Of a stretch of 64,000 nucleotides of DNA, positions 1 to 64,000 are shown piece after piece (the first letter of the stretch is position 1; each line of letters begins with the position of its first letter). Made by a program: the position numbers and the translations under genes. The notes under the pieces are model-generated. The model did no database searches. It saw nothing but the letters and a program-made list of their open reading frames with translations, and was not told the origin of the DNA. Source of the stretch: Massilia aurea (lineage in GTDB: Bacteria > Pseudomonadota > Gammaproteobacteria > Burkholderiales > Burkholderiaceae_D); assembly GCF_014200505.1 (NCBI RefSeq), contig NZ_JACHBX010000002.1:558001-622000 (forward strand). Reading direction: 5' to 3'.

Positions 1-2872
1 GATCGAGCTGGCCGTATGCTTCGACGTAGTTCGGGTTCGGGCCCGAGCCGTCGAACGTCGACGACAGGAACTCGTCGCGCCAGTTGTAGGCCGCGCGCAC
101 GTTCCACTTGTCGTTCTCGAAGATACCCACCAGGTTGGCCGAGTCGCCCAGGCCGACCAGTGCGAACTGCTCGCCCACGCTGCCGTTGTCGTACTTCAGG
201 CCCGAATTGACGTAGGTGTAGTTAGCCTGCACGCCGAAGCCGCTGTTGCCGAACATGTGCTGGAGGTTGAATTCCAGGCCGCGGATGTTCGCCTTCTTCT
301 GGTTCGAGTACGACGTGATGCGGAAGTTCGCGACCGGATCGGTGCCGATGGCCGTGATGGTGCCGGTGGCATCGCCCGACGCGTTGTTCGGCCCCGCGAC
401 CACACCCGGCTGGCCGTTGAAGTTACGGAAGATGTAGTTGCGGATGCAGGTGGTGTCTGCCGTCGTGCAGCTGCCCAGCGCCGCATTCCAGTAGGCGCCC
501 CCCACTGGCGTGCGCACGCCGAACGGCTGGGCGATGATCTGCGACTGGCCGGCGTAGTTCTCGAGCTGCTTGCGGAAGTGGTTGACCGAGATGAAGCTCT
601 GACGGCCGTAGTACCACTCGAGCGCCAGGTCGAAGTTCTTCGACTTGACCGGCTCCAGCGCCGGATTGCCCTGCGAACCGGTGCCGCCTTCGACGCGCGC
701 CAGCGTGTCGAGCACCTGGCCGCCGGCGATCTGGTCGTAGCGTGGCCGGCCGATGGTGTGACCATAGCTGAAGCGGCCCTTGATGTCGTCGCGCAGCGCG
801 ATGTCGGCGTCAAAGCTTGGCAGCACGTGGCTGTAGTCGCCTTTCAGCGTCGTGAAGCCGGACTGGCCGAACACTACTGGCAGCTCGTTCTGCGAGACCC
901 AGCTGATTGCGATCGGGGTCGGCACCAGCGCGGTGGAGCTGACGTCCGTTTTCTCGTAACGCACGCCGAGCGAGGTGTTGATCGGGTAGCGCGTGTTCCA
1001 CTCGGTGTTGAACTGCAGGTACAGGCTCTTCGATTTTTCTTCGGTGCGGCGGTCGGTATCGTAGGTGGTCTTCGGCACGTACAGCTGCGGCAGGCCGGAT
1101 GCCTGCGCCACGATGTCGCGGATCTGGCTGAAGTTGAAGGTGTGGAAGCGGTCGAACAGGGCCGGATTGTTGCTGCCGTTGACCTGGTCGAAGTACTTGC
1201 CCAGGCTGTCGACCGTGAACAGGCTGGCCGGGTAGTCGGATGCCTGCGTGGCGCCGCCCCAGGTGTCGCGCTGCTGCACCGAGAACGCCGAGCGGTAATC
1301 GACCTTGGTCGCGCCCAGGCCGAACTTGACCTCGGATGCTTCCAGCACTTTCCAGCTGCCGTGCGTCTGGATCTGGTCGACTTCGGTCTTCATGTAGCCG
1401 TTCTCGAACACCGAGCCGGTCACCTGCTGCGGGGCGCGCGCGTAGTCGGCGCCCTGGATGCTCAGCACCGGGAAGTCCTGCGAGAAGTCGGCGGTGGTGT
1501 TGCCGCGGCTGAAGCTCGCGGTGCCGATCACGTTGCTCGAACCCCATGGGCTGTCCGGGGTCGACTCGGCCGACGAGCTGTGGGCATCGAGCTCGAAGCG
1601 CAGCTCGGGCGTGACGCGCCAGACGGTGTTGAAGCCCAGCGATTTGTTTTCGCTGCGGGTCGCAAAGTCCGACACGCCCATCGCGATATCGCTGTTACCG
1701 GCCGGGATGAATTCGGTGTAGGTCAGTGGGCCGGCGATCGGGCCGTCGGTCCAGCTGCTCGACGACGGGCCAAAGTTGAACCACGCCGACATGTCGTTGC
1801 GGCGGGTGTGAATCTTGTTTTCCGAATAGGTGTAGTCGAGGGTGCTGGTGATCGACTTGTTCGGTGCGAACTGGAACACCACCTGGCCGTTGGTGCGCTC
1901 GCGCTGCACGCCGCTCAGGTTGTAGTTCAGGTTCTGCGGGGTCTGGTACAGATCGGTCGGACCTGGGCGGTTGGTGATCAGCTCCGAGCCTGGCTGGCCT
2001 GGCAGCGGGATCGCGCCATAGGTTGCCTGGTCGCCGCGGAACGGGCCCTTCCAGCCATTGGCCACCGACGCGCGGTTGTAGCCCAGGTTACGTTCCTGGT
2101 AGCTGGCCGACAGGCCGATGCCGAAGCGGCCGTCGGCCGAGGTGTTCGAGTAGATGCCCGAGACTTCCGGCGTGACCTTGTTGCCGTGCTGGAGACCGTC
2201 CGGCAGGTTGGTGGCCGACGTGTCGTGCACGCCCTTGATGCCGATGCTGGCCTGCATGCCGGGGCGCGACAGCGGGCGCGCGGTGATCACGTTGATGGTC
2301 GCGCCGACGCCGCCGGTCGGGGTCTCGGCGCGGCTCGATTTGTAGACCTGCAGCTGCGAAATCGCTTCGGAAGCGATGTTGGCGAAGTCGAAGGCGCGGC
2401 CATTGCGGTCGCCCAGGTTCGATACCGGCATCTGGCGGCCATTGAGCAGCACCAGGTTGAAGTCGGGGCCGACGCCACGCACGGTGATCTTCGAGCCTTC
2501 GCCGATTTCGCGGTCGATCGACACGCCCGAGATGCGCTGCAGCGATTCGGCCAGGTTCGTGTCGGGGAATTTGCCGATGTCTTCAGCGACGATGCCGTCC
2601 ACGAAGCCCTGCGCATTGCGCTTGAGGTTCATCGACGATTCGAGACTGGCGCGCAGGCCGGTCACGACGACGGTCTGCGTGCCGTTTTGCGCGGGGCCGG
2701 TGATCGATGCGGTGGGATTGCTGGCCGCGTCGACCGCCTGGTCAGGGGCGCTGGTCGCGGTTTCGGCTGGCGGCATGCTGGCCGCTTCCTGGGCAAACGC
2801 CGGCATGAACGCCGCGCATGCGCTGGCAACTGCCAGACTGATCAAGGTCTGTTTAGCCTTTGGGTAGTACAT
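1..2872 (-). CDS. TonB-dependent outer-membrane receptor, 3' end outside window
   Basis: Imports a substrate across the outer membrane using TonB/ExbBD energy. The neighbouring GH16 glucanase makes an oligosaccharide the likely cargo (inference). The frame is open for 957 codons from ATG at 2872 to the window edge with no stop. The protein starts with a signal peptide ending near AFAQ, followed by an Ala/Pro-rich linker. A plug domain follows with the hallmarks VVVTGLRAS, EDIGKFPDTNLAESLQRI and a VRG core, in the style of the Caulobacter/Xanthomonas TonB receptor family (TIGR01782). The rest is beta-barrel with many aromatic, Asn-rich strands. A GGAGAAG ribosome site precedes the ATG. It is divergent from the deacetylase/GH16 gene and carries a LacI-type operator just downstream of its promoter. 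The barrel C-terminus with its terminal aromatic residue is not visible. Confidence 0.95.
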   Translation of the reverse strand, partial: MYYPKAKQTLISLAVASACAAFMPAFAQEAASMPPAETATSAPDQAVDAASNPTASITGPAQNGTQTVVVTGLRASLESSMNLKRNAQGFVDGIVAEDIGKFPDTNLAESLQRISGVSIDREIGEGSKITVRGVGPDFNLVLLNGRQMPVSNLGDRNGRAFDFANIASEAISQLQVYKSSRAETPTGGVGATINVITARPLSRPGMQASIGIKGVHDTSATNLPDGLQHGNKVTPEVSGIYSNTSADGRFGIGLSASYQERNLGYNRASVANGWKGPFRGDQATYGAIPLPGQPGSELITNRPGPTDLYQTPQNLNYNLSGVQRERTNGQVVFQFAPNKSITSTLDYTYSENKIHTRRNDMSAWFNFGPSSSSWTDGPIAGPLTYTEFIPAGNSDIAMGVSDFATRSENKSLGFNTVWRVTPELRFELDAHSSSAESTPDSPWGSSNVIGTASFSRGNTTADFSQDFPVLSIQGADYARAPQQVTGSVFENGYMKTEVDQIQTHGSWKVLEASEVKFGLGATKVDYRSAFSVQQRDTWGGATQASDYPASLFTVDSLGKYFDQVNGSNNPALFDRFHTFNFSQIRDIVAQASGLPQLYVPKTTYDTDRRTEEKSKSLYLQFNTEWNTRYPINTSLGVRYEKTDVSSTALVPTPIAISWVSQNELPVVFGQSGFTTLKGDYSHVLPSFDADIALRDDIKGRFSYGHTIGRPRYDQIAGGQVLDTLARVEGGTGSQGNPALEPVKSKNFDLALEWYYGRQSFISVNHFRKQLENYAGQSQIIAQPFGVRTPVGGAYWNAALGSCTTADTTCIRNYIFRNFNGQPGVVAGPNNASGDATGTITAIGTDPVANFRITSYSNQKKANIRGLEFNLQHMFGNSGFGVQANYTYVNSGLKYDNGSVGEQFALVGLGDSANLVGIFENDKWNVRAAYNWRDEFLSSTFDGSGPNPNYVEAYGQLD

Positions 2873-3136
2873 GTCTTCTCCTGTTTTTATAAATATGACC
2901 GTGCTCAGACACGGTGTCTCCGCCATCCGGATGCGTCGCCGCTGCCCCGGGTACTGCCTTTCAAACCCGGGCGCCTCCTTGCCCGGCGGCGCGCCACCAT
3001 GTGGTGCAGCGAGACCGATCGGCTGGTGCCGATGGCCTCGCTACGTGAATCGCCGGGTGCGCGCTGCACTGTGTCATGTGTCCTCGGCTCCTTGGCGGGT
3101 TGCGCCAATCGGGCATCGAAGGGAATTTGTCCGTCA

Positions 3137-3154
3137 CATGGAAACGTTTCCATG
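3137..3154. promoter_or_regulatory. LacI-family type operator, perfect 18-bp palindrome
   Basis: CATGGAAACGTTTCCATG is a perfect palindrome with the central CG and GAAACGTTTC core typical of LacI/GalR-family operators. It lies at about +6 to +23 of the TonB receptor promoter, where bound repressor would block initiation or elongation. A near-identical core sits in the same position at the divergent GH16 gene. No LacI-family regulator is encoded in this window. Confidence 0.65.
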
Positions 3155-3165
3155 CAGTGATCTGA

Positions 3166-3194
3166 ATCTTAGAGTTATGAAAATAAATTGTCAA
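3166..3194 (-). promoter_or_regulatory. Sigma-70 promoter of the TonB receptor gene
   Basis: On the minus strand there is a perfect -35 TTGACA (3189-3194), a 17-bp spacer and a -10 TAAGAT (3166-3171). Transcription would start near 3159, leaving a leader of about 285 bases before the ATG at 2872. The LacI-type palindrome begins 11 bases after the -10. The -35 edge touches a second palindrome (3193-3208). Seen in sequence; not experimentally known. Confidence 0.6.
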
Positions 3195-3208
3195 CGGAAT
3201 ATTCCGTT
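3193..3208. promoter_or_regulatory. Perfect 16-bp palindrome at the -35 edge of the TonB receptor promoter
   Basis: AACGGAATATTCCGTT is a perfect palindrome that overlaps the last two bases of the minus-strand -35 box and extends upstream. This is the usual place for an activator or a second repressor. Its sequence is unrelated to the LacI-type operator, so two regulators may act here. The cognate factor is unknown. Confidence 0.4.
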
Positions 3209-3306
3209 ACCTCGTCAACCGGTGTGACGTAGTTTTGCAACACTTTGGTGCGCGCAGCACTGCCGCCTGTCTTCAGCAGGGGTGGTTGGTGGACGCGCCG
3301 CCCGCA

Positions 3307-3335
3307 TTGACGGGATCTTCTTGGCACGCTATAGT
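3307..3335 (+). promoter_or_regulatory. Sigma-70 promoter of the deacetylase/GH16 gene
   Basis: There is a -35 TTGACG (3307-3312), an exact 17-bp spacer and a -10 TATAGT (3330-3335). Transcription would begin near 3342. The LacI-type operator at 3347-3364 begins 11 bases after the -10, the same distance as at the divergent TonB receptor promoter. Confidence 0.6.
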
Positions 3336-3346
3336 CGGCTTGACGT

Positions 3347-3364
3347 TTTGGTAACGTTTCCAAA
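3347..3364. promoter_or_regulatory. LacI-family type operator at the deacetylase/GH16 gene
   Basis: TTTGGTAACGTTTCCAAA is palindromic except for one mismatched pair (T/T at positions 6 and 13). It shares the AACGTTTCC core with the operator at 3137-3154. It covers about +5 to +22 and ends 11 bases before the ATG, close to the ribosome site. Repressor bound here would act as a roadblock. The shared site suggests one sugar-responsive regulator for both divergent genes (inference). Confidence 0.6.
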
Positions 3365-3375
3365 CTGGAGCATGC

Positions 3376-4959
3376 ATGCACCATTTTCTGGCCCGCCTCA
3401 CGCGCAGCATCCCCCGCAGCACCCTCCTCGCCGCTGTCTGTGTCGCTCTCAGCGGCGCCGTGCATGCTGCTGCGCCGGCGCCGGCATTCGCCTGGCCCGG
3501 CGGTGCGCGTACTGCGGTCAGCCTCGCCTACGACGATGCGCTCGACTCGCAACTCGACAACGCGCTGCCGGCGCTGGACCGCTACGGCATCAAGGGCACC
3601 TTCTATCTACAGCTATCGAGCCCGCCGGTGGCGGCGCGCCTGCCGGCGTGGCGCGCCGCCGCTGCCCGCGGTCATGAACTGGGCAACCACAGCCTGTTCC
3701 ACCAGTGTTCGGGCAAGGGCCCGGACCGCGGCTGGGTCGCTGCGCACCGCGACCTCGCAACAACCAGCCGCGCGCAGATGGTCGACCAGGTCCTGCTGGC
3801 CAACACGATGCTCGAAGCGATCGATGGCCGGCGCGAACGCACCTACACGGCGCCCTGCGGCGACGTGCAGGCGCTGGACGGCGACTACCTGCCCGCACTG
3901 CGCCCGGCATTCGTTGCGATCAAGGCGGGCAATGGCCCAGGCGTGCCGGCATCGATGGCGGCGGTCGATCCGTATCAGGTTGCCTCGGTCGGCCCGGTGG
4001 GTGCCAGCGGCGCGGAACTGATCGCGCTGGTGGAGCAAGCCGTCGCACGCGGCACCATGGTTGCCTTCACCTTCCACGGCATCGGGGGCGACCATCTGAG
4101 CGTGTCGTCGCAGGCGCATGAAGAACTGGTGCGCTACCTTGCGGCGCACCGTGACGTGGTCTGGACCGACACGTTTATCAACATCATGCAGCATGTCAGG
4201 CAGCAAGTTACACAAGCGCAGGCGCGCCTGCCCGGCTGGACGCTGGCCTGGAGCGATGAATTCAGCGGCGCAGCGCTCGATCGCACGATCTGGACGCTGG
4301 AGACGGGCGGCCATGGCTGGGGCAACAACGAGATGCAGTTCTACACGGCGCGCCCAGAAAACGTGCGCGTGGAGGACGGCCACTTGATCATCGAGGCGCG
4401 CAAGGAGCGCTACGAAGGCAAGGATTACACGTCGGCGCGGCTCAAGACAGCTGGTCTGAAAGAGACGCAGTACGGGCGCTTCGAGGCGCGCATCAAGGTG
4501 CCGAAGGGCCAGGGCATCTGGCCGGCATTCTGGATGCTGGGCGCCGATATCGGCAAGGTGGGCTGGCCGCGCAGCGGCGAGATCGACATCATGGAAATCA
4601 TCGGCAAGGAGCCGCGCAATGTCTATGGCACGCTGCACGGGCCGGGCTATTCGGGCGAGCACGCGTTCAGCAAACCGATCGCGCTGGACGGCGCCGACTA
4701 CGGCGACGACTTCCACGTGTTTGCCGTCGAGTGGGAACCGCAGGCCATCCGCTGGTACCGCGACGGCGTGCACTACCACACCGCCACGCCGGCGCTCGTA
4801 AAGGGCGACTGGGTATTCGAGCACCCGTTCTTCGTGCTGCTGAACCTCGCTGTCGGCGGTTACTGGCCCGGTTACCCGGACAGCACGACTGCGTTCCCGC
4901 GCCGGATGCTGGTCGATTATGTGCGCGTGTATCGCAAGGATGCAGCACCGGCGCCGTGA
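3376..4959 (+). CDS. Secreted polysaccharide deacetylase / GH16 beta-glucanase fusion
   Basis: A 527-aa exported two-domain enzyme. A signal peptide (about residues 1-32, ending VHAAA) precedes a NodB-type carbohydrate esterase domain (about 40-270). The candidate metal-binding Asp pair is D53/D54 in the YDDAL motif, with H105 and H109 in NHSLFH. A GH16 laminarinase-like domain fills the C-terminal half (about 285-523). Its catalytic signature is E402-I-D404-I-M-E407, giving the nucleophile and acid/base pair of retaining beta-1,3-glucanases. It probably trims acyl groups and cuts a beta-glucan outside the cell, feeding the divergent TonB receptor. The start is supported by a GGAG ribosome site five bases upstream. 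Family is well supported; the exact glucan is not. Confidence 0.9.
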   Translation: MHHFLARLTRSIPRSTLLAAVCVALSGAVHAAAPAPAFAWPGGARTAVSLAYDDALDSQLDNALPALDRYGIKGTFYLQLSSPPVAARLPAWRAAAARGHELGNHSLFHQCSGKGPDRGWVAAHRDLATTSRAQMVDQVLLANTMLEAIDGRRERTYTAPCGDVQALDGDYLPALRPAFVAIKAGNGPGVPASMAAVDPYQVASVGPVGASGAELIALVEQAVARGTMVAFTFHGIGGDHLSVSSQAHEELVRYLAAHRDVVWTDTFINIMQHVRQQVTQAQARLPGWTLAWSDEFSGAALDRTIWTLETGGHGWGNNEMQFYTARPENVRVEDGHLIIEARKERYEGKDYTSARLKTAGLKETQYGRFEARIKVPKGQGIWPAFWMLGADIGKVGWPRSGEIDIMEIIGKEPRNVYGTLHGPGYSGEHAFSKPIALDGADYGDDFHVFAVEWEPQAIRWYRDGVHYHTATPALVKGDWVFEHPFFVLLNLAVGGYWPGYPDSTTAFPRRMLVDYVRVYRKDAAPAP

Positions 4960-4964
4960 CCGGT

Positions 4965-5852
4965 TCAGCGCAGCGCCAGTGACTCTGCCTTCTTCGCATC
5001 CAGGCGCAGCATGGCGCCGCGCGGCGCCAGGTCGCGGCCCAGCACCAGGCGCAGGTTGGCGGGTGCGCGGTGGTCGACTTCCTGCAGGTGCACGCTGCCC
5101 ACGCGCTGCGCCAGGCGCCGGGCCGCATCGACGTGCGCTGCATCGTATTCGATGCGCGTGTGGCGCACCGCAAAGCCGGGCTGGTTCGACAGGCGCGTGA
5201 CGCGCAGGCTCGGTGCGTCGATCTGGCGTGCCAGTGCGCGCGCCATCCCGGTCACGCCATTGCCATTGCTGATCTCGAGACGCGCCACGGCCGGTGGCAG
5301 TGGAAGCGGCTGCACGGCAGACTGCAGGACAGGCGCGCTGGCCGGTATGCGGCGCAGTTCCATCATGCCGTCCGCGCCGACGTGGATCTGCGCCTGCGCC
5401 CAACCGGGCTGTGGGGTGGGCTGCAATGCCGCCATGGCCTGGCCGAGCGCGGCGACGCCCGTCTGGCCACCGGTCGCAGCGAAGTCAGCGCGCAAGTCGT
5501 ACTGGCGCAGCGACGCCGCCTGGCGCAGCATCTGCCGCGCGCGGGCCTCCTGTCCCAGCGCGGCCAGCGCTTCCCCAAGCAACTCCCACGAGTGCGCGAC
5601 CAGCGGGTCGAGCAGGCAGGCTCGTTCCAGCGCCACGCGGGCAGCGTCGTAATCGCCACTGCGCAGAGACGCGCTCCCCAGAGTGACGAACCGCTGGGCG
5701 GCGTCGGGTCCGGCGTCCGCTTGTAGCGCTGCGTTCAGGTCGTGTGAGGTAGCGTGCGATCCTGGCGTCTGCAGCGGTGCGCACGCCGCAAGGCCGGCGC
5801 ACAGCAATGCCAGCCGCGTGAATCGGGCGCTACGGTGAATGGTCGGGCGCAT
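4965..5852 (-). CDS. Tad-locus lipoprotein with TPR and LytR_C-like domain
   Basis: A 295-aa lipoprotein with lipobox GLAAC (Cys at residue 24). TPR-like helices follow (about 45-135, including SASLRSGDYDAARVALERA), matching the TadD type of pilus assembly lipoprotein. The C-terminal third (about 190-290) resembles the LytR/CpsA C-terminal domain, including LEISNGNGVTGMARALA. It lies at the distal end of the Tad operon, 15 bases after tadC, with an AAGGAG ribosome site. It probably supports periplasmic or outer-membrane steps of Flp pilus assembly. The TPR plus LytR_C combination is less usual than plain TadD, so its role is inferred from position. Confidence 0.75.
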   Translation of the reverse strand: MRPTIHRSARFTRLALLCAGLAACAPLQTPGSHATSHDLNAALQADAGPDAAQRFVTLGSASLRSGDYDAARVALERACLLDPLVAHSWELLGEALAALGQEARARQMLRQAASLRQYDLRADFAATGGQTGVAALGQAMAALQPTPQPGWAQAQIHVGADGMMELRRIPASAPVLQSAVQPLPLPPAVARLEISNGNGVTGMARALARQIDAPSLRVTRLSNQPGFAVRHTRIEYDAAHVDAARRLAQRVGSVHLQEVDHRAPANLRLVLGRDLAPRGAMLRLDAKKAESLALR

Positions 5853-5867
5853 GGCGGCTCCTTGGGT

Positions 5868-6812
5868 TCAGCGCGCGCTGGCCAGCGCGCTCATGGCACG
5901 GGAAATCTGGATCGCCGCCGGTCCCAGAAGGACCATCATCAGCGTCGGGAAAATACAGAAGATCAGCGGGAACAGCAGCTTCAGGCCAATGCGCGCAGCC
6001 GTTTCTTCGGCGATCATGCGCCGCTTGTGGCGCAGGTTGTCGGCATACACGCGCAGGGCGTCGCCCACGCTGGTGCCGAAGCGTTCGGACTGGATCAGCA
6101 TGGCCACCAGGGTATCGACATCCTCGACGCCAGAGCGCAGCGCGAAATTGCGCAGCGCCTTTTCCTTGCTGAAGCCGGCGCGCATTTCCATCAGCACGAT
6201 CTGCATCTCCTGCGCCAGCACCACGCTTTTGATATGGATTTCGGCGGCCACCTTGACCAGGGCGCGCTCCAGGCTCAGGCCCGCTTCGACGCACACCGTC
6301 AGCAGGTCGAGGGCATCGGGAATGGTCTCGAAGATCTCGCGCCGGCGCCGTTTAACGCGGCGCGCCAGCACGGCGTTGGGCAGGTAGTAGCCGAGCGCCG
6401 CGCCGCACAGCAGGATCATCAGCACCATGCGGCCCGACACATCGCCGCGCAACAGCATCACGGGCGCCAGTACGGCGGGCGCCAGCAGCGCCAGCGCGGT
6501 CTTGGCCGCGAAGTACAGCGTCGGCGCTGCCTGGTTGCGCCAGCCGGCGTTCATGAAGCGGGTGCGCAGCGTCGATTTTTCCCAGCCCTCTTCGGGGATC
6601 GACAGCCGGGTGAGCGGCCGGGCCACGCTGGCGACTCGCTCGATCCAGCGCAGGCGCGGCGCGTCACCCATGCCCGCCACTGCGCGCTGGCCAAGAAGAC
6701 GGCGCAGGCGCTCGCGCAGCGCGACCGGCGCGAACAGGGCCAGCGCGACCCAGCACAGCGCGCACACGACCATGAAGACAATCAGCAAGAACCACAGTTG
6801 CATGGTATTCAT
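5868..6812 (-). CDS. tadC: Tad pilus inner-membrane platform protein TadC
   Basis: Second inner-membrane platform subunit of the Flp/Tad type IVc secretion machine, working with TadB and the ATPase TadA. The 314-aa protein has an N-terminal membrane segment, two central ones (about 105-150), a T2SSF domain (IPDALDLLTVCVEAGLSLERAL) and a C-terminal hydrophobic segment with the TadC-like FPTLMMVLLGPA. I take ATG at 6812, seven bases beyond the tadB stop and preceded by GAGG. A longer reading from 6863 would run into tadB and lacks a ribosome site. Confidence 0.92.
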   Translation of the reverse strand: MNTMQLWFLLIVFMVVCALCWVALALFAPVALRERLRRLLGQRAVAGMGDAPRLRWIERVASVARPLTRLSIPEEGWEKSTLRTRFMNAGWRNQAAPTLYFAAKTALALLAPAVLAPVMLLRGDVSGRMVLMILLCGAALGYYLPNAVLARRVKRRRREIFETIPDALDLLTVCVEAGLSLERALVKVAAEIHIKSVVLAQEMQIVLMEMRAGFSKEKALRNFALRSGVEDVDTLVAMLIQSERFGTSVGDALRVYADNLRHKRRMIAEETAARIGLKLLFPLIFCIFPTLMMVLLGPAAIQISRAMSALASAR

Positions 6813-6819
6813 CGCGGCC

Positions 6820-7800
6820 TCATATGCGGATGCGGATGGTCCGGCGCAGCCACAGCACGCCAAAGATGATCATGCCCAGCCCGTACCACAGCAGCCGCTG
6901 GCCGCTCGGGTCGGTCCACAGCATACTGACGTAATGCGGGCTGCTGACCGTCATCACGCCCATCACGCCAAATGGCAGCAAGCCCAGAATCCAGGCCGAC
7001 ATGCGGCCTTCGGCCGACAGCACCCGCACCTGCGCCACGAGTTTCAGGCGGGCGCGGATGATGCCGCTGATATTGCCGAGGATTTCGGCCAGGTTGCCGC
7101 CCGAATCGCGCTGGATCAGCACCGCGATCATCAGGTAGCGCAGGTCGGTCAGCGGAATGCGCGCGGCCAGCCCGTGCAGCGCTTCGTTCATCGGTACGCC
7201 GTAATTGATCTCTTCGCGCGCAATGCGAAATTCACCTGCCAGCGGCTCGGGCATTTCATTGCCGACGATCTGCAGCACGTTGATGAACGAGTGCCCGGCG
7301 CGCAGCGCGCGTGCGATGAAGTCCGCTGCCTCTGGCAGCTGGTGCTCGATGCGGATCAGGCGCCGCCGGCGCATCCGCTGCAGCAGGCACCAGGGCAGGC
7401 CAGGACTGGCCACGCACAGCAGCAGGCGCGCCTGCAGCGGCAACGTCCAGACGCTGCCCGCCACCAGGACCATGATCACGCAGCCGAAGGTGGCGCCAAT
7501 GAAGTGGCTGACGGTCCAGGGCGCGCCAGCCTGCACCAGCAGCGCATCGATGCGCTGGGCCAGGGCTGCCCGGTGCAGCAGCCGGTCGAGTGCAGGCCGG
7601 CGGCTGAAGGGGCGCTGCTTGAGGATCGAGATGCGTTCGCCCGAGCGCGTCTGCGCGCCGCCGGACATGACCTGCAGGCGGCGTGCAATGCGGCGCGCCG
7701 CGGCGCCGCGGGTACTCATCCACCACAGGTAGAAGCCTTCGACCGCCAGGATGACGGCGGCGAACAGCACCACGACGAAACCGTAGAACAGGATGTCCAT
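6820..7800 (-). CDS. tadB: Tad pilus inner-membrane platform protein TadB
   Basis: First platform protein of the Tad machine, 326 aa from ATG 7800 behind a strong AAGGAG site. It has an N-terminal membrane helix (about 3-25), a hydrophobic pair near 110-145, a cytoplasmic T2SSF domain (about 165-290, with LPEAADFIARALRAGHSF and QRDSGGNLAEIL) and C-terminal membrane helices. It follows tadA by ten bases, so the order tadA-tadB-tadC is conserved and probably translationally coupled. Confidence 0.93.
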   Translation of the reverse strand: MDILFYGFVVVLFAAVILAVEGFYLWWMSTRGAAARRIARRLQVMSGGAQTRSGERISILKQRPFSRRPALDRLLHRAALAQRIDALLVQAGAPWTVSHFIGATFGCVIMVLVAGSVWTLPLQARLLLCVASPGLPWCLLQRMRRRRLIRIEHQLPEAADFIARALRAGHSFINVLQIVGNEMPEPLAGEFRIAREEINYGVPMNEALHGLAARIPLTDLRYLMIAVLIQRDSGGNLAEILGNISGIIRARLKLVAQVRVLSAEGRMSAWILGLLPFGVMGVMTVSSPHYVSMLWTDPSGQRLLWYGLGMIIFGVLWLRRTIRIRI

Positions 7801-7810
7801 GACCGCTCCT

Positions 7811-9157
7811 TCAATCAAACACGCGGTCGGGGTCGAACGTGTCGTCCGGCACCGGGACCCCGAACAGCTTGAGGCGGTCGGCAAAACGCGGCCGCACACC
7901 GGTGGCACTGAAGTGGCCAAGCACCCTGCCCTGCGGGTCGACGCCGCGCTGTTCGAACAGGAAGATTTCCTGCATCGAAATGACCTCGCCTTCCATTCCG
8001 GTGATCTCCTGCATGCTCACCAGTTTGCGCGTGCCGTCGGTCAGGCGCGAGACCTGCAGCACCACCGTCACCGCCGAGACGATCTGCTGGCGGATCGCGC
8101 GCGGCGTCAGGTTCACGGCGGCCATGCTGACCATGTTTTCCAGGCGCGAGAGCGCGTCGCGCGGCGTGTTCGAGTGGATCGTGGCGAGCGAGCCTTCGTG
8201 GCCCGTGTTCATCGCCTGCAGCATGTCGAGCGCCTCGGCGCCGCGCACCTCGCCCAGGATGATGCGGTCGGGCCGCATGCGCAGCGCGTTGCGCACCAGC
8301 GCGCGCTGCGTGACTTCGCCCTTGTCCTCGATATTCGGCGGGCGCGTTTCCAGGCGCACGACGTGCGGCTGGCGCAGTTGCAGCTCGGCCGCATCCTCGA
8401 TCGTCACGATCCGTTCGCTGGCCGGGATGAACCCCGAGATCAGGTTGAGCAAGGTGGTCTTGCCGCTGCCGGTCCCGCCCGAGATCAGGATGTTGACCTT
8501 GGCCGTGCCCAGGCTTTCGATCACCCGGATCATCGGCGGCGCCATGCTTTTGTACTCGAGCAGGTTATGCACCGTCAGCGGGCTGCCGCCGAAGCGGCGG
8601 ATCGACAGGATTGGCCCGTCGACGGCCAGCGGCGGGATGATGGCGTTCACGCGCGAGCCGTCCGGCAGGCGCGCATCGACCATCGGGCTCGATTCATCGA
8701 CCCGGCGCCCCACGCGCGAGACGATCTTTTCGATGATCTTCATCAGGTGGGCGTTGTCGTGGAAGGTGACGTCGGTCAGTTCGAGCTTGCCGTGGCGCTC
8801 GACCCAGACCTTGCTGGCGGTATTGACCAGGATGTCTGAAATCGTCGGATCGGCCAGCAGCGGCTCGAGCGGGCCGAAGCCCAGCATCTCGTGCTGGATG
8901 TCGAGCACCAGGTGGTGGCGCTCGTGCTGGTTCAGCACGATGCGCTCGTCTTCGATGATGCGCTGGACCAGCAGCGCCAGCTCATGCTTGAACTGTTCGG
9001 CGGTCAGGCGCTTCAGGCGCTCCAGATCGATCCGGTCGAGGATCATCTGGTGCATCAGCTTCTTGAGCTCCTGATAGGCCTGGTTGGGGGCGTCGTGCGA
9101 TTCGGCGCCGGTCGGACGCTCGGGGTCGGGCAGCGCAAGGCGTTCGCGAAGGGACAT
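7811..9157 (-). CDS. tadA: Tad pilus ATPase TadA/CpaF
   Basis: Hexameric secretion ATPase powering Flp pilus assembly (CpaF family). The 448-aa protein has an N-terminal domain, then a Walker A motif GGTGSGKTT (about residue 225), an Asp/Glu box (TIEDAAELQL), Walker B (RIILGEVRG) and the His box (GHEGSLATIHSN). The ATG at 9157 has GGAG seven bases upstream. An in-frame TTG at 9181 would extend it slightly but lacks this support. Length and motifs are normal for the family. Confidence 0.96.
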   Translation of the reverse strand: MSLRERLALPDPERPTGAESHDAPNQAYQELKKLMHQMILDRIDLERLKRLTAEQFKHELALLVQRIIEDERIVLNQHERHHLVLDIQHEMLGFGPLEPLLADPTISDILVNTASKVWVERHGKLELTDVTFHDNAHLMKIIEKIVSRVGRRVDESSPMVDARLPDGSRVNAIIPPLAVDGPILSIRRFGGSPLTVHNLLEYKSMAPPMIRVIESLGTAKVNILISGGTGSGKTTLLNLISGFIPASERIVTIEDAAELQLRQPHVVRLETRPPNIEDKGEVTQRALVRNALRMRPDRIILGEVRGAEALDMLQAMNTGHEGSLATIHSNTPRDALSRLENMVSMAAVNLTPRAIRQQIVSAVTVVLQVSRLTDGTRKLVSMQEITGMEGEVISMQEIFLFEQRGVDPQGRVLGHFSATGVRPRFADRLKLFGVPVPDDTFDPDRVFD

Positions 9158-9195
9158 CGATGTCTCCGGTGCGTGGTTCAAACGTGGGGAACGAG

Positions 9196-10371
9196 TCAGT
9201 CGACGTGATCCTGGCGCCCGAACAGGCGCCCCAGCAGGCCGCGGCTTTCGTGGACCCGCTGCGCGGTCACCAGTTCGACCAGATCGGCCAGGCTGCGCGC
9301 GGCGGCGCTCGAGCGCGACAACTGCAGCACCGGCACGCCCTGGTTCACCGAATCGGTGACCGCGATGTAGTCGTTGGGGAAGGTGTGCACCACTTCGCAG
9401 CCCAGCGCCGCATGCAGGTCCTGCAGGCGCAGCTTGCCGCCCTTTTCGTAGCGGTTGACGATCAGGCGGATGTTGTCGAGCACATAGCCGAGCGAGCGGA
9501 AGATGTCGAGCAGGCGGCGCGCATCGCGGATATCGGGCAGCGCCAGTTGCAGCAACGGGTAAATCGTGTCGGTCACGTCCAGCGCGCGCAGCGACACCGC
9601 ATCGATCTGGCGCCCGACGTCGAGCAGCACGTAGTCATAATGCTGACGCGCGACGCGCAGGATGGTGTCGATGTGTTCGGGCTTGGCCTGCCGCTCGTGG
9701 GACGGATCGTCGGCCGCCGCCAGCACGCCGAAGCCCGGCGTCACGTGCACCAGGCACGATTCGAGAAACGGCCCGTCGATGCGGGCGATCTGGGCGCACA
9801 CGTCCGACATCGTCATGGCCGGCTTCTGGTCCGACACGTACAGGGCGGCGTCGCCGAACTGGCCATGCAGGTCGATCAGCAGCACCTTCTTGCCGGCCAG
9901 CGAGGCAAGCGCGTAGCCGAAATTGGTCGAAATGAAGGTGGCGCCGCTGCCGCCCTTGCACGCGATGAAGGCCAGTACCTTCCCGTCGCGCATGGTCGAG
10001 ATGCCGGTGGCGCTCGCGATGCGGTCCATCGCCTCATGAAAGGCGCGGTGCACCAGCGGCAGTTGCAGCAGCTCGCGCACGCCGGCGCGCATCGCGGTAA
10101 TCAACAGGTCGGGCTGGTGCTGGGTGGTCAGCAGCATCAGTTGCGCTGTCGGATACTGCCGGCCCAGGCGCTCGAGCAGATTGGCTTCGGACGGTTCGAG
10201 GTTGCTGGCATCGACGATCACGAGTTGCGGCGCGTCGGGATCGGGCCGGTCGAGCGCCTCGCGCAGGCCGGCGCGGGTCGCGCCCAGGTGCAGGGGCGGC
10301 ACCCGCGCGGCGCCCTGGGCGGCCAGTTCCGCGTACAGGTGGCTGTCCCGGCTGATCAGGAGCGCTCTCAT
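9196..10371 (-). CDS. tadZ: Tad pilus localisation protein TadZ/CpaE
   Basis: MinD/ParA-like protein that localises the Tad apparatus. The 391-aa protein has an N-terminal receiver-like domain (about 1-125, with LVIVDASNLEP) and a C-terminal MinD-type ATPase domain. The deviant Walker A reads CKGGSGATF: the signature first lysine is present, but the usual P-loop GKT lysine is replaced by alanine. Such atypical P-loops are known in TadZ/CpaE and suggest weak or absent hydrolysis. The ribosome site GAGGAC precedes the ATG. It sits between the small lipoprotein gene and tadA. Confidence 0.92.
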   Translation of the reverse strand: MRALLISRDSHLYAELAAQGAARVPPLHLGATRAGLREALDRPDPDAPQLVIVDASNLEPSEANLLERLGRQYPTAQLMLLTTQHQPDLLITAMRAGVRELLQLPLVHRAFHEAMDRIASATGISTMRDGKVLAFIACKGGSGATFISTNFGYALASLAGKKVLLIDLHGQFGDAALYVSDQKPAMTMSDVCAQIARIDGPFLESCLVHVTPGFGVLAAADDPSHERQAKPEHIDTILRVARQHYDYVLLDVGRQIDAVSLRALDVTDTIYPLLQLALPDIRDARRLLDIFRSLGYVLDNIRLIVNRYEKGGKLRLQDLHAALGCEVVHTFPNDYIAVTDSVNQGVPVLQLSRSSAAARSLADLVELVTAQRVHESRGLLGRLFGRQDHVD

Positions 10372-10401
10372 GAAGTCCTCGATAAAGGTAGTGCCGCGCG
10401 C

Positions 10402-10674
10402 TTACTGCGCACGGATCATGGGCGCCGGCTGGCCGGTGTCCGGTTGGGCGAACGAGCGCTCGTAGTTGTCGATGGCCGCGCGCGCGGCGCGGCCATCGAG
10501 CCCTGCGGCGGGGTTGCGGCTGGCGCCCGCAGCCGGGTCGATCGTCTGCACGGCCAGGTTGGCGCGAGTCGCCGCGCCGAACTGGCTGTCCCAGTGCGGC
10601 GTGCTCGAGATGCAGCCCTGCGCGCCGCAGGCCAGCAGCACCAGCGCCGCCCGGCGTATGAATGTGGATGCCAT
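10402..10674 (-). CDS. Small Tad-locus lipoprotein
   Basis: A 90-aa exported protein with a signal peptide and lipobox (CGAQGC, Cys near residue 21), then a polar tail containing DGRAARAAIDNYERSF. It lies between rcpA/cpaC and tadZ with nine bases to the former, and has its own GGAG site. Position and size fit the small CpaD/pilotin-like lipoproteins of betaproteobacterial Tad loci, which may help the secretin reach the outer membrane. The function is inferred from position only. Confidence 0.8.
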   Translation of the reverse strand: MASTFIRRAALVLLACGAQGCISSTPHWDSQFGAATRANLAVQTIDPAAGASRNPAAGLDGRAARAAIDNYERSFAQPDTGQPAPMIRAQ

Positions 10675-10683
10675 GCTGCTCTC

Positions 10684-12255
10684 CTATTCCGGTTCGGGGC
10701 CGCCGGCGGCCGGCGCCGGTGCGGGTGGGACAGGCGCCGTGCCAACGGCGGGCGTGCTAACGGCGGGCGGACCTTCGAGGCGGCCGCCAAGCAGCACGCC
10801 GGCGCGCGACGGCGCATCGAACCGGTCGGTCGGCAAGCTCAGACTGCCGGCCAGCAGCGGCTTGACCAGACGCGCCGTGATGACGAACACCAGTTCAGTG
10901 CGCTCCTGCTGGAAGTCGGTGCTGCGAAACAGCGCGCCCAGTATCGGCACGTCGCTCAGTCCCGGCAGGCCTTTCAGGTTGGCGACCAGGTTGTTGCGCA
11001 CCAGGCCACCGATGGCGAAGCTCTGGCCGTCGTGCAGCTGCACCGTGGTGCTGGCGCGACGCGTGGTCAACAGCGGCATGATCGCGGTGCCCGCAATGCC
11101 GGCGGCGCTGATGCCGATCCCTTCGCGCGACAGCTCCGACACTTCGGGCGCGACCTTCAGGTTGATGAGGCCTCCACCCAGCACGGTTGGGGTAAAGCGC
11201 AGGCCGACGCCGAATTCCTTCTCTTCCAGCGTCACCTTGTTATTGTCTTGCGCCACCGGGATAAAGAACTTGCCGCCGGCGAGGAACGCGCCTTCCTGGC
11301 CGCTGATGGCCAGCACGTTCGGCTCGGCCAGGATGCGCACCAGGCCATCGAGCTTGTCGGTGTCGATGCCGAAGCGGTTGCCGTTGGTCTTCAGGCCAGC
11401 CAGGCCGCCGCGCGCCAGCCCGCTGAGAAAATCGGTGGCCAGCGTGGTGGTCCAACTGCCGGACCCGAAGCTCAGGCGCACGCCGGTTTCAAGCCGCTCG
11501 AGCAACGTGCGCGCGACTTCGGCCACCTTGACCTCGAGCTGCACCTGCTGGGGCGCGCTGACTGCCAGCAGGTTGATCACGCGGGCGCTGGCGCCACCTG
11601 CCCCGGCAGCCGCGCCGCCGCCGCTGCCATTGCCGATCTGGATCACGCCGTCGGTCGCGTTGTCCTTGTCGGCCGCCGGCAACTGGCGCAGCGGGCGGCG
11701 CACATAGGCGCCGGCCAGTTCCACGGCGCGGTTGACCGCGGCAGCGTCGCTGACGGTGCCGGTCAGCACCAGCGTGTCATTCGCGGCCATTACCCGGATG
11801 TCCTTCTCGTGCGGCATGGCGAGGACCAGCATCGCTTGCAGGCTGGCCGGGTCCATCGCGACCGTGATGTCGATCACGCTGCACGCGCCGCTGCGACCTT
11901 GCACGATCATGTTGGTGGTGCCGACATCGACGGCGGCGATATACAGCGTGTCCGGCGCGACCAGCATCGCCTGAACGACGGCCGGGTTGCCGACGCTGCG
12001 CCGGGTGACTGCTTCGGGCAGGCGCAGCATGGTCGACTTGCCCATCTGGAGCGCCATGGTGGCCGGGCGCGCGGCCTCGCCCTGGCAGCCGCCGTTCAGG
12101 CGCAGCGCGGGCTGCGCTGCCACGTCAGGCGGTACCATTTTTTTGCCTGCCGGGGCAGCCAGGGCCAGCGCACTCAGGCCTGCCAACATGGCCGCCAGGC
12201 AGGCGCGCAGTGCGATCGTGGGTTGTCGTTGCATGATCGGTCCAGTCGAAGACAT
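10684..12255 (-). CDS. rcpA: Tad pilus outer-membrane secretin RcpA/CpaC
   Basis: Forms the outer-membrane channel for the Flp pilus. The protein has a signal peptide, an N-terminal pilus/BON-like region (about 50-220) and a secretin domain (about 250-490, including GVGLRFTPTV, EVSELSREG and the VPILGALFRS signature). A Pro/Ala-rich tail ends it. I place the start at ATG 12255, which shares its A with the cpaB stop (TGATG), giving 523 aa and translational coupling. ATG 12234 is an alternative that gives a more compact signal peptide. Confidence 0.93.
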   Translation of the reverse strand: MSSTGPIMQRQPTIALRACLAAMLAGLSALALAAPAGKKMVPPDVAAQPALRLNGGCQGEAARPATMALQMGKSTMLRLPEAVTRRSVGNPAVVQAMLVAPDTLYIAAVDVGTTNMIVQGRSGACSVIDITVAMDPASLQAMLVLAMPHEKDIRVMAANDTLVLTGTVSDAAAVNRAVELAGAYVRRPLRQLPAADKDNATDGVIQIGNGSGGGAAAGAGGASARVINLLAVSAPQQVQLEVKVAEVARTLLERLETGVRLSFGSGSWTTTLATDFLSGLARGGLAGLKTNGNRFGIDTDKLDGLVRILAEPNVLAISGQEGAFLAGGKFFIPVAQDNNKVTLEEKEFGVGLRFTPTVLGGGLINLKVAPEVSELSREGIGISAAGIAGTAIMPLLTTRRASTTVQLHDGQSFAIGGLVRNNLVANLKGLPGLSDVPILGALFRSTDFQQERTELVFVITARLVKPLLAGSLSLPTDRFDAPSRAGVLLGGRLEGPPAVSTPAVGTAPVPPAPAPAAGGPEPE

Positions 12256-13112
12256 CAGAAGCATTCCTGCGATGCGTGCAGGCCGTTGATGACGCTGATG
12301 CATTCGCGGTGCGGCGCCGGCGCTGGTGCCGGCGCCAGCGCCCGCACCAGCTGCACCCGCGGTGGTGCCACAGCGCGCAGCACGACCGGGGCGGCGGGCG
12401 GCGCCAGCAGCAGGTTGTCCTTGGTCGCGCCGGTGGTGGTGGTGGCGGCAGGATCGATCTGGTTGCGCAGCGCCAGCGACAGCGTGCCGACGTTGCGCGC
12501 CAGGTCCAGCTTTTCGGCCTGTTCGGGCGTGACTTCGAGCGTGACGGCATTGACGACCTTGGGCTTGGTCTCGTCGCGCCCCACTTCCTGGGCCACCGCC
12601 AGCACCAGGATGCGCTCCAGGACGATCTTCGAGATGCTGTGCGCACGGGCCTGCGGTGCGTTCGGATCGGGCGCCGTCTCGGTGCTGACGATGATGTCGA
12701 CATAGTTACCCGGCAAGGCGAAGCCGGCCACGCCGATCACATCGTTGACGCGCACCGTGATCGCGCGCTTGCCTTCGGTGATCAGGGCCGACAGGCCGCC
12801 CAGCGTGCCAGCCGGAGCCAGCTTGGCTTCGCTGACCGGTTCGCCCGCGAGCAGGCTGCTGCGCAGGACCCGGCCGTTCAGCGGCTGGGGATCGGTGAAC
12901 GCGCCCTTGGGCACGCTGGGAGTGTGCCAATCCATCACGATGAACAGCGCGGGGGTCAAGCGCTGGCCGATGTCGATGTCGCTTTTTGCGACGACGATCC
13001 TGCCAGCAGCGGGCACCTGCGCACTGAGCAGCCAGCGCGCAGCCAGCGCCACGGCCAGCAGGCCAAGCACCACGGCCAGCGCCATCATGATCACGGCTCG
13101 TTGGTTTTTCAC
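12255..13112 (-). CDS. cpaB: Flp pilus assembly protein CpaB/RcpC
   Basis: Periplasmic, membrane-anchored partner of the RcpA secretin. The 285-aa protein has an N-terminal membrane helix (about 8-28), a SAF domain (about 38-105, VAKSDIDIGQRLTPALF) and the RcpC/CpaB domain (about 115-215). A Pro/Ala-rich tail carries two cysteines (HRECISVI and the terminal QECF). The start is GTG at 13112, overlapping the TGA of the upstream ATPase gene, so it is probably translationally coupled. Confidence 0.92.
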   Translation of the reverse strand: MKNQRAVIMMALAVVLGLLAVALAARWLLSAQVPAAGRIVVAKSDIDIGQRLTPALFIVMDWHTPSVPKGAFTDPQPLNGRVLRSSLLAGEPVSEAKLAPAGTLGGLSALITEGKRAITVRVNDVIGVAGFALPGNYVDIIVSTETAPDPNAPQARAHSISKIVLERILVLAVAQEVGRDETKPKVVNAVTLEVTPEQAEKLDLARNVGTLSLALRNQIDPAATTTTGATKDNLLLAPPAAPVVLRAVAPPRVQLVRALAPAPAPAPHRECISVINGLHASQECF

Positions 13113-14473
13113 GATGCGTCCCCTTCGCCGAACAGGCTGTACCAGGCGCGCGTCAGGCCATCCACATCGCAGCAGGGGGCCTGACCGGAGAAGCCCGCGA
13201 AGTCGGCGATCCGGCCCAGCAGCTCGTGCGGATAGGCGGCCAGCAGCGCGCGCCCGGTGCGGCGGTGCAGGTGCTCGATCAGGAACGCGATCGCGCTGTC
13301 ATCCAGGTCGATCCGGCGCTGCCGCGCCTGGCGCCGCAGCAGCGCGCGATAACTCTGCTCCGACAGCGGCCCGACCGGAATCCGGTAGCCGATGCGGCGC
13401 AGGCAGGCGTCGTCGAGCACCGACTCCGGCGCCAGGCTGGTGACCAGCACCAGGCTCACATCGAACGGCAAGACGTGCGTGGCGCCGCCCGGCACCGTGA
13501 CATGGTCCAGGCCCGCTTCGAGCGCACCGAGCCAGCGGTGCAGCAGTTCGCCTGGCGGCACACGCTGGCGGCCCACATCGTCCACCACCAGCAAACCGTT
13601 GTTGGCCAGGATGTGGGGCGGCGCGTGCAGCACCCCGCTGCCCAGATCACTGCGCAGCTCGAGCATGTCGCGCGCCAGCTCCGGCCCCACGTGCACCAGC
13701 GGACGCTGGCTCAGGGCCCAGCGTGCATCGCCGCTGCGGCGTTCTTCGAGGGCGCGTACGTGCAGCGGCAGGGGATGCAGCGTCAGGTCATGCAGCTGGA
13801 TGATTTCGTGGTTGACCAGCACCGCATACGGCACCGCGATCGGGTCCTGGCGCAGGCGCGCCAGCTTGCGCGCCAGTGACGTCTTGCCGCTGCCGGACGG
13901 CCCGTACAACAGCAGCGGGCGACCCGAATACAGGGCGGCGCCGATCTGCTCGCGAATGGCCGGCGCCAGGCCGTCGCCGTCGAGCACCGCATCGAGCTCG
14001 GTGCGCGTGACGCGCGCGGCATCGGGCTGGCGCTGCGACTGGCGCGTGACCACGGCGCGCCATGCTGCCAGCGTCACCGGCGCCGGGCCGACATAGCGCG
14101 ATTCGGCCAGATAGTCGCCCGCCGCGCGCTGGCCCAGGGTCGTCAACTGGTAGTGCACATCAAGGTCACTGTCGCCCGAATACGCGACTTCGGCCTGCTG
14201 GGTGCCCACCAGGGCCTGCAACACTTCGCGCAGCACGCTGACCGACAGCCGCAGGCGTCCAGTCAACTGGGACAGCGGCGTCTTGCCGTCGGCATGCAGG
14301 GTCTTGACCACGAGCGCCGTCACCAGGCGCGCGTCGAGCCCCGTGTCACGCACCGTACGTGGCTGGCGCGGCAGCACGGCGGCGAGATTGCCATCCGCAT
14401 CAAAACCCGGCGCAGACAGGGACAACGATGCATCCGGTCCGGTCGGCGCGGCGGCCGATAACACTCCGATCAT
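13109..14473 (-). CDS. AAA+ ATPase of the Tad locus, winged-helix-like N-terminus
   Basis: A 454-aa AAA ATPase embedded in the pilus operon. The N-terminal part (about 45-130) reads like a winged helix (TPLSQLTGRLRLSVSVLREVLQAL) plus a linker with YVGPAPVTL. The AAA module follows with Walker A GPSGSGKTS, Walker B LLVVDDVG and a sensor-like LVLVTSLAPE. ATG 14473 has AGGAG six bases upstream; longer readings are out of register with a ribosome site. It overlaps cpaB. It is not TadA and carries no secretion-ATPase His box. It could remodel pilus components or regulate the locus. The specific role is unknown. Confidence 0.8.
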   Translation of the reverse strand: MIGVLSAAAPTGPDASLSLSAPGFDADGNLAAVLPRQPRTVRDTGLDARLVTALVVKTLHADGKTPLSQLTGRLRLSVSVLREVLQALVGTQQAEVAYSGDSDLDVHYQLTTLGQRAAGDYLAESRYVGPAPVTLAAWRAVVTRQSQRQPDAARVTRTELDAVLDGDGLAPAIREQIGAALYSGRPLLLYGPSGSGKTSLARKLARLRQDPIAVPYAVLVNHEIIQLHDLTLHPLPLHVRALEERRSGDARWALSQRPLVHVGPELARDMLELRSDLGSGVLHAPPHILANNGLLVVDDVGRQRVPPGELLHRWLGALEAGLDHVTVPGGATHVLPFDVSLVLVTSLAPESVLDDACLRRIGYRIPVGPLSEQSYRALLRRQARQRRIDLDDSAIAFLIEHLHRRTGRALLAAYPHELLGRIADFAGFSGQAPCCDVDGLTRAWYSLFGEGDAS

Positions 14474-14573
14474 GACGTCTCCTGCTGCTGAAGTTGGTTC
14501 TGGGAAAACCTCAATTGATTCTAACGAGCATCTATTTGCGGCACTTGATGCCTGACAAGAGCAGCCGCAGCGA

Positions 14574-15119
14574 TCATGCGAGGGGCGTGGCGCCGTAACG
14601 ACTGACCAGGTGCACGATCGTCCCGGCAGCAATGGCCACGCCATACGGAATCGCGCCGGCGCTGGGCCGGCCGCTGTTCTCCGGGCTCGGCAAGCGTTGC
14701 AGGCGCAGCAGGATGGGCAGCAACATGGCCCACAGATTGGCCAGGGCCAGGCGCAGCCGCCCTTTGACAATGAGAACCACCAGCACCATCACGCCGCCTG
14801 CGCACCAGGCCAGGATGGCGATGCGCAGCGCGTCGCCCGCGCCGGTGAAGACGCCAACGGCGGCCATCATCTTGACGTCGCCGGCGGCCATGCCGCGCAG
14901 CAGATAGAACGGCAGCAGCACGGCCAGACCGGTCGCGCAGCCGCCCAATGCGGACAGCAGCGCCGTCACCGGCCGGGGCGACAGCAGGTGCAGCAGCAGC
15001 GCGCCGAGTACGCCGGCGAGCAGCAGAAGATTGGGAATGCGCCGACTTTCCAGGTCCTTGATCGCAGCGGCGGTCACCAGCAGCAGCAGCAGCGTGTCGC
15101 GGTAGGGTGCGATATCCAT
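14574..15119 (-). CDS. tadV: Prepilin peptidase TadV/CpaA
   Basis: Aspartic membrane peptidase that removes the leader of the Flp prepilin. The 181-aa polytopic protein has the two expected catalytic aspartates: D22 in the first loop (IKDLESRRIPN) and D81 in MAAGDVKMM, the GxGD-type motif whose first glycine is alanine here. It is short, as TadV proteins are, and lacks the N-methylase domain of PilD. It is separated from flp by a terminator-like hairpin. Confidence 0.92.
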   Translation of the reverse strand: MDIAPYRDTLLLLLVTAAAIKDLESRRIPNLLLLAGVLGALLLHLLSPRPVTALLSALGGCATGLAVLLPFYLLRGMAAGDVKMMAAVGVFTGAGDALRIAILAWCAGGVMVLVVLIVKGRLRLALANLWAMLLPILLRLQRLPSPENSGRPSAGAIPYGVAIAAGTIVHLVSRYGATPLA

Positions 15120-15131
15120 GATCGGTTCCAG

Positions 15132-15171
15132 AAAAAATGCCCCCCGGGGCCGGACTGCGACCTGGGGGGCA
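15132..15171 (-). terminator. Hairpin plus T-run between flp and tadV
   Basis: On the minus strand a GC-rich stem (TGCCCCCCAGG, partner CCGGGGGGCA) is followed directly by TTTTTT at 15132-15137. This is a good intrinsic terminator, placed just after the flp stop and before tadV. Partial read-through would give abundant pilin and lower machinery transcript (inference). Confidence 0.75.
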
Positions 15172-15177
15172 CACGGA

Positions 15178-15372
15178 TTACGGTGCAGTCGGGTTAGCGG
15201 TGTTCAGCTGATCCCGGATGTACTCGAACGTTTCCTTGATGCCAGTACCGACCTCGCCAGCCACGGTGGCCATTGCGACGCCGATGAGTGCAGCGATCAG
15301 GCCATACTCGATGGCAGTCACACCGTTTTCGTCTGCGATGAAGGCTTTGATGGCGGAGGTAATCGTGCTCAT
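15178..15372 (-). CDS. flp: Flp-type class IVb major pilin
   Basis: A 64-aa prepilin, the structural subunit of the Tad pilus. The short charged leader ends at G17, and processing by TadV would give V18-T-A-I-E22-Y23, with the conserved Glu at +5 and Tyr at +6. A hydrophobic helix follows (YGLIAALIGVAMATV), then a short tail. A strong AAAGGAG site precedes the ATG. It is first in the Tad operon. A possible minus-strand promoter (TTGCCG, 15-bp spacer, TATAGT at 15456-15482) lies upstream but its spacer is short. Confidence 0.95.
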   Translation of the reverse strand: MSTITSAIKAFIADENGVTAIEYGLIAALIGVAMATVAGEVGTGIKETFEYIRDQLNTANPTAP

Positions 15373-15732
15373 GACAAAACTCCTTTAGTGGTTGAAAAAT
15401 ACTGGCTGCGACCGGGCCCGGCCGCCCCTGCTACGTGACGTGTGCCAGTAAGTTGACTATAGGTATTAGTGCCGAGCGGCAATTTGATGATGCTCAGTTT
15501 TTCCACATGGAAATATTTTTGACTGAGGAAAAACAAGGTTCACGGGCCGCTGCGGCGCGACCCGATGACGCAGGAGAAAAATCGCCAAGAATAGTTGCCG
15601 CTAGTACAAAAAAGCATTATGCTGTTTTGCTTGGCCGCTGAAAAATGCGGCACTTCCGGCCCTCTTGCGCGTCATCCCACGCCATCTGCAGGGTCTTTTT
15701 TTTCGTGCTTTGGCTGGCCTGACAACGACGAC
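15373..15732. other. Intergenic region between flp and the GGDEF gene
   Basis: About 360 bases between divergent genes with no convincing coding frame. It is less GC-rich than the surroundings, especially at 15440-15625. It must hold the flp promoter (weak candidate at 15456-15482, minus strand) and the diguanylate cyclase promoter (none clear). Reading the GGDEF gene from 15595 would put 138 bases of this stretch into coding sequence, which I consider unlikely. Confidence 0.5.
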
Positions 15733-16767
15733 ATGGATTCCCTGCTGCGACACATGGTGGACATGACCGGCCACCGCGATCATGCGATGCTGGACATCTC
15801 GGTGATCTCGGCGGTCCAGGAACTATCGGGCGCGAACCAGACCCGGGTCCTGGGCATTTCCAGCGTCGCCGACCAGCTGTTCGTGCGCTCGCGCGCCTGC
15901 ATCCAGGCCGGCGGCGTCGCCTGTCCGGAAGAACCCCAGGACAGCGGCCCGGGCGAGCCGATCGCCACCTATCCTGAACTCGAGGCGTGCCTGCGCCAGC
16001 ACGCCACGCGCGCCGAAGGCATGGGCCAGGACGGCTTGCGCCGCCTGTGGCTGCCGATCTGGTTTGGCGAGCGGGCCGATACCTGCCTCGAGATCGCCCA
16101 CGACACCCCGTTCACGCCGGAAGCGCTGTACATGGTCAGCGGCATTGTCAGCGTGTACCGCAATTTCCAGAATCTGCTCGATTACAGCGAACGCGATTCG
16201 CTGACGGGCCTGCTCAACCGCAAGACCTTCGACGACCAGCTGGCGCGCATGCTGCTGGCAACGGACGCCGATCCCGTCATGCCCGGCCTGGCCGAGCGGC
16301 GTGGACAGCACGGGGCGGAGGCGCAGTGGCTGGCCGTGGTCGACGTCGACCACTTCAAGACGGTCAACGACCGCTTCGGCCACCTGTATGGCGACGAGGT
16401 CCTGATCCTGATCGCCAACCTGCTGCAGTCGTCCTTCCGTACGCAGGACCGGGTGTTCCGCTTTGGCGGCGAAGAGTTCGTGGTGCTGCTGCGTTCGACG
16501 ACGCTCGAGAACGCGCGCCGCATCATCGAGCGCTTTCGTCTCGATGTCGAAAGCCACCATTTTCCGCAGGTGGGGCAAGTCACTGTCAGCATCGGCTTCA
16601 CGGGCGTCAGCGCGGCCGATTCGCCGGTCGTCACGCTCGGCCACGCCGACCAGGCGCTGTATTTCGCCAAGGCCAACGGCCGCAACCGCGTCTGCCATTA
16701 CGAAGCGCTGGTCGACGGCGGCCTGCTGCAGACCGTCACGACCAACGACACCGCCGAATTCTTCTGA
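15733..16767 (+). CDS. Diguanylate cyclase (GGDEF)
   Basis: Makes c-di-GMP from two GTP. The 344-aa soluble protein has a GAF-like N-terminal region (about 1-150) and a GGDEF domain with an intact active-site GGEEF (residues 245-249). An allosteric I-site RxxD lies exactly five residues before it (R236-T-Q-D239), so product inhibition is expected. The domain also shows DSLTGLLNRKTF and VDVDHFKTVND. I chose ATG 15733 because the upstream in-frame extension to 15595 looks non-coding; the ribosome site is weak either way. It is convergent with an HD-GYP gene and divergent from the Tad operon. Confidence 0.9.
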   Translation: MDSLLRHMVDMTGHRDHAMLDISVISAVQELSGANQTRVLGISSVADQLFVRSRACIQAGGVACPEEPQDSGPGEPIATYPELEACLRQHATRAEGMGQDGLRRLWLPIWFGERADTCLEIAHDTPFTPEALYMVSGIVSVYRNFQNLLDYSERDSLTGLLNRKTFDDQLARMLLATDADPVMPGLAERRGQHGAEAQWLAVVDVDHFKTVNDRFGHLYGDEVLILIANLLQSSFRTQDRVFRFGGEEFVVLLRSTTLENARRIIERFRLDVESHHFPQVGQVTVSIGFTGVSAADSPVVTLGHADQALYFAKANGRNRVCHYEALVDGGLLQTVTTNDTAEFF

Positions 16768-16778
16768 ACGCGTTGCGC

Positions 16779-17996
16779 TCAGGCGACCTGCATGAAGCGC
16801 AGCGGTTCGACCTGCCACTTCTCGGCCGACTCGTGACGCACGATGCGGTCACCGCCGCCAAAGCCCAGCGGCCGTGACAGATCGACGGTCTCGGGCTTGA
16901 TGTAACGCTGTTCCCGGGTATGGAAGAACACGTTGACCTTCGGCGTGAGCAGGCTCGTTTCGTGCGGCTCGACCACCACACCCAGACGGCCCGATTCCAG
17001 CAGCACCAGCGTGCCGACCGGGTAGATTCCGACGCAGCGCATGAACTCCTGGACCAGGGCGGGATCGAAGTGGAATTTGCTCCACTCATACAGCTTGCGC
17101 AGCGCTTCGGCCGGTGCCACCCCCTTGTGATAGCAGCGCTCCGACGTGATCGCGTCGTATACGTCGACGATGGCCGCCATCTGCGCCAGTTCGCTGATCG
17201 CGTCCCCGGCCTGGTGGTCCGGATAACCGCTGCCGTCGCGCCGCTCGTGGTGGTGCAGCGTGATGTCGAGCGGTATGGCGCCAATGCCGGGCGTGCGCAG
17301 CAGGATGTCGTGGCCATCGCGCGGATGGCGCTTGACGATGGCAAACTCGGCGTCGGTCAGGCGTCCCACCTTGTTGAGAATCGCATCCGGCACCAGCGCC
17401 TTGCCGGTGTCGTGCAGCAGCCCGCCGATGCCGGCCTGGTAGATGCGCTCGTCATCCAGATTGCGTGAGCGGCAGAATGCCACCAGCAGCGTGCACACAC
17501 TCACCGAATGCAGGAATGTGTAATCGTCCTTGTTCTTGATCTGCAACAGGCCGAGCAAGGCGCCCGCGTTGCGCAGGATCGATTCGGTGATGTTCTGCAC
17601 GACCGGCCCGACCTCGTCGAGGTGGACGGCCTTGCCCAGCCGCGCGTCCTGCATCACCGTGCGCACCACGCCCACCGCTTCGCGCCGCACCGTGGCCGCG
17701 CGCTGCAGCTCCTCGCCAACGGAGAATCGTACCCGACTGGTCGCGGTGGTGGCCAGCGCCGTCACTTCGGCTTCTGTGGCTGCCTGCGCCTGGGCCAGCG
17801 TGGGCGCGTCCACGTCCATGCCGCGGCTGCAATCGATCACGACGCCGTGGATGCGCGCATCGCGGATTTTCTGGATTTCGCTCTCGCAGGACAGCAGGAA
17901 CTGACTGCGCACAAATGGATGCTCCATCCAGCCACAATCGAGATCGTGGATGAACATGCCAACCCTGAGCTGTGACGCATCCACTTTTTTCAACAT
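16779..17996 (-). CDS. HD-GYP domain c-di-GMP phosphodiesterase
   Basis: Predicted to hydrolyse c-di-GMP. The 405-aa protein has an N-terminal DUF3391-like region (MLKKVDASQLRVGMFIHDLD) and an HD-GYP domain with the HD pair H195-D196 (GLLHDTGK), HPRDGH, the HHHERRDGSGYP block (GYP at 257-259) and DVYDAITSER. All the usual metal ligands I can recognise are present. I take ATG 17996 with an AGAGGGG site; an in-frame GTG at 18035 would add 13 residues. It faces the diguanylate cyclase, so making and breaking genes sit beside the pilus operon. Confidence 0.92.
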   Translation of the reverse strand: MLKKVDASQLRVGMFIHDLDCGWMEHPFVRSQFLLSCESEIQKIRDARIHGVVIDCSRGMDVDAPTLAQAQAATEAEVTALATTATSRVRFSVGEELQRAATVRREAVGVVRTVMQDARLGKAVHLDEVGPVVQNITESILRNAGALLGLLQIKNKDDYTFLHSVSVCTLLVAFCRSRNLDDERIYQAGIGGLLHDTGKALVPDAILNKVGRLTDAEFAIVKRHPRDGHDILLRTPGIGAIPLDITLHHHERRDGSGYPDHQAGDAISELAQMAAIVDVYDAITSERCYHKGVAPAEALRKLYEWSKFHFDPALVQEFMRCVGIYPVGTLVLLESGRLGVVVEPHETSLLTPKVNVFFHTREQRYIKPETVDLSRPLGFGGGDRIVRHESAEKWQVEPLRFMQVA

Positions 17997-18048
17997 CTGA
18001 CGTACCCCTCTGGTAACCGGCGCGGGTGTGTCCACGCGCTATGCAGGA

Positions 18049-18057
18049 AGTATACCA
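18049..18057 (-). promoter_or_regulatory. Extended -10 promoter of the HD-GYP gene
   Basis: On the minus strand TGG precedes TATACT (18049-18054), an extended -10 element, about 50 bases before the ATG at 17996. No good -35 is seen at the standard spacing, which an extended -10 can tolerate. Confidence 0.4.
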
Positions 18058-18128
18058 AATGATTGCAATAAATCACTTAATGTTATCTTTAGTAAAACTT
18101 CAAGAAACCGGTTCATTTGTTCACTACT

Positions 18129-18148
18129 TGACGTTAACGTTAACGTCA
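18129..18148. promoter_or_regulatory. Perfect 20-bp palindrome upstream of icmF, LiuR-like
   Basis: TGACGTTAACGTTAACGTCA is a perfect palindrome about 50 bases before the icmF ATG. Its left end overlaps a -35-like TTGACG (18128-18133). The ACGTTAACGT pattern resembles sites of the MerR-family regulator LiuR, which controls branched-chain amino acid and acyl-CoA breakdown in proteobacteria (from memory of the family; inference). Such a target would fit icmF. No matching regulator gene is in the window. Confidence 0.5.
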
Positions 18149-18197
18149 GCTACCGTACCAGCACCCCTCGTCCTCCCGCCTACAAGGACTGCTACCC

Positions 18198-21100
18198 ATG
18201 AACGATACAACCGCCGCCGCCACGCTGGCCGCCCCCGCCCCTGCTACCCCGCAACTGGCCAACAAGGTGCGCTTCGTCACCGCCGCTTCGCTGTTCGACG
18301 GTCACGACGCCTCGATTAACATCATGCGGCGCATCCTGCAATCGAACGGTGCCGAGGTGATCCACCTGGGCCACAACCGCTCGGTCGACGATGTCGTCAC
18401 GGCGGCACTGGCCGAGGACGCGCAGGGCATCGCCATCTCGAGCTACCAGGGCGGCCACGTCGAATACTTCAAGTACATGATCGACCTGCTGCGCGAGCGC
18501 GGCGGCGCGCACATCAAGGTATTCGGCGGCGGTGGCGGCGTGATCGTCGCGCACGAAATCGACGAACTGCACGCGTACGGCGTCACCCGCATCTTCAGTC
18601 CCGAAGACGGCCAGCGCATGGGCCTGGTCGGCATGATCCACGCGATGCTGCAAGCCTGCGATGTCGACCTGTCGCCGTATGCCCCGACCACGCTGGCGGC
18701 GCTGCAGCAGGGCGAGCTGGCCGCGCGCCATCGCCCGCTGGCGCAGCTGATCACGGCGCTGGAAAACGACAAGGTCGACGCCGCGCTGCGCGCGCAGATC
18801 CTCGAACACGCCGCGACGCTGCGCGTGCCGACGCTGGGCATCACCGGCACCGGCGGCGCCGGTAAATCGTCGCTGACCGATGAACTGATCCGCCGCATTC
18901 GCCTCGATCAGGGCGACCGCCTGAACATCGCCGTGATCTCGATCGACCCGTCGCGCCGCAAGTCCGGTGGCGCGCTGCTGGGCGACCGCATCCGCATGAA
19001 TGCGATCAGTCCGTGGAACGGCCAGACGCGCATCTTCATGCGCTCGCTGGCCACGCGCGACGCCGGCTCGGAAATCTCGCAGGCGCTGCCCGACGTGATC
19101 GCCGCCTGCAAGGTGACCGGGTTCGACCTCGTGATCGTCGAGACGTCGGGCATCGGCCAGGGCGACGCCGCCATCGTGCCGCACGTCGACACGTCGATGT
19201 ACGTGATGACGCCGGAATTCGGCGCCGCCTCGCAGCTCGAAAAAATCGACATGCTCGATTTCGCCGACTTCATCGCCATCAACAAGTTCGACCGCAAGGG
19301 CGCGCTCGACGCGCTGCGCGACGTGGCCAAGCAGTACCAGCGCAACCGCGAGTTGTGGAGCCAGAGCCCGGACCAGATGCCGGTGTTCGGCACCCAGGCA
19401 TCGCGCTTCAACGACGATGGCGTAACGGCGCTGTACCACGGCCTGCTGCCAAGGCTGGCGGCGCTCGGCCTGCCGATCGATACGAGCAGCCTGCCCGCGC
19501 CGGCGCTGCGCTACTCGAGCGGCAAGAACGTGATCGTGCCGCCGGCGCGCAGCCGCTACCTGGCCGAGATCGCCGACACCGTGCGCGGCTACCACCGCCA
19601 TGTGGCGCGCCAGGTGAAACTCGCACGCGAGCGCCAGCAACTGGGCGAATCGAAGCGCATGCTGCTGGCCGCCGGCCAGGGCGCTGCCACGGGCGACGCG
19701 CTCGACGGCTTGATGGCCGAACGCGACAACGCGATGGATGGTGAAGCCAAAAACCTCGTGTCGGCCTGGCCTGCGCTGCAGGCCGCGTATGCCGGTGATG
19801 ACTACGTCACGCACGTGCGCGACAAGGAAATCCGCACGCGCCTGGTCACCAAAACCCTGTCGGGCAACCCGATCCGCAAGGTCGCGCTGCCGCGCTTTGA
19901 AGACCACGGCGAAATCCTGCGCTTCCTGATGCTCGAGAACGTGCCGGGCGCGTTCCCGTACACGGCTGGCGTGTTCCCGTTCAAGCGTGAAGGCGAAGAC
20001 CCGACCCGCATGTTCGCGGGCGAAGGCGATGCGTTCCGCACCAACAAACGCTTCAAGCTCGTCTCGACGGGGATGGATGCCAAGCGCCTGTCGACCGCGT
20101 TCGATTCGGTCACGCTGTACGGCGCCGACCCGGCGCTGCGGCCCGATATCTACGGCAAGGTCGGCAACTCGGGCGTGTCGATTGCCACGCTGGACGACAT
20201 GAAGGTGCTGTACGACGGCTTCGACCTGTGCAGCCCGTCGACGTCGGTGTCAATGACGATCAACGGCCCGGCGCCGACCATCCTGGCGATGTTCATGAAT
20301 ACGGCGATCGACCAGCAGATCGACAAGTTCGCGCACGACAACGGCCGCCAGCCCACGCCTGAAGAAAGCGAAAAAATCCGCGCCTGGGTGCTCACCAGCG
20401 TGCGCGGCACCGTGCAGGCCGACATCCTGAAGGAAGACCAGGGCCAGAACACCTGCATCTTCTCGACCGAGTTTTCGCTGAAGGTCATGGGGGACATCCA
20501 GGAATATTTCGTGCGCCACGGCGTGCGCAATTTCTACTCGGTGTCGATCTCGGGTTATCACATTGCCGAAGCGGGCGCCAATCCGATCTCGCAACTGGCC
20601 TTCACGCTGTCGAACGGCTTCACATTCGTCGAAGCCTACCTGGCGCGCGGGATGCACATCGACGACTTCGCGCCGAACCTGTCGTTCTTCTTCTCGAACG
20701 GGATGGACCCGGAATACACGGTGCTCGGGCGCGTCGCACGCCGCCTGTGGGCCGTGGCCATGCGCGAGCGCTACGGCGCCAACGACCGCTCGCAAAAGCT
20801 CAAGTACCACATCCAGACGTCGGGCCGTTCGCTGCACGCGCAAGAGATCGACTTCAACGACATCCGCACCACGCTGCAGGCGCTGATCGCGATCTACGAC
20901 AACTGCAATTCGCTGCACACCAATGCCTACGACGAAGCGATCACCACGCCGACCGATGAATCGGTGCGCCGTGCGCTGGCCATCCAGCTGATCATCAACC
21001 GCGAATGGGGCCTGGCCAAGAACGAGAACCCGAACCAGGGCGCGTTCATCATGGACGAACTGACCGACCTCGTCGAAGAGCAGGTGCTGCAGGAATTCGA

Positions 21101-21503
21101 GCGCATCGCCGAACGCGGCGGCGTGCTGGGCGCGATGGAAACCGGCTACCAGCGCGGCAAGATCCAGGAAGAGTCGATGCTGTACGAGCACCAGAAGCAC
21201 GACGGCACGCTGCCGATCATCGGCGTCAATACCTTCCGCAACCCGAAGGGCTCGGGCGCACCGGCAACCATCGAACTGGCGCGCTCGACCGACGACGAAA
21301 AGCAGTCGCAGCTGCAGCGTCTGGACGCCTTCCACACGCGCCACGCGGACGCCGCGCCAGCCGCCCTGGCCGCGCTGCGCCAGGCCGCGATCGACAACCA
21401 GAACGTGTTCGCGCACTTGATGGACGCCGTGCGCGTGTGCTCGCTGGGGCAGATCACGACGGCGCTGTTTGAAGTGGGTGGGCAGTACCGGCGCAATATG
21501 TAA
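18198..21503 (+). CDS. icmF: Fused isobutyryl-CoA mutase IcmF
   Basis: Adenosylcobalamin-dependent mutase interconverting isobutyryl-CoA and n-butyryl-CoA (some members also use pivalyl/isovaleryl-CoA). The 1101-aa protein has the IcmF order. A B12-binding domain (about 25-160) has the cobalt-ligating H36 in DGHDAS. A MeaI-type G-protein chaperone (about 205-480) has P-loop GTGGAGKSS near residue 216. The acyl-CoA mutase barrel lies at about 560-1090. Length is normal. An AAGGA site lies nine bases upstream of the ATG. It stands alone, with a 20-bp palindrome upstream, and probably serves branched-chain acyl-CoA use. Confidence 0.95.
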
Positions 21504-21561
21504 TTGTAATAATGGCGGGGGCAAACAGCCTAGAATGGCTTCGTGAACCACGGAGTCATTC

Positions 21562-21882
21562 ATGCCAATCCGCCCCGCACAACTGGCCGCCCTGATGCGC
21601 GAAGTCGAACAGGAAGACCCGATCGACTTCGCCGACCTCCCCTTTCCCGAAGACGAACTGCGCGACCTCGTCGCCAGCCACCTGTGCGAGATGGCGGCGG
21701 CCATGGAAAACTTCAGCCAGGAAGATCGCCTGATGACGCTGCTTGCCGTCTCGGCCAAGCTGGTGCTGGAAAACCTCGTACTCCACGTACAGTTATTACG
21801 GCGGCATGGCTTGCCCGTGGGTGAACATGTCGATGCCTTGCTACAACGTCTACGGGGCGGTCCCGGTAGCGAGGGCGAGTGA
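21562..21882 (+). CDS. Small hypothetical protein
   Basis: A 106-aa, acidic, mostly helical protein (MPIRPAQLAALMREVEQ, ending LRGGPGSEGE) with no signal peptide or membrane segment. GGAG lies eight bases before the ATG. It is 58 bases after icmF and on the same strand, so co-transcription is possible. I do not recognise a family. The centre (LVASHLCEMAAAMENFS, LLAVSAKLVLENL) could form a helical bundle. Confidence 0.7.
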   Translation: MPIRPAQLAALMREVEQEDPIDFADLPFPEDELRDLVASHLCEMAAAMENFSQEDRLMTLLAVSAKLVLENLVLHVQLLRRHGLPVGEHVDALLQRLRGGPGSEGE

Positions 21883-21982
21883 CAAGGGCTGCGCCCGCCG
21901 CTTCCAGTCTTGGTAACAATTGCTCTCACTTTTTTGCTGTTACCTGTGGCTGGAATTTGCAACAATTGCATCCGTTTGCACG

Positions 21983-22010
21983 TTGGCGACGCTGTTCCTT
22001 CAGGTATTAT
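21983..22010 (+). promoter_or_regulatory. Possible sigma-70 promoter of prsT
   Basis: There is a -35-like TTGGCG (21983-21988), a 16-bp spacer and a -10 TATTAT (22005-22010), about 60 bases before the prsT ATG. No sigma-54 -24/-12 pattern is visible here, in contrast to the PEP-CTERM gene at 26752-27567. Confidence 0.4.
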
Positions 22011-22072
22011 TTGTTGTTGAGGAATTTCGCTATCTGGCGAAACAACGAACTCCATTGCCTGAGGAATCCCAC

Positions 22073-24847
22073 ATGTCGCGCCACGCTACCAAGCTTACTC
22101 TTACCGCCCTGCTGTCCGGCGCCATCCTTGCTGCCGGTCTGTCCGGTTGCAACCGCACCCAGTCGACCGAGACCCTGCTGGCCGAAGCCACTGACTATCA
22201 AAAAAAGGGCGATATCAAGGCGGCGCTGATCCAGTTGAAGAATGCCGTGGCCAACAGCCCGGAAAATGGCGAAGCGCGCATGGCGCTGGGTACCCTGCAA
22301 TTGTCGACTGGCGACGCCGTGTCGGCTGAAAAAGAATTCGGCCGCGCCCGTTCGCTGGGCATCCCGGCAGCGCGCGTGCTGCCGCTGCTCGGCCAGGCGC
22401 TGACGCAGCAAGGCAAGTTCAAGGAAGTGCTCACCGAGATCACGCCCGAAGCGGCGGCCGGTTCGGCCCCACTGCTGAGCCTGCGCGCTGACGCGCTGCT
22501 GGGCAGCGGCAAGCCGGAAGAAGCGCAGCAGGCCTACGCCGCCGCGCTGACGGCCGATGCCAATTCGGGCGAGGCCCTGATGGGCATGGCGCGCATGGCT
22601 GCCGCCAAAGGCGACCGTGAAGCAGCCACGCGTTACGTCGAAGATGCTGTGGCCAAGGATTCGAAGAATCCGGAAGTCTACATGATGCAGGGCTCGATGC
22701 TGCGCATGATGAACAAGCCCGACGAAGCCCTGGCGGCCTATAGCCAGGCGCTCAAGCTCAAGCCGGATCACCGCGGCGCCCACATTGAAAAGGCGTACGT
22801 CGAGATCGCGCGCGGCAAGTTCGATGCGGCCAAGATCGAAGTCGAAGCAGCGGAAAAGAATTCGCCGGGCAGCCTGTTGGTGGTGTACACGCGCGCCCTG
22901 TTCGAGTTCTCGCAAGGTAAATACTCGGCAGCCAAAGACGCGCTGGCCAAGATCCTCAAGATCGCGCCCGATCACCAGCCGAGCATCCTGCTGGCCGGCG
23001 CGTCCGAGCTGAACCTGGGCGGCACCCAGCAGGCCGAGCAGCACCTGCGCAAATACCTGCAAAGCAATCCGGACAACGTCTACGCCCGCAAGCTGCTGGC
23101 CCAGGCGCAACTGCGCAATTCGCAGCCAGCCGATGCCGCCGCGACCTTGGCGCCGGCCCTGAAGGATGCGCCGCAGGATGCGCAACTGCTGGCCCTGGCA
23201 GGCGAGTCGTACATGCAGGTGCGTGACTTCGACAAGGCCAGCAGCTACCTCCAGCAGGCCGCCACACTGGCGCCGCAAGCTGCCGCCGTGCGCACCTCGC
23301 TTGGCCTGTCGCGCCTGGCGCAGGGTGACCAGGCCCGTGGCCTGAGCGAACTCGAAGCGGCCGCCACGCTCGATCCGAAATCGATCCAGGCCACGATGGC
23401 CCTGGTGCAGACCGAGATGGGCATGAAGCGCTACGACCGGGCCGAGGCCGCCGTCGCGTCGCTCGAAAAGCAGCAGCCTGACAGTGCACAGGTGCAGCAG
23501 CTCAAGGGCGCCGTGTACATGGTCCAGGGCAAGAATGCGCCGGCACGCACGGCATTCGAGAAAGCCGTGCAGCTGCAGCCGACGTTCCTGCCGGCTGTCA
23601 CCAATCTGGCACGCCTGGACATGCAGGAGAAAAAGCCGGACGCTGCCAAAGCGCGCTTCACGGCCTTCCTCGAGAAAGACAAGAACAATGCCGACGCCAT
23701 GGCGGCATTGGGTGAGCTGGCGCTGCTGCAGAAGAACACGGCCGAAGCCACCACCTGGTTCGAAAAAGCCAGCACGGCCAATCCGCAGGCAACGGCCCCG
23801 GCACTGAAACTGGGCGCGCATTACCTGCGCACCGACCAGGCACCAAAAGCGCTGACGCTGGCCCGCAAGTTGCAGACCACGAACCCGACCGATGCCGGCG
23901 TGCTCGAAATGCTGGGCCAGTCGCAGGTCGCCACCAAGGATCTGAACGGCGCACTCGATACCTACAGCAAGCTGGCCAATGTGCTGCCAAAATCGGCACC
24001 GGCGCAGATTCGCCTGGCCGAGGTGCAGCGCCTGCTCAAGAACGACAGCGCAGCCGCCGGCCACATCAAGCGCGCGATCGACCTCCAGCCTGATTTCATG
24101 CCTGCGCGCCTGATGCAGGTGGATGCGGCAATGCGCGCCAAGCGCCCGGACGATGCGCTGGCAGCAGCGCGCCAGGCGCAGCAGGTCGCGCCAAAAGCGC
24201 CACTGGGCTTCGTGCTCGAAGGCGACATCCTGATGAGCCAGCAAAAGAGCGCGCCTGCCCTGCAGGCGTATGAAAAGGCCGTGGCGCTGGCGCCGTCGTC
24301 AGAACTGAACGCCAAGGTCGTGCAGGCGATGCAGGCCGGTGGCAAGAGCAAGGAAGCGCTGGAGCGCGCCGAAAAGTGGCTGGCCCAGAACCCGTCTGAT
24401 GCACGCATGGCCATGATGGTCTCCGAGATCAATATGGCGGGCAAGGATTACAAGGCGGCCATCGCCCGTCTGGAATCCGTGCAAAAGACGGCGCCGGATA
24501 ACCCGATGGTGCTGAACAATCTGGCCTGGGCCTACCAGCAGGTGAAGGATCCGCGTGCGCTGCCAACTGCCGAGCAGGCATTCAAGGTTGGCGGCGACAA
24601 TCCGGGCGTGATGGACACGCTGGGCTGGATGCTGGTCGAGCAGGGCAATGTCGCACGCGGCCTGCCACTGCTGCAAAAAGCCAGCACCCAGGCGCCGAAC
24701 GCCATGGAGATTCGTTATCACCTGGCACAGGCGCTGAACAAGAGTGGCGACAAGGCTGGCGCCAAGCGCGAGCTCGACAAGCTGCTGTCAGCGAACACGC
24801 CATTCGCGCAAGCCGATGAGGCACGCGCACTGCTCAAGACGCTGTAA
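22073..24847 (+). CDS. prsT: PEP-CTERM system TPR-repeat lipoprotein PrsT
   Basis: A 924-aa outer-membrane-type lipoprotein of tandem TPR units, the PrsT family (TIGR02917) that accompanies exosortase/PEP-CTERM systems. The signal peptide ends in the lipobox LSGC (about residue 24). The rest is almost entirely TPR helices, for example NPEVYMMQGSMLRMMNKPDEA. ATG 22073 has GAGGA eight bases upstream. Upstream in-frame ATGs lack ribosome sites and would hide the lipobox. It likely scaffolds polysaccharide or protein export. A strong terminator follows. PrsK/PrsR are not adjacent. Confidence 0.92.
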   Translation: MSRHATKLTLTALLSGAILAAGLSGCNRTQSTETLLAEATDYQKKGDIKAALIQLKNAVANSPENGEARMALGTLQLSTGDAVSAEKEFGRARSLGIPAARVLPLLGQALTQQGKFKEVLTEITPEAAAGSAPLLSLRADALLGSGKPEEAQQAYAAALTADANSGEALMGMARMAAAKGDREAATRYVEDAVAKDSKNPEVYMMQGSMLRMMNKPDEALAAYSQALKLKPDHRGAHIEKAYVEIARGKFDAAKIEVEAAEKNSPGSLLVVYTRALFEFSQGKYSAAKDALAKILKIAPDHQPSILLAGASELNLGGTQQAEQHLRKYLQSNPDNVYARKLLAQAQLRNSQPADAAATLAPALKDAPQDAQLLALAGESYMQVRDFDKASSYLQQAATLAPQAAAVRTSLGLSRLAQGDQARGLSELEAAATLDPKSIQATMALVQTEMGMKRYDRAEAAVASLEKQQPDSAQVQQLKGAVYMVQGKNAPARTAFEKAVQLQPTFLPAVTNLARLDMQEKKPDAAKARFTAFLEKDKNNADAMAALGELALLQKNTAEATTWFEKASTANPQATAPALKLGAHYLRTDQAPKALTLARKLQTTNPTDAGVLEMLGQSQVATKDLNGALDTYSKLANVLPKSAPAQIRLAEVQRLLKNDSAAAGHIKRAIDLQPDFMPARLMQVDAAMRAKRPDDALAAARQAQQVAPKAPLGFVLEGDILMSQQKSAPALQAYEKAVALAPSSELNAKVVQAMQAGGKSKEALERAEKWLAQNPSDARMAMMVSEINMAGKDYKAAIARLESVQKTAPDNPMVLNNLAWAYQQVKDPRALPTAEQAFKVGGDNPGVMDTLGWMLVEQGNVARGLPLLQKASTQAPNAMEIRYHLAQALNKSGDKAGAKRELDKLLSANTPFAQADEARALLKTL

Positions 24848-24858
24848 TGTGGCACGCT

Positions 24859-24899
24859 GCCGCCGCACGCCATCGCATGGCTTGCGGCGGCCTTGTTTT
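24859..24899 (+). terminator. Intrinsic terminator after prsT
   Basis: A perfect stem GCCGCCGCA (24859-24867) pairs with TGCGGCGGC (24883-24891). The loop itself contains GCCAT/ATGGC. CTTGTTTT follows. It begins 11 bases after the prsT stop and separates prsT from the acyl-amino-acid synthase island. Confidence 0.8.
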
Positions 24900-25003
24900 A
24901 CCGTTGCATACAGCATCCTGGCGATGATATTTATTCATCCTATCGAACGCTCAATTTATTGATGTCGAGATAAGATGTCATGACATAAATAAGGATGTTT
25001 ATC

Positions 25004-25666
25004 GTGAACGACGATTCATACGGAATCCGGCTTACCGATACTTCGGACGGTCGTAACTCGGCCAGCATGCTGATCAACAGGATGTACGCCTGGCGTGGCT
25101 ATTCCGGAGATCACCAGCCGAGTAACGACCCCAATCGCATCACGCTGACCGCCACCGACAAGGGCGACGTCGTCGGCACCCTCAGTATCGGCATCGATTC
25201 CGAGGTCGGGCTGATGGCCGATGAAGTCTTCGGCGCTGAGCTCGACGCCCACCGCGCCAATGGCGCCCGCCTCTGCGAGTTCACCAAATTTGCGTTCGAT
25301 CCGTCAGTGCGCTCGAAAACCGCGCTGGCCAACGTGTTCCACCTGGCCGTCATCTACGCCCGCGACATGCATGGCTGCACCGACATCATCATCGAGGTCA
25401 ATCCGCGCCACCGCCGTTTCTACGAGCGCATGCTGGGGTTCCGCAAAGAAGGCGAGCTCAAGGTCAATACGCGGGTGGATGCGCCGGCCTACCTGCTGCG
25501 CGTGAACCTCAACTACGTAACCGAGCAGATCAGTATTTTCGGCGGCACCTTTGCCGCCGATGGCGAAACCGAAGAGCGCTCGTTCTACCCATACTTCTTT
25601 TCGCCCCGCGAGGAACGCGGTATCATCAACCGCCTGCTGCGCATGGATGAGTCACATCCGGCGTAA
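25004..25666 (+). CDS. FeeM-like long-chain N-acyl amino acid synthase, copy 1
   Basis: A GNAT-fold enzyme of the FeeM/NasX type, which moves a long acyl chain from acyl carrier protein to an amino acid. The fold is visible in CEFTKFAFDP (beta4 region) and VNPRHRRFYERMLGF (the GNAT C-terminal motif). The start is best at GTG 25004, eight bases after AAGGA. The ATG at 24995 directly abuts that site. A paralogue lies at 28551-29285. Linkage of such synthases to PEP-CTERM/exosortase loci has been reported from environmental DNA work. The acceptor amino acid cannot be told from sequence. Confidence 0.8.
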   Translation: MNDDSYGIRLTDTSDGRNSASMLINRMYAWRGYSGDHQPSNDPNRITLTATDKGDVVGTLSIGIDSEVGLMADEVFGAELDAHRANGARLCEFTKFAFDPSVRSKTALANVFHLAVIYARDMHGCTDIIIEVNPRHRRFYERMLGFRKEGELKVNTRVDAPAYLLRVNLNYVTEQISIFGGTFAADGETEERSFYPYFFSPREERGIINRLLRMDESHPA

Positions 25667-25744
25667 GCGACTGCGCCGCCGGTATGCGCCCTGCTCTTCC
25701 TGCGGCGCCGACCAGCTTGTCCCTACTTTTTCGCAATGTCCCCG

Positions 25745-26623
25745 ATGAGCAATCCGTTCCAGTACGAGCAGGCGTTTTCACGCAATATTGGCTGGGTCAC
25801 GCCCGCCGAACAGCAGCAGTTGCGTGGCAAGCGCATTGCCATTGCGGGCGGCGGTGGCGTCGGTGGCGTGCACCTGCTGACGCTGGCCCGTCTGGGCGTC
25901 ACGCATTTTCATATTGCCGACTTCGACACCTTCGACATCCCCAACTTCAACCGCCAAGTGGGCGCGATGATGTCGACCGTCGGCCAGCCCAAGGCCGACG
26001 TACTGGCGCGCATGGCGCGCGACATCAACCCCGACATCGACATCAAGATCTTTCCCGAAGGCGTCCATGCCGACAATCTTGATGAATTCCTGGCCGGCGT
26101 CGATCTGTACGTCGATGCGCTCGACTTCTTCGCCTTCGATGCGCGCCAGCAGACGTTTGCTGCCTGTGCACGGCTCGGTATCCCGGCCACCACGGCGGCG
26201 CCACTGGGCATGGGCGCTGCCCTGCTCAACTTCATGCCGGGCAAGATGACGTTCGAGGAGTATTTCGGCTGGGGCGATTTGCCGGAGCAGGAAAAGGCGA
26301 TCCGCTTCGTGGTCGGCCTGGCGCCGGCTGGTCTGCACCGCAACTACCTGATGGTGCCTGGTTCGGTGAACTTCGCCGAGCGGCGCGGTCCATCGACCTT
26401 CATGGCTTGCCAGCTGTGCGCCGGCATCATTGCCACCGAATCGCTCAAGATCCTGCTGGGGCGCGGCGACGTGCTGGCGGCGCCATGGGGCATGCAGTTC
26501 GACGCCTACCGCAACAAGCTCAAGCGCACGTGGCGGCCGGGCGGCAACCGGCATCCGATCCAGCGCCTGGCGATTGCCATTGGCCGGCGCCAGTTTGCCC
26601 GCATGGCCGCCGCCGGTCGCTGA
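25745..26623 (+). CDS. ThiF/E1-like adenylyltransferase-fold protein
   Basis: A protein of about 292 aa with the E1/ThiF/MoeB NAD-like fold. It has a glycine-rich loop GGGGVGGVH (about residue 37) and an adenylate-binding segment ADFDTFDIPNFNRQ containing the conserved Asn-Arg pair. Only one CxxC (ACQLC) is obvious, and no clear E1 catalytic cysteine was identified. E1-like enzymes adenylate the C-terminus of a small protein or peptide; no ubiquitin-like or ThiS-like partner is seen nearby. It follows the FeeM-like gene by about 80 bases. ATG 25736 is an alternative start; neither has a good ribosome site. Family well supported, substrate unknown. Confidence 0.8.
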   Translation: MSNPFQYEQAFSRNIGWVTPAEQQQLRGKRIAIAGGGGVGGVHLLTLARLGVTHFHIADFDTFDIPNFNRQVGAMMSTVGQPKADVLARMARDINPDIDIKIFPEGVHADNLDEFLAGVDLYVDALDFFAFDARQQTFAACARLGIPATTAAPLGMGAALLNFMPGKMTFEEYFGWGDLPEQEKAIRFVVGLAPAGLHRNYLMVPGSVNFAERRGPSTFMACQLCAGIIATESLKILLGRGDVLAAPWGMQFDAYRNKLKRTWRPGGNRHPIQRLAIAIGRRQFARMAAAGR

Positions 26624-26674
26624 ACCGTTGGCGCGGCGATTTGCTGGCGCGTCGCGCCGACGAGTCGGGCAACG

Positions 26675-26712
26675 AAAAAAAACCACTGCCGTTACCGGTA
26701 GTGGTTTTTTTC
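26675..26712. terminator. Bidirectional terminator between ThiF-like and PEP-CTERM genes
   Basis: AAAACCACTGCCG pairs with CGGTAGTGGTTTT across a TTAC loop, with one G-U pair. The stem has an A-run on the left and a T-run on the right, so it can end transcription from both convergent genes. Confidence 0.85.
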
Positions 26713-26751
26713 TTGCTTGAGAATCAGGCCTGCGCAGCAGGCCCGTAATTC

Positions 26752-27567
26752 TTAGGCAGCTTTCTTGTTGCGGCGACGTGCTGCGTACAGACCCAGCATG
26801 CCCAGGCCCAGCAGGCCAACCGATGCTGGCTCTGGCACTTCCGAAGGCTGGCCTTCGAACACGACGTCCAGCGAACCGGTGATGGTCTGGGTTGCGGTCG
26901 GCGAGAAGCGGGTCAGCTGGCCCGACTGGAACGACAGGTTGTAGAACGGGTTTGGCGAAACGAAGAAGTTTGCGCCTGGGCCGGTCAGGTTGAAGGTGGT
27001 GTCCGAACCGAAGCTGCCGCAGTTGATGCCGACGCCGGAGCCGGTGCCGCAGGTGCTCAGCGTTGGGTCCAGGTTGCCTTCACCAGCCAGTGCAATGCCG
27101 GTAGCCAGTTCGACGTCATCAGCCGTGTTTGCGAAGGTGAAGTTGCCCGAACCGGTGGTTGCGTTGGCGGTCTTGACGGTGTTGTTGCCAGCATCCAGGA
27201 ACAGCGACAGGCCACCGGTGCCTGGCAGGAACGTGAACACGGTCTCAGCGCCCGTGGTCACGAAGGTGCCTGCTGCTTTGTACAGTGCGTACATGCTGTA
27301 ACCAACGCCCAGACCCGTCGTGCCGGCCTTGACCGAAACACCGTTGCTGACGAACGACGTAGCATCCCAGTACAGCGAGACATTGAACGTACCAGCTGCC
27401 TGGTTGAACGTTGCGATTTCGGTGTAGGTGCCGCCGATACGGTCAGCGGTGAAGTTCGCGTAGCTGCCGGTCGGGTTGACTTCGAACACGCCAGCACTTG
27501 CGGTTGCGCTGAACAGGGAAGCAGCTGCGATCGATGCGGCGACGATGGTTTTCTTGAAGGCGTTCAT
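26752..27567 (-). CDS. Secreted PEP-CTERM sorting-domain protein
   Basis: A 271-aa exported protein and probable exosortase A substrate. A signal peptide (about 1-25, ending ATASA) leads a Gly/Thr/Asn-rich beta-type body. The C-terminal sorting signal has all three parts: VPEPAS, a hydrophobic helix (VGLLGLGMLGLYA) and a basic ARRRNKK tail. Only two cysteines are in the body, near GTGSGVGINC. An AGGAG site lies upstream. Its sigma-54 promoter suggests control by a PrsK/PrsR-like system, as reported for floc-forming Zoogloea. It could be related to flocculation-associated PepA, but I cannot confirm that. Confidence 0.93.
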   Translation of the reverse strand: MNAFKKTIVAASIAAASLFSATASAGVFEVNPTGSYANFTADRIGGTYTEIATFNQAAGTFNVSLYWDATSFVSNGVSVKAGTTGLGVGYSMYALYKAAGTFVTTGAETVFTFLPGTGGLSLFLDAGNNTVKTANATTGSGNFTFANTADDVELATGIALAGEGNLDPTLSTCGTGSGVGINCGSFGSDTTFNLTGPGANFFVSPNPFYNLSFQSGQLTRFSPTATQTITGSLDVVFEGQPSEVPEPASVGLLGLGMLGLYAARRRNKKAA

Positions 27568-27615
27568 TTCGTAAATCTCCTGGGTTATCTGGGGTACTGC
27601 TCACGAGGCTATATA

Positions 27616-27632
27616 AGCAATCACCGTGCCAG
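27616..27632 (-). promoter_or_regulatory. Sigma-54 promoter of the PEP-CTERM gene
   Basis: The minus strand reads CTGGCACGGTGATTGCT: TGGCACG (-24), four bases, then TTGC (-12), a near-consensus RpoN promoter. Transcription would start near 27605, about 38 bases before the ATG. RpoN-dependent control of PEP-CTERM genes through PrsK/PrsR is known in Zoogloea. Confidence 0.85.
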
Positions 27633-27655
27633 CTCAAGAGATTTGTTTTAAATCA

Positions 27656-27678
27656 AACAGTTAGCGATTCAGACTGTT
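27656..27678. promoter_or_regulatory. Inverted repeat upstream of the sigma-54 promoter
   Basis: AACAGT (27656-27661) and ACTGTT (27673-27678) form an inverted repeat with an 11-base spacer, just upstream of the -24 element. ATCAAACA also occurs twice nearby (27652 and 27683). Either could be an enhancer-binding site, but enhancer sites usually lie farther from sigma-54 promoters, so this is tentative. Confidence 0.3.
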
Positions 27679-27750
27679 CGAGATCAAACATCACTGTAAA
27701 AAATACCGACAGCATATTTCCTCCCTGAAGACGATGCTGTCAGATTGCTC

Positions 27751-28416
27751 CTACACCGGCTTGCGTACCACGACATTCCAAGTATTTCCCGAAGTAAATT
27801 CGGAGTGAATTTCATAACCTGCCGCCAACATCTTGGCGCGAAGTTCTTCGGTATGGAATGGGCTGTACAGAATGCCCTTGCGGATGCCCCAGTCATTAAT
27901 TTTTTGCGCTGCCCAGCGTAGCGGTGCGAATCCGGTTGGGTACAACAACACGTTTGCTGCCATCGTGCCGCCTGGTTTGAGCACACGCAGGATGTCGCGC
28001 AAGGCGCCATCGATCGTCGGGAAGCAGTGGATCGAGTTGGCGATATTGGCCGTGTCGAAGCTGTTGTCGGCAAACGGCAGCTGTGCCGCATCGGCGTGCT
28101 GGACAACAACCTGAGGATTATTGGCAAAACGGCGCTTGGCACCGGCCAGCATCGACGGGGCGTAGTCGATACCAGTCACCTTGACTTGCGGCAGCTTGCG
28201 GCGACGGCGCCAGTTCAGCACCATCTCGAGCAGCGTTCCGGTGCCGCATGCCACTTCCAGGTGTTCCGGACCAAAGTTCGGTCCGAAGAAGCGCATCTGG
28301 GTGCCGATGGTGCTGTTATAAGCGAAGGTCAGAATGAAGAAACCGCGCAGGTCGTACCACCACGGCTCGGAGGAATAGGCTTCGGCGATTTCGTCCCTGG
28401 TCTTACCTGTCGTCAT
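27751..28416 (-). CDS. Class I SAM-dependent methyltransferase
   Basis: A 221-aa Rossmann-fold methyltransferase. Motif I is LEVACGTGTLLEMVL (about 53-67), with the acidic motif II in VTGIDYAPSML, a motif near VQHADAAQLPF, and LRVLKPGGTM. The N-terminus (YSSEPWWYDLRGFFIL) is aromatic and may face a lipid-like substrate (inference). GAGG precedes the ATG. It lies between the PEP-CTERM gene and the second FeeM-like gene on the same strand, 134 bases after the latter. The substrate is unknown; an acyl amino acid or quinone-like lipid is possible. Confidence 0.85.
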   Translation of the reverse strand: MTTGKTRDEIAEAYSSEPWWYDLRGFFILTFAYNSTIGTQMRFFGPNFGPEHLEVACGTGTLLEMVLNWRRRRKLPQVKVTGIDYAPSMLAGAKRRFANNPQVVVQHADAAQLPFADNSFDTANIANSIHCFPTIDGALRDILRVLKPGGTMAANVLLYPTGFAPLRWAAQKINDWGIRKGILYSPFHTEELRAKMLAAGYEIHSEFTSGNTWNVVVRKPV

Positions 28417-28550
28417 GGCGCACCCTCATTGTCAAATACAAGAGCGCTGAATATAGGACGTTCCTGCCAAGCAGGCAAGGAACAAATGCAACAGAGAAAG
28501 TATGGCGGGCTGCCGCGGCCCTTGGGAAGGGACCGCAGAAGGGTGACTGA

Positions 28551-29285
28551 TTAACCGAGCTGGCGCAGGCGGTTGATGATACCGGCTTCTTCACGCTGCG
28601 AAAAGAACCATGGAAACAGCGAGCGCTCGCCCACTGCCTTGTCCTGCATGCCGCCCCACTTGGCCACCTGCTCGGTCCCGTAGGCCGTGGCGGCGCTGAG
28701 CAGCACTGCCGGCGCCTGAACGCGCGGGTTGGGCCGCGCTTCGCACACTGTCTGGAAACCCAACATGGCTTCATAGAAACGACGGTGACGTGGATTGACC
28801 TCAATGAAGATGTGCGTGCAACCATTCAGGTCGCGGGCATAGATCAGGGCCACGTGGAACAGCGAGGCCAGCACGGCCTTGGACTTGATCGCCGGATCGA
28901 CAGCCAGCTTGATGATTTCGCATACCTTGCCGCTGTTGCGCTGGGTATCGACGTAGTCGGCAAACACCTGGTCGGCCATCAGGCCGATCTCGGAATCCAG
29001 GCCCAGGCTCAAGGTGCCGAATACCTGTCCATGGTCCGAGGCGGTCAGCGTGATCCGGTTCGGATCGTTACCGATCTGATGATTACCGCTATAGCCGCGC
29101 CAAGCATACATCTTACTGATGAGCATGCTCGCGGAGTTACGCTGGGTGTCAATATCAGCCGCGCGAATGCCGAATACGCGTTCGTTGATGGTGACGTCGA
29201 TGATGCTGGGATTCATTCCGCCGTTAGCGAAGTCATCGCTGCCCAGACTTGCGCAAGGAACGGCTGGCGCTAATGTCTCGATCAT
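28551..29285 (-). CDS. FeeM-like long-chain N-acyl amino acid synthase, copy 2
   Basis: A 244-aa paralogue of the protein at 25004-25666. Both share the N-terminal RNSASMLI(N/S)(R/K)MYAWRGYSG block, DPNRITLTA, EVNPRHRRFYE and a C-terminal REE.GIINRL end. Copy 2 has a longer N-terminus and substitutions around the central strands (CEIIKLAVDP for CEFTKFAFDP), so the two may use different acyl donors or amino acids. It has a strong GGAGGAAG site. It transcribes away from the HprK-related operon region and towards the methyltransferase. Confidence 0.8.
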   Translation of the reverse strand: MIETLAPAVPCASLGSDDFANGGMNPSIIDVTINERVFGIRAADIDTQRNSASMLISKMYAWRGYSGNHQIGNDPNRITLTASDHGQVFGTLSLGLDSEIGLMADQVFADYVDTQRNSGKVCEIIKLAVDPAIKSKAVLASLFHVALIYARDLNGCTHIFIEVNPRHRRFYEAMLGFQTVCEARPNPRVQAPAVLLSAATAYGTEQVAKWGGMQDKAVGERSLFPWFFSQREEAGIINRLRQLG

Positions 29286-29369
29286 ATACTTCCTCCAGGC
29301 GAAACCGATATGTAATGCATTGATGAAATGTGATCATCATAGCATCAATAATTACAATTTATAAATTTA

Positions 29370-29397
29370 ATTACCAGAATGAACTTTTTCTGGTAAT
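29370..29397. other. 10-bp perfect stem-loop downstream of the nucleotidyltransferase gene
   Basis: ATTACCAGAA and TTCTGGTAAT enclose an eight-base loop, in an AT-rich stretch about 40 bases past the stop of the minus-strand nucleotidyltransferase gene. No clean T-run follows on either strand. It may be a weak terminator, an RNA-stabilising 3' end or a protein-binding palindrome. Confidence 0.45.
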
Positions 29398-29435
29398 AGG
29401 GCTACTAAACTCGTCAGAAAGCAAAGAGTAGCAGC

Positions 29436-30536
29436 TCAAGCGGCCTCTGCGGTACGTGGCGACAAGAAAGCCTTGTGAAACAAGTGGCGCGCGAGCAACA
29501 CCGGTGGCATACGCAGCCAGTTTCCGCGCACATACAAGGTAAAGCGCGCTGCGCCATCGAAGCGCGTGGCGCATTCCGGGTGTAACGGCGACAGTGCGCG
29601 CAGGAAGAGCGCGTCCATCAATGGCAACAACAAGCCTGTTGGACCAAATGGCGCGGCGGCAGCCAGCGTTGCCGCTGGCACCGGCGTGCCAAAAGTGTGG
29701 GTGATGTAACGCAATGCGTAGAACAACGGGCGCGTCAGTTCCAGCGCATCGGCACGCGCCACGAGGCCATCCCAGAACCCTGGCTCGGTGTCAAAATGCA
29801 GCGCCAGGCGATGCAGATCGAACAGGTCGCGCAAGCCCTGGTCGAATTCGCCACCAAAGAACAGGTGCACGGCGCTGTGCAAGAACATGTCGTGTGGGCA
29901 CAACGTGTAGATGCCCAGCGCGCCCTGCTCACCAGGAATCGCCCGCGCTGCCGCGCGCAGCAATGCCGGATCGGGCCGCACGGGCGCCGTTTCGGGCAGG
30001 ATTGCGTGGTGCACATCGATCGCATTGCCGCGGCGCAAATGCACCATTGGGGGCAGCTCATGCATCCAGGTACGGTAATAGCGTTCGTCGTAGGCGTCAT
30101 GGTGGGCGCTGGCCCAGCCGTGAAGCATCAGCGCGCGCTCGACCTGGTCGAGGCTGTCCTTGGGCACCAGAATGTCGATGTCCGAAAACAAACGGCCGCG
30201 TCCGGACGGCAGGCCGGCCATTGCATACGCAGCGCCCTTGAGCAAAATCAGGGGCAACCCGAGCTGGGCCAGGGCGCTGCGGATGCGCTCGACCTCGTAG
30301 CCGGTCAGGCGCCGGTGGCGCAGGGCCACGATGCGCATCGCGTCCAGGTGCTCGCGCGGCTGCATCGGCACGCCATCGAGCAAACCATGCTCCTCGAGCA
30401 AATAAACGAGGATTGCGCTGAGATTGGCGCTGTCGGCCTGGCGCAGCAGGCGCTCCCAGCCCGGAAGGTCGAGGGTTTGCACTCTGGCGGGTCGGGACAG
30501 GACCTCGACCAGCAACGATGGTACGGGCGCGCTCAT
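29436..30536 (-). CDS. Nucleotidyltransferase family protein of the HprK-related A cassette
   Basis: A 366-aa protein of the putative nucleotidyltransferase family PF14907. The signature is LPLILLKGAAYAMAG followed by RGRLFSDIDILV, with two Asp residues for metal/NTP binding, then DVHHAILP. The ATG at 30536 overlaps the stop of the kinase gene by four bases (ATGA). Genes of this type accompany HprK-related kinase A and a PqqD-like protein in many betaproteobacteria with exosortase loci. The chemistry is unproven; nucleotidyl or phospho-transfer to a protein or glycan is the family-level guess. Confidence 0.8.
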   Translation of the reverse strand: MSAPVPSLLVEVLSRPARVQTLDLPGWERLLRQADSANLSAILVYLLEEHGLLDGVPMQPREHLDAMRIVALRHRRLTGYEVERIRSALAQLGLPLILLKGAAYAMAGLPSGRGRLFSDIDILVPKDSLDQVERALMLHGWASAHHDAYDERYYRTWMHELPPMVHLRRGNAIDVHHAILPETAPVRPDPALLRAAARAIPGEQGALGIYTLCPHDMFLHSAVHLFFGGEFDQGLRDLFDLHRLALHFDTEPGFWDGLVARADALELTRPLFYALRYITHTFGTPVPAATLAAAAPFGPTGLLLPLMDALFLRALSPLHPECATRFDGAARFTLYVRGNWLRMPPVLLARHLFHKAFLSPRTAEAA

Positions 30537-31450
30537 GGCGTCTCGCCAGCCAGGCCGTCGAACAGGGCAATGGCTTCGTCGAGCTGACTGTAACAGAACT
30601 CGTGGCCATCGCAGTCGTCGACCAGATTCGCCAGGCAATCGAAACCATCGGGTCCGAGCACAAAATAATTGAACGCGTTTTCAGCCACTCGCATGAATAA
30701 CTGCCCTTTCGACAGCGGCGTCAGTGTGGTGGCAGCGCCCGCCTGATAGCGCGGGAACACGACGTGGCGCGCCCTGGCCACGTCGCCGACGCGGGCGACG
30801 CTCCCGGACGGCGCTTTGAGGTGCGCGATCGTGCCCTTGGTCGTGCCGGGCACCGGCATGCCGAAGGTGGCATCGGGCGCAAACGCGCGGATGACGTCGA
30901 TCGAGGTGTTTTTCAGGCTGACCGGGCGCGCCAGCGGCACGAGCATGCCATCGCTGCGCCGTACCAGCGTCAATTCATCCGACAACAGACGCCAGCCGCG
31001 GCACACCAGCGCCGCACACAGCGTGCTTTTGCCCGAGCCGGGCGGAGCCGGCAGGACAACCGCGCAACCATTGCGCTCAACAACGGCGGCGTGCACGATC
31101 AGGTAGCGGTGGGCGCGGTTCGACACGCACCAGTTCATCACCCACTCGAACATTGGCCAGGCCTGCGCCAGCGGCAGCGGGGCAAAGGGTTCGCGGCCGT
31201 CATAGTCGAAGCATACCTGCGGGTGCCACCAGCGCCGCAACCCGGTGGAGTGCAGCAGGCGCACCTGGAAATCGGCGAAGCCGCCCGGCGCCTCGACCGG
31301 GTAGTCGCGGTACAGCGACCCGATGCCATCGGCGACGAGGGAGATATTTGATTGAACACGGCTGACGAAAGGCCCGGTGCGCAGCAACAGACCGGGGCCG
31401 CCGAGGCGCCGCACCAGTTCGGCGCGGCCCAGATCGGCTACAAGGGACAT
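30533..31450 (-). CDS. HprK-related kinase A
   Basis: A 305-aa homologue of the C-terminal kinase domain of HPr(Ser) kinase/phosphorylase (TIGR04352 type). It has P-loop PAPPGSGKST (G138 to T143 region), RLLSDELTLVRR matching the HprK downstream acidic block, and an N-terminal region unlike classical HprK. It overlaps the upstream PqqD-like gene by 13 bases and the downstream nucleotidyltransferase by four, so the products probably act together. The substrate is not HPr as far as can be seen. The Tat-like protein encoded first in the operon is a candidate target (inference). Confidence 0.85.
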   Translation of the reverse strand: MSLVADLGRAELVRRLGGPGLLLRTGPFVSRVQSNISLVADGIGSLYRDYPVEAPGGFADFQVRLLHSTGLRRWWHPQVCFDYDGREPFAPLPLAQAWPMFEWVMNWCVSNRAHRYLIVHAAVVERNGCAVVLPAPPGSGKSTLCAALVCRGWRLLSDELTLVRRSDGMLVPLARPVSLKNTSIDVIRAFAPDATFGMPVPGTTKGTIAHLKAPSGSVARVGDVARARHVVFPRYQAGAATTLTPLSKGQLFMRVAENAFNYFVLGPDGFDCLANLVDDCDGHEFCYSQLDEAIALFDGLAGETP

Positions 31451-31743
31451 GGTTCGATCAGATCCAGGCTGGAGAGTTGTCCGAGCAGGTCGGCGACATC
31501 GTCGGACAGGGTGGCGTCTTCGACGTCGAAGTGTTCGCGCAGGACTGCGGCAAGCGCCGTTTCCGAAGTAGCTGTGGTGCCCATATGTTCGAGGACGACG
31601 AGCGCCTCGAGCGTCAGCAAGTGGGTGGCACCGGAGATGTCATTAAACAACACCACTTCATCCTGCCATTGCCGGTAGTGCAGTGTTGCAGGTCCCGGAC
31701 GACGCCAGAACCCGGGTCGATCACCAGCCGTGAACTGCGACAA
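31438..31743 (-). CDS. HPr-rel-A system PqqD-family protein
   Basis: A 101-aa PqqD-like protein (TIGR04353 type). The fold is visible as VVLFNDISGATHLLTLEALVVLEHM followed by helices ending LGQLSSLDLIEP. PqqD-type domains bind the leader of a peptide or protein and hand it to a modifying enzyme. It overlaps the upstream Tat-like gene by 23 bases and the kinase gene by 13, an arrangement expected for a chaperone linking substrate and kinase. Confidence 0.82.
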   Translation of the reverse strand: MSQFTAGDRPGFWRRPGPATLHYRQWQDEVVLFNDISGATHLLTLEALVVLEHMGTTATSETALAAVLREHFDVEDATLSDDVADLLGQLSSLDLIEPCPL

Positions 31744-32311
31744 GATAGTTCCTGACCTCGCCGACAGTCCAGTACTGATTGGCGCTGACCTTGTAGTGGC
31801 CGCTGACCTTGAGTTCGTTCCACATGCGCTGCAGTGTCGGCACGTCCAGGAAGTCGATGCGCTTCGAGATCACGTTCAGATAGGCAGCTGCCAGGTGACG
31901 CCCGATATTGTAGCTATCGTACTTGGCGTTCATGACGTCCAGCAGGCTGGCCTTGTAATACGTATCGGCAAACCTGCGCTCGTTGCACGTGAAGATATCG
32001 TGGAACTTCTTGGTCTTGTTGCATGGCCATCCGTAGGCAATGGCGCACCACACCGAAGGCGACAGTGGATTGCAGCGCTGCTCTGTGGCGTTGTTGCTGA
32101 TGCCAGCCGAAATATGGGCAGAAGCCGATTCGCAGACGAAACCGGTTCTCTTCAGCGTGGCATGGCTTTCGAGCGTCCACAGCACGCCAGCCGCACCGAT
32201 GCCAGCCTTGGCCAGGCGACGGCGGGTTGCGCCATGCTTGGGCATTGCCGGCGCCTGCGGAATTTGTTGCTGCTGCGGCTCGCTACCGCTTTGTTGTTGA
32301 TCATTAGCCAC
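31721..32311 (-). CDS. Hypothetical protein with Tat-like N-terminus, heading the HprK-related A operon
   Basis: A 196-aa protein of unknown function. A Gln-rich start (about 1-25) precedes a triple arginine (30-32) and a short hydrophobic stretch LAKAGIGAAGVLWTL, like a weak Tat signal or a recognition leader. Five cysteines follow (60, 80, 89, 97, 109), then a helical C-terminus ending HGW. It is the first gene of an overlapping four-gene operon with PqqD-like and kinase proteins. That position, with the leader-like N-terminus, suggests it is the modified substrate (inference). Secretion and the modification are untested. Confidence 0.7.
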   Translation of the reverse strand: MANDQQQSGSEPQQQQIPQAPAMPKHGATRRRLAKAGIGAAGVLWTLESHATLKRTGFVCESASAHISAGISNNATEQRCNPLSPSVWCAIAYGWPCNKTKKFHDIFTCNERRFADTYYKASLLDVMNAKYDSYNIGRHLAAAYLNVISKRIDFLDVPTLQRMWNELKVSGHYKVSANQYWTVGEVRNYLVAVHGW

Positions 32312-32391
32312 GGAGAGTCCTCGATTTCAATTGCGCACGCAGAGGGGGGAGCAAGATTCGCGCCCAATAAAGTTCCTGCGGGAATAATTCA

Positions 32392-32420
32392 CTTAAAACA
32401 ATAACTTAAGCGCTTGTCAA
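32392..32420 (-). promoter_or_regulatory. Promoter of the HprK-related A operon
   Basis: The minus strand has a perfect -35 TTGACA (32415-32420), a 17-bp spacer and TTTAAG (32392-32397). It lies about 80 bases before the ATG of the first operon gene. Confidence 0.5.
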
Positions 32421-32483
32421 GCGCGATTCACACCCATTGTAGGACCGAAGCCGGTCTGGGGTGTAAAAACCATCGACAAGAAC

Positions 32484-33104
32484 TTAAAAAAAGCTCTCCG
32501 GGATGACCAGGATGTCGCCTGGACGCATCATGATGTTAGCCGAAATATCACCGTCCTTGATCAGGTCGTCCAAACGGACAACGAGCTTTTCCTGCTTGCC
32601 ATCGACGGTGCGGATAATGCTTGCCTTGTTGCCGGAAGCGAATTCAGTCACGCCGCCGACGGCGATCACGACATCCATCACCGACATGTCGCGGCGGTAT
32701 GGCAGCGCCTGCGGTCGTGCAGCCTGACCGATCACACGGATCTGCTCACTGAAGTTGCCGATGAAATTGGTGACCACGACAGTGACGACGGGCTGCTGGA
32801 TGAACTTCGCCAGGGCACCTTCGATATCGCGCGCCAGTTGGGTTGAGGTCTTGCCAGCGGCCGGCAGGTCTTCCACCAGCGGGGTGGTGATTTTGCCGTC
32901 CGGACGGACCGGCACCGACATCGATACTTCAGGGTTGCGCCAGACGATGATGTTGACGCTGTCACCAGGGCCGATCAGGTAATCCGGGTTGATGGGCGCC
33001 ATCGCGGCAGTGCTCGGTGGCACAGGCGTAGCGCAAGCGCCAAGCATCAGCATGCAGGCAGCAGCGCCCGCGGTTACCAGGTGTTTCGTCAGTTTCGTCA
33101 TCAT
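32484..33104 (-). CDS. epsE: Exopolysaccharide export lipoprotein, EpsE/Wza-like (XrtA system)
   Basis: Outer-membrane polysaccharide export protein for the Eps glycan. The 206-aa lipoprotein has a signal peptide with lipobox MLGAC, a Poly_export domain starting at PDYLIGPGDSVNIIVWR (about 43-120) and a SLBB-type domain (IRVIGQAARPQALPY). It is short, as in exosortase A loci. I choose ATG 33104, nine bases after TAGGG. ATG 33113 abuts that sequence, and ATG 33146 is longer with no ribosome site. It is divergent from epsF with the protease gene in between. Confidence 0.9.
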   Translation of the reverse strand: MMTKLTKHLVTAGAAACMLMLGACATPVPPSTAAMAPINPDYLIGPGDSVNIIVWRNPEVSMSVPVRPDGKITTPLVEDLPAAGKTSTQLARDIEGALAKFIQQPVVTVVVTNFIGNFSEQIRVIGQAARPQALPYRRDMSVMDVVIAVGGVTEFASGNKASIIRTVDGKQEKLVVRLDDLIKDGDISANIMMRPGDILVIPESFF

Positions 33105-33297
33105 CGCGTTCATCCCTAGCGCGCTGCGTGCTCCACGTACCAGCATGGTGTACGGCGCGCATCAATAATTGTTATTTCGCCATCATGGCCTGCGCTATTG
33201 TAGCGCAGTCCGGGATGGGAACAAGCCATGCACAATTGAAATACTTTCTTGTTGCAACTTCAACACGATGCCTGACAAGCCAACGCGACAGGCCCGT

Positions 33298-34065
33298 CTA
33301 GCGCGCCAGCAATTCCTTTACATGGCGCACCGGAATCGCATACGTGATGCCGCTGGGCGCCGTGATCGCGGATTCCTTCAAACCTTTCACGAACACCATA
33401 TTAATTACCGCCAGCACCTGCCCCGTATCCGGGTCGTACAGCGGACTGCCGCTGTTGCCAGGGTAAGCCGTGCCATCGAGCTGATAGATACTGAACGGCG
33501 TGCGTTGCAACTGGGTCACGGCGCGCGCATCGAGCCGGCGCGCGCTCAGTGACGGCTGCATCACCGGCGTGATCGCCGCCAGCAGTGCGCGGTGCGTCGC
33601 CGGGAACAGGCCCAGCACCATACCAAGTGGAAAACCGGTAAATGCCAGCGCCTGCCCTTCGGCCGCCATGCTCGCATCACCCAGTTTCAGCGCCGGCAAT
33701 GGCGTGCCCTGAATGCGCAGGTGCGCCAGGTCATGCTCGCGATCCAGGCCAACCAGCTGGGCCGCGCGAAAACGCACACTGGCGCCATCGGGCACCACGA
33801 TGCCGATCTGCTCCAGCTTGGCCCCGTCGAGCTGGTTCGGCACGACGTGGGCATTGGTGATCACGCTCAGGCCGTCGCCGACCACAAACCCCGTACCGCT
33901 GAACACGATGGCCGGACTCCGGGTCTGCATTTGCGTGCCAACGCCCACGATCGACGGCTTGACCGCCGCCACCGTCTGCACCAGCGTGGCGGCGATTGCA
34001 GGCAGGCCGATGCTAAAGGCCAGCACCCCTGTTGCCAGCTTCAATCCAATCATTCGACGCATCAT
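33298..34065 (-). CDS. Trypsin-like serine protease of the Eps locus
   Basis: A 255-aa secreted protease with signal peptide (about 1-25, ending AIAA). The HtrA/trypsin-like domain has the full catalytic triad: His in TNAHVV, Asp in DREHDLAHL and Ser in GNSGSPL. No PDZ domain follows, unlike DegP. The ribosome site GGAAG lies before ATG 34065. It lies between epsE and epsF, so it may process or check secreted proteins linked to the polysaccharide machinery (inference). Confidence 0.88.
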   Translation of the reverse strand: MMRRMIGLKLATGVLAFSIGLPAIAATLVQTVAAVKPSIVGVGTQMQTRSPAIVFSGTGFVVGDGLSVITNAHVVPNQLDGAKLEQIGIVVPDGASVRFRAAQLVGLDREHDLAHLRIQGTPLPALKLGDASMAAEGQALAFTGFPLGMVLGLFPATHRALLAAITPVMQPSLSARRLDARAVTQLQRTPFSIYQLDGTAYPGNSGSPLYDPDTGQVLAVINMVFVKGLKESAITAPSGITYAIPVRHVKELLAR

Positions 34066-34466
34066 CAGGACTTCCCGACTTCTCTATGTAGTGTAGTTGC
34101 ACAACGGAAGCAATCGTACGAACCGTTTCGGAATTTAGCCATTATAATAAGGACCTTTGAATTTCAGCAACATTCCGCAGCGCCTGCTTTGTCACGGTCC
34201 AGCAACAACCGTTCCACAAAATACACCGAGCAAGTTCATTAAATGTTTGCGATAATGCAACAGTTAAGCGTGCGGTAATGAAATTTACTTAAGATTCCCT
34301 GCGACTGTTTGCGGGTGTGTTGCAAACAGATGTTACCAATTACCCAGAATCGCTGGATTTCCTAACCCTCAATTGCAATTGCTTAGGGTACAAGCGATCA
34401 TGCACATTGTTTATTTGTGAACCTGGTTTTTTTAGAGACCGGGACCTGACCGGCGAGACTGATACG
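34066..34466. other. Divergent regulatory region upstream of epsF
   Basis: About 400 bases, AT-richer than its surroundings, between the minus-strand protease and the plus-strand eps operon. I see no convincing open gene; the upstream in-frame extension of epsF from 34317 lacks a ribosome site and family-like sequence. It contains the inverted repeat at 34305-34329. No clear sigma-54 pair was found, and no confident sigma-70 promoter could be picked. Confidence 0.55.
34305..34329. promoter_or_regulatory. Inverted repeat upstream of epsF
   Basis: CTGTTTGC (34305-34312) and GCAAACAG (34322-34329) are a perfect inverted repeat with a nine-base spacer. It could be a regulator site or a stem in the epsF leader. 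The start of the large eps operon lies about 140 bases downstream. Confidence 0.4.
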
Positions 34467-36002
34467 ATGGCTGAAATTACTTCCCAGATTCTTAACTTAT
34501 TGAAAGCCATCGGCAAGTACCGCTGGCACGCGGTCATCATCACGTGGGTGGTGGCGCTCGCCGGCTGGCTCGTCGTCTACAAACTGCCCAACCAGTACGA
34601 AGCATCGGCCCGCGTCTACGTGGATACGCAAAGCATCCTCAAGCCGCTGCTGTCGGGCATGACCATGCTGCCGAACCTGGAGCAGCAAGTCCTTTTCATG
34701 CGCCGCACCCTGATCAGCCGTCCGAACGTGGAACGCGTGGTACGCGAGGTCGACCTCGACGTCAAAGCCGAGGATGCCAAGGAAATGACCAAGCTGGTCG
34801 ACGACATGATGGCCAACATCAAGATCGCCGGCACCGAGCGCGATGACATCTATACCATCACCTACACCGGCACCAGCGCGCGCGAAGGCAAGGACGTGGT
34901 CCAGGCCTTCCTGACCATCTTTGTCGAAGGCAGCTTCGGTGGCAAGAAGCAGGATTCCGACAAGGCCGTGCAGTTCATCGACGACCAGATCCGCAGCTAC
35001 GAAGAGCGCCTGGCCGAAGCCGAGAACGCGCTCAAGGATTTCAAGATCAAGAACATGGGCATGCTGCCGAATCAGGGCGCCGACTACGGTTCGCGCATGA
35101 TGGCCACCAATGAATCGCTGAACCAGGCGCGCCTGGAGCTGGCCGAAGCGGAACAGGCGCGCAATGCCATCCGTCGCCAGATTTCGGGCGATAACCGTGG
35201 CAGCAGCGGTAATCGCGCCGCGCCGATCTTCGTCGATCCGGTCATGGACGAGCGCATTGCCACGGTGGTGAAAAACCTGGATACACTGCGCACCCAGTAC
35301 ACCGAGCAGCATCCCGATATTGTCGCCAATCGCCGCCTGCTCGAGCAGTTGCAGGCACGCCGCGCCGAAGCAGCCAAGAATACCAAGCCGAGCCTGGATC
35401 CGGGCGCGAGCTACAGCCCGATGCTGCAACAGCTGACCGTGCAACTATCCGATGCCGAAGCGCGCGTCGCCTCGCTGCAGGCCCGCGTGGCCGAGTTCAG
35501 TGCGCGTTCCGGCCGCCTGCGCGGCCAGAGCGAGCAAGTGCCTGAGATCGAAGCCCAGCTGGCGCGCCTGAACCGCGACTACGAAGTCAATCGCGAGAAC
35601 TACCAGAAGCTCGTCGAGCGCCGCGAGTCGGCCAAGCTGTCGGGAGACCTGTCGTCGGCCACCGACATGCTGACCTTCCGCGTGATCGACCCGCCAACTG
35701 CACCGAATATTCCGAGTGGCCCGAACCGCCTGCGCTTGTTCTCGCTGGTGTTTGTGGCTGCGCTCGCCGCTGGTCTGGCCGGTGCATTCCTGCTGAGCCA
35801 ACTGCGTCCGACCTTCCTCAGCCAGGCTGCCCTGCGTGAAGCGACGGGCCTGCCGATCCTCGGGTCGGTAAGCATGAACTGGACCGCCGAACAGACCGTG
35901 CTGCGCAAGCGCCGCCTGCTCGCACTGGCAGCCTCGGTGCTGGTACTGTTCGGCCTGTACGGTGCCGGCGTTGCCGCCATCCTGGTCCGCCCGACGATGT
36001 AA
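34467..36002 (+). CDS. epsF: XrtA-system polysaccharide chain-length determinant EpsF
   Basis: Inner-membrane Wzz-type protein that sets polysaccharide length. The 511-aa protein has an N-terminal membrane segment (about 22-42), a Wzz domain, a long periplasmic coiled coil (about 200-380) and a C-terminal Pro-rich segment before a membrane helix (VIDPPTAPNIPSGPNRLRL), then another near the end. It matches the exosortase A-associated family TIGR03007. It is the first gene of the plus-strand eps operon. ATG 34467 begins the family-like sequence MAEITSQIL; its ribosome site is weak. Confidence 0.93.
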   Translation: MAEITSQILNLLKAIGKYRWHAVIITWVVALAGWLVVYKLPNQYEASARVYVDTQSILKPLLSGMTMLPNLEQQVLFMRRTLISRPNVERVVREVDLDVKAEDAKEMTKLVDDMMANIKIAGTERDDIYTITYTGTSAREGKDVVQAFLTIFVEGSFGGKKQDSDKAVQFIDDQIRSYEERLAEAENALKDFKIKNMGMLPNQGADYGSRMMATNESLNQARLELAEAEQARNAIRRQISGDNRGSSGNRAAPIFVDPVMDERIATVVKNLDTLRTQYTEQHPDIVANRRLLEQLQARRAEAAKNTKPSLDPGASYSPMLQQLTVQLSDAEARVASLQARVAEFSARSGRLRGQSEQVPEIEAQLARLNRDYEVNRENYQKLVERRESAKLSGDLSSATDMLTFRVIDPPTAPNIPSGPNRLRLFSLVFVAALAAGLAGAFLLSQLRPTFLSQAALREATGLPILGSVSMNWTAEQTVLRKRRLLALAASVLVLFGLYGAGVAAILVRPTM

Positions 36003-36028
36003 GGCCGGTTGGCCAACAAGGAGCAAAT

Positions 36029-36955
36029 GTGAGCATTATCGAAAAAGCAGCAAGCCGTATCGACCAGCAGCGCCAGAATGCTGCTGATACCACCGCCGCC
36101 AGTAGCGTGGCGGATTCGCATGACCCCATCACGCCCGATGCCGGTTTCGTTCACGCGCGCGCGCCGGAGCCTGCCGTGCCGACGCTGGCGCCGGCCGCTG
36201 CCGCACGGCCAACGGCCGGCCGCCACAGCACCCGCGTCATCGAACTGGACCTCTCGCGCATGCGCGAGCTGGGCATGGTCACCGCCGCCGGCGGGCGCAC
36301 GAACCTGCTGGAAGAATTCCGGATCATCAAGCGCCCGCTGCTCAAGCGCGCTTTTGCCGAACGCGGCGCCAAGGACAATCCGGGCAACCTGATCATGGTG
36401 ACGAGCTCGCTGCCAGGCGAAGGCAAGACCTACAGCGCGATCAACCTGGCGATGAGCATCGCCATGGAACTCGATCACACCGTGCTGCTGGTCGATGCTG
36501 ACGTGGCGCGCCCGTCGGTGCTGCGCACGCTCGGCCTGCCAGCCCAGCGCGGCCTGATGGACATCCTGCTCGACGACACCCTCGACCTGTCGGATGTCAT
36601 GCTGCGCACCAACGTCGATACACTGTCGATCCTGCCAGCGGGAACCAGCACGCCACGTGCAACCGAACTGCTGGCCAGCTCGACGATGACGGCGATGGTG
36701 CACGAACTGGCACACCGCTATCCCGACCGCGTGATCATCTTCGATTCGCCGCCCTTGATGCTCACGAGCGAATCGCGCGTGCTGGCCAGCCACATGGGCC
36801 AGATCGTGGTGGTCGTGGAAGCCCAGACCACGACCCAGCATGCGGTCAAGGAAGCCTTGCAGCAGCTCGAAGGAATGGCAAACGTCAACCTCCTGTATAA
36901 CAAGACCAGGGATATTCCTGGCATCGAAGAAACGTATGATTACCACTATGGCTAA
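36029..36955 (+). CDS. epsG: XrtA-associated tyrosine autokinase EpsG
   Basis: Bacterial tyrosine kinase (BY-kinase) partner of EpsF. The 308-aa protein has a disordered N-terminus (about 1-75) and a CpsD/Wzc-type ATPase domain with Walker A SLPGEGKT (about 130), Walker A' LLVDADVARPS and IIFDSPP. The C-terminus ends YDYHYG, three tyrosines that may be the autophosphorylation cluster. The GTG start has AAGGAG upstream; an overlapping ATG is immediately followed by a stop. It follows epsF by 26 bases. A phosphatase domain to oppose it is encoded at 57859-59595. Confidence 0.92.
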   Translation: MSIIEKAASRIDQQRQNAADTTAASSVADSHDPITPDAGFVHARAPEPAVPTLAPAAAARPTAGRHSTRVIELDLSRMRELGMVTAAGGRTNLLEEFRIIKRPLLKRAFAERGAKDNPGNLIMVTSSLPGEGKTYSAINLAMSIAMELDHTVLLVDADVARPSVLRTLGLPAQRGLMDILLDDTLDLSDVMLRTNVDTLSILPAGTSTPRATELLASSTMTAMVHELAHRYPDRVIIFDSPPLMLTSESRVLASHMGQIVVVVEAQTTTQHAVKEALQQLEGMANVNLLYNKTRDIPGIEETYDYHYG

Positions 36956-38558
36956 GCAGCGCGTGGGCCGCGCCGTGCCGCGCTTGACGCCGCTCGCGGC
37001 GGCCGCAATGCTGCTGGTCGCCTTCCCGGCGCACGCCGAATTGACGATCACGCCGACGCTGCTCGTCAGTGAAATCTGGACCGACAACGTCAACCTGACC
37101 GACGACGCGTCGGCCTACAGCGACCTGATTACCCAGGTGTCGCCTGGGATCACGGTGCTCAACCGCAGCCGGCGCCTGACGGTCGATGCTACTGCCCAGG
37201 TGCATGCGTTCGCCTTCCTGCACGGCGACGACCGGCGCAACCTGGCCGACCCTGCCGTCATTGGCCAGACCATCGACACCGCCAATACCCAGCGCAGCTA
37301 CCGCGGCAGCCTCAGAGGCGAACTGGCGCGCGATTTGTTCTTTATCGACGCGAGCGCCTCACGCGGCCAGCAAAGCATCTCGGCCTTCGGTCCGCGCGCA
37401 AGCAACGACATGTATTCGAACCGCAACCGCACCGAAATTGATACGTGGAGCATCAGCCCGTATCTGATGCACCGCTTCGGCAACGCCGCGCAGGGCACGC
37501 TGCGCTACACGCGCGACTCGGTCGGCGGCGGCGATGCCCTCGGCTACCGTGGCACCGGTGGTGACAGCTTCCTGGCCTCGCTGGCCAGCGGAACGGGCTT
37601 TCGCACAGTCGGCTGGGGCGTCAATTACACCAGGCAAGAGCTCGGCGGTGCCGAGTATGGCGACTCGTCGAACGAGAGCCTGTCGACCAATCTGCGCTAC
37701 ATCGTCAGCCAGCGCCTGTCGCTGCTGGCCAATGCCGGCTACGACCGCTACCAATACGAAGGACTGGGCGGTGGCGACCAGGGCGCCAACTGGTCGCTCG
37801 GCTTTGCCTGGTCGCCATCGCTGCGCACCAATCTGCAGATGACGCTCGGTCGCCACTTCTATGGCACCACCGGCACGCTGGCGGCTGTGCACCGCTCCCG
37901 TAGTACGAGCTGGAACATCAGCTACGACGATGTCGTCACGACCTCGCGCCAGCAATTCCTGCTGCCATCGACGATCAACACCGCAGGCCTGCTCGACAGC
38001 ATGTTTGCCACCGCCTATCCGGACCCGGCCGAGCGCCAGCGCGTGGTTGCCGCCTACATTCAGGCAAACGGCCTGCCGCCGTCGCTGACCGACAGCGTCA
38101 ACTACCTGAGCAACCGCTTCATACGCCAGAAATCGCTGCGCGCTTCGGTCGCCTACCGCCGGGGCTACAGCAATGCCGTCGTCTCGCTGTATGCCACGCG
38201 AAGCAATGCGCTGTCGAACCAGGAAAGCGACAGCCCGCTGCTGGGCAGCCAGCAAGGCAGCCTGAACGATAACGTGCAACAGCAAGGCTTCGATGCAAGT
38301 TATACGTACCGGCTCAGTTCACGTTCCAACGTGACCGCGGGCTATGACGTCAGCAAGAACGAGTCGACATCGAGAGAGTACGAAGACTACCAGCGCACGC
38401 TGCGGGTGGGCGTGACGCGCACCTTCGGCGACCTGCGCGCTGCGCTCGACCTGCGTCGCCGTAGCGGGAGCCTTGGCCGCTGGTATGCCGATGGCGCCAG
38501 TGCCGGCGGCACCTTTACCGAGCACGCCTTGGTGGCGAGCGTCTCCATGAAGTTCTGA
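36948..38558 (+). CDS. PEP-CTERM system outer-membrane beta-barrel protein
   Basis: A 536-aa exported barrel of the TIGR03016 type found in exosortase A loci. A signal peptide ends near AHAE, followed by alternating aromatic and polar strands (for example YRGSLRGELARDLFFIDASAS) and a final Phe (VSMKF) typical of BAM substrates. It probably conducts or anchors the polysaccharide at the outer membrane. ATG 36948 overlaps the end of epsG by eight bases. An alternative ATG at 36936 is possible. Confidence 0.88.
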   Translation: MAKQRVGRAVPRLTPLAAAAMLLVAFPAHAELTITPTLLVSEIWTDNVNLTDDASAYSDLITQVSPGITVLNRSRRLTVDATAQVHAFAFLHGDDRRNLADPAVIGQTIDTANTQRSYRGSLRGELARDLFFIDASASRGQQSISAFGPRASNDMYSNRNRTEIDTWSISPYLMHRFGNAAQGTLRYTRDSVGGGDALGYRGTGGDSFLASLASGTGFRTVGWGVNYTRQELGGAEYGDSSNESLSTNLRYIVSQRLSLLANAGYDRYQYEGLGGGDQGANWSLGFAWSPSLRTNLQMTLGRHFYGTTGTLAAVHRSRSTSWNISYDDVVTTSRQQFLLPSTINTAGLLDSMFATAYPDPAERQRVVAAYIQANGLPPSLTDSVNYLSNRFIRQKSLRASVAYRRGYSNAVVSLYATRSNALSNQESDSPLLGSQQGSLNDNVQQQGFDASYTYRLSSRSNVTAGYDVSKNESTSREYEDYQRTLRVGVTRTFGDLRAALDLRRRSGSLGRWYADGASAGGTFTEHALVASVSMKF

Positions 38559-38576
38559 AAGTAACGGTAAATCACG

Positions 38577-39614
38577 ATGTACGAATCCTATTATGGCCTG
38601 TCGGCCAAGCCCTTCCAGCTCCGCCCTGACCCGCATTTCTTCTATGGGTCCAAGGGCCACAAGCGCGCCATGGCCTACCTCGAGTACGGCCTGTCGCAAG
38701 GCGAGGGCTTCATCGTCATCACGGGCGAAGTCGGCGCCGGCAAGACCACGCTCGTGCGCAATATGCTGGGCAAACTGCCGCTCGACCAGATCGTGGCCGC
38801 GCACATCGTCAACACCAGCCTCGATCCCGAAGACACGCTGCGCATGGTGGTCTCGAGCTTCGGCCTGCCGTATGAAGGCCAGAGCAAGGCCGAGCTGCTC
38901 AACCGTCTCGAGCAGTTCCTGCGCACGGTCGACCGCCAGGGCAAGCGCGCCCTGCTCGTGATCGACGAAGCCCAGAACCTCAATGCCCGCACGGTCGAAG
39001 AACTGCGCATGCTGTCGAACTTCCAGACCGACGAACGTTCGCTGCTGCAGACGTTCCTGCTTGGCCAGCCCGAGTTTCGCGCCACGCTGCACAGCCCCGG
39101 CATGCAGCAGCTGCGCCAGCGCGTGATCGCCAGCTACCACCTCGGTCCGATGGATGCGGCCGAGACGCGCGCGTATGTCGAGCACCGCCTGGCCACCGTC
39201 GGCTGGCAGGGCACGCCTTCGTTCGACGACGGCGCCTACAGTGCAATCTACGCCTACAGCGGCGGTATCCCGCGCAAGACCAACACGCTGATGGACCGCG
39301 TGCTCCTGATGGGCTACCTGGAAGAACTGCAGGCCTTTACCGAAGCGCACATCAACGACGTGGTGCGCGACATCTCGGAAGAATTTGACGCGCCCGATAC
39401 CGACAACCTGGCCGATGCCGACCAGACGAACGGCGGCAGCCAGGCAAACGAGCTGCACCCGGGCGAGCGCCGCACCAGCGTCGAGCAGCTCGACGAGCGC
39501 ATGATGCGCCTCGAGAAATCGATCGTGTCGGTGCTGTCGATCCTGAAAAAGATCGCCGCCACGCCACCCAACGCTTCCGGCGCCGCGCCCCACCACCCGG
39601 ACCACCAGGAATAA
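38577..39614 (+). CDS. XrtA-associated ATPase (ExeA-like)
   Basis: A 345-aa AAA ATPase of the exosortase A-associated family TIGR03015, related to ExeA/GspA. It starts MYESYYGLSAKPFQL. Walker A is GEVGAGKTT (about 50-58) and Walker B is ALLVIDEAQN (about 123-132). The C-terminal part (about 275-345) is polar and Pro/His-rich. It is probably involved in assembling the envelope export complex. It sits 18 bases after the barrel gene and six before the deacetylase. Confidence 0.92.
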   Translation: MYESYYGLSAKPFQLRPDPHFFYGSKGHKRAMAYLEYGLSQGEGFIVITGEVGAGKTTLVRNMLGKLPLDQIVAAHIVNTSLDPEDTLRMVVSSFGLPYEGQSKAELLNRLEQFLRTVDRQGKRALLVIDEAQNLNARTVEELRMLSNFQTDERSLLQTFLLGQPEFRATLHSPGMQQLRQRVIASYHLGPMDAAETRAYVEHRLATVGWQGTPSFDDGAYSAIYAYSGGIPRKTNTLMDRVLLMGYLEELQAFTEAHINDVVRDISEEFDAPDTDNLADADQTNGGSQANELHPGERRTSVEQLDERMMRLEKSIVSVLSILKKIAATPPNASGAAPHHPDHQE

Positions 39615-39620
39615 CCTGCC

Positions 39621-40505
39621 ATGAAAATGACCGCTCCCGCAGCCCGACCGCGTCCAGCGCCGGGTGAAAAAATCCGCAATGCGATGACCTGCGACGTGGA
39701 AGACTACTTCCAGGTGTCGGCCTTTGCCCCCTACATCGACCGCGACAGCTGGCCAACGCGCGAATGCCGCGTCGAAGCCAATATGGAACGCATCCTCGCG
39801 CTGTACGAGCGCGAAGGCGTGCGCGCGACCTTCTTCACGCTGGGCTGGATCGCCGAACGCTATCCCGCGATGGTGCGCCGCATCGTCGAAGCGGGCCACG
39901 AACTGGCCAGCCACGGCTACGGCCACCTGCGCGCCTCGGACCAGAGCCGCGCCGAATTCGACAACGATATCCGCTCGGCCAAGGCGCTGCTGGAAGACAT
40001 CGGCGGCCAGGCCGTCGTCGGCTACCGCGCGCCGAGTTTTTCAATTGGCCACGGCAATCTGTGGGCGCTCGACGCACTGCACGAAGCAGGCTACAAGTAC
40101 AGCTCGAGCATCTACCCGATCGCGCACGACCACTACGGCATGCCGGATGCGCCGCGTTTCGCGTTCTACCCGAACGGCCCGGATGGCATCCTCGAAGTGC
40201 CGATCACCACGGTGAAGATGGCCGGTCGTCACCTGCCGGCCGGTGGCGGTGGTTACTTCCGCCTGCTGCCGTACGCGCTGTCGCGCTGGATGATGGAAAA
40301 GGTCAACCGCGAAGACGGCGAGTCGGCCCTGTTCTACTTCCACCCGTGGGAAATCGACACCGACCAGCCACGGCCCGATGGCCTGGGCGCCAAGGCGAAG
40401 TTCCGTCACTACGTCAATATCGACCGCATGGAGCGCCGTCTCGAACAGCTGGCGCGTGATTTCAAGTGGGACCGCATGGACCGCATCTTCCTGGACAAGC
40501 CATGA
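39621..40505 (+). CDS. XrtA-system polysaccharide deacetylase
   Basis: A 294-aa NodB-type deacetylase (TIGR03006 type with a DUF3473-like tail). The metal-site Asp lies in MTCDVEDYF and the histidines are in ELASHGYGHLR. GYRAPSFSIG and the C-terminal FYFHPWEID also match the family. No signal peptide is seen, so it probably acts on lipid-linked or cytoplasmic-side sugars. It overlaps the FemAB-like gene by four bases. Confidence 0.92.
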   Translation: MKMTAPAARPRPAPGEKIRNAMTCDVEDYFQVSAFAPYIDRDSWPTRECRVEANMERILALYEREGVRATFFTLGWIAERYPAMVRRIVEAGHELASHGYGHLRASDQSRAEFDNDIRSAKALLEDIGGQAVVGYRAPSFSIGHGNLWALDALHEAGYKYSSSIYPIAHDHYGMPDAPRFAFYPNGPDGILEVPITTVKMAGRHLPAGGGGYFRLLPYALSRWMMEKVNREDGESALFYFHPWEIDTDQPRPDGLGAKAKFRHYVNIDRMERRLEQLARDFKWDRMDRIFLDKP

Positions 40506-41602
40506 ATTCGATCATCGAAGCGGCGCAAGCCAGGCGCGCGGCGCCCGTCGCCGCTGCCGCCGGTCCGCAGACGCTGCATTTGATGACGCCGCAGAACGCG
40601 GCGCGCTGGGATGCATTCGTCCGTGCCTGTCCGCAAGCCACGTTCTTCCACCTGTCCGGCTGGCAGTCCGTGATCGAGCAATCGTTCGGCATCAAGACCT
40701 GGTTCTACTTCGTCGAGCAGGACGGCCAGATCCAGGGCGTGCTGCCGCTGGCAGAGATCAAGAGCCGCCTGTTCGGCCACTCGCTGGGCGCCATGCCGTT
40801 CTGCGTGTACGGCGGCGTGGCGGCCATCGACGACGGCGCGCGCGTGCTGCTCGATGGCGCGGCCGATGCACTGGCGCGCCAGCTCGGCGTGGGCCACCTC
40901 GAATACCGCGCCATGGAGCGCGCGCACCCGCACGACCCGAGCTGGCTGACCAAAGAGCTGTACGTCACGTTCCGCAAAGAGATCAGCGCCGTCGATGACG
41001 AGAACCTCAACGCCATCCCGCGCAAGCAGCGCGCCATGGTGCGCAAGGGGATCAAGCTGGGCCTGAAGGGCGTGGTCGAGGACAACGTCGACAATATGTT
41101 CACGGCCTACGCCCACAGCGTGCTGCGCCTGGGCACCCCGGTGTTCCCGAAAAAGTACTTCGCGCTGCTGCAGAAGACTTTCGGCGCCGAATGCGAAGTG
41201 CGCACGATCTACACCAGCGACGATCGCCTGGTCGGCTCGGTGCTGTCGTTCTACTGGCGCGACGAAGTCGTGCCCTACTACGGCGGTGGCATGGACCTGG
41301 CGCGCGAAGTGGCGGGCAACGACTTCATGTACTGGAACCTGATGCAGGCAGCTGCTGCGCGCGGTTGCCGCCTGTTCGATTTCGGCCGCAGCAAGCTGGG
41401 CACCGGTGCCTACGACTTCAAGAAGAACTGGGGCTTTGTCGCCACGCCGCTGCCGTACGAGTACAAGCTGTACGCCGCCGATGCGCTGCCGGACAACAAT
41501 CCGCTGAACCCCAAGTACCAGTTGTTCATCAAGGTGTGGAAAAAGCTGCCGCTGCCGGTGGCGAACTTCATGGGCCCTTACATCGTGCGCAACCTGGGCT
41601 GA
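40502..41602 (+). CDS. FemAB-related protein of the XrtA system
   Basis: A 366-aa GNAT/FemAB-fold protein of the exosortase A-associated family TIGR03019. Characteristic parts are ATFFHLSGWQSVIEQSFGI and the C-terminal FDFGRSKLGTGAYDFKKNWGF block. FemAB relatives move aminoacyl groups onto peptidoglycan or glycans, so this one may add an amino acid to the Eps polymer (inference). The start at 40502 is coupled to the deacetylase stop (ATGA). Confidence 0.9.
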   Translation: MNSIIEAAQARRAAPVAAAAGPQTLHLMTPQNAARWDAFVRACPQATFFHLSGWQSVIEQSFGIKTWFYFVEQDGQIQGVLPLAEIKSRLFGHSLGAMPFCVYGGVAAIDDGARVLLDGAADALARQLGVGHLEYRAMERAHPHDPSWLTKELYVTFRKEISAVDDENLNAIPRKQRAMVRKGIKLGLKGVVEDNVDNMFTAYAHSVLRLGTPVFPKKYFALLQKTFGAECEVRTIYTSDDRLVGSVLSFYWRDEVVPYYGGGMDLAREVAGNDFMYWNLMQAAAARGCRLFDFGRSKLGTGAYDFKKNWGFVATPLPYEYKLYAADALPDNNPLNPKYQLFIKVWKKLPLPVANFMGPYIVRNLG

Positions 41603-41606
41603 CAAC

Positions 41607-42809
41607 GTGCAAGACCTGCTGCTGCTGATTCACCGCATCCCGTACCCGCCCAACAAGGGCGACAAGATCCGCTCCTACCACCTGCTCAAGCACCTGGCGC
41701 GTGACTACCGCGTGCACCTGGCCACGTTCGTCGACGATGCCGACGACTGGCAGCACGTGCCGGCGGTGGAGGCGCTGTGCGCCAGCAGCCATTTCGCCCC
41801 TCTTGATCCGCTGCGCGCCCGTGTGCGCAGCCTGGGCGCGCTCGTCAAGAACCGCTCGCTGTCGCTCGACTACTACCAGGATGCCGGCATGGCGCGCTGG
41901 GTCGACCAGGCCGTTGCCACGCACAAGATCGATCGCGTGATGGTGTTTTCGTCGCCGATGGCGCAATACGCCGACAAGCTGGGCGATGCGCGCCGTGTGA
42001 TCGACTTCTGCGATGTCGATTCCGATAAATGGCGCCAGTACGCCGAGAAAAAATCGCCGCCAATGAGCTGGCTGTACCGGCACGAAGCGCGCCAGTTGCT
42101 GCGCTACGAGCGTCAGGTCGCCAGCCAGTACGACGCGTCGCTGTTCGTCTCCGCGCCCGAGGCAGAGTTGTTCCGCAAGCTGGCACCGGAAAGCGTCGCG
42201 CGCATCGGCCACTTCAGCAACGGCGTCGATACCGAGTACTTCTCGCCCGAGCACGCGTTTGCCAGCCCGTACGCCGCCGGCGAACGCGCCCTGGTGTTTA
42301 CGGGCGCGATGGATTACTGGCCGAACGTCGACGCCGTGCAGTGGTTCTGCGACGAGGTCTTCCCGGCCTTGCGCGCGCAGGATCCGGCGCTGGCCTTCTA
42401 CATCGTCGGCTCGCGCCCGAATGCCCAGGTGCAGGCGCTCGGCGCCTTGCCGGGTGTGACCGTAACGGGCACCGTGCCCGACGTGCGCCCGTATATCCGT
42501 CACGGCTGCGTGGCGGTGGCACCGCTGCGCATCGCGCGCGGCATTCAGAACAAGGTGCTGGAAGCGATGGCCATGGCCACGCCGACGGTGGTCTCGCCGC
42601 AGGCGCTTGAAGGCATCGACGCCGCACCGGGCAGCGAGCTGGCCGTGGCCGATGGCGCGCCGGCCTGGATCGAGACCGTGGGCGCGCTGCTGGCACGCCA
42701 GCACGAACAGAACGCAAGCATGGGCCGCGCCGCACGCGCGCGCGTCGAACAGCACTATAGTTGGCCAAGCAACCTGGCCTGCATCGAGGAGCGACTGGAA
42801 TGCACGTGA
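41607..42809 (+). CDS. XrtA-associated sugar transferase, group 1
   Basis: A 400-aa GT-B glycosyltransferase of the TIGR03087 type. It starts QDLLLLIHRIPYPPNKGDK, and the C-terminal half has GAMDYWPNVDAV and PLRIARGIQNKVLEAMAMATP, the GT4 nucleotide-sugar motif region. The start is GTG 41607, four bases after the FemAB-like stop. It overlaps the exosortase gene by ten bases. It would add a hexose or uronic residue to the repeat unit on the cytoplasmic side. Confidence 0.9.
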   Translation: MQDLLLLIHRIPYPPNKGDKIRSYHLLKHLARDYRVHLATFVDDADDWQHVPAVEALCASSHFAPLDPLRARVRSLGALVKNRSLSLDYYQDAGMARWVDQAVATHKIDRVMVFSSPMAQYADKLGDARRVIDFCDVDSDKWRQYAEKKSPPMSWLYRHEARQLLRYERQVASQYDASLFVSAPEAELFRKLAPESVARIGHFSNGVDTEYFSPEHAFASPYAAGERALVFTGAMDYWPNVDAVQWFCDEVFPALRAQDPALAFYIVGSRPNAQVQALGALPGVTVTGTVPDVRPYIRHGCVAVAPLRIARGIQNKVLEAMAMATPTVVSPQALEGIDAAPGSELAVADGAPAWIETVGALLARQHEQNASMGRAARARVEQHYSWPSNLACIEERLECT

Positions 42810-44374
42810 CACCCCCATCCGGCATTGCCGGCGCCAATCTGGACGCCGCTCCCACGCCACTGGCGCGCTCGAGCGCCATGCTGATCGCGCTGGCGCTGCT
42901 CGCACCGTTCTTTCTGTATCTGGGCACCGCCGAATCGCTGGTCGCGATCTGGAACAGCTCCGAGACCTTCGCGCACGGCTACGCCATCCTGCCGATCAGC
43001 CTATGGCTGATCTGGCGCCGGCGCGACGTGTTCGATGCGATTCCCGCACGCCCGTGGGCGCCTGCGCTGCTCCTCCTGGCGGTGCTGGGGGCCGGCTGGC
43101 TGCTGGCGCGCATGGGCGAAGTGCAGGTCGTGATGCAGTACGCGTTTGTCGCCATGTTCCCGATCGTGGCGCTGGCCATGCTCGGACCGCGCCTGGCCGG
43201 GGCGCTCGCGTTTCCGCTCCTGTTTCTGCTGCTGGCGGTGCCGTTCGGCGAAGTCTTCGTCGCCCCGCTGATCAACCTGACCGCCGACTTCACCGTGTGG
43301 GCCGTGCAGGCCACCGGCATCCCGGTGCTGCGCAATGGCACCCGCTTCGAACTGCCGACCGGTTCATGGTCGGTGGTGGAAGCCTGCAGCGGCGTGCGCT
43401 ACCTGATTTCGTCGGTCACGCTCGGCTGCCTGTACGCCTACCTGACCTACCAGTCGACAAAAAAGCGTTTACTCTTTGTGGTCGTGTCGATCATCGTGCC
43501 CATCATTGCCAACGGTCTGCGCGCCTACATGATCGTGATGATCGGCCACCTGTCGGGCATGGAACTGGCCACCGGCGTCGACCACCTGATCTATGGCTGG
43601 GTCTTCTTCGGCCTGGTCATGCTGCTGATGTTCTGGATCGGCAGCTTCTGGCGCGACGACGATCCGCTGCCTGCGGCCGAACTGCCGGTGGCGGCGCGTA
43701 CCCGCCGCGATGGTGTGCCACCGGTCAGCATGGCCCGCATGGCGGCAATGTGCGCTGCCGTGGTGGCCGTTGCCGCACTGTGGCCGGGCTTTGCCCGCTA
43801 TAACGACGCGGCCAATCTCAATCCCCAGCCGGTACAGCTGACGAACGTGGCGGTCGGCTGGCCGCAGGTGGCGCCATTTACTGGCTGGACGCCGCGCTGG
43901 GTAGCGCCGGATGCCGCGTACCGCGCGACCTTCCGCAACCCCGACGCTGCGGCGCCGGTCTCGCTCGACATCATGTACTACCGCAACCAGCGCAACGGCA
44001 AGGCCCTGATCAGCTCCGTCAATACGCTGGCGACCTCCGACGACGCCTGGCATGCGCTGGGTGGCTCGGCGCGCAGCGAAACGATCGACGGCAAGCCGGT
44101 GACGCTGCGTGAAACGCGGATGACCGGTCCAGACGGCCAGTTCCTGGTGTGGCAATGGATGTCGATCGACGGCCACCTGACCTCGAACAACTACGTCGGC
44201 AAGCTGCTGCAGGCCCAGGCCAAGCTGCGCTTCCGCGGCGACGATGGCGCTGTCGTGCTGCTGTCGGCGCCGGTGGGTGACAACCCCGACGCCGCGCGCG
44301 CTGCATTGCGCGCCTTCATGACGGTGCAGGGCCAGGCGATCGAGCGTGCCATCGAGCACGCGCGCACGCATTGA
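42800..44374 (+). CDS. xrtA: Exosortase A fused to EpsI domain
   Basis: Membrane transpeptidase-like enzyme that recognises and cleaves PEP-CTERM signals. The 524-aa protein has about eight membrane segments in its first 285 residues and the predicted catalytic residues C196 (VVEACSGVRYL), R241 (ANGLRAYM) and H262 (GVDHLIYGW). The C-terminal 200 residues form an EpsI domain, probably periplasmic. Such XrtA-EpsI fusions are the usual exosortase A form. A GAGGAG site precedes ATG 42800. Its nearest visible substrate is the protein at 26752-27567. Confidence 0.95.
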   Translation: MHVTPPSGIAGANLDAAPTPLARSSAMLIALALLAPFFLYLGTAESLVAIWNSSETFAHGYAILPISLWLIWRRRDVFDAIPARPWAPALLLLAVLGAGWLLARMGEVQVVMQYAFVAMFPIVALAMLGPRLAGALAFPLLFLLLAVPFGEVFVAPLINLTADFTVWAVQATGIPVLRNGTRFELPTGSWSVVEACSGVRYLISSVTLGCLYAYLTYQSTKKRLLFVVVSIIVPIIANGLRAYMIVMIGHLSGMELATGVDHLIYGWVFFGLVMLLMFWIGSFWRDDDPLPAAELPVAARTRRDGVPPVSMARMAAMCAAVVAVAALWPGFARYNDAANLNPQPVQLTNVAVGWPQVAPFTGWTPRWVAPDAAYRATFRNPDAAAPVSLDIMYYRNQRNGKALISSVNTLATSDDAWHALGGSARSETIDGKPVTLRETRMTGPDGQFLVWQWMSIDGHLTSNNYVGKLLQAQAKLRFRGDDGAVVLLSAPVGDNPDAARAALRAFMTVQGQAIERAIEHARTH

Positions 44375-44391
44375 ACGGGGACGCACGGACC

Positions 44392-45576
44392 ATGCACAGT
44401 GATCTGGCGGTGTTGAACGCTCAAAGACCCCTCGTCGTGCACCTGGTGTATTCGCTCGATGTCGGCGGGCTGGAAACGCTGCTGGTCGACTGCATCAACC
44501 GCATGCCGGCCGACAAATACCGGCATGCGGTGGTCTGCCTGACCCGCTACAGCGCCTTCGCGGACAAGATCACGCAACCGGGCGTCGAGCTGTATGCGCT
44601 GAACAAGCCGCCCGGGAACGGACTACGCGTGCATGTCGACTTCTGGAAGCTGATGCGGCGCCTGCGGCCCACGATCCTGCACACCTACAACCTGTCGGCG
44701 ATGGAGTACTGCTTCACGGCAGCCGCTGCCGGCGTGCCGGTGCGCATCCACGCCGAGCATGGCCGCGACGCCTCCGATCCGCATGGCCTGAACCCAAAGC
44801 ACAACTTCTTGCGCCGCCATCTCGCGCCGTTCATCGACCGCTATGTGCCGGTGTCGGACGATCTGCAGCGCTGGTTTGCCGAGGTTGTCCGCATCCCTGC
44901 GGCCAAGAACCACCTGATCAAGAACGGTGTCGATACCGACCGCTACGCTCCGCGCGCGCAAGCGGTGACGGCCGCGCCGTGGGGCGCTGGCGACATCGTG
45001 ATCGGGGCGGTGGCACGCGTGCAGGACGTCAAGAACCACGCCAGCCTGGTGGCCGCGTTTGCGCTGCTGCGCGAGCGCCTGCCGGCCCTGCGCGACCGGC
45101 TGCGCCTGTCGATCGTCGGCGACGGCCCGTTGTTCGGCAAGATCCAGGCGCAGGTCGCAGAAGCCGGCCTGCAGGATGTCGTGTGGCTGCCCGGCGCGCG
45201 CGCCGACGTGGCCGATCTGCTGCATGGCTTTACCATCTTCGCCCTGCCCTCGCTGGCCGAAGGCACGCCCGTGTCGCTGCTCGAAGCGATGGCCTGCGGC
45301 CTGCCGTCGGTGTGTTCGCGCGTGGGCGGCATCCCCGAAGTCGTCGTCGATGACGTGCATGGTATCTTGGTGCCGGTGGAGGTCGATGCGCTGGCCGAGG
45401 CGCTTGCGCGCTACGTCCAGGACCCGGCCCTGCGGGCACGCCACGGCGCGGCAGCGCGCGCGCGCATCGAAGACAAGTACAGCATGGCCGCCATGCTCGG
45501 CGCGTACACCGCGCTGTACGACGGCCTCTGTGCGCGCAAGGCGCCGGCGCGGCTGCGTCCCATCGTCAACTCTTAA
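44392..45576 (+). CDS. XrtA-associated sugar transferase, group 2
   Basis: A 394-aa GT4-type glycosyltransferase (TIGR03088 type). The N-terminus has VVHLVYSLDVGGLETLLVD, the middle has IKNGVDTDRYAPR, and the C-terminal motif is PSLAEGTPVSLLEAMACGLP. The ATG at 44392 has GGA upstream; an in-frame TTG at 44371 would lengthen it slightly. It lies between the exosortase gene and the amidotransferase gene. Confidence 0.9.
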   Translation: MHSDLAVLNAQRPLVVHLVYSLDVGGLETLLVDCINRMPADKYRHAVVCLTRYSAFADKITQPGVELYALNKPPGNGLRVHVDFWKLMRRLRPTILHTYNLSAMEYCFTAAAAGVPVRIHAEHGRDASDPHGLNPKHNFLRRHLAPFIDRYVPVSDDLQRWFAEVVRIPAAKNHLIKNGVDTDRYAPRAQAVTAAPWGAGDIVIGAVARVQDVKNHASLVAAFALLRERLPALRDRLRLSIVGDGPLFGKIQAQVAEAGLQDVVWLPGARADVADLLHGFTIFALPSLAEGTPVSLLEAMACGLPSVCSRVGGIPEVVVDDVHGILVPVEVDALAEALARYVQDPALRARHGAAARARIEDKYSMAAMLGAYTALYDGLCARKAPARLRPIVNS

Positions 45577-45596
45577 CTTCAGCGGAACCAGACAGC

Positions 45597-47495
45597 ATGT
45601 GCGGAATAGTCGGCATTTTTGATACCCTCGGCAACCGGGAGATCGACCGCGCGGCCCTGGGCCGCATGAACGAAAGCCAGCACCACCGCGGCCCCGACGA
45701 GGGCGAGCTGTATCTGGAACCGAGCATGGGCATGGGCCACCGCCGCCTGTCCGTGATCGACCTGGCCAGCGGCCAGCAGCCGATCGTCAATGCCGAGCGC
45801 GACGTGGTGATGGTCTTCAACGGCGAGATCTACAACTACCGCGAGCTGCGCGTCGAACTCGAGGCGCTGGGTTTTGTGTTTCGCACCAAGTCGGATTCGG
45901 AGTCGCTGCTGCACGCCTACCAGGCCTGGGGCCCGGACTGCGTGCACCGCCTGCGCGGCATGTTTGCGTTCGCGATCTGGGATCGCAAGAAGCAGACGAT
46001 GTTCCTCGCGCGCGACCATGTCGGCGTCAAGCCGATGTTCTATTCGCTGCTCCCGAATGGCCTGTTCGTGTTCGGCTCCGAGCTGAAATCGATCATGACC
46101 CACCCCGAACTGTCGCGCAAACTCAATCCGCGCGCGGTCGAGGATTACTTCGCGTTCGGCTACGTGCCCGAGCCGCACACCATTTTCCATAACGCCTACA
46201 AGCTGGGGCCCGGCCACCGCATCGTGATCAAGGCGGGCGCGCGCGAGGTCACGCCCGAGCAGTACTGGGATGTGCCATTCAAGCGCGCCCCGCAGCGGCC
46301 GATGCAGGAAATCGAGCAGGAGCTGATCGAGCGCGTGCGCGAATGCGTGCAGAGCCAGACCGTGGCCGACGTGCCATTGGGCGCGTTCCTGTCGGGCGGC
46401 GTCGATTCGAGCGCGGTCGTGGCGATGATGGCGCAGAATAATCCCGATCCGGTGACCACGCTGTCGATCGGCTTTGACGACCCGGAGTACGACGAATCGA
46501 AGTTCGCCAGCGAGGTGGCCACGCGCTACGGCACGACCCACCACGCGCAGATCGTCGACAAGGACGACTACGGCCTGATCGACACGCTGGGCCACCTGTA
46601 CGACGAGCCGTTCGCCGACAGCTCGGCGATCCCGACCTACCGCGTGTGCCAGCTGGCGCGCAAGCACGTGACCGTGTCGCTGTCGGGCGATGGCGGCGAC
46701 GAAAGCTTCGCTGGCTACCGCCGCTACCGCTATGCGATGGCCGAGCAGCGCGTGCGCGACAAGGTGCCCGCCAGCCTGCGCAAACCAGTGTTCGGCACGC
46801 TGGGCAAGCTGTATCCGAAGGCCGATTGGGCGCCGCGCATGTTCCGCGCCAAGACCACGTTCGAGGCACTGGCGCGCGACACGGTCGAGGGGTATTTCCA
46901 CGGCGTGTCGATCATGCCGGACCGCGTGCGGGCGCAGTTGTTCTCGGACTCGTTCAAGCGTGAGCTGCAGGGCTACAGCGCGATCGAAGTATTCCTTGGC
47001 CACGCTGCAAAATCGCCGACGGACGACCCGCTGTCGCTGATCCAGTACCTCGACTTCAAGACCTGGCTGCCAGGCGACATCCTGACCAAGGTCGACCGCG
47101 CCGCGATGGCGCACTCGCTCGAGGTGCGCGTGCCGCTGCTGGACCATACGTTCGTGGAATGGGCATCCAGCCTGCCGCCCGACATCAAGCTCGGCGGTGG
47201 CGAAGGCAAGTACATCTTCAAGAAGGCGCTCGAACCGTACCTGTCGCACGACGTGCTGTACCGCGCCAAGAAGGGTTTTTCGATTCCGCTGGCCGCCTGG
47301 CTGCGCGGCCCGCTGCGCGAGAAGCTGCGCGCTGCTGCGCTGTCGCCGCTGCTGCTCGACACCGGCATGTTCAACGAAAAATTCTTGCGCGAGATGGTGG
47401 ACCAGCATATCGCCGGCAGCAAGGATTACAGCGCGCCGTTATGGTCGGTATTGATGTTCGAGACCTTCTTGCGGGTGAGCGCCAACCGCCCATAA
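45597..47495 (+). CDS. XrtA-system amidotransferase, asparagine synthase-like
   Basis: A 632-aa class II glutamine amidotransferase joined to an asparagine synthase domain (TIGR03108 type). C2 is the N-terminal glutaminase nucleophile (MCGIVGIF). The synthase PP-loop SGGVDSS begins at S266, with LSGDGGDESFAGY and LTKVDRAAMAHSLE further on. In exosortase A loci this enzyme is thought to amidate a sugar acid or amino-acid substituent of the polysaccharide. Uronic acids from the adjacent ugd branch would be natural targets (inference). A terminator follows. Confidence 0.92.
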   Translation: MCGIVGIFDTLGNREIDRAALGRMNESQHHRGPDEGELYLEPSMGMGHRRLSVIDLASGQQPIVNAERDVVMVFNGEIYNYRELRVELEALGFVFRTKSDSESLLHAYQAWGPDCVHRLRGMFAFAIWDRKKQTMFLARDHVGVKPMFYSLLPNGLFVFGSELKSIMTHPELSRKLNPRAVEDYFAFGYVPEPHTIFHNAYKLGPGHRIVIKAGAREVTPEQYWDVPFKRAPQRPMQEIEQELIERVRECVQSQTVADVPLGAFLSGGVDSSAVVAMMAQNNPDPVTTLSIGFDDPEYDESKFASEVATRYGTTHHAQIVDKDDYGLIDTLGHLYDEPFADSSAIPTYRVCQLARKHVTVSLSGDGGDESFAGYRRYRYAMAEQRVRDKVPASLRKPVFGTLGKLYPKADWAPRMFRAKTTFEALARDTVEGYFHGVSIMPDRVRAQLFSDSFKRELQGYSAIEVFLGHAAKSPTDDPLSLIQYLDFKTWLPGDILTKVDRAAMAHSLEVRVPLLDHTFVEWASSLPPDIKLGGGEGKYIFKKALEPYLSHDVLYRAKKGFSIPLAAWLRGPLREKLRAAALSPLLLDTGMFNEKFLREMVDQHIAGSKDYSAPLWSVLMFETFLRVSANRP

Positions 47496-47531
47496 GGCCA
47501 GTGCTCGGCGCTGTTCAACGTTGACTGCACG

Positions 47532-47561
47532 AAAAAAAAGGCCGGTTGCAACCGGCCTTTT
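47532..47561. terminator. Bidirectional terminator after the amidotransferase gene
   Basis: A perfect palindrome AAAAGGCCGGTTG / CAACCGGCCTTTT (47536-47561) with A-run and T-run flanks. It ends the plus-strand eps operon and the minus-strand epimerase/ugd operon. Confidence 0.88.
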
Positions 47562-47564
47562 CAT

Positions 47565-48554
47565 TCATGCGCGCGTCGGCGCCCAGTCACGGTACCAGGT
47601 CCAGAAACTGGCCAGGCCCGTCGCCAGTGGCGTGGTCGGCGCGAAGTCGACCCAGGCCTTGAGCTTGGCGATCGATGCATGCGTGGCAGGCACGTCGCCC
47701 GGCTGCATCGGCAGGAATTCCTTGCGCGCTTCGACGCCCATTACGGACTCGAGCGTGCGGATGAACTCGAGCACCTGCACCGGATTGTGGTTACCGATGT
47801 TGAACACCGTATGCGGCGCGCTCGTGGCCGTGGCCGGCGTCGGCTTGAACAGCAGGCGCACCACCCCTTCGACGATGTCGTCGATATAGGTGAAGTCGCG
47901 TGTGAGCAGGCCTTCGGCGAACACGGGGATCGTGGCGCCGCGCATCATTTTCTCGGCAAAGCTGAAATACGCCATGTCGGGCCGGCCCCAGGGACCGTAG
48001 ACCGTGAAGAAGCGCAGGCCGGTGGCCGGCAACCTGAACAGGTGGCTGTACGAGTGCGCCATCAATTCATTGGACTTCTTGGTGGCGGCGTAAAGCGACA
48101 CGGGCGCATCGACCTGGTCGTCCTCGCTGAAGGGCACCTTGGCATTGTTGCCGTACACGCTGCTGCTGCTGGCGTACAACAAGTGCTCGATGGCGCCCTG
48201 GCGACAGGCTTCGAGGATATTCCCGAAGCCCACCAGGTTCGACTGGATATACACGGACGGATTGTCGATCGAGTAGCGCACGCCGGCTTGCGCCGCCAGG
48301 TGCACCACCAGTTGCGGCCGCTCGCGTTCGAACAGTGCGGCAACCTGCGCTGCATCGCTCAGTTCGACCGTGTGGCAGGCAACGCCAGCGGGTGCGAGCA
48401 GTGCGCGCACCCGGTCATGCTTGAGGCGCGGATCGTAATAATCGTTGAAGTTGTCGCAGCCGGTCACCTGATGGCCCATGGCCGCCAGGCGCGCGGCCAC
48501 GAAGCTGCCGACGAAGCCGGCAGCACCCGTGACCAGGATCCGCTGGGGTGTCAT
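47565..48554 (-). CDS. UDP-glucuronate 4-epimerase-like NAD-dependent epimerase
   Basis: A 329-aa SDR epimerase converting UDP-glucuronate to UDP-galacturonate (family-level). It has the NAD loop TGAAGFVGSFVA, the active-site YAATKK (Tyr/Lys), SSSSVYG, and RFFTVYGPWGRPDM, the usual UGAE motif. The ATG at 48554 shares its A with the ugd stop (TGATG), so it is coupled. Together they supply uronic acids for the Eps glycan. Confidence 0.92.
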   Translation of the reverse strand: MTPQRILVTGAAGFVGSFVAARLAAMGHQVTGCDNFNDYYDPRLKHDRVRALLAPAGVACHTVELSDAAQVAALFERERPQLVVHLAAQAGVRYSIDNPSVYIQSNLVGFGNILEACRQGAIEHLLYASSSSVYGNNAKVPFSEDDQVDAPVSLYAATKKSNELMAHSYSHLFRLPATGLRFFTVYGPWGRPDMAYFSFAEKMMRGATIPVFAEGLLTRDFTYIDDIVEGVVRLLFKPTPATATSAPHTVFNIGNHNPVQVLEFIRTLESVMGVEARKEFLPMQPGDVPATHASIAKLKAWVDFAPTTPLATGLASFWTWYRDWAPTRA

Positions 48555-49918
48555 CAAGCGGCCGTCCGGCTGACGCGGCCAATCCCTTCGTAGGCCAGAC
48601 CAGCGGCAGCGACGACAGCTGGATCATAGATGTTGCGGCCATCGAAGATCGCCTTGTCACGCAGGATGGTGGCCAGGCCGGCGAAGTCCGGCGCGCGGAA
48701 TTCTTTCCATTCGGTGACCAGGACCAGCGCATCGGCGCCTTCGGTTGCCGCGGCAGCCGAGCTGACGATCGTCAGCATGGATTCGACGCGCGCAGCACCG
48801 TGTTCGCGGGCCAAGACGCGCAGCGCTTCGCTGCTGGCGACCGGATCGTAGGCGCGCACGTGGCAGCCGGCGTCGAACAGCTCCTTGAGCAGCACCAGGC
48901 TTGGGGCTTCGCGCATGTCATCGGTGTTCGGCTTGAACGACAGGCCCCACACGGCGACCGTCTTGCCCTTGAGACCTTCGACGCCGCCGTAGAAGCGCGT
49001 GAGCTTCTTGAACAGCACGTTTTTCTGGTTGTCGTTGACCAGTTCGGTCGCTTCCAGGATGTGCAGCACCTGGCCATGATCGCCACCGGTCTTGACCAGC
49101 GCTTTCACGTCTTTCGGGAAGCACGAACCGCCGTAGCCCATGCCGGCGTACAGGAACTGCGAACCGATGCGCGGGTCCAGGCCCATGCCGTGGCGCACGG
49201 CTTCGATGTCGGCGCCCAGCACTTCGGCCAGGTTGGCCAGCTCGTTCATGAAGCTGATGCGGGTGGCCAGCATGGCGTTCGCGGCGTACTTGGTCAGCTC
49301 GGCGCTGCGCACGTCCATCTCGACCAGCTTTTCGTGGTTGCGGCTGAATGGTGCGTACAGCTGGCGCATCAGCTTGGTAGCGACGGTGTCGTCGCTGCCG
49401 ACGACGATGCGGTCCGGGCGCATGAAGTCGTCGATGGCTGCGCCTTCTTTCAGGAATTCGGGATTGCTCACCACCGAGAACGACAGCGTGCTGCCGCGCT
49501 TGTCGAGCTCGCCCTGGATGGCGGCACGCACTTTATCGGCGGTGCCGACCGGGACGGTCGACTTGTCGACCACGACCACCGGCTTGTCGATGCGCTGACC
49601 GATCGAACGGGCGGCGGCCAGGATGTGGGTCAGGTCGGCGCTGCCGTCTTCGTCAGGCGGCGTACCCACGGCCAGGAACACGCAGTCAGCGTGCGCGACG
49701 GCTTCGTCGTAGCTGGTCGAAAACAGCAGGCGACCTGCGTTGGCGTTGCGCTCGACCATGTTGTCGAGGCCTGGCTCGTGAATCGGAATGACGCCGTTCT
49801 TGAGCATTGCAATTTTTTCTTCGTTGACGTCGAGACACAGTACAGTGTTGCCGACATCGGCGAAGCAAGCGCCTGAAACGAGACCGACGTAGCCGGTGCC
49901 AATGATGGTGATCTTCAT
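48554..49918 (-). CDS. ugd: UDP-glucose 6-dehydrogenase
   Basis: A 454-aa enzyme oxidising UDP-glucose to UDP-glucuronate. The N-terminal NAD domain has [10 protein letters not shown]. The central segment has [18 protein letters not shown] and the catalytic Cys in YGGSCFPKD. The C-terminal UDP domain follows ([16 protein letters not shown]). Length is standard. The region upstream (49919-50197) is a divergent promoter region with an AT-rich core and no confident promoter. Confidence 0.96.
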
Positions 49919-50197
49919 GATTTATATTGAGGAACGAGTAACTGAAAAATAGAACCGGGCAGAGCAGCACGGCGAACCAGGCTATTTTTCCACAGATTGG
50001 AAAATAATTGCCACACGTAACAAATGCGTGCAAAACTTGAATTATAGTATCATGGTTGTCAAAAATTTATGCGTTTGCTCGTTAATTGTGCTGCCCTCTG
50101 GCAAAATTTTTCGCATAATCACGACATTGCAGTACAACACTTCCACTCCCGGATCAAACCATCCGGCGGTGCACCGATCAGCACCCGGCACGACACA

Positions 50198-51382
50198 ATG
50201 AAGTTACTCACTTTTAGCACCCTGTATCCCAATTCGCAGCAACCGAACCACGGTATCTTTGTGGAAACCCGATTGCGCTACCTGATTGCCAGCGGGCAGG
50301 TCGAGTCACGCGTCGTCGCGCCAGTGCCATGGTTCCCGCTCAAGGGAGAACGTTTCGGCCATTATGGCACTCTTGCCAAGGTACCGCGGCGCGAAACACG
50401 CAACGGCATCGACGTCACGCACCCACGCTACCTGGTACTGCCGCGCGTGGGCATGAACGTCACGCCCTATACACTGGCACATGCGGCAAAACGGGAAATC
50501 GGCCGCATCCTCGACAGCGGTTACGATTTCGACGCCATCGACGCCCACTATTTCTATCCGGACGGCGTGGCAGCGGTCATGCTCGGCAAGTACTTCAAGA
50601 AACCGGTGGTGATCACCGCGCGCGGCACCGACATCAACCTGATTCCCCAGTTCGCGCGGCCGCGCCAGCTGATCCTGGATGCGGCGCGCGACGCCGACGG
50701 CATCATCACCGTGTGCAAGGCGCTCAAGGACGAGATGGTCGGCCTGGGCGTGGCGCCCGACAACATCACCCCGCTGCGCAACGGCGTCGATCTGGAGCGC
50801 TTTGCGCCCATCGACCGCGCCGCCGCGCGCGCCGCCGTCGGGCTGGCGCCGGGACGCTTCACGCTGTTGTCGGTCGGCCTGCTCGATCCGCGCAAGGCGC
50901 ACGACCTGATCATCCGCGCCCTGCCCCAGTTGCCCGACGTCGACCTGCTGATCGCCGGCATCGGCCCTGAAAAGAACAATCTGGAGCGCCTGGCGCGTGA
51001 ATTGAACGTGCAGGACCGTGTCAAGCTGCTGGGCAGCGTGCCGCAGACCGAACTGAAAACGTATTACAACGCTGCCGACACCCTGGTGCTGGCGTCGAGC
51101 CGCGAAGGCTGGGCCAATGTGCTGCTCGAAAGCATGGCGTGCGGCACCCCGGTGGTGGCCAGCAATGTGTGGGGCACGCCCGAAGTGGTGGCGGCGCCGG
51201 CTGCCGGCGTTCTGATGCCGCAGCGCACCCCCGAAGGCCTGGTCGCGGCGCTGGGCCAGTTGCGCGCCAACTACCCGGCGCACAGCGCCACCCGCCGCTA
51301 CGCCGAAGACTTTGGCTGGCAACCGACCACCCAGGGCCAGATCGACCTGTTCCACTCCATCTTGGCGAGAAAAGCCGCGTGA
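50198..51382 (+). CDS. GT4 glycosyltransferase
   Basis: A 394-aa GT-B glycosyltransferase. N-terminus MKLLTFSTLYPN; it also has ITARGTDINLIP (acceptor-side loop), LRNGVDLERFAP, GLLDPRKAHDLII and the EX7E-type SSREGWANVLLESMACGTP. I take ATG 50198, the start of family-like sequence; the longer reading from 50069 has no ribosome site and odd composition. It overlaps the next glycosyltransferase gene by four bases. Confidence 0.9.
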   Translation: MKLLTFSTLYPNSQQPNHGIFVETRLRYLIASGQVESRVVAPVPWFPLKGERFGHYGTLAKVPRRETRNGIDVTHPRYLVLPRVGMNVTPYTLAHAAKREIGRILDSGYDFDAIDAHYFYPDGVAAVMLGKYFKKPVVITARGTDINLIPQFARPRQLILDAARDADGIITVCKALKDEMVGLGVAPDNITPLRNGVDLERFAPIDRAAARAAVGLAPGRFTLLSVGLLDPRKAHDLIIRALPQLPDVDLLIAGIGPEKNNLERLARELNVQDRVKLLGSVPQTELKTYYNAADTLVLASSREGWANVLLESMACGTPVVASNVWGTPEVVAAPAAGVLMPQRTPEGLVAALGQLRANYPAHSATRRYAEDFGWQPTTQGQIDLFHSILARKAA

Positions 51383-52536
51383 AAATCCTTTATCACCACC
51401 GTACCCGTTCCAAGGACGGCCAGTACGTCCACATCGAAGAAATGATCCGCGCACTGCGCGCCGAGGGCCATGAGGTCGTGATCGTGGCCCCTCCCAGCGC
51501 CGAAACCGAATCGTTCGGTTCGGACGCCGGCCCGGTTGCCTGGCTCAAGCGCCACCTGCCCAAGACCTTCTATGAATTGATGGAGCTGTCGTATTCGCTG
51601 GTCGCGTACCGGCGCCTGGCCAAGGCCGTCAAGGAGCACCGCCCGGACGTGCTGTATGAACGCTACAACCTGTTCCTGCCAGCGGGCATCTGGCTGGCGC
51701 GCAAGTACAAGCTGCCGATGCTGCTCGAAGTAAATGCCCCAATCCTGGAAGAGCGCACCCGCTACGACGGCCTGGCGCTGACGAAGCTGGGCCGCTGGTC
51801 GCAGGCCTATGCCTGGCGCAACGCCGACATGGTGCTGCCGGTCACGCACGTGCTGGGCGATATCGTGCAGGCCTACGGCGTGCCGCCGGAACGCATCGAC
51901 GTGATCCCGAACGGCATCGACCCCGAACGCTTTGCCGGCGCGCCAGACGTGGAACAGGCCAAGCGCGCGCTGGGCCTGCAGGATGTGCTGGTGCTGGGCT
52001 TTACCGGTTTTGTCCGCGACTGGCATGGCCTGGACAAGGTGATCGAGCTGATCGCGCAGGACCCGCCGGATGCACGGCGTCACCTGCTGGTCGTCGGCGA
52101 CGGCCCCGTGCGCACCACGCTCGAGCAGCAGGCGCGCGACCTGGGCATCGAACACCGCGTGCAGTTCACCGGCATCATCGGGCGCGACGACGTGGCGCGT
52201 TACGTGGCCGCGTTCGACATTGCACTGCAACCGGCCGTGGTGAAGTATGCTTCACCATTGAAGCTGTTCGAATACCTGGCACTGGGCAAGGCGATCGTCG
52301 GCCCGGACCAGCCGAATATCCGCGAGATCCTGCGCGCCGACCACAATGCCGTGCTGTTCGACCCGGATGCGCCAGGTGGCCTGGCCGGCGCGGTCAAGCG
52401 CCTGTGCGACGACCCGCTGCTGCGCGCCCGTGTGGCGCAAGGCGCGCGCGACGCCATCGACGAGCAGCAGCTGACCTGGCGCGCCAATGCGCGCCGCGTT
52501 GTCGCCCTTTTCGAGAGAATGCAGAAACGTGCGTGA
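51379..52536 (+). CDS. GT4 glycosyltransferase, XrtA-associated type
   Basis: A 385-aa GT-B glycosyltransferase beginning KILYHHRTRSKDGQYVHIEEM, typical of the exosortase A-associated group TIGR04063 or a close relative. It has VIPNGIDPERF, GFTGFVRDWHG and the C-terminal ALQPAVVKYASPLKLFEYLALGK, with EYLALGK in place of the usual EAMA loop. The start is GTG 51379, overlapping the previous stop. It overlaps the Wzy-like gene by eight bases. Confidence 0.9.
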   Translation: MKILYHHRTRSKDGQYVHIEEMIRALRAEGHEVVIVAPPSAETESFGSDAGPVAWLKRHLPKTFYELMELSYSLVAYRRLAKAVKEHRPDVLYERYNLFLPAGIWLARKYKLPMLLEVNAPILEERTRYDGLALTKLGRWSQAYAWRNADMVLPVTHVLGDIVQAYGVPPERIDVIPNGIDPERFAGAPDVEQAKRALGLQDVLVLGFTGFVRDWHGLDKVIELIAQDPPDARRHLLVVGDGPVRTTLEQQARDLGIEHRVQFTGIIGRDDVARYVAAFDIALQPAVVKYASPLKLFEYLALGKAIVGPDQPNIREILRADHNAVLFDPDAPGGLAGAVKRLCDDPLLRARVAQGARDAIDEQQLTWRANARRVVALFERMQKRA

Positions 52537-53875
52537 TCTAATCCTGTTTGCCGCTTTCCTGGCGATCATCCCCTTCATCTTCAAGCGGCCTGTGGTCGGC
52601 ACCCTGGCCTATGCCCTGGTCAGCCTGATGAACCCGCACCGGCTGACCTACGGCGCCGCGACCTTCTTCCCGTTCGCGATGTACCTGTGCATCGCGACGC
52701 TGCTGGCACTGTTGATATCGCGCGAGAAGAAGAAGCTCCCGATGTCGCCGCCGGTCATCGTGCTGATGCTGTTCTTTGCCTGGTACACGATCGGTGCCGT
52801 GCTGGCGCAGGACCCGACCGCGGCGTGGTTCGACTGGGACCGGTTCAGCAAGATCGTGCTGATGATCTTCGTGACCATGCTGACCGTGCGTACCGTCAGT
52901 GACGTCAAGCTGCTGGCGCTGACGGTGGCGCTGTCGCTCGGCTTCTGGGGCGTCAAGAGCGGCATCTTCGTGCTCCTCAGCGGCGGTGGCCAAGGCCTCA
53001 AGGGCCCATCCAGCAGCTTCATCGGCGACAACAACACGCTGGCGCTTGCACTGGTGACCATCACGCCGTTGATCGCTTACCTGATCACCCAGGTCGATTC
53101 CAAGTGGCTCAAGCGGGGCGTGATGGGGATCGCGGGGCTGACCGCGCTGGCGGCGATCGGCTCCTATTCGCGCGGCGCACTGCTGGGCGCCTGCGCCATG
53201 GGCTTCTTCCTGTGGCTCAAGTCGAGTCAGAAGTTCAAGACCGGCCTGGCCATCGCGGTGCTGGTGCCGATTGTCCTGCTGAGCATGCCGCCGGAATGGA
53301 CCGGCCGCATGCAGACGATCGAAACCTACGAGGAAGACGAATCGGCCACCGGGCGCATCAATTCCTGGATGTTCGCCCTCAACGTGGCAAACGCCTTTCC
53401 GCAAGGCGGGGGGCCAAACGTGTTTTCGCCCCATATGTTCATGCTGTACGCGCCGAATCCGGAACGCTACTACGACGCCCACAGCATCTATTTCCAGGTA
53501 CTCGGCGAACTCGGCTACTTCGGACTGGCGTTGTTCCTCACCCTGTTCGCAGTCAGCTGGCGCCTCGGATCGAAAATCGTACGGTTCTGCCGCGGCAAGG
53601 AGGAACTGGAATGGGCCTCGATGCTGGCACGCATGTGCCAGGTCAGCATGATCGGCTACATGACGGCTGGCGCCTTCCTGACGCTGGCGTACTACGATCT
53701 GATCTACTACGTGATCACGATCCTGGTCGTACTCGACAAGGTGCTGATCCGCTATCCGCAGCCCGACAATACGCCGCCGATGCGGATCGGTCTGGTCGAG
53801 CGGTACCGCGAACGCGCCCGCGCCAAGGCCGCGGCCACGGCGCAGCGCAAGGCGCGCTCGGCGTTTCCGCGCTAG
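52529..53875 (+). CDS. Wzy-like O-glycosylation ligase/polymerase, exosortase A-associated
   Basis: A 448-aa polytopic membrane protein (about eleven hydrophobic segments) of the TIGR03097 type, related to O-antigen ligases and Wzy polymerases. A long periplasmic loop (about 265-330) contains EWTGRMQTIETYEEDES and YYDAHSIYFQVL, the Wzy_C-like region with a conserved His. The GTG start at 52529 overlaps the upstream stop. It is likely to polymerise the repeat unit or transfer it to protein. Its stop is only four bases from the convergent decarboxylase stop. Confidence 0.9.
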   Translation: MRDLILFAAFLAIIPFIFKRPVVGTLAYALVSLMNPHRLTYGAATFFPFAMYLCIATLLALLISREKKKLPMSPPVIVLMLFFAWYTIGAVLAQDPTAAWFDWDRFSKIVLMIFVTMLTVRTVSDVKLLALTVALSLGFWGVKSGIFVLLSGGGQGLKGPSSSFIGDNNTLALALVTITPLIAYLITQVDSKWLKRGVMGIAGLTALAAIGSYSRGALLGACAMGFFLWLKSSQKFKTGLAIAVLVPIVLLSMPPEWTGRMQTIETYEEDESATGRINSWMFALNVANAFPQGGGPNVFSPHMFMLYAPNPERYYDAHSIYFQVLGELGYFGLALFLTLFAVSWRLGSKIVRFCRGKEELEWASMLARMCQVSMIGYMTAGAFLTLAYYDLIYYVITILVVLDKVLIRYPQPDNTPPMRIGLVERYRERARAKAAATAQRKARSAFPR

Positions 53876-53879
53876 GCGG

Positions 53880-55112
53880 TCACACCAGCACTTCCAGCGC
53901 CGGCGGATGGCCCAGGAACATGGCCGGGCTGGCGCTGGCGCCGTAGGCACCCGACTGGAACACGACGACCAGGTCGCCAATCCGGGCATGGCCCAGTTCC
54001 ATGCGGTCGGCCAGGATATCGAGCGGGGTGCACAGCGGACCGGTGGCCGAAGCCAGGCTGCCATCCGGCGCCATGCGGTTACCGATCGCCACCGGATAAT
54101 TCTTGCGGATGACCTGGCCCAGGTTGCCGGAGGCCGCCAGGTGGTGGTGCATGCCGCCATCCAGGACCAGAAACACCTCGCCGCGCGAGACCTTGCGGTC
54201 GATCACGCGCGCAACGTACACCCCGGCCTCGCCCACCAGGTAGCGGCCAAGCTCAAGCGCCAGGCGCGCCTCTGGCAACGCTTGCGCCAGGCGCGGCAGC
54301 CAGCCGGCCAGGTGTTCACCCAGCGGCGTCGGGTCGATCCGCGCCTCGCCCGGAAAATACGGAATCCCCAGGCCGCCGCCGATATTGAGCTGGCGCACCG
54401 TGAGCGGGCTGTCGCCAGCCAGACGCAGGGCCAGTTCGATGCTGCGCGACTGCGCTTCGATGATGGCGTCGAGGCGCAGGCTCTGGGAACCGCAATAAAT
54501 GTGGAAGCCCTGGAAATCCAGGCCCAGCGCCGCGGCCTGCTGCAGCACCTGCGGGGCCTGCTCGGCATCGATGCCGAACGGCTTGGCGCCGCCCCCCATG
54601 CGCATGCCCGAGGATTTCAGCTCGAATTCGGGATTGATGCGCAGCGCCACGCGCGGCGTGATGCCCAGCAGGTCGCCGATCCGGGCGGCATTGGCCAGCT
54701 CGTTGCCCGACTCGATGTTCAGGCACACGCCGGCGGCGATCGCCTGGCGCAATTCACCCTCGACCTTGGCCGGGCCGGCAAAGCTGATCCGGGCCGGGTC
54801 GATGCCGGTATCGAGCGCGGTCCTGAGTTCCCCACCCGAGGCCACGTCCAGCCCGTCGACCAGGCCCGCCATGTGCTGCACCAGCGCCGGCATCGGATTG
54901 GCCTTGATCGAGTAATGCAGCGCGACTGCGGGCGGCAGCACCGCCCGCAGTGTGGCGACCTGGGCACTGCAAACGCGCCGGTCGACGGCATAAAACGGCG
55001 TACGGCCGACGCGCTCGGCCAACCTGGGCAGGGGAATGCCGCCCACCTGGAGGACGTCGTCGACCACCGGGAAATGGATCTGGGGAGCGTGCTGGGGCTT
55101 CGTGCTGGTCAT
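53880..55112 (-). CDS. PLP-dependent decarboxylase, exosortase A-associated
   Basis: A 410-aa fold III PLP decarboxylase (LysA/ornithine decarboxylase-like) of the TIGR03099 type. The PLP lysine is in HYSIKANPMPAL. GFHIYCGSQ, NIGGGLGIPYF and the C-terminal GPLCTPLD and FQSGAYGASASP are present. It acts with the adjacent acyl-CoA ligase in exosortase A loci, in an unknown pathway. The acyl carrier protein and hydrolases often found with this pair are not in the window. Confidence 0.92.
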   Translation of the reverse strand: MTSTKPQHAPQIHFPVVDDVLQVGGIPLPRLAERVGRTPFYAVDRRVCSAQVATLRAVLPPAVALHYSIKANPMPALVQHMAGLVDGLDVASGGELRTALDTGIDPARISFAGPAKVEGELRQAIAAGVCLNIESGNELANAARIGDLLGITPRVALRINPEFELKSSGMRMGGGAKPFGIDAEQAPQVLQQAAALGLDFQGFHIYCGSQSLRLDAIIEAQSRSIELALRLAGDSPLTVRQLNIGGGLGIPYFPGEARIDPTPLGEHLAGWLPRLAQALPEARLALELGRYLVGEAGVYVARVIDRKVSRGEVFLVLDGGMHHHLAASGNLGQVIRKNYPVAIGNRMAPDGSLASATGPLCTPLDILADRMELGHARIGDLVVVFQSGAYGASASPAMFLGHPPALEVLV

Positions 55113-55143
55113 GGAAAGTCGCGGGGGATGTTGGATGCCGGCG

Positions 55144-56727
55144 TCAGGCGCCGGACTGGAAGGTGTGGCGCAGCAGATTGCGGTCGATCTTGCCGTTGGG
55201 GTTACGCGGCAATGCCTGCTCGCGCAGGACGATATGGGCCGGCACCATGTATGCCGGCAGCTGGCGCCGGCACTCGGCCAGCAGGCCGGCGCGGTCGACC
55301 TGCACCGTAGCAGGCACCGCCACCGCCACGATTGCCTGGCCTTGCTGCATGTCGTCGATGCCGAATACCGCGACCTCGCTCACCAGGCCGCTCGCATACA
55401 GCGCGCTCTCGACTTCGCTCGGACTGATGCGGTAGCCGGACACCTTGATCAGCTCGTCATTGCGGCCAATGAAATACAGGTAGCCGTCAGCATCACGCCG
55501 TACCGTGTCGCCCGACCACACGGCCAGCTCGGGCAGCGGCAGGCCGCTCTCCCTGCCGGGCGCCGGACGAAAGCGCTGGGCAGTGCGTGCAGGATCGTTC
55601 CAGTAGCCGAGCGACACCAGTGCGCCGCGGTGCACCAGCTCACCCGGCTCGTCGGCCTCGCACAGGGTGCCGTCGGGACGCACCACCAGCACCTCGGCGT
55701 TGGGGATGGCGCGGCCGATCGAATCGGGACGGCGCGCAAGTTCGGCGGGCGGCAGGTAGGTCGAGCGGAAGGCCTCGGTCAGGCCATACATCAGGAATAT
55801 CTCGGCGCGCGGCAGCGCCTGCCGGAGCGCCTCGACGGTCACGACCGGCATGGCGCCACCGGAATTGGTGATGAAACGCAGGGTGCAGTCGGCTGGCCAC
55901 TCCAGGCGCGCCAGTGTGATCCAGAGCGGCGGGACAGCCGCCAGGCCGGTGATGCGTTCGGCGCGCACGGCGGCGGCGATATCCTTGGGGAACAGGTAGT
56001 TCATCAGCACCACCGCTGCGCCGCGCAGGAAGGCGGTGGTGAGCTGGGACAGGCCATAGTCGAAACTCATGGGCAGCACGGCCAGCAGGCGGTCCGAAGC
56101 CTCCAGGCCGAGGTAGCCGGCCACGCTGGCGGCGCCGGCCACCATGTTCCGGTGCGACAGCACCACGCCCTTGGGCTCGCCGGTGCTGCCGGACGTATAC
56201 AGGATGGCCGCCATGTCAGTATCGATGCGGCGGTGGCCCTGCACTGGCGTGCCCGCCAGTGCTTCGAGCTGTGGCCAGCCCACGGTCGCCGGGAGCGCCG
56301 GGGGCTGCCCGGCTGACGGCACGGATGACGTCGCCCCGGTCAGCAGCAGCGTACGCAGGTCGGGGCAAGAGGCTAGCACGGGCGCCAGCAGCGCCTGGCG
56401 TTCCGGCGTCGTCACGAGCAGCCGCACATTGCAGTCGGCCAGGATATAGGCCACTTGATTCGGCTTGAGCAGTGGATTGACCGGCACGAACACACAGCCG
56501 GCGGCGGCCGCGCCGAACATGGCGACCACGTTCTCGATGCGCTTTTCCATGTACACCGCCACCCGCTCGCCCGGCCCCAGGCCGTGGGCCAGGAACAGGG
56601 CAGCAGCAGCGCGCACCTGGAGCGCCAGCGCGGCATAGGTGCAGCCCACCTCGCCATAGACCAGCGCCTCGGCGTTGGGCGTGCGCGCGGCGCTATTGAA
56701 AATGCTGTCGTGGATCAGGTAGTTCAT
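55144..56727 (-). CDS. Acyl-CoA ligase (AMP-forming), exosortase A-associated
   Basis: A 527-aa ANL-family enzyme of the TIGR03098 type. It has the AMP/P-loop ILYTSGSTGEPKGVVLSH, the A5 motif YGLTEAF, GELVHRGALVSLGYW and the C-terminal lysine motif NPNGKIDR. It activates a carboxylic acid as acyl-AMP, then passes it to CoA or a carrier. ATG 56727 begins MNYLIHDS; the longer start adds an unlikely tail. It lies 31 bases before the decarboxylase gene, with no carrier protein between. Confidence 0.92.
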   Translation of the reverse strand: MNYLIHDSIFNSAARTPNAEALVYGEVGCTYAALALQVRAAAALFLAHGLGPGERVAVYMEKRIENVVAMFGAAAAGCVFVPVNPLLKPNQVAYILADCNVRLLVTTPERQALLAPVLASCPDLRTLLLTGATSSVPSAGQPPALPATVGWPQLEALAGTPVQGHRRIDTDMAAILYTSGSTGEPKGVVLSHRNMVAGAASVAGYLGLEASDRLLAVLPMSFDYGLSQLTTAFLRGAAVVLMNYLFPKDIAAAVRAERITGLAAVPPLWITLARLEWPADCTLRFITNSGGAMPVVTVEALRQALPRAEIFLMYGLTEAFRSTYLPPAELARRPDSIGRAIPNAEVLVVRPDGTLCEADEPGELVHRGALVSLGYWNDPARTAQRFRPAPGRESGLPLPELAVWSGDTVRRDADGYLYFIGRNDELIKVSGYRISPSEVESALYASGLVSEVAVFGIDDMQQGQAIVAVAVPATVQVDRAGLLAECRRQLPAYMVPAHIVLREQALPRNPNGKIDRNLLRHTFQSGA

Positions 56728-56788
56728 CGCGATGTCATTGTGCCCGCACGGCCTGGAGATGGCGCGGCGCAACTGCCATCTTACCAGT

Positions 56789-57865
56789 TCAGGTCAGCTT
56801 CGGATCGACAAGCGACGCCTTGGCGGGCGCGCCACCTTCGCGCACATCCGGCTGCTGCGCCGGCACCTGCAGCCGCGCGGCGAGCTGGGACATGCTCATG
56901 AACTGGCCACCCAGGGTGTCCCGGAACCAGGTGCAATAGTCATGGACCGTGGCGATGAAGCGCTCCAGGTCTTCTTCGGTACGCACATAGGGCGTGTGGC
57001 CCGCTACCATCGAGGGGCTGTGGTACGTCAGCGAGAACACTTGGCAGCCGTCGCGATGCAGGCTCGACGTCAGGCGCCGCATTTCGTCGCCGCTGGCGAC
57101 TTCGGGGCTCAGGCGGATACGTTCGAGCGCCCCGCTGCGCGCCAGTAGTCCACCGAGACGCATCGTGCGCGCCCACGGTTGCTGGGCCAGCTCGTACAGC
57201 GCCGTGCCGCGCTGGCGCAGCCAGCCAGCATAGCCGGTGGTGACGGGCAGTTCCAGCAGCGTCGTGGCGCCAGTGTCGAAACGGTAGGGATGTTCATTGA
57301 AGGCACGGAAGTCCGGGCCGCCATCATCCAGGAAGGCGCTGTAGGGAACCACACTGGCGTCAATCCGGTAGCCGAGCGAGGCGATCGACTCCGCGGTGTG
57401 CGGGCCCATGCCGTAGCGGCCGGCCTTGAACGCGACCGGCGCCCGTCCGAACGACTCGGTGATGGCCGCGGTGAGGACGCGCAGCTTGTCGTATTCGAGC
57501 TGGCGCGGCAGATTACCGGCGTAGGAATTAAAGCGCGTCACCTCTTCATCATGAGGCGGCGAGACCCAGGGATGCAGGTGGGTGCCGATCTCGCAGCGGC
57601 CCGCTTCCATCAGCCTACGCAGCACCGCCACCGACGCCGGGGTGGTCGCCACCGGATAATCGATCACATAGGTGGGCACGATGCCGAGGCGGTCGAACAC
57701 GCGCTCGTGCATCAGTGGCTGGCCGGCGATCGAGGTGGTGCCGACGCTGGCGCGGTCGAATGGACCGTCCCAGGCGAACTCTTCCTCGGTGTCGATGACG
57801 ATCAGCAGGACCGGCGGTTCGCCGGCTGCGAGACGCGCCGGTACATGGTTGGTGGTGCCTAGCAT
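56789..57865 (-). CDS. NodB-like polysaccharide deacetylase family protein
   Basis: A 358-aa protein with a NodB-type fold: LLIVIDTEEEFAWD (metal Asp region), CEIGTHLHPW (His region) and FKAGRYGMG. It is unlike the TIGR03006 deacetylase at 39621-40505 and closer to the WalW-type group. No signal peptide is visible. Its ATG overlaps the ATP-grasp gene stop by seven bases, so it is made with that protein. It probably trims acetyl groups on the Eps glycan or its lipid-linked precursor. Confidence 0.85.
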   Translation of the reverse strand: MLGTTNHVPARLAAGEPPVLLIVIDTEEEFAWDGPFDRASVGTTSIAGQPLMHERVFDRLGIVPTYVIDYPVATTPASVAVLRRLMEAGRCEIGTHLHPWVSPPHDEEVTRFNSYAGNLPRQLEYDKLRVLTAAITESFGRAPVAFKAGRYGMGPHTAESIASLGYRIDASVVPYSAFLDDGGPDFRAFNEHPYRFDTGATTLLELPVTTGYAGWLRQRGTALYELAQQPWARTMRLGGLLARSGALERIRLSPEVASGDEMRRLTSSLHRDGCQVFSLTYHSPSMVAGHTPYVRTEEDLERFIATVHDYCTWFRDTLGGQFMSMSQLAARLQVPAQQPDVREGGAPAKASLVDPKLT

Positions 57866-59595
57866 GGGGAGGACTTTTGCAACAGCGGCGCCGGCGCGGC
57901 CTGGGCCAGCACGGCCAGGCAGGCGTCGATCCGCTGGTAGGTCGACAAGAAAGTGGTTTCGTCGCGGCCCTCGGGGTCGCGAATCTGGGCGTCTGCGCCC
58001 TGCGTCGGCGCCGCCTCGCCCAGCAGGTAGATGCGCTGGCGCAGCGTTGGATAGCGCGCTGCGATGGCGTCGAGGTTGATGCGGTCAAAGGCGATCACGA
58101 GGTCGGCGTTCTCCAGCAGCTCAGCGCTGGCGTGGCGCGAGCGGTGGCCTGCCATGTTCACGCCGTGGCGCGCAGCGGCGCCGATCGCGACGGCTGGCGA
58201 ACCGCGCTGGTTGCGGGGCAGCATACCGGCCGAGGAAAAGTGCAGGTTGGGGCTGAACAGCTGACTGGACTTGAGTTCGGCGTAGCTGCTGCGGTTGATA
58301 TTGCCCTGGCAGACGAACAGCACCTCGATCCTGCGTCCGTTGGCCTTTGCCACCAGTTCGGCCAGGCGCTGCTGCAGGCCGTTGCCGGCATGCTCGCGCG
58401 CTGCACCAAAGCGAGCGGTGAACAATTCGCGCAGCTCTTGCAGGCCGGGCCGCGGATCGTCCAGCACCAGGGTGTCGTTGCGCTCACGCCCCAGCAGCAC
58501 CCGGTGGAAGTTCCAGGCCCAGCCGACGCAGTGGGCAGCCAGGCGCGCCGGCTGGCGCGCCAGCCCCGCGGCGGCCGAGCGGGCCTGCCACATGTCCGGC
58601 ACCAGATTGCGGCAATAACGCCCGGCCGGATAGTCGACCGGCGCGGTCTTCTGGCCGCGCGCCAGCAGCTGGAACAGGCGATACGGAAAATCGACGCCAA
58701 TCGAGACCGGCAGTGGCAGCGAGCCCCAGGGACGTGCGTTGACCTCGATCAGGATCCAGCCGCCGCTCGCGGGGTCGATCTTGAATTCGAACATGGCCAG
58801 GCCGGTGTAGCGGCTGGCACGCACCATGCGCTCGACCGCGGCGACCCGGCCCGGGTCGAGCGGTGCGCTCTTGCGGTAATAACCGCTCCCGTTGAGTTCA
58901 TGCGCACGGTGGTGCTCGAAGGCCTGCAGCACCTCGCCCTCGTGGCACAGCACCGACACCCCGGCGCCGTAGCCGGGGAACATCTGCTCGAGCAGGATCG
59001 GGCCGGATGCGTGGTCGTGGCGCGCCAGCCAGGCTGCCAGCGCCGCGCGATCGGCCACGATACGGGTGCTGGTGCGCACGTACAACTCGGGCAAGGCATA
59101 CGACATCGGCTCCTTGACCACCACCGGCAGGCCGACGTCGGCCACGATCGAGTCGACGCTGTCACCAGGCGCCAGCAGGCGGCCACCGGCCACCGGCACG
59201 TCGCACGCTTGCGCCAGCGCGCGCGTGCGCACCTTGTCGAAGTAGATGTCGAGCGCCTCGGGCGACGGAATCGCCAGCGCGGTCAGGGTCGACAGCATGT
59301 CGCGGTGCAGGCACAGCGGCAGCAGGCCACGCTCGTCGCATGGGATCACGAGCGCGAACTGGTGCTCGCGCAGCAGCGCTTCCATGGCGTCGCGCCAGGC
59401 CTGGCCACCATCGAGGTAGTAGGGCAGGAAATGGGTAGCGTGGATGTAGCGCGAGGCCAGGGCCGGCGCGCGGAAATCGAACGGCGCCACGTGCACCTCG
59501 ATGCCCTGGCGTCCGAGCGAGCGCACCGTGGCCAGGAAGCTGCGGGTGTCATCGCCGATGACGAGCACCTTTTCACGCGTCGTAACCTGGCTCAT
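57859..59595 (-). CDS. ATP-grasp / low-molecular-weight tyrosine phosphatase fusion
   Basis: A 578-aa two-domain protein. The N-terminal part (about 1-330) is an ATP-grasp ligase: VLVIGDDTRSFLATVRSLG, then VVVKEPMSYA, LLEQMFPGYG and the metal/ATP site ILIEVNARPWGSLPL. The C-terminal part (about 420-578) is an LMW-PTP domain with the catalytic P-loop C429-QGNIN-R435-S and the general-acid loop RDPEGRDETTF. All key residues are present. It may ligate an amino acid to a sugar carboxyl and also dephosphorylate tyrosines on EpsG (both inferred). ATG 59595 overlaps the upstream glycosyltransferase stop. Confidence 0.87.
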   Translation of the reverse strand: MSQVTTREKVLVIGDDTRSFLATVRSLGRQGIEVHVAPFDFRAPALASRYIHATHFLPYYLDGGQAWRDAMEALLREHQFALVIPCDERGLLPLCLHRDMLSTLTALAIPSPEALDIYFDKVRTRALAQACDVPVAGGRLLAPGDSVDSIVADVGLPVVVKEPMSYALPELYVRTSTRIVADRAALAAWLARHDHASGPILLEQMFPGYGAGVSVLCHEGEVLQAFEHHRAHELNGSGYYRKSAPLDPGRVAAVERMVRASRYTGLAMFEFKIDPASGGWILIEVNARPWGSLPLPVSIGVDFPYRLFQLLARGQKTAPVDYPAGRYCRNLVPDMWQARSAAAGLARQPARLAAHCVGWAWNFHRVLLGRERNDTLVLDDPRPGLQELRELFTARFGAAREHAGNGLQQRLAELVAKANGRRIEVLFVCQGNINRSSYAELKSSQLFSPNLHFSSAGMLPRNQRGSPAVAIGAAARHGVNMAGHRSRHASAELLENADLVIAFDRINLDAIAARYPTLRQRIYLLGEAAPTQGADAQIRDPEGRDETTFLSTYQRIDACLAVLAQAAPAPLLQKSSPC

Positions 59596-60638
59596 GCCTG
59601 CCTCCCGCGCAACACCTGGCGCGTTGCCAGTCCCGCTGTATACATGGCCCACTTGAACGAGACCCGTGCAGCCAGCGCGCGGCGCGCGTACTGCAGGCCG
59701 AGCGCGTGCCTGCCCTGCCCCGACCAGTATTGCGACAGGCGGCGCAGGATGTCGCCTTCATAGGCCTGGCACATGGTGCGAATGGCGCTGCTACGCACTG
59801 TCATCGCGATATGCTGGGACACCAGCACCGACAGCAGCCAGCGCTCGGCCTGGGAAAAGCTGCGCGACAGGTTGTTCTGGCGTGAAGCATCGGGAACATT
59901 GTGCTGGGCCACGATATCGGGATTGAAAAACAGGGCGCGCGCAGCATCGGCAGCGCGCCAGAAGAAGTCCCGGTCTTCCTCGTATGACGTACGGGTCCAG
60001 AAGCCGCCGATCGCGGCCGTGGTGGCTTTGGAGACCGCCAGGATATTGAGCTGGGCAAAGCCGCCGGCACGCACCAGGTCGTCGATCGGCAGCAGGTAGC
60101 CGCGTGCGTGGTCGCGGCTGCGCCGCCCCACCAGCGCAGCCAGCGCCGGCAACCAGTGTGCGCGCTCGCGTGTGCCGTCATGGGTCACCGCGACCTGGTC
60201 GGCGATGTACAGGTCGACCGCCAGCCCGGCGTCGAAGACCTCCGCCATGGCCGACAGATGGCTGGCGCAGGTCCAGAAATCGTCATCGTCGCAGAAGGTG
60301 AGAATGTCGCCGCGCGCAAGCTCGATGCCGGCATTGCGCGCCTGCGACGGGCCGCTGCCGCTGCCGCCGGTGGCGCCCAGCTGGACCAGACGGAAACGGG
60401 CATCCAGCCCTTGCCAGATAGCGGCGTAGGCGGCGCGGGTGGTGGCGTCGGAAGCATCGTCGATCACGATCACTTCGAACGCGTCGAAGGCCTGTGCAAG
60501 AATGCCCGCCAGGGTTCGCTCGAGCAGGACATGGCGGTTGCGCGTCGGGACAATGACCGAGATGCGGCATGGCACCTGCGGATCAGTGCCTGACGGCGCC
60601 GGCTCGCCGGTGGTGCGGATTAGTGATTGGGGGGACAC
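59592..60638 (-). CDS. GT2 family glycosyltransferase
   Basis: A 348-aa GT-A glycosyltransferase with RISVIVPTRNRHVLLERTL, VIVIDDASD and the DxD-like LTFCDDDDFW metal site. The start is GTG 60638, six bases after GAAGG. The much longer open frame that continues upstream is a shadow of the opposing gene. It is first of the minus-strand block that continues with the ATP-grasp fusion, deacetylase, ligase and decarboxylase. Confidence 0.88.
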   Translation of the reverse strand: MSPQSLIRTTGEPAPSGTDPQVPCRISVIVPTRNRHVLLERTLAGILAQAFDAFEVIVIDDASDATTRAAYAAIWQGLDARFRLVQLGATGGSGSGPSQARNAGIELARGDILTFCDDDDFWTCASHLSAMAEVFDAGLAVDLYIADQVAVTHDGTRERAHWLPALAALVGRRSRDHARGYLLPIDDLVRAGGFAQLNILAVSKATTAAIGGFWTRTSYEEDRDFFWRAADAARALFFNPDIVAQHNVPDASRQNNLSRSFSQAERWLLSVLVSQHIAMTVRSSAIRTMCQAYEGDILRRLSQYWSGQGRHALGLQYARRALAARVSFKWAMYTAGLATRQVLRGRQA

Positions 60639-60830
60639 TCTTTGCCTTCGGGCGTAAACGGGCGGCAAGCTGCCGTAACAAAATATTGCAATCCTAACAC
60701 AAGGTGTTGCACGCTTATACGGCGCGCACAATGGTATTTTATAGGGTGACACGCGTCCGTCGAGCAGCATGGAGCATGTGAAAATACTGAGATAACCCGC
60801 GCATTCCCCGCAATCGTCTATGATTTCAGG

Positions 60831-63005
60831 ATGAAAATATCGTATTTCTTTAGCGCCACACTGCTGGCGGCAGCGCTGTGCACTGGCGCGCCAGCCATCG
60901 CTGCGCCCGAGGCTGGCATCACCTCGATACGCATCCAGAACACGGGCGAGGCCCGCTCTGACGTGCCGTTTACCTTCGGCCAGGTGTTCGAAGCCGGCCA
61001 CCTGCAGCCCGGCCAGGGCCTGGGCGGCCGCCTGGCCAGTGGCACCGTGGTGCCACTGCAAGTCGACGTCAAGGCCACCCATGGCGACGGCTCGGTGCGC
61101 CATGCGATCGTGTCGGGCGTGCTGCCAGAACTCGCATCGCGCCAGCCCGCCGGCTTGCAACTGGTCGCCGCCGCCGCGCAAGCCCCGGCGGCACGGCCGG
61201 CCGGCCCGCGCGAACTGGCTGCGACTGGCCTCGATGGCAAGGTGACGATCGTGGTCGACGGCGCGCGCTATACGGCATCGCTGGCCGAAGCACTGGCCAC
61301 AAACAAGCCGCGCCCCTGGCTGGCTGGTCCGATCGCCAGCGAATGGCTGCTCGACGCGCCGCTCAAGAACGCCAGCGGCCGGGTCCATCCCCTGCTGACC
61401 GTGCGCTTCGACGTACGCTGGTATCGCACGCTGAAAAAGCAGGCGCGCATCGACGTCGTGGTCGAGAACGCCAAAACCTTTGCGGCCGGTGCGCGCAACC
61501 TGGTGTACGACGTCGAGGTCGAGATCGCGGGTCGCCCCGCATATGCGCTGGTCGGGCTGACCCATTACCACCATGCGCGCTGGCGCCACAGCACCTGGTG
61601 GGATGCCGAACGCGCCCCCGCCCTGCACCTGCAACCGGACACCGATTACCTGATTGCCACCGGCGCCGTACCGAACTATGACCGCACGCTCAAGCCCGAC
61701 GAGCAGGCACTCGGCGCGCTGGGCAAGGGCCTCAACGCCGACACTGTCGGGCCAATGAAGATCGGTCCGCTTACCGCTTACATGCCGACTGCAGGCGGGC
61801 GCCACGATATCGGGCCCTTGCCGGGCTTTTCCGTCCTTTATCTGCTGTCGATGGATGCGCGCGCGCGCGCCGCCATGATGGCGGCGGCAGACGGATCGGG
61901 CAGCTGGTCGATCCACTATCGCGACGACAACACTGGCTACCCGGTGCGCACGGACAACGCTGCCAACAAGGGCATTTCGACCCACAACAACCTGGCGCAC
62001 CGGGGGCCGCTGCCGGTACCGCGCTGCGATAGCGCACCGGGCAGCTCGTGCAAGTCGCCGTACGGGGACGATACTTCGCACCAGCCCTCGCTGGCCTACC
62101 TGCCCTATCTGCTCACCGGCGACTATTACTATCTCGAAGAACTGCAGTTCTGGGCTGCCTCCAATCCGCTGGCCACCGATCCGGGCAACTCGGGCGACGG
62201 CCAGGGGCTGGTACGCTGGATGCAGGTGCGCGGCCAGGCATGGTCGCTGCGTACGCTCGGCCACGCCGCCTACATCACGCCCGACGCCCACCCGCTCAAG
62301 GCCTATTTCACCAAGCAGGTCGACAATAACCTGGCCTTCTATCATGCGGCCTACGTGGTCGGCAACCCGAACAAGCTTGGCCTGTACGACGGCTCCGGCC
62401 CGCGCGCGGCATCGGTCAACGGCTCGCCGCCCTGGCAGGACGACTTCCTGACCTGGAGCTTCGGCCACCTGGCCGAACTCGGCTTTGCCAAGGCGCTGCC
62501 GATCCTGCAATGGAAGGCCAGGTACGCGGTCGGGCGCATGACTGCGCCCGGTTATTGCTGGATCCAGGGCTCGGCCTACAGCCTGAAATTCCGTGAAGAC
62601 AAAGGCTTGCCCGCCTACGACACCTTCGCCCAGCTCTACCGCGAAAATTTCGACCGTGACAAGCTCACCATCGACGACAAGCCGGTCCAGCATCCGCAGG
62701 GATTGCGCTATATCGACCAGGCGTGTGGCAGCCAGGCCCAGGCCGACTGGCTGTCGGCCGCCACCGGGCAACGCTGGGAGCGGGGCCGCATGGTCGGCTA
62801 CTCCAGCTCGCCGATGGGATTCCCGGCGAATATGCAGCCGACGCTGGCCATGGCCGCGACCTACAACATCCCCAACGCCGAGCGCGCCTGGTCGGTGTTC
62901 ACGGCGCGCGCCAATCAGCCGAACTATGCCGCCGCCCCGCAATGGGCGATCGTGCCGCGCACAGCGCCGGTAGCGACAGGCAAAACACGCAATCGGGCGC
63001 GCTAG
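60831..63005 (+). CDS. Secreted protein of unknown function, RIFT-barrel-like N-terminus
   Basis: A 724-aa exported protein with signal peptide (about 1-24, ending AIAA). The N-terminal part (about 30-130) contains VPLQVDVKATHGDGSVRHAIV, reminiscent of the RIFT-barrel domain of YetA/rhamnogalacturonan lyase-like proteins. The rest is rich in Trp, Tyr and His (LTHYHHARWRHSTWWD, DNNLAFYHAAYV), suggesting a carbohydrate-active fold such as an alpha/alpha barrel. It might modify or degrade the Eps polymer outside the cell. I cannot name the family with confidence. Confidence 0.7.
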   Translation: MKISYFFSATLLAAALCTGAPAIAAPEAGITSIRIQNTGEARSDVPFTFGQVFEAGHLQPGQGLGGRLASGTVVPLQVDVKATHGDGSVRHAIVSGVLPELASRQPAGLQLVAAAAQAPAARPAGPRELAATGLDGKVTIVVDGARYTASLAEALATNKPRPWLAGPIASEWLLDAPLKNASGRVHPLLTVRFDVRWYRTLKKQARIDVVVENAKTFAAGARNLVYDVEVEIAGRPAYALVGLTHYHHARWRHSTWWDAERAPALHLQPDTDYLIATGAVPNYDRTLKPDEQALGALGKGLNADTVGPMKIGPLTAYMPTAGGRHDIGPLPGFSVLYLLSMDARARAAMMAAADGSGSWSIHYRDDNTGYPVRTDNAANKGISTHNNLAHRGPLPVPRCDSAPGSSCKSPYGDDTSHQPSLAYLPYLLTGDYYYLEELQFWAASNPLATDPGNSGDGQGLVRWMQVRGQAWSLRTLGHAAYITPDAHPLKAYFTKQVDNNLAFYHAAYVVGNPNKLGLYDGSGPRAASVNGSPPWQDDFLTWSFGHLAELGFAKALPILQWKARYAVGRMTAPGYCWIQGSAYSLKFREDKGLPAYDTFAQLYRENFDRDKLTIDDKPVQHPQGLRYIDQACGSQAQADWLSAATGQRWERGRMVGYSSSPMGFPANMQPTLAMAATYNIPNAERAWSVFTARANQPNYAAAPQWAIVPRTAPVATGKTRNRAR

Positions 63006-63054
63006 ATTGTCTGTTTGATTGTTGAAATGGAAATGTGTATGCGGAAATGCGTAC

Positions 63055-63060
63055 TATAAT
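63055..63060 (+). promoter_or_regulatory. Perfect -10 hexamer upstream of the last gene
   Basis: TATAAT lies about 60 bases before the ATG at 63121. No -35 at usual spacing is convincing (TTGAAA is 27 bases away), so this is a tentative promoter. Confidence 0.3.
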
Positions 63061-63120
63061 GTTGTGCGATTAAGCAATAACTCATTCCACTTCACTCATA
63101 CAACACAGGAGCCAGCAAGG

Positions 63121-64000
63121 ATGTCGTTCTTCACCAGGGTGATCCAGCGTCTCAAGCGCGACCACTTCCGCGCGCGTTACCAGAAGGTGGCGCGCCAGGT
63201 GCTGGCGACCAGGCCGGCTACGCGCGGGGTACTGCCCTTCCTGCTTCTCTCGATGGTGCAGACGCGCGATGTCGTGCCGTACCTGGTCGCGCTTAAATCG
63301 TTCATCCATTTCGCCAATCCCGAGCGCATCGTGGTGGTGTGCGATCCGTCGATCACCGGCGAGGACCGCGCGCTGCTGCAGCGCCATGTGCCACATATCG
63401 AACTGCGCCATGCTGACGAGTTCACCCATCCCGACATGCCGCGCGGCGGCACCTGGGAGCGGCTGTATGCGATCGCCGGCCTGACACGCGATCACTATGT
63501 GGTGCAGCTCGATGCCGACACGCTGACCGTGCAGGCGATTCCCGAGGTGGTGGCCGCGATCCAGGCCGGTCACGGCTTCGTGATCGGCGAGGCGACGGAC
63601 ACCCCGATCCGCCAGTTGCCGGCCGTGCGCGAGAATGCGCTGCCGTGGATGCGCCCGGGTGCCCACATCCAGGGTATTGCCGAAACCGAGATGGTCAATG
63701 TCGGGCTGCCGTCGGACGCGCGCTATGTCCGCGGCTGCTCGGGCTTTACCGGTTTTCCGCGCTCTTCCACGATGCAGGAGACCATGGCCGATTTCTCGCG
63801 CCGCATGATGGCCAAGCTGGGGGACGACTGGGCGCGCTGGGGCACGGAGCAGGTCACGTCGAACTACCTGGTGGCAAATGCCGCCGGCACCCGGGTGCTG
63901 CCGTTCCCCAAATACGGAACACCCGACCGGGCCACGCCGGACACTGCGTTCTTCCATTTCATCGGATCGATGCGTTTCATTAACGGCAAGTACGAAACGA
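63121..64000 (+). CDS. GT-A-like protein, 3' end outside window
   Basis: An open frame from ATG 63121 with an AGGAG site ten bases upstream, running off the right edge without a stop (293 codons seen). It has FLLLSMVQTRDVVPYLVALKS near residue 40, a DxD-like HYVVQLDADTL near residue 125 and a Gly-rich GCSGFTGFPRS region. The pattern fits a GT-A nucleotide-sugar transferase, but I cannot place it in a named family. No signal peptide or membrane segment is evident. Confidence 0.75.
   Translation, partial: MSFFTRVIQRLKRDHFRARYQKVARQVLATRPATRGVLPFLLLSMVQTRDVVPYLVALKSFIHFANPERIVVVCDPSITGEDRALLQRHVPHIELRHADEFTHPDMPRGGTWERLYAIAGLTRDHYVVQLDADTLTVQAIPEVVAAIQAGHGFVIGEATDTPIRQLPAVRENALPWMRPGAHIQGIAETEMVNVGLPSDARYVRGCSGFTGFPRSSTMQETMADFSRRMMAKLGDDWARWGTEQVTSNYLVANAAGTRVLPFPKYGTPDRATPDTAFFHFIGSMRFINGKYET

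Follow-up and report, generated by a model that had tools for sequence, protein, structure and literature searches.

The window, i.e., the whole 64,000-nucleotide stretch of Massilia aurea DNA that was analyzed, contains a five-gene set (24995 to 29285) within an XrtA exosortase locus. On the forward strand, the gene for FeeM-A, a predicted N-acyl amino acid synthase (24995..25666), is followed after a 69-bp gap by that for a ThiF/E1-like adenylating cyclase (25736..26623). On the reverse strand, the gene for a second predicted N-acyl amino acid synthase, FeeM-B (28551..29285), lies 134 bp upstream of that for a class I SAM methyltransferase (UbiE-like by class I models and PmtA-like in fold; 27751..28416), and the third gene encodes PepA, a flocculation-type PEP-CTERM surface protein (26752..27567). 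These convergent units are separated by a putative bidirectional intrinsic terminator (26675..26712; read by eye rather than scored by a tool), which consists of an ~10-bp stem between A and T runs. The surrounding EPS/PEP-CTERM locus includes genes for PrsT, an XrtA/PEP-CTERM TPR lipoprotein (21920..24847, forward strand; TIGR02917, 851 bits), and exosortase A (XrtA; 42761..44374, forward strand; TIGR03109, 345 bits; cutoff, 208). The first-pass annotation had described two FeeM-like paralogues around a ThiF-like protein, a PEP-CTERM protein, and a methyltransferase, and all five genes were found close to where it had placed them. The gene neighborhood was conserved across genomes, indicating that the arrangement is not due to chance.

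The ThiF protein scored 146 bits against PF00899 and 463 bits against NF006077/PRK08223 (cutoff, 266), the latter match covering residues 5 to 293 of 295; its closest homologues are 292 aa long, matching a start at 25745. Residues R16, G38-G40-G41-G43, D64, N72-R73, K86, and D130 showed no variation in sets of 14 and of 32 relatives, and we take them to have the adenylation roles of their counterparts in ThiF/MoeB. As judged from its sequence, then, a ThiF-like cyclase with conserved adenylation residues is present in the window. The nearest solved relative by profile was TcdA (best PDB profile match; E, 4e-23), which needs no ubiquitin-like protein to activate and cyclize its small carboxylate, although its substrate is tRNA (t6A cyclization) and the similarity covers ~125 residues. 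The NCBIfam model PRK14852 spans both forward-strand proteins, with FeeM-A matching at 32 to 207 and ThiF at 313 to 590. The window ThiF was 86% identical to that of an oxidase-type Massilia locus (L106). Six of 25 ThiF matches lay inside open frames of 664 to 742 aa, which we regard as ThiF-oxidase fusions on the basis of the one of these six long frames that was read out. As in the first-pass annotation, no small ubiquitin-like partner was seen: no recurrent neighbor of this kind stood out among clustered ORFs of ≥60 aa (the ORF caller missed genes at lower-G+C loci), and related pathways require none.

Both synthases clearly exceeded the curated cutoff of PF21926 (27 bits), with scores of 180.9 (FeeM-A) and 168.7 (FeeM-B), and a PDB search with FeeM-A retrieved FeeM (2g0b; E, 8e-13). 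They share 58% identity across 214 aa and an invariant core, and they fall into separate clades; two products, which the first-pass annotation considered plausible, are possible. FeeM-A belonged to a starred 16-row set of the FeeM tree that included eight rows from oxidase loci, and it clustered with the lone synthase found in Massilia loci of the oxidase type. FeeM-B belonged to a starred clade of eight rows, all of which came from methyltransferase loci. Seventeen columns (one a gap) split FeeM-B from FeeM-A and the oxidase-locus FeeM proteins, e.g., Y166V and L172T. Two synthases were present in 15 of the 17 methyltransferase loci versus 3 of the 94 flavin oxidase loci, among the loci listed. 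Six duplicate loci (L104, L162, L169, L115, L123, and L117) were removed before these FeeM/oxidase locus counts and the FeeM tree were prepared, near-copies such as L125/L126 (identical ThiF) were retained in the counts, and three loci (L083, L133, and L139) were classed as oxidase type from weak matches (113 to 136 bits). The named loci are the best 80 of at least 509 confirmed matches. Craig et al. reportedly described a FeeM-type synthase adjoining exosortase genes in 2011 (as cited in PMC11072679); to our knowledge, no mechanism linking exosortase/EPS loci to N-acyl amino acid synthases has been put forward.

Among 120 Burkholderiales genomes, FeeM matches of >90 bits, a line chosen after the scores were known, were present in 23 of the 25 genomes with ThiF (PRK08223 over its cutoff) versus 4 of the 95 without it (Fisher P, 2e-18, relatedness being ignored). 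At Pfam's own cutoff, the corresponding numbers were 23 of 25 and 22 of 95. The two genes were ≤10 kb apart on the same contig in 21 of the 25 ThiF genomes. The 23/25 versus 4/95 co-occurrence rejects a chance adjacency of FeeM and ThiF and agrees with the link between them that the first-pass annotation had drawn, whose stated refuting condition (ThiF and FeeM not occurring together in other genomes) did not hold. ThiF is not always beside FeeM, because 42 of the 94 oxidase-type ThiF loci (some ended by contig ends) had no FeeM match of >80 bits within 10 kb.

The first-pass annotation had regarded the route as unrecorded, a view that does not hold: ThiF, an N-acyl amino acid synthase, and a flavin oxidase make up the published acyl-oxazolone pathway (OxzAB, TyzABC, and TrzAS), which operates without a ubiquitin-like partner (PMC10404671, PMC12856293). 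The absence of the flavin oxidase, with a methyltransferase and a second synthase present instead, is the unusual feature of the locus, and it was overlooked in that annotation. No flavin oxidase was detected by a profile search of the 64-kb window, and an alignment of oxidases gave at best 22.2 bits over 33 residues in the whole source genome, compared with 433 to 515 bits in the control genomes of that search. An oxidase encoded elsewhere in the genome was likewise rejected, since of its five PF00881 nitroreductases one gave a 22-bit fragment and the others gave no match. Across the source genome and 13 further methyltransferase genomes, no oxidase was found (best match, 23 bits over ~30 residues), whereas nine oxidase genomes used as controls scored 433 to 533 bits. 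The oxidase profile was built from seven separate and three fused members and the methyltransferase and PepA profiles from four members, so that some source loci were among those then matched.

Searched for both partners, 24 ThiF genomes contained the methyltransferase only (14 genomes), the oxidase only (9), or neither (1), and never both; this set is nonrandom and comprises 14 genomes picked for the methyltransferase, 6 ThiF-bearing members of one genus (6 of the 12 other members taken lacked ThiF and hence fell outside the 24), and 4 extra ThiF genomes. Within the stretch examined, the oxidase was also absent from all 17 methyltransferase loci. In overlapping draws of 120, 245, 399, and 398 genomes, the methyltransferase was detected in 4, 11, 7, and 3, respectively (16 different genomes altogether), with part of the first-look candidates scored in three of the searches (e.g., 11 of 14). 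ThiF was present in all 16 of these genomes and lay within 1.6 kb of the methyltransferase in 15. In one (G155), the ThiF and methyltransferase ORFs shared 4 bp, a FeeM-like ORF lay immediately upstream of them, and PepA was absent. The either/or rule is not absolute, given that ThiF and the methyltransferase were on separate contigs in G638, that a divergent ThiF in G049 was accompanied by neither partner, and that six ThiF loci (L089, L153, L172, L177, L181, and L216) had neither partner nearby.

The closest structure to the methyltransferase was PmtA, a phospholipid N-methyltransferase (21% identity to 8ys9). Its score against the PmtA model NF045882 was 34.5 bits, far below the cutoff of 390, and the resemblance is one of fold only. 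Between the window and genus g92, the methyltransferases were 81 to 83% identical and the ThiF proteins were 61 to 62% identical, which indicates that the methyltransferase moved on its own. The ThiF tree was incompatible with a single origin of the methyltransferase arrangement (p-AU, 3e-65), implying that the exchange between oxidase and methyltransferase recurred; the eight Massilia loci taken alone could form one clade (p-AU, 0.52). Only three independent pairs on starred branches were available, too few for a test; in these, oxidase opposed methyltransferase in a mean of 2.9 of 3, and a second FeeM accompanied the methyltransferase in a mean of 1.7 of 3. Locus L214, which has a long branch, was excluded from the ThiF tree, the single-origin test, and the independent pairs.

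PepA scored 156 bits against NF033554 (cutoff, 80) and has a PEP-CTERM motif at 244 to 267. In line with the RpoN control named in the first-pass annotation, a motif scan with the -24/-12 consensus identified an RpoN-type site ahead of its gene (CTGGCACGGTGATTGCT; 27632 to 27616, reverse strand), at a distance of 68 bp from the match to the PepA profile. Such a site preceded PepA in all eight Massilia loci of the methyltransferase type (the window, L073, L105, L114, and L206 to L209), in one of the four loci of genus g92, and in none of the five others, one of which (L214) lacks PepA. The 17 loci together yielded 11 sites, whereas 20 mononucleotide shuffles averaged 0.2. PepA-like proteins accompanied the methyltransferase in 16 of the 17 loci, and PepA profile matches of >100 bits were confined to methyltransferase loci among the loci profiled. 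The methyltransferase could thus serve PepA rather than ThiF, against which L214 speaks.

On balance, we consider it likely (probability, ~0.65) that the cluster, set in an XrtA exosortase/EPS locus, encodes a version of the acyl-oxazolone lipid pathway with a methyltransferase and no oxidase, in which the saturated oxazolone is methylated instead of desaturated. The steps as far as the oxazolone are predicted from homology. FeeM-A would N-acylate a probably aromatic amino acid with a fatty acyl chain. ThiF, by its likeness to TyzB/TrzS/OxzB and its active-site residues, would use ATP to adenylate the carboxylate of the N-acyl amino acid, so that the amide oxygen closes to give a saturated 2-alkyl-oxazol-5(4H)-one. 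The methyltransferase, which occupies the place of the flavin oxidase, would most likely methylate the activated N-acyl amino acid or the oxazolone, possibly on C4, the acidic carbon of the ring, or on the ring oxygen, which would make the ring lasting. FeeM-B may contribute to this route a further N-acyl amino acid or a different acyl chain. We expect the product to be a lipid, either secreted or residing in the membrane, that is produced together with EPS and a PEP-CTERM surface protein and that may be undescribed. A bolder version, which we hold only tentatively, is that several Burkholderiales lineages swapped the oxidase for a methyltransferase acting on the same saturated oxazolone (C4-methyl or O5-methyl) and that the two synthases feed one class of ring-stabilized lipids, produced together with PEP-CTERM surface proteins. 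If this is true, C4 methylation would yield an alpha-methyl amino acid lipid and O5 methylation a 5-methoxyoxazole.

Other roles for the methyltransferase were weighed against this reading. It might methylate the side chain of the amino acid, giving O- or C-methyl tyrosine, or the acid, giving a methyl ester, with ThiF still activating the N-acyl amino acid, the product saturated, and oxidase loss and methyltransferase gain being two separate facts. There is a precedent in the stieleriacines, O- or C-methylated N-acyl (dehydro)tyrosines: Stieleria neptunia is reported to have a UbiE-like methyltransferase beside an N-acyl amino acid synthase (NAS), ThiF, and a nitroreductase, a likeness to the window by description, and the authors of that report consider this enzyme the less likely O-methyltransferase candidate (PMC12479983). 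Similarly, an O-methyltransferase of another family lies between ThiF and the retained oxidase in L086 and L087. Judging from these oxidase-keeping loci, methylation and desaturation are not necessarily mutually exclusive. Such independence, however, predicts genomes with both enzymes, and the count was zero among both the 24 ThiF genomes and the 17 methyltransferase loci (stretch examined); we therefore think this target unlikely. Still less probable is a PmtA-type phospholipid N-methyltransferase whose gene only happens to lie among the envelope genes, because the enzyme is rare and almost always adjacent to ThiF, and because both its score against the PmtA model and its identity to 8ys9 are low.

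The PEP-CTERM/XrtA position and the E1 fold family would also accommodate a ThiF that acts as a protein E1, activating either PepA or a small carrier at its C terminus, with FeeM and the methyltransferase modifying a surface protein or peptide. We give this very little credence: the recurrent partners of ThiF are FeeM, an oxidase, or the methyltransferase, strong PepA matches were limited to methyltransferase loci and L214 does without PepA, and the relatives TyzB/TrzS act upon N-acyl amino acids. The peptide-modifying branch proposed in the first-pass annotation accordingly found no support.

The oxazolone pathway favored here resembles OxzAB of Pseudoalteromonas rubra and TyzABC and TrzAS of Mycobacterium in that an N-acyl amino acid synthase adjoins an ATP-dependent ThiF-type cyclase, a likeness by description and at the superfamily level (PMC10404671, PMC12856293). 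In those pathways, the flavin oxidase introduces the 2,3-double bond once the ring has closed (TrzS) or in either order (TyzABC), and Asp217 is a tested residue of TrzS. Acid and alcohol open the oxazolone ring (PMC12856293). Unlike these systems, the window genome has no detected flavin oxidase and has a methyltransferase, a second synthase, and an XrtA/PEP-CTERM setting. The NAS-ThiF pair also recurs in the clusters of kyonggic acid, thalassotalic acid, and stieleriacine producers, which, in contrast to the window, keep a nitroreductase; the same report notes the synthase-ThiF-flavin oxidase trio in Massilia kyonggiensis and, for the saturated producer M. umbonata, candidate clusters without ThiF and without a nitroreductase (PMC12479983). 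No oxidase-less ThiF-methyltransferase cluster was found in the literature searched, part of it in excerpt, and the reading predicts a lipid class without a description in that literature, made by cultivable environmental bacteria and tied to an exosortase/EPS surface system. The role of ThiF in oxidase-containing N-acyl tyrosine clusters, termed enigmatic in that report (PMC12479983), would then become a matter of comparison, in which the synthase and ThiF are constant and the last enzyme is exchanged.

All five genes named in the first-pass annotation are present at 24995-29285 as profile matches, arranged in two convergent groups. One consists of an N-acyl amino acid synthase (FeeM-A; 24995-25666, +) and the E1-like adenylating protein ThiF (25736-26623, +); the other consists of a second synthase (FeeM-B; 28551-29285, -), a methyltransferase (27751-28416, -), and the PEP-CTERM protein PepA (26752-27567, -), which has an RpoN-type site of its own (27632-27616, -). 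By-eye reading of the sequence placed a hairpin between A and T runs (26675-26712) between the groups. TcdA proteins were the closest solved structures to ThiF in a profile comparison, and the residues that we take to be the adenylation site are invariant in ThiF and its relatives. The block is bordered by PrsT (21920-24847) and by an HPr-related-kinase (HPr-rel-A) cassette within the exosortase locus (29436-32311, -), beyond which lie XrtA-system genes (export protein, chain-length determinant, kinase, ATPase, FemAB protein, exosortase A, and amidotransferase). The cassette encodes an NTP_transf_5 protein, HprK-related kinase A (TIGR04352, 389 bits), a PqqD-like chaperone (TIGR04353), and a 196-aa protein (31721-32311) that has no match in Pfam or NCBIfam and is possibly a substrate. 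A third, weakly FeeM-like protein of this genome (36 bits) is encoded at G000:C6:123806-124213 (locus L003).

The co-occurrence of ThiF and FeeM in other genomes, on which the first-pass annotation had made its reading depend, was borne out in a sample of 120 Burkholderiales genomes. ThiF (PRK08223 over its cutoff) was detected in 25 genomes and FeeM (>90 bits) in 27; 23 had both, 2 had only ThiF (G103 and G049), and 4 had only FeeM (G005, G039, G055, and G067). The 90-bit line was chosen after a score gap (92.9 to 47.7) had been seen; at Pfam's cutoff, FeeM was present in 45 genomes (23/25 with ThiF and 22/95 without). The association in the 90-bit table gave a Fisher p of 2e-18, with relatedness ignored. 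The two genes were within 10 kb of each other in 21 of the 25 ThiF genomes, ~39 kb apart in G111, and on separate contigs in G092. Moreover, a single NCBIfam model (PRK14852) covers both FeeM-A (at 32-207) and the window ThiF (at 313-590). Counting against this link, however, 42 of 94 ThiF loci with a flavin-dependent oxidase (FDO; nitroreductase superfamily) had no FeeM of >80 bits inside 10 kb.

The methyltransferase (METHYLTRANSFERASE) is a dedicated partner of ThiF. Overlapping draws detected it in 4/120, 11/245, 7/399, and 3/398 genomes (16 distinct genomes altogether), all of which encode ThiF, at a distance of ≤1.6 kb in 15; in the sixteenth (G638), ThiF is on a different contig. Two genomes new from the last draw (G878 and G892) likewise have ThiF, two FeeM genes, and a PepA-like protein, with no FDO nearby. 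In G155, PepA is absent, the ORF for ThiF overlaps that for the methyltransferase by 4 bp, and a weakly FeeM-like ORF (85 bits) lies directly upstream.

ThiF neighborhoods were annotated by profiles at the loci of the compared genomes and at 80 further loci (the best 80 of 509 confirmed matches), and 6 duplicates were removed before counting. FDO was found within 5 kb of ThiF at 94 loci. At 17 loci the methyltransferase was present and the stretch examined (mostly 10 kb per side) contained no FDO, and 6 loci had neither. The 17 loci (15 of the 16 methyltransferase genomes, plus L105 and L114) carried two FeeM genes in 15 cases, one in 1, and none in 1; the corresponding numbers for the 94 FDO loci were 3, 49, and 42. 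These 42 FeeM-less loci, which include L118 and of which many are from Janthinobacterium, Duganella, and Rugamonas, have the ThiF-oxidase pair but nothing that matches the FeeM profile inside 10 kb.

Genome-wide searches agreed with these counts. In the window genome, the FDO alignment yielded nothing beyond a 22-bit partial match to an ordinary nitroreductase, compared with 433 to 515 bits in three control genomes. FDO and ThiF were searched for in 26 genomes: FDO was not found in any of the 14 with the methyltransferase, and the 12 congeners without it fell into genomes carrying both FDO and ThiF (6) and genomes lacking FDO as well as any over-cutoff ThiF (6). Four additional ThiF genomes were screened for both partners: G013, G014, and G111 had FDO, and G049 had neither. 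The 24 ThiF genomes searched for both, a selected rather than random set, thus included 14 with the methyltransferase only, 9 with FDO only, 1 with neither, and 0 with both.

Other arrangements were also observed. Two other lineages have a different O-methyltransferase positioned between the ThiF and flavin oxidase genes (L086:1060-4062 and L087:7496-10465; Methyltransf_2, PF00891, in a scan run on L087). In three Pseudoduganella/Duganella loci (L153, L172, and L177), a FeeM-ThiF pair lacks a neighboring oxidase or methyltransferase and precedes groES/groEL-like genes (by eye). Four loci (L110, L135, L140, and L143) carry a more distant oxidase subtype (270 to 294 bits; on the strand opposite ThiF in 3/4), hinting at further swaps of the last enzyme. 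MMPL transporter, DUF1302, and LolA-like genes, possibly an export set, adjoin ThiF at L069:7707-12227, L076:4881-9600, and L089:10426-15074 (identified by Pfam scan in L069 and by clustering in L076 and L089), and in L069 and L076 they separate FeeM from ThiF-oxidase. For a Rubrivivax gelatinosus polysaccharide locus that transposon mutagenesis had uncovered, a published table places two UBA/ThiF-type genes directly ahead of the polysaccharide export gene (PMC3684757).

A quick ThiF tree (115 rows) required 6 changes of the methyltransferase label, at least 3 of them forced by well-supported branches; a careful tree (66 rows) required 7, with 3 forced. The 8 Massilia methyltransferase-type ThiFs may form one clade. 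The window ThiF and FeeM-A are near those of FDO-type Massilia, and FeeM-B belongs to a separate clade of 8, every member of which is from a methyltransferase locus. Given that another genus with methyltransferase-type loci (g92) shares 81 to 83% identity with the window in the methyltransferase versus 61 to 62% in ThiF, we infer that the methyltransferase moved by itself and was recruited more than once. Only three independent pairs were available, too few to test; the oxidase was opposite to the methyltransferase in a mean of 2.9 and the second FeeM went with the methyltransferase in 1.7. A single grouping of 16 methyltransferase-type ThiFs was rejected (p-AU, 3e-65; ThiF tree without L214).

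The first-pass annotation had also proposed an unrecorded route for ThiF plus FeeM. Three papers on the acyl-oxazolone pathway (PMC10404671, PMC12856293, and PMC12479983) describe its steps: an acyltransferase with a FeeM-like fold attaches an acyl group to the nitrogen of an amino acid, the product is cyclized to an oxazolone by a ThiF-like protein in an ATP-driven step, and an FDO, fused to ThiF or adjoining it, desaturates the oxazolone. According to these papers, cyclization comes first for TrzS, either order is possible for TyzABC, and a synthase-ThiF-nitroreductase cluster is present in M. kyonggiensis. Because of this published pathway, ThiF plus FeeM is no unrecorded route, and a ubiquitin-like protein is not expected. 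The earlier interpretation is therefore supported in part, its claim of novelty falling for the pair and surviving in changed form: the ThiF-FeeM pair is already known, and what is new is the exchange of the oxidase for a methyltransferase.
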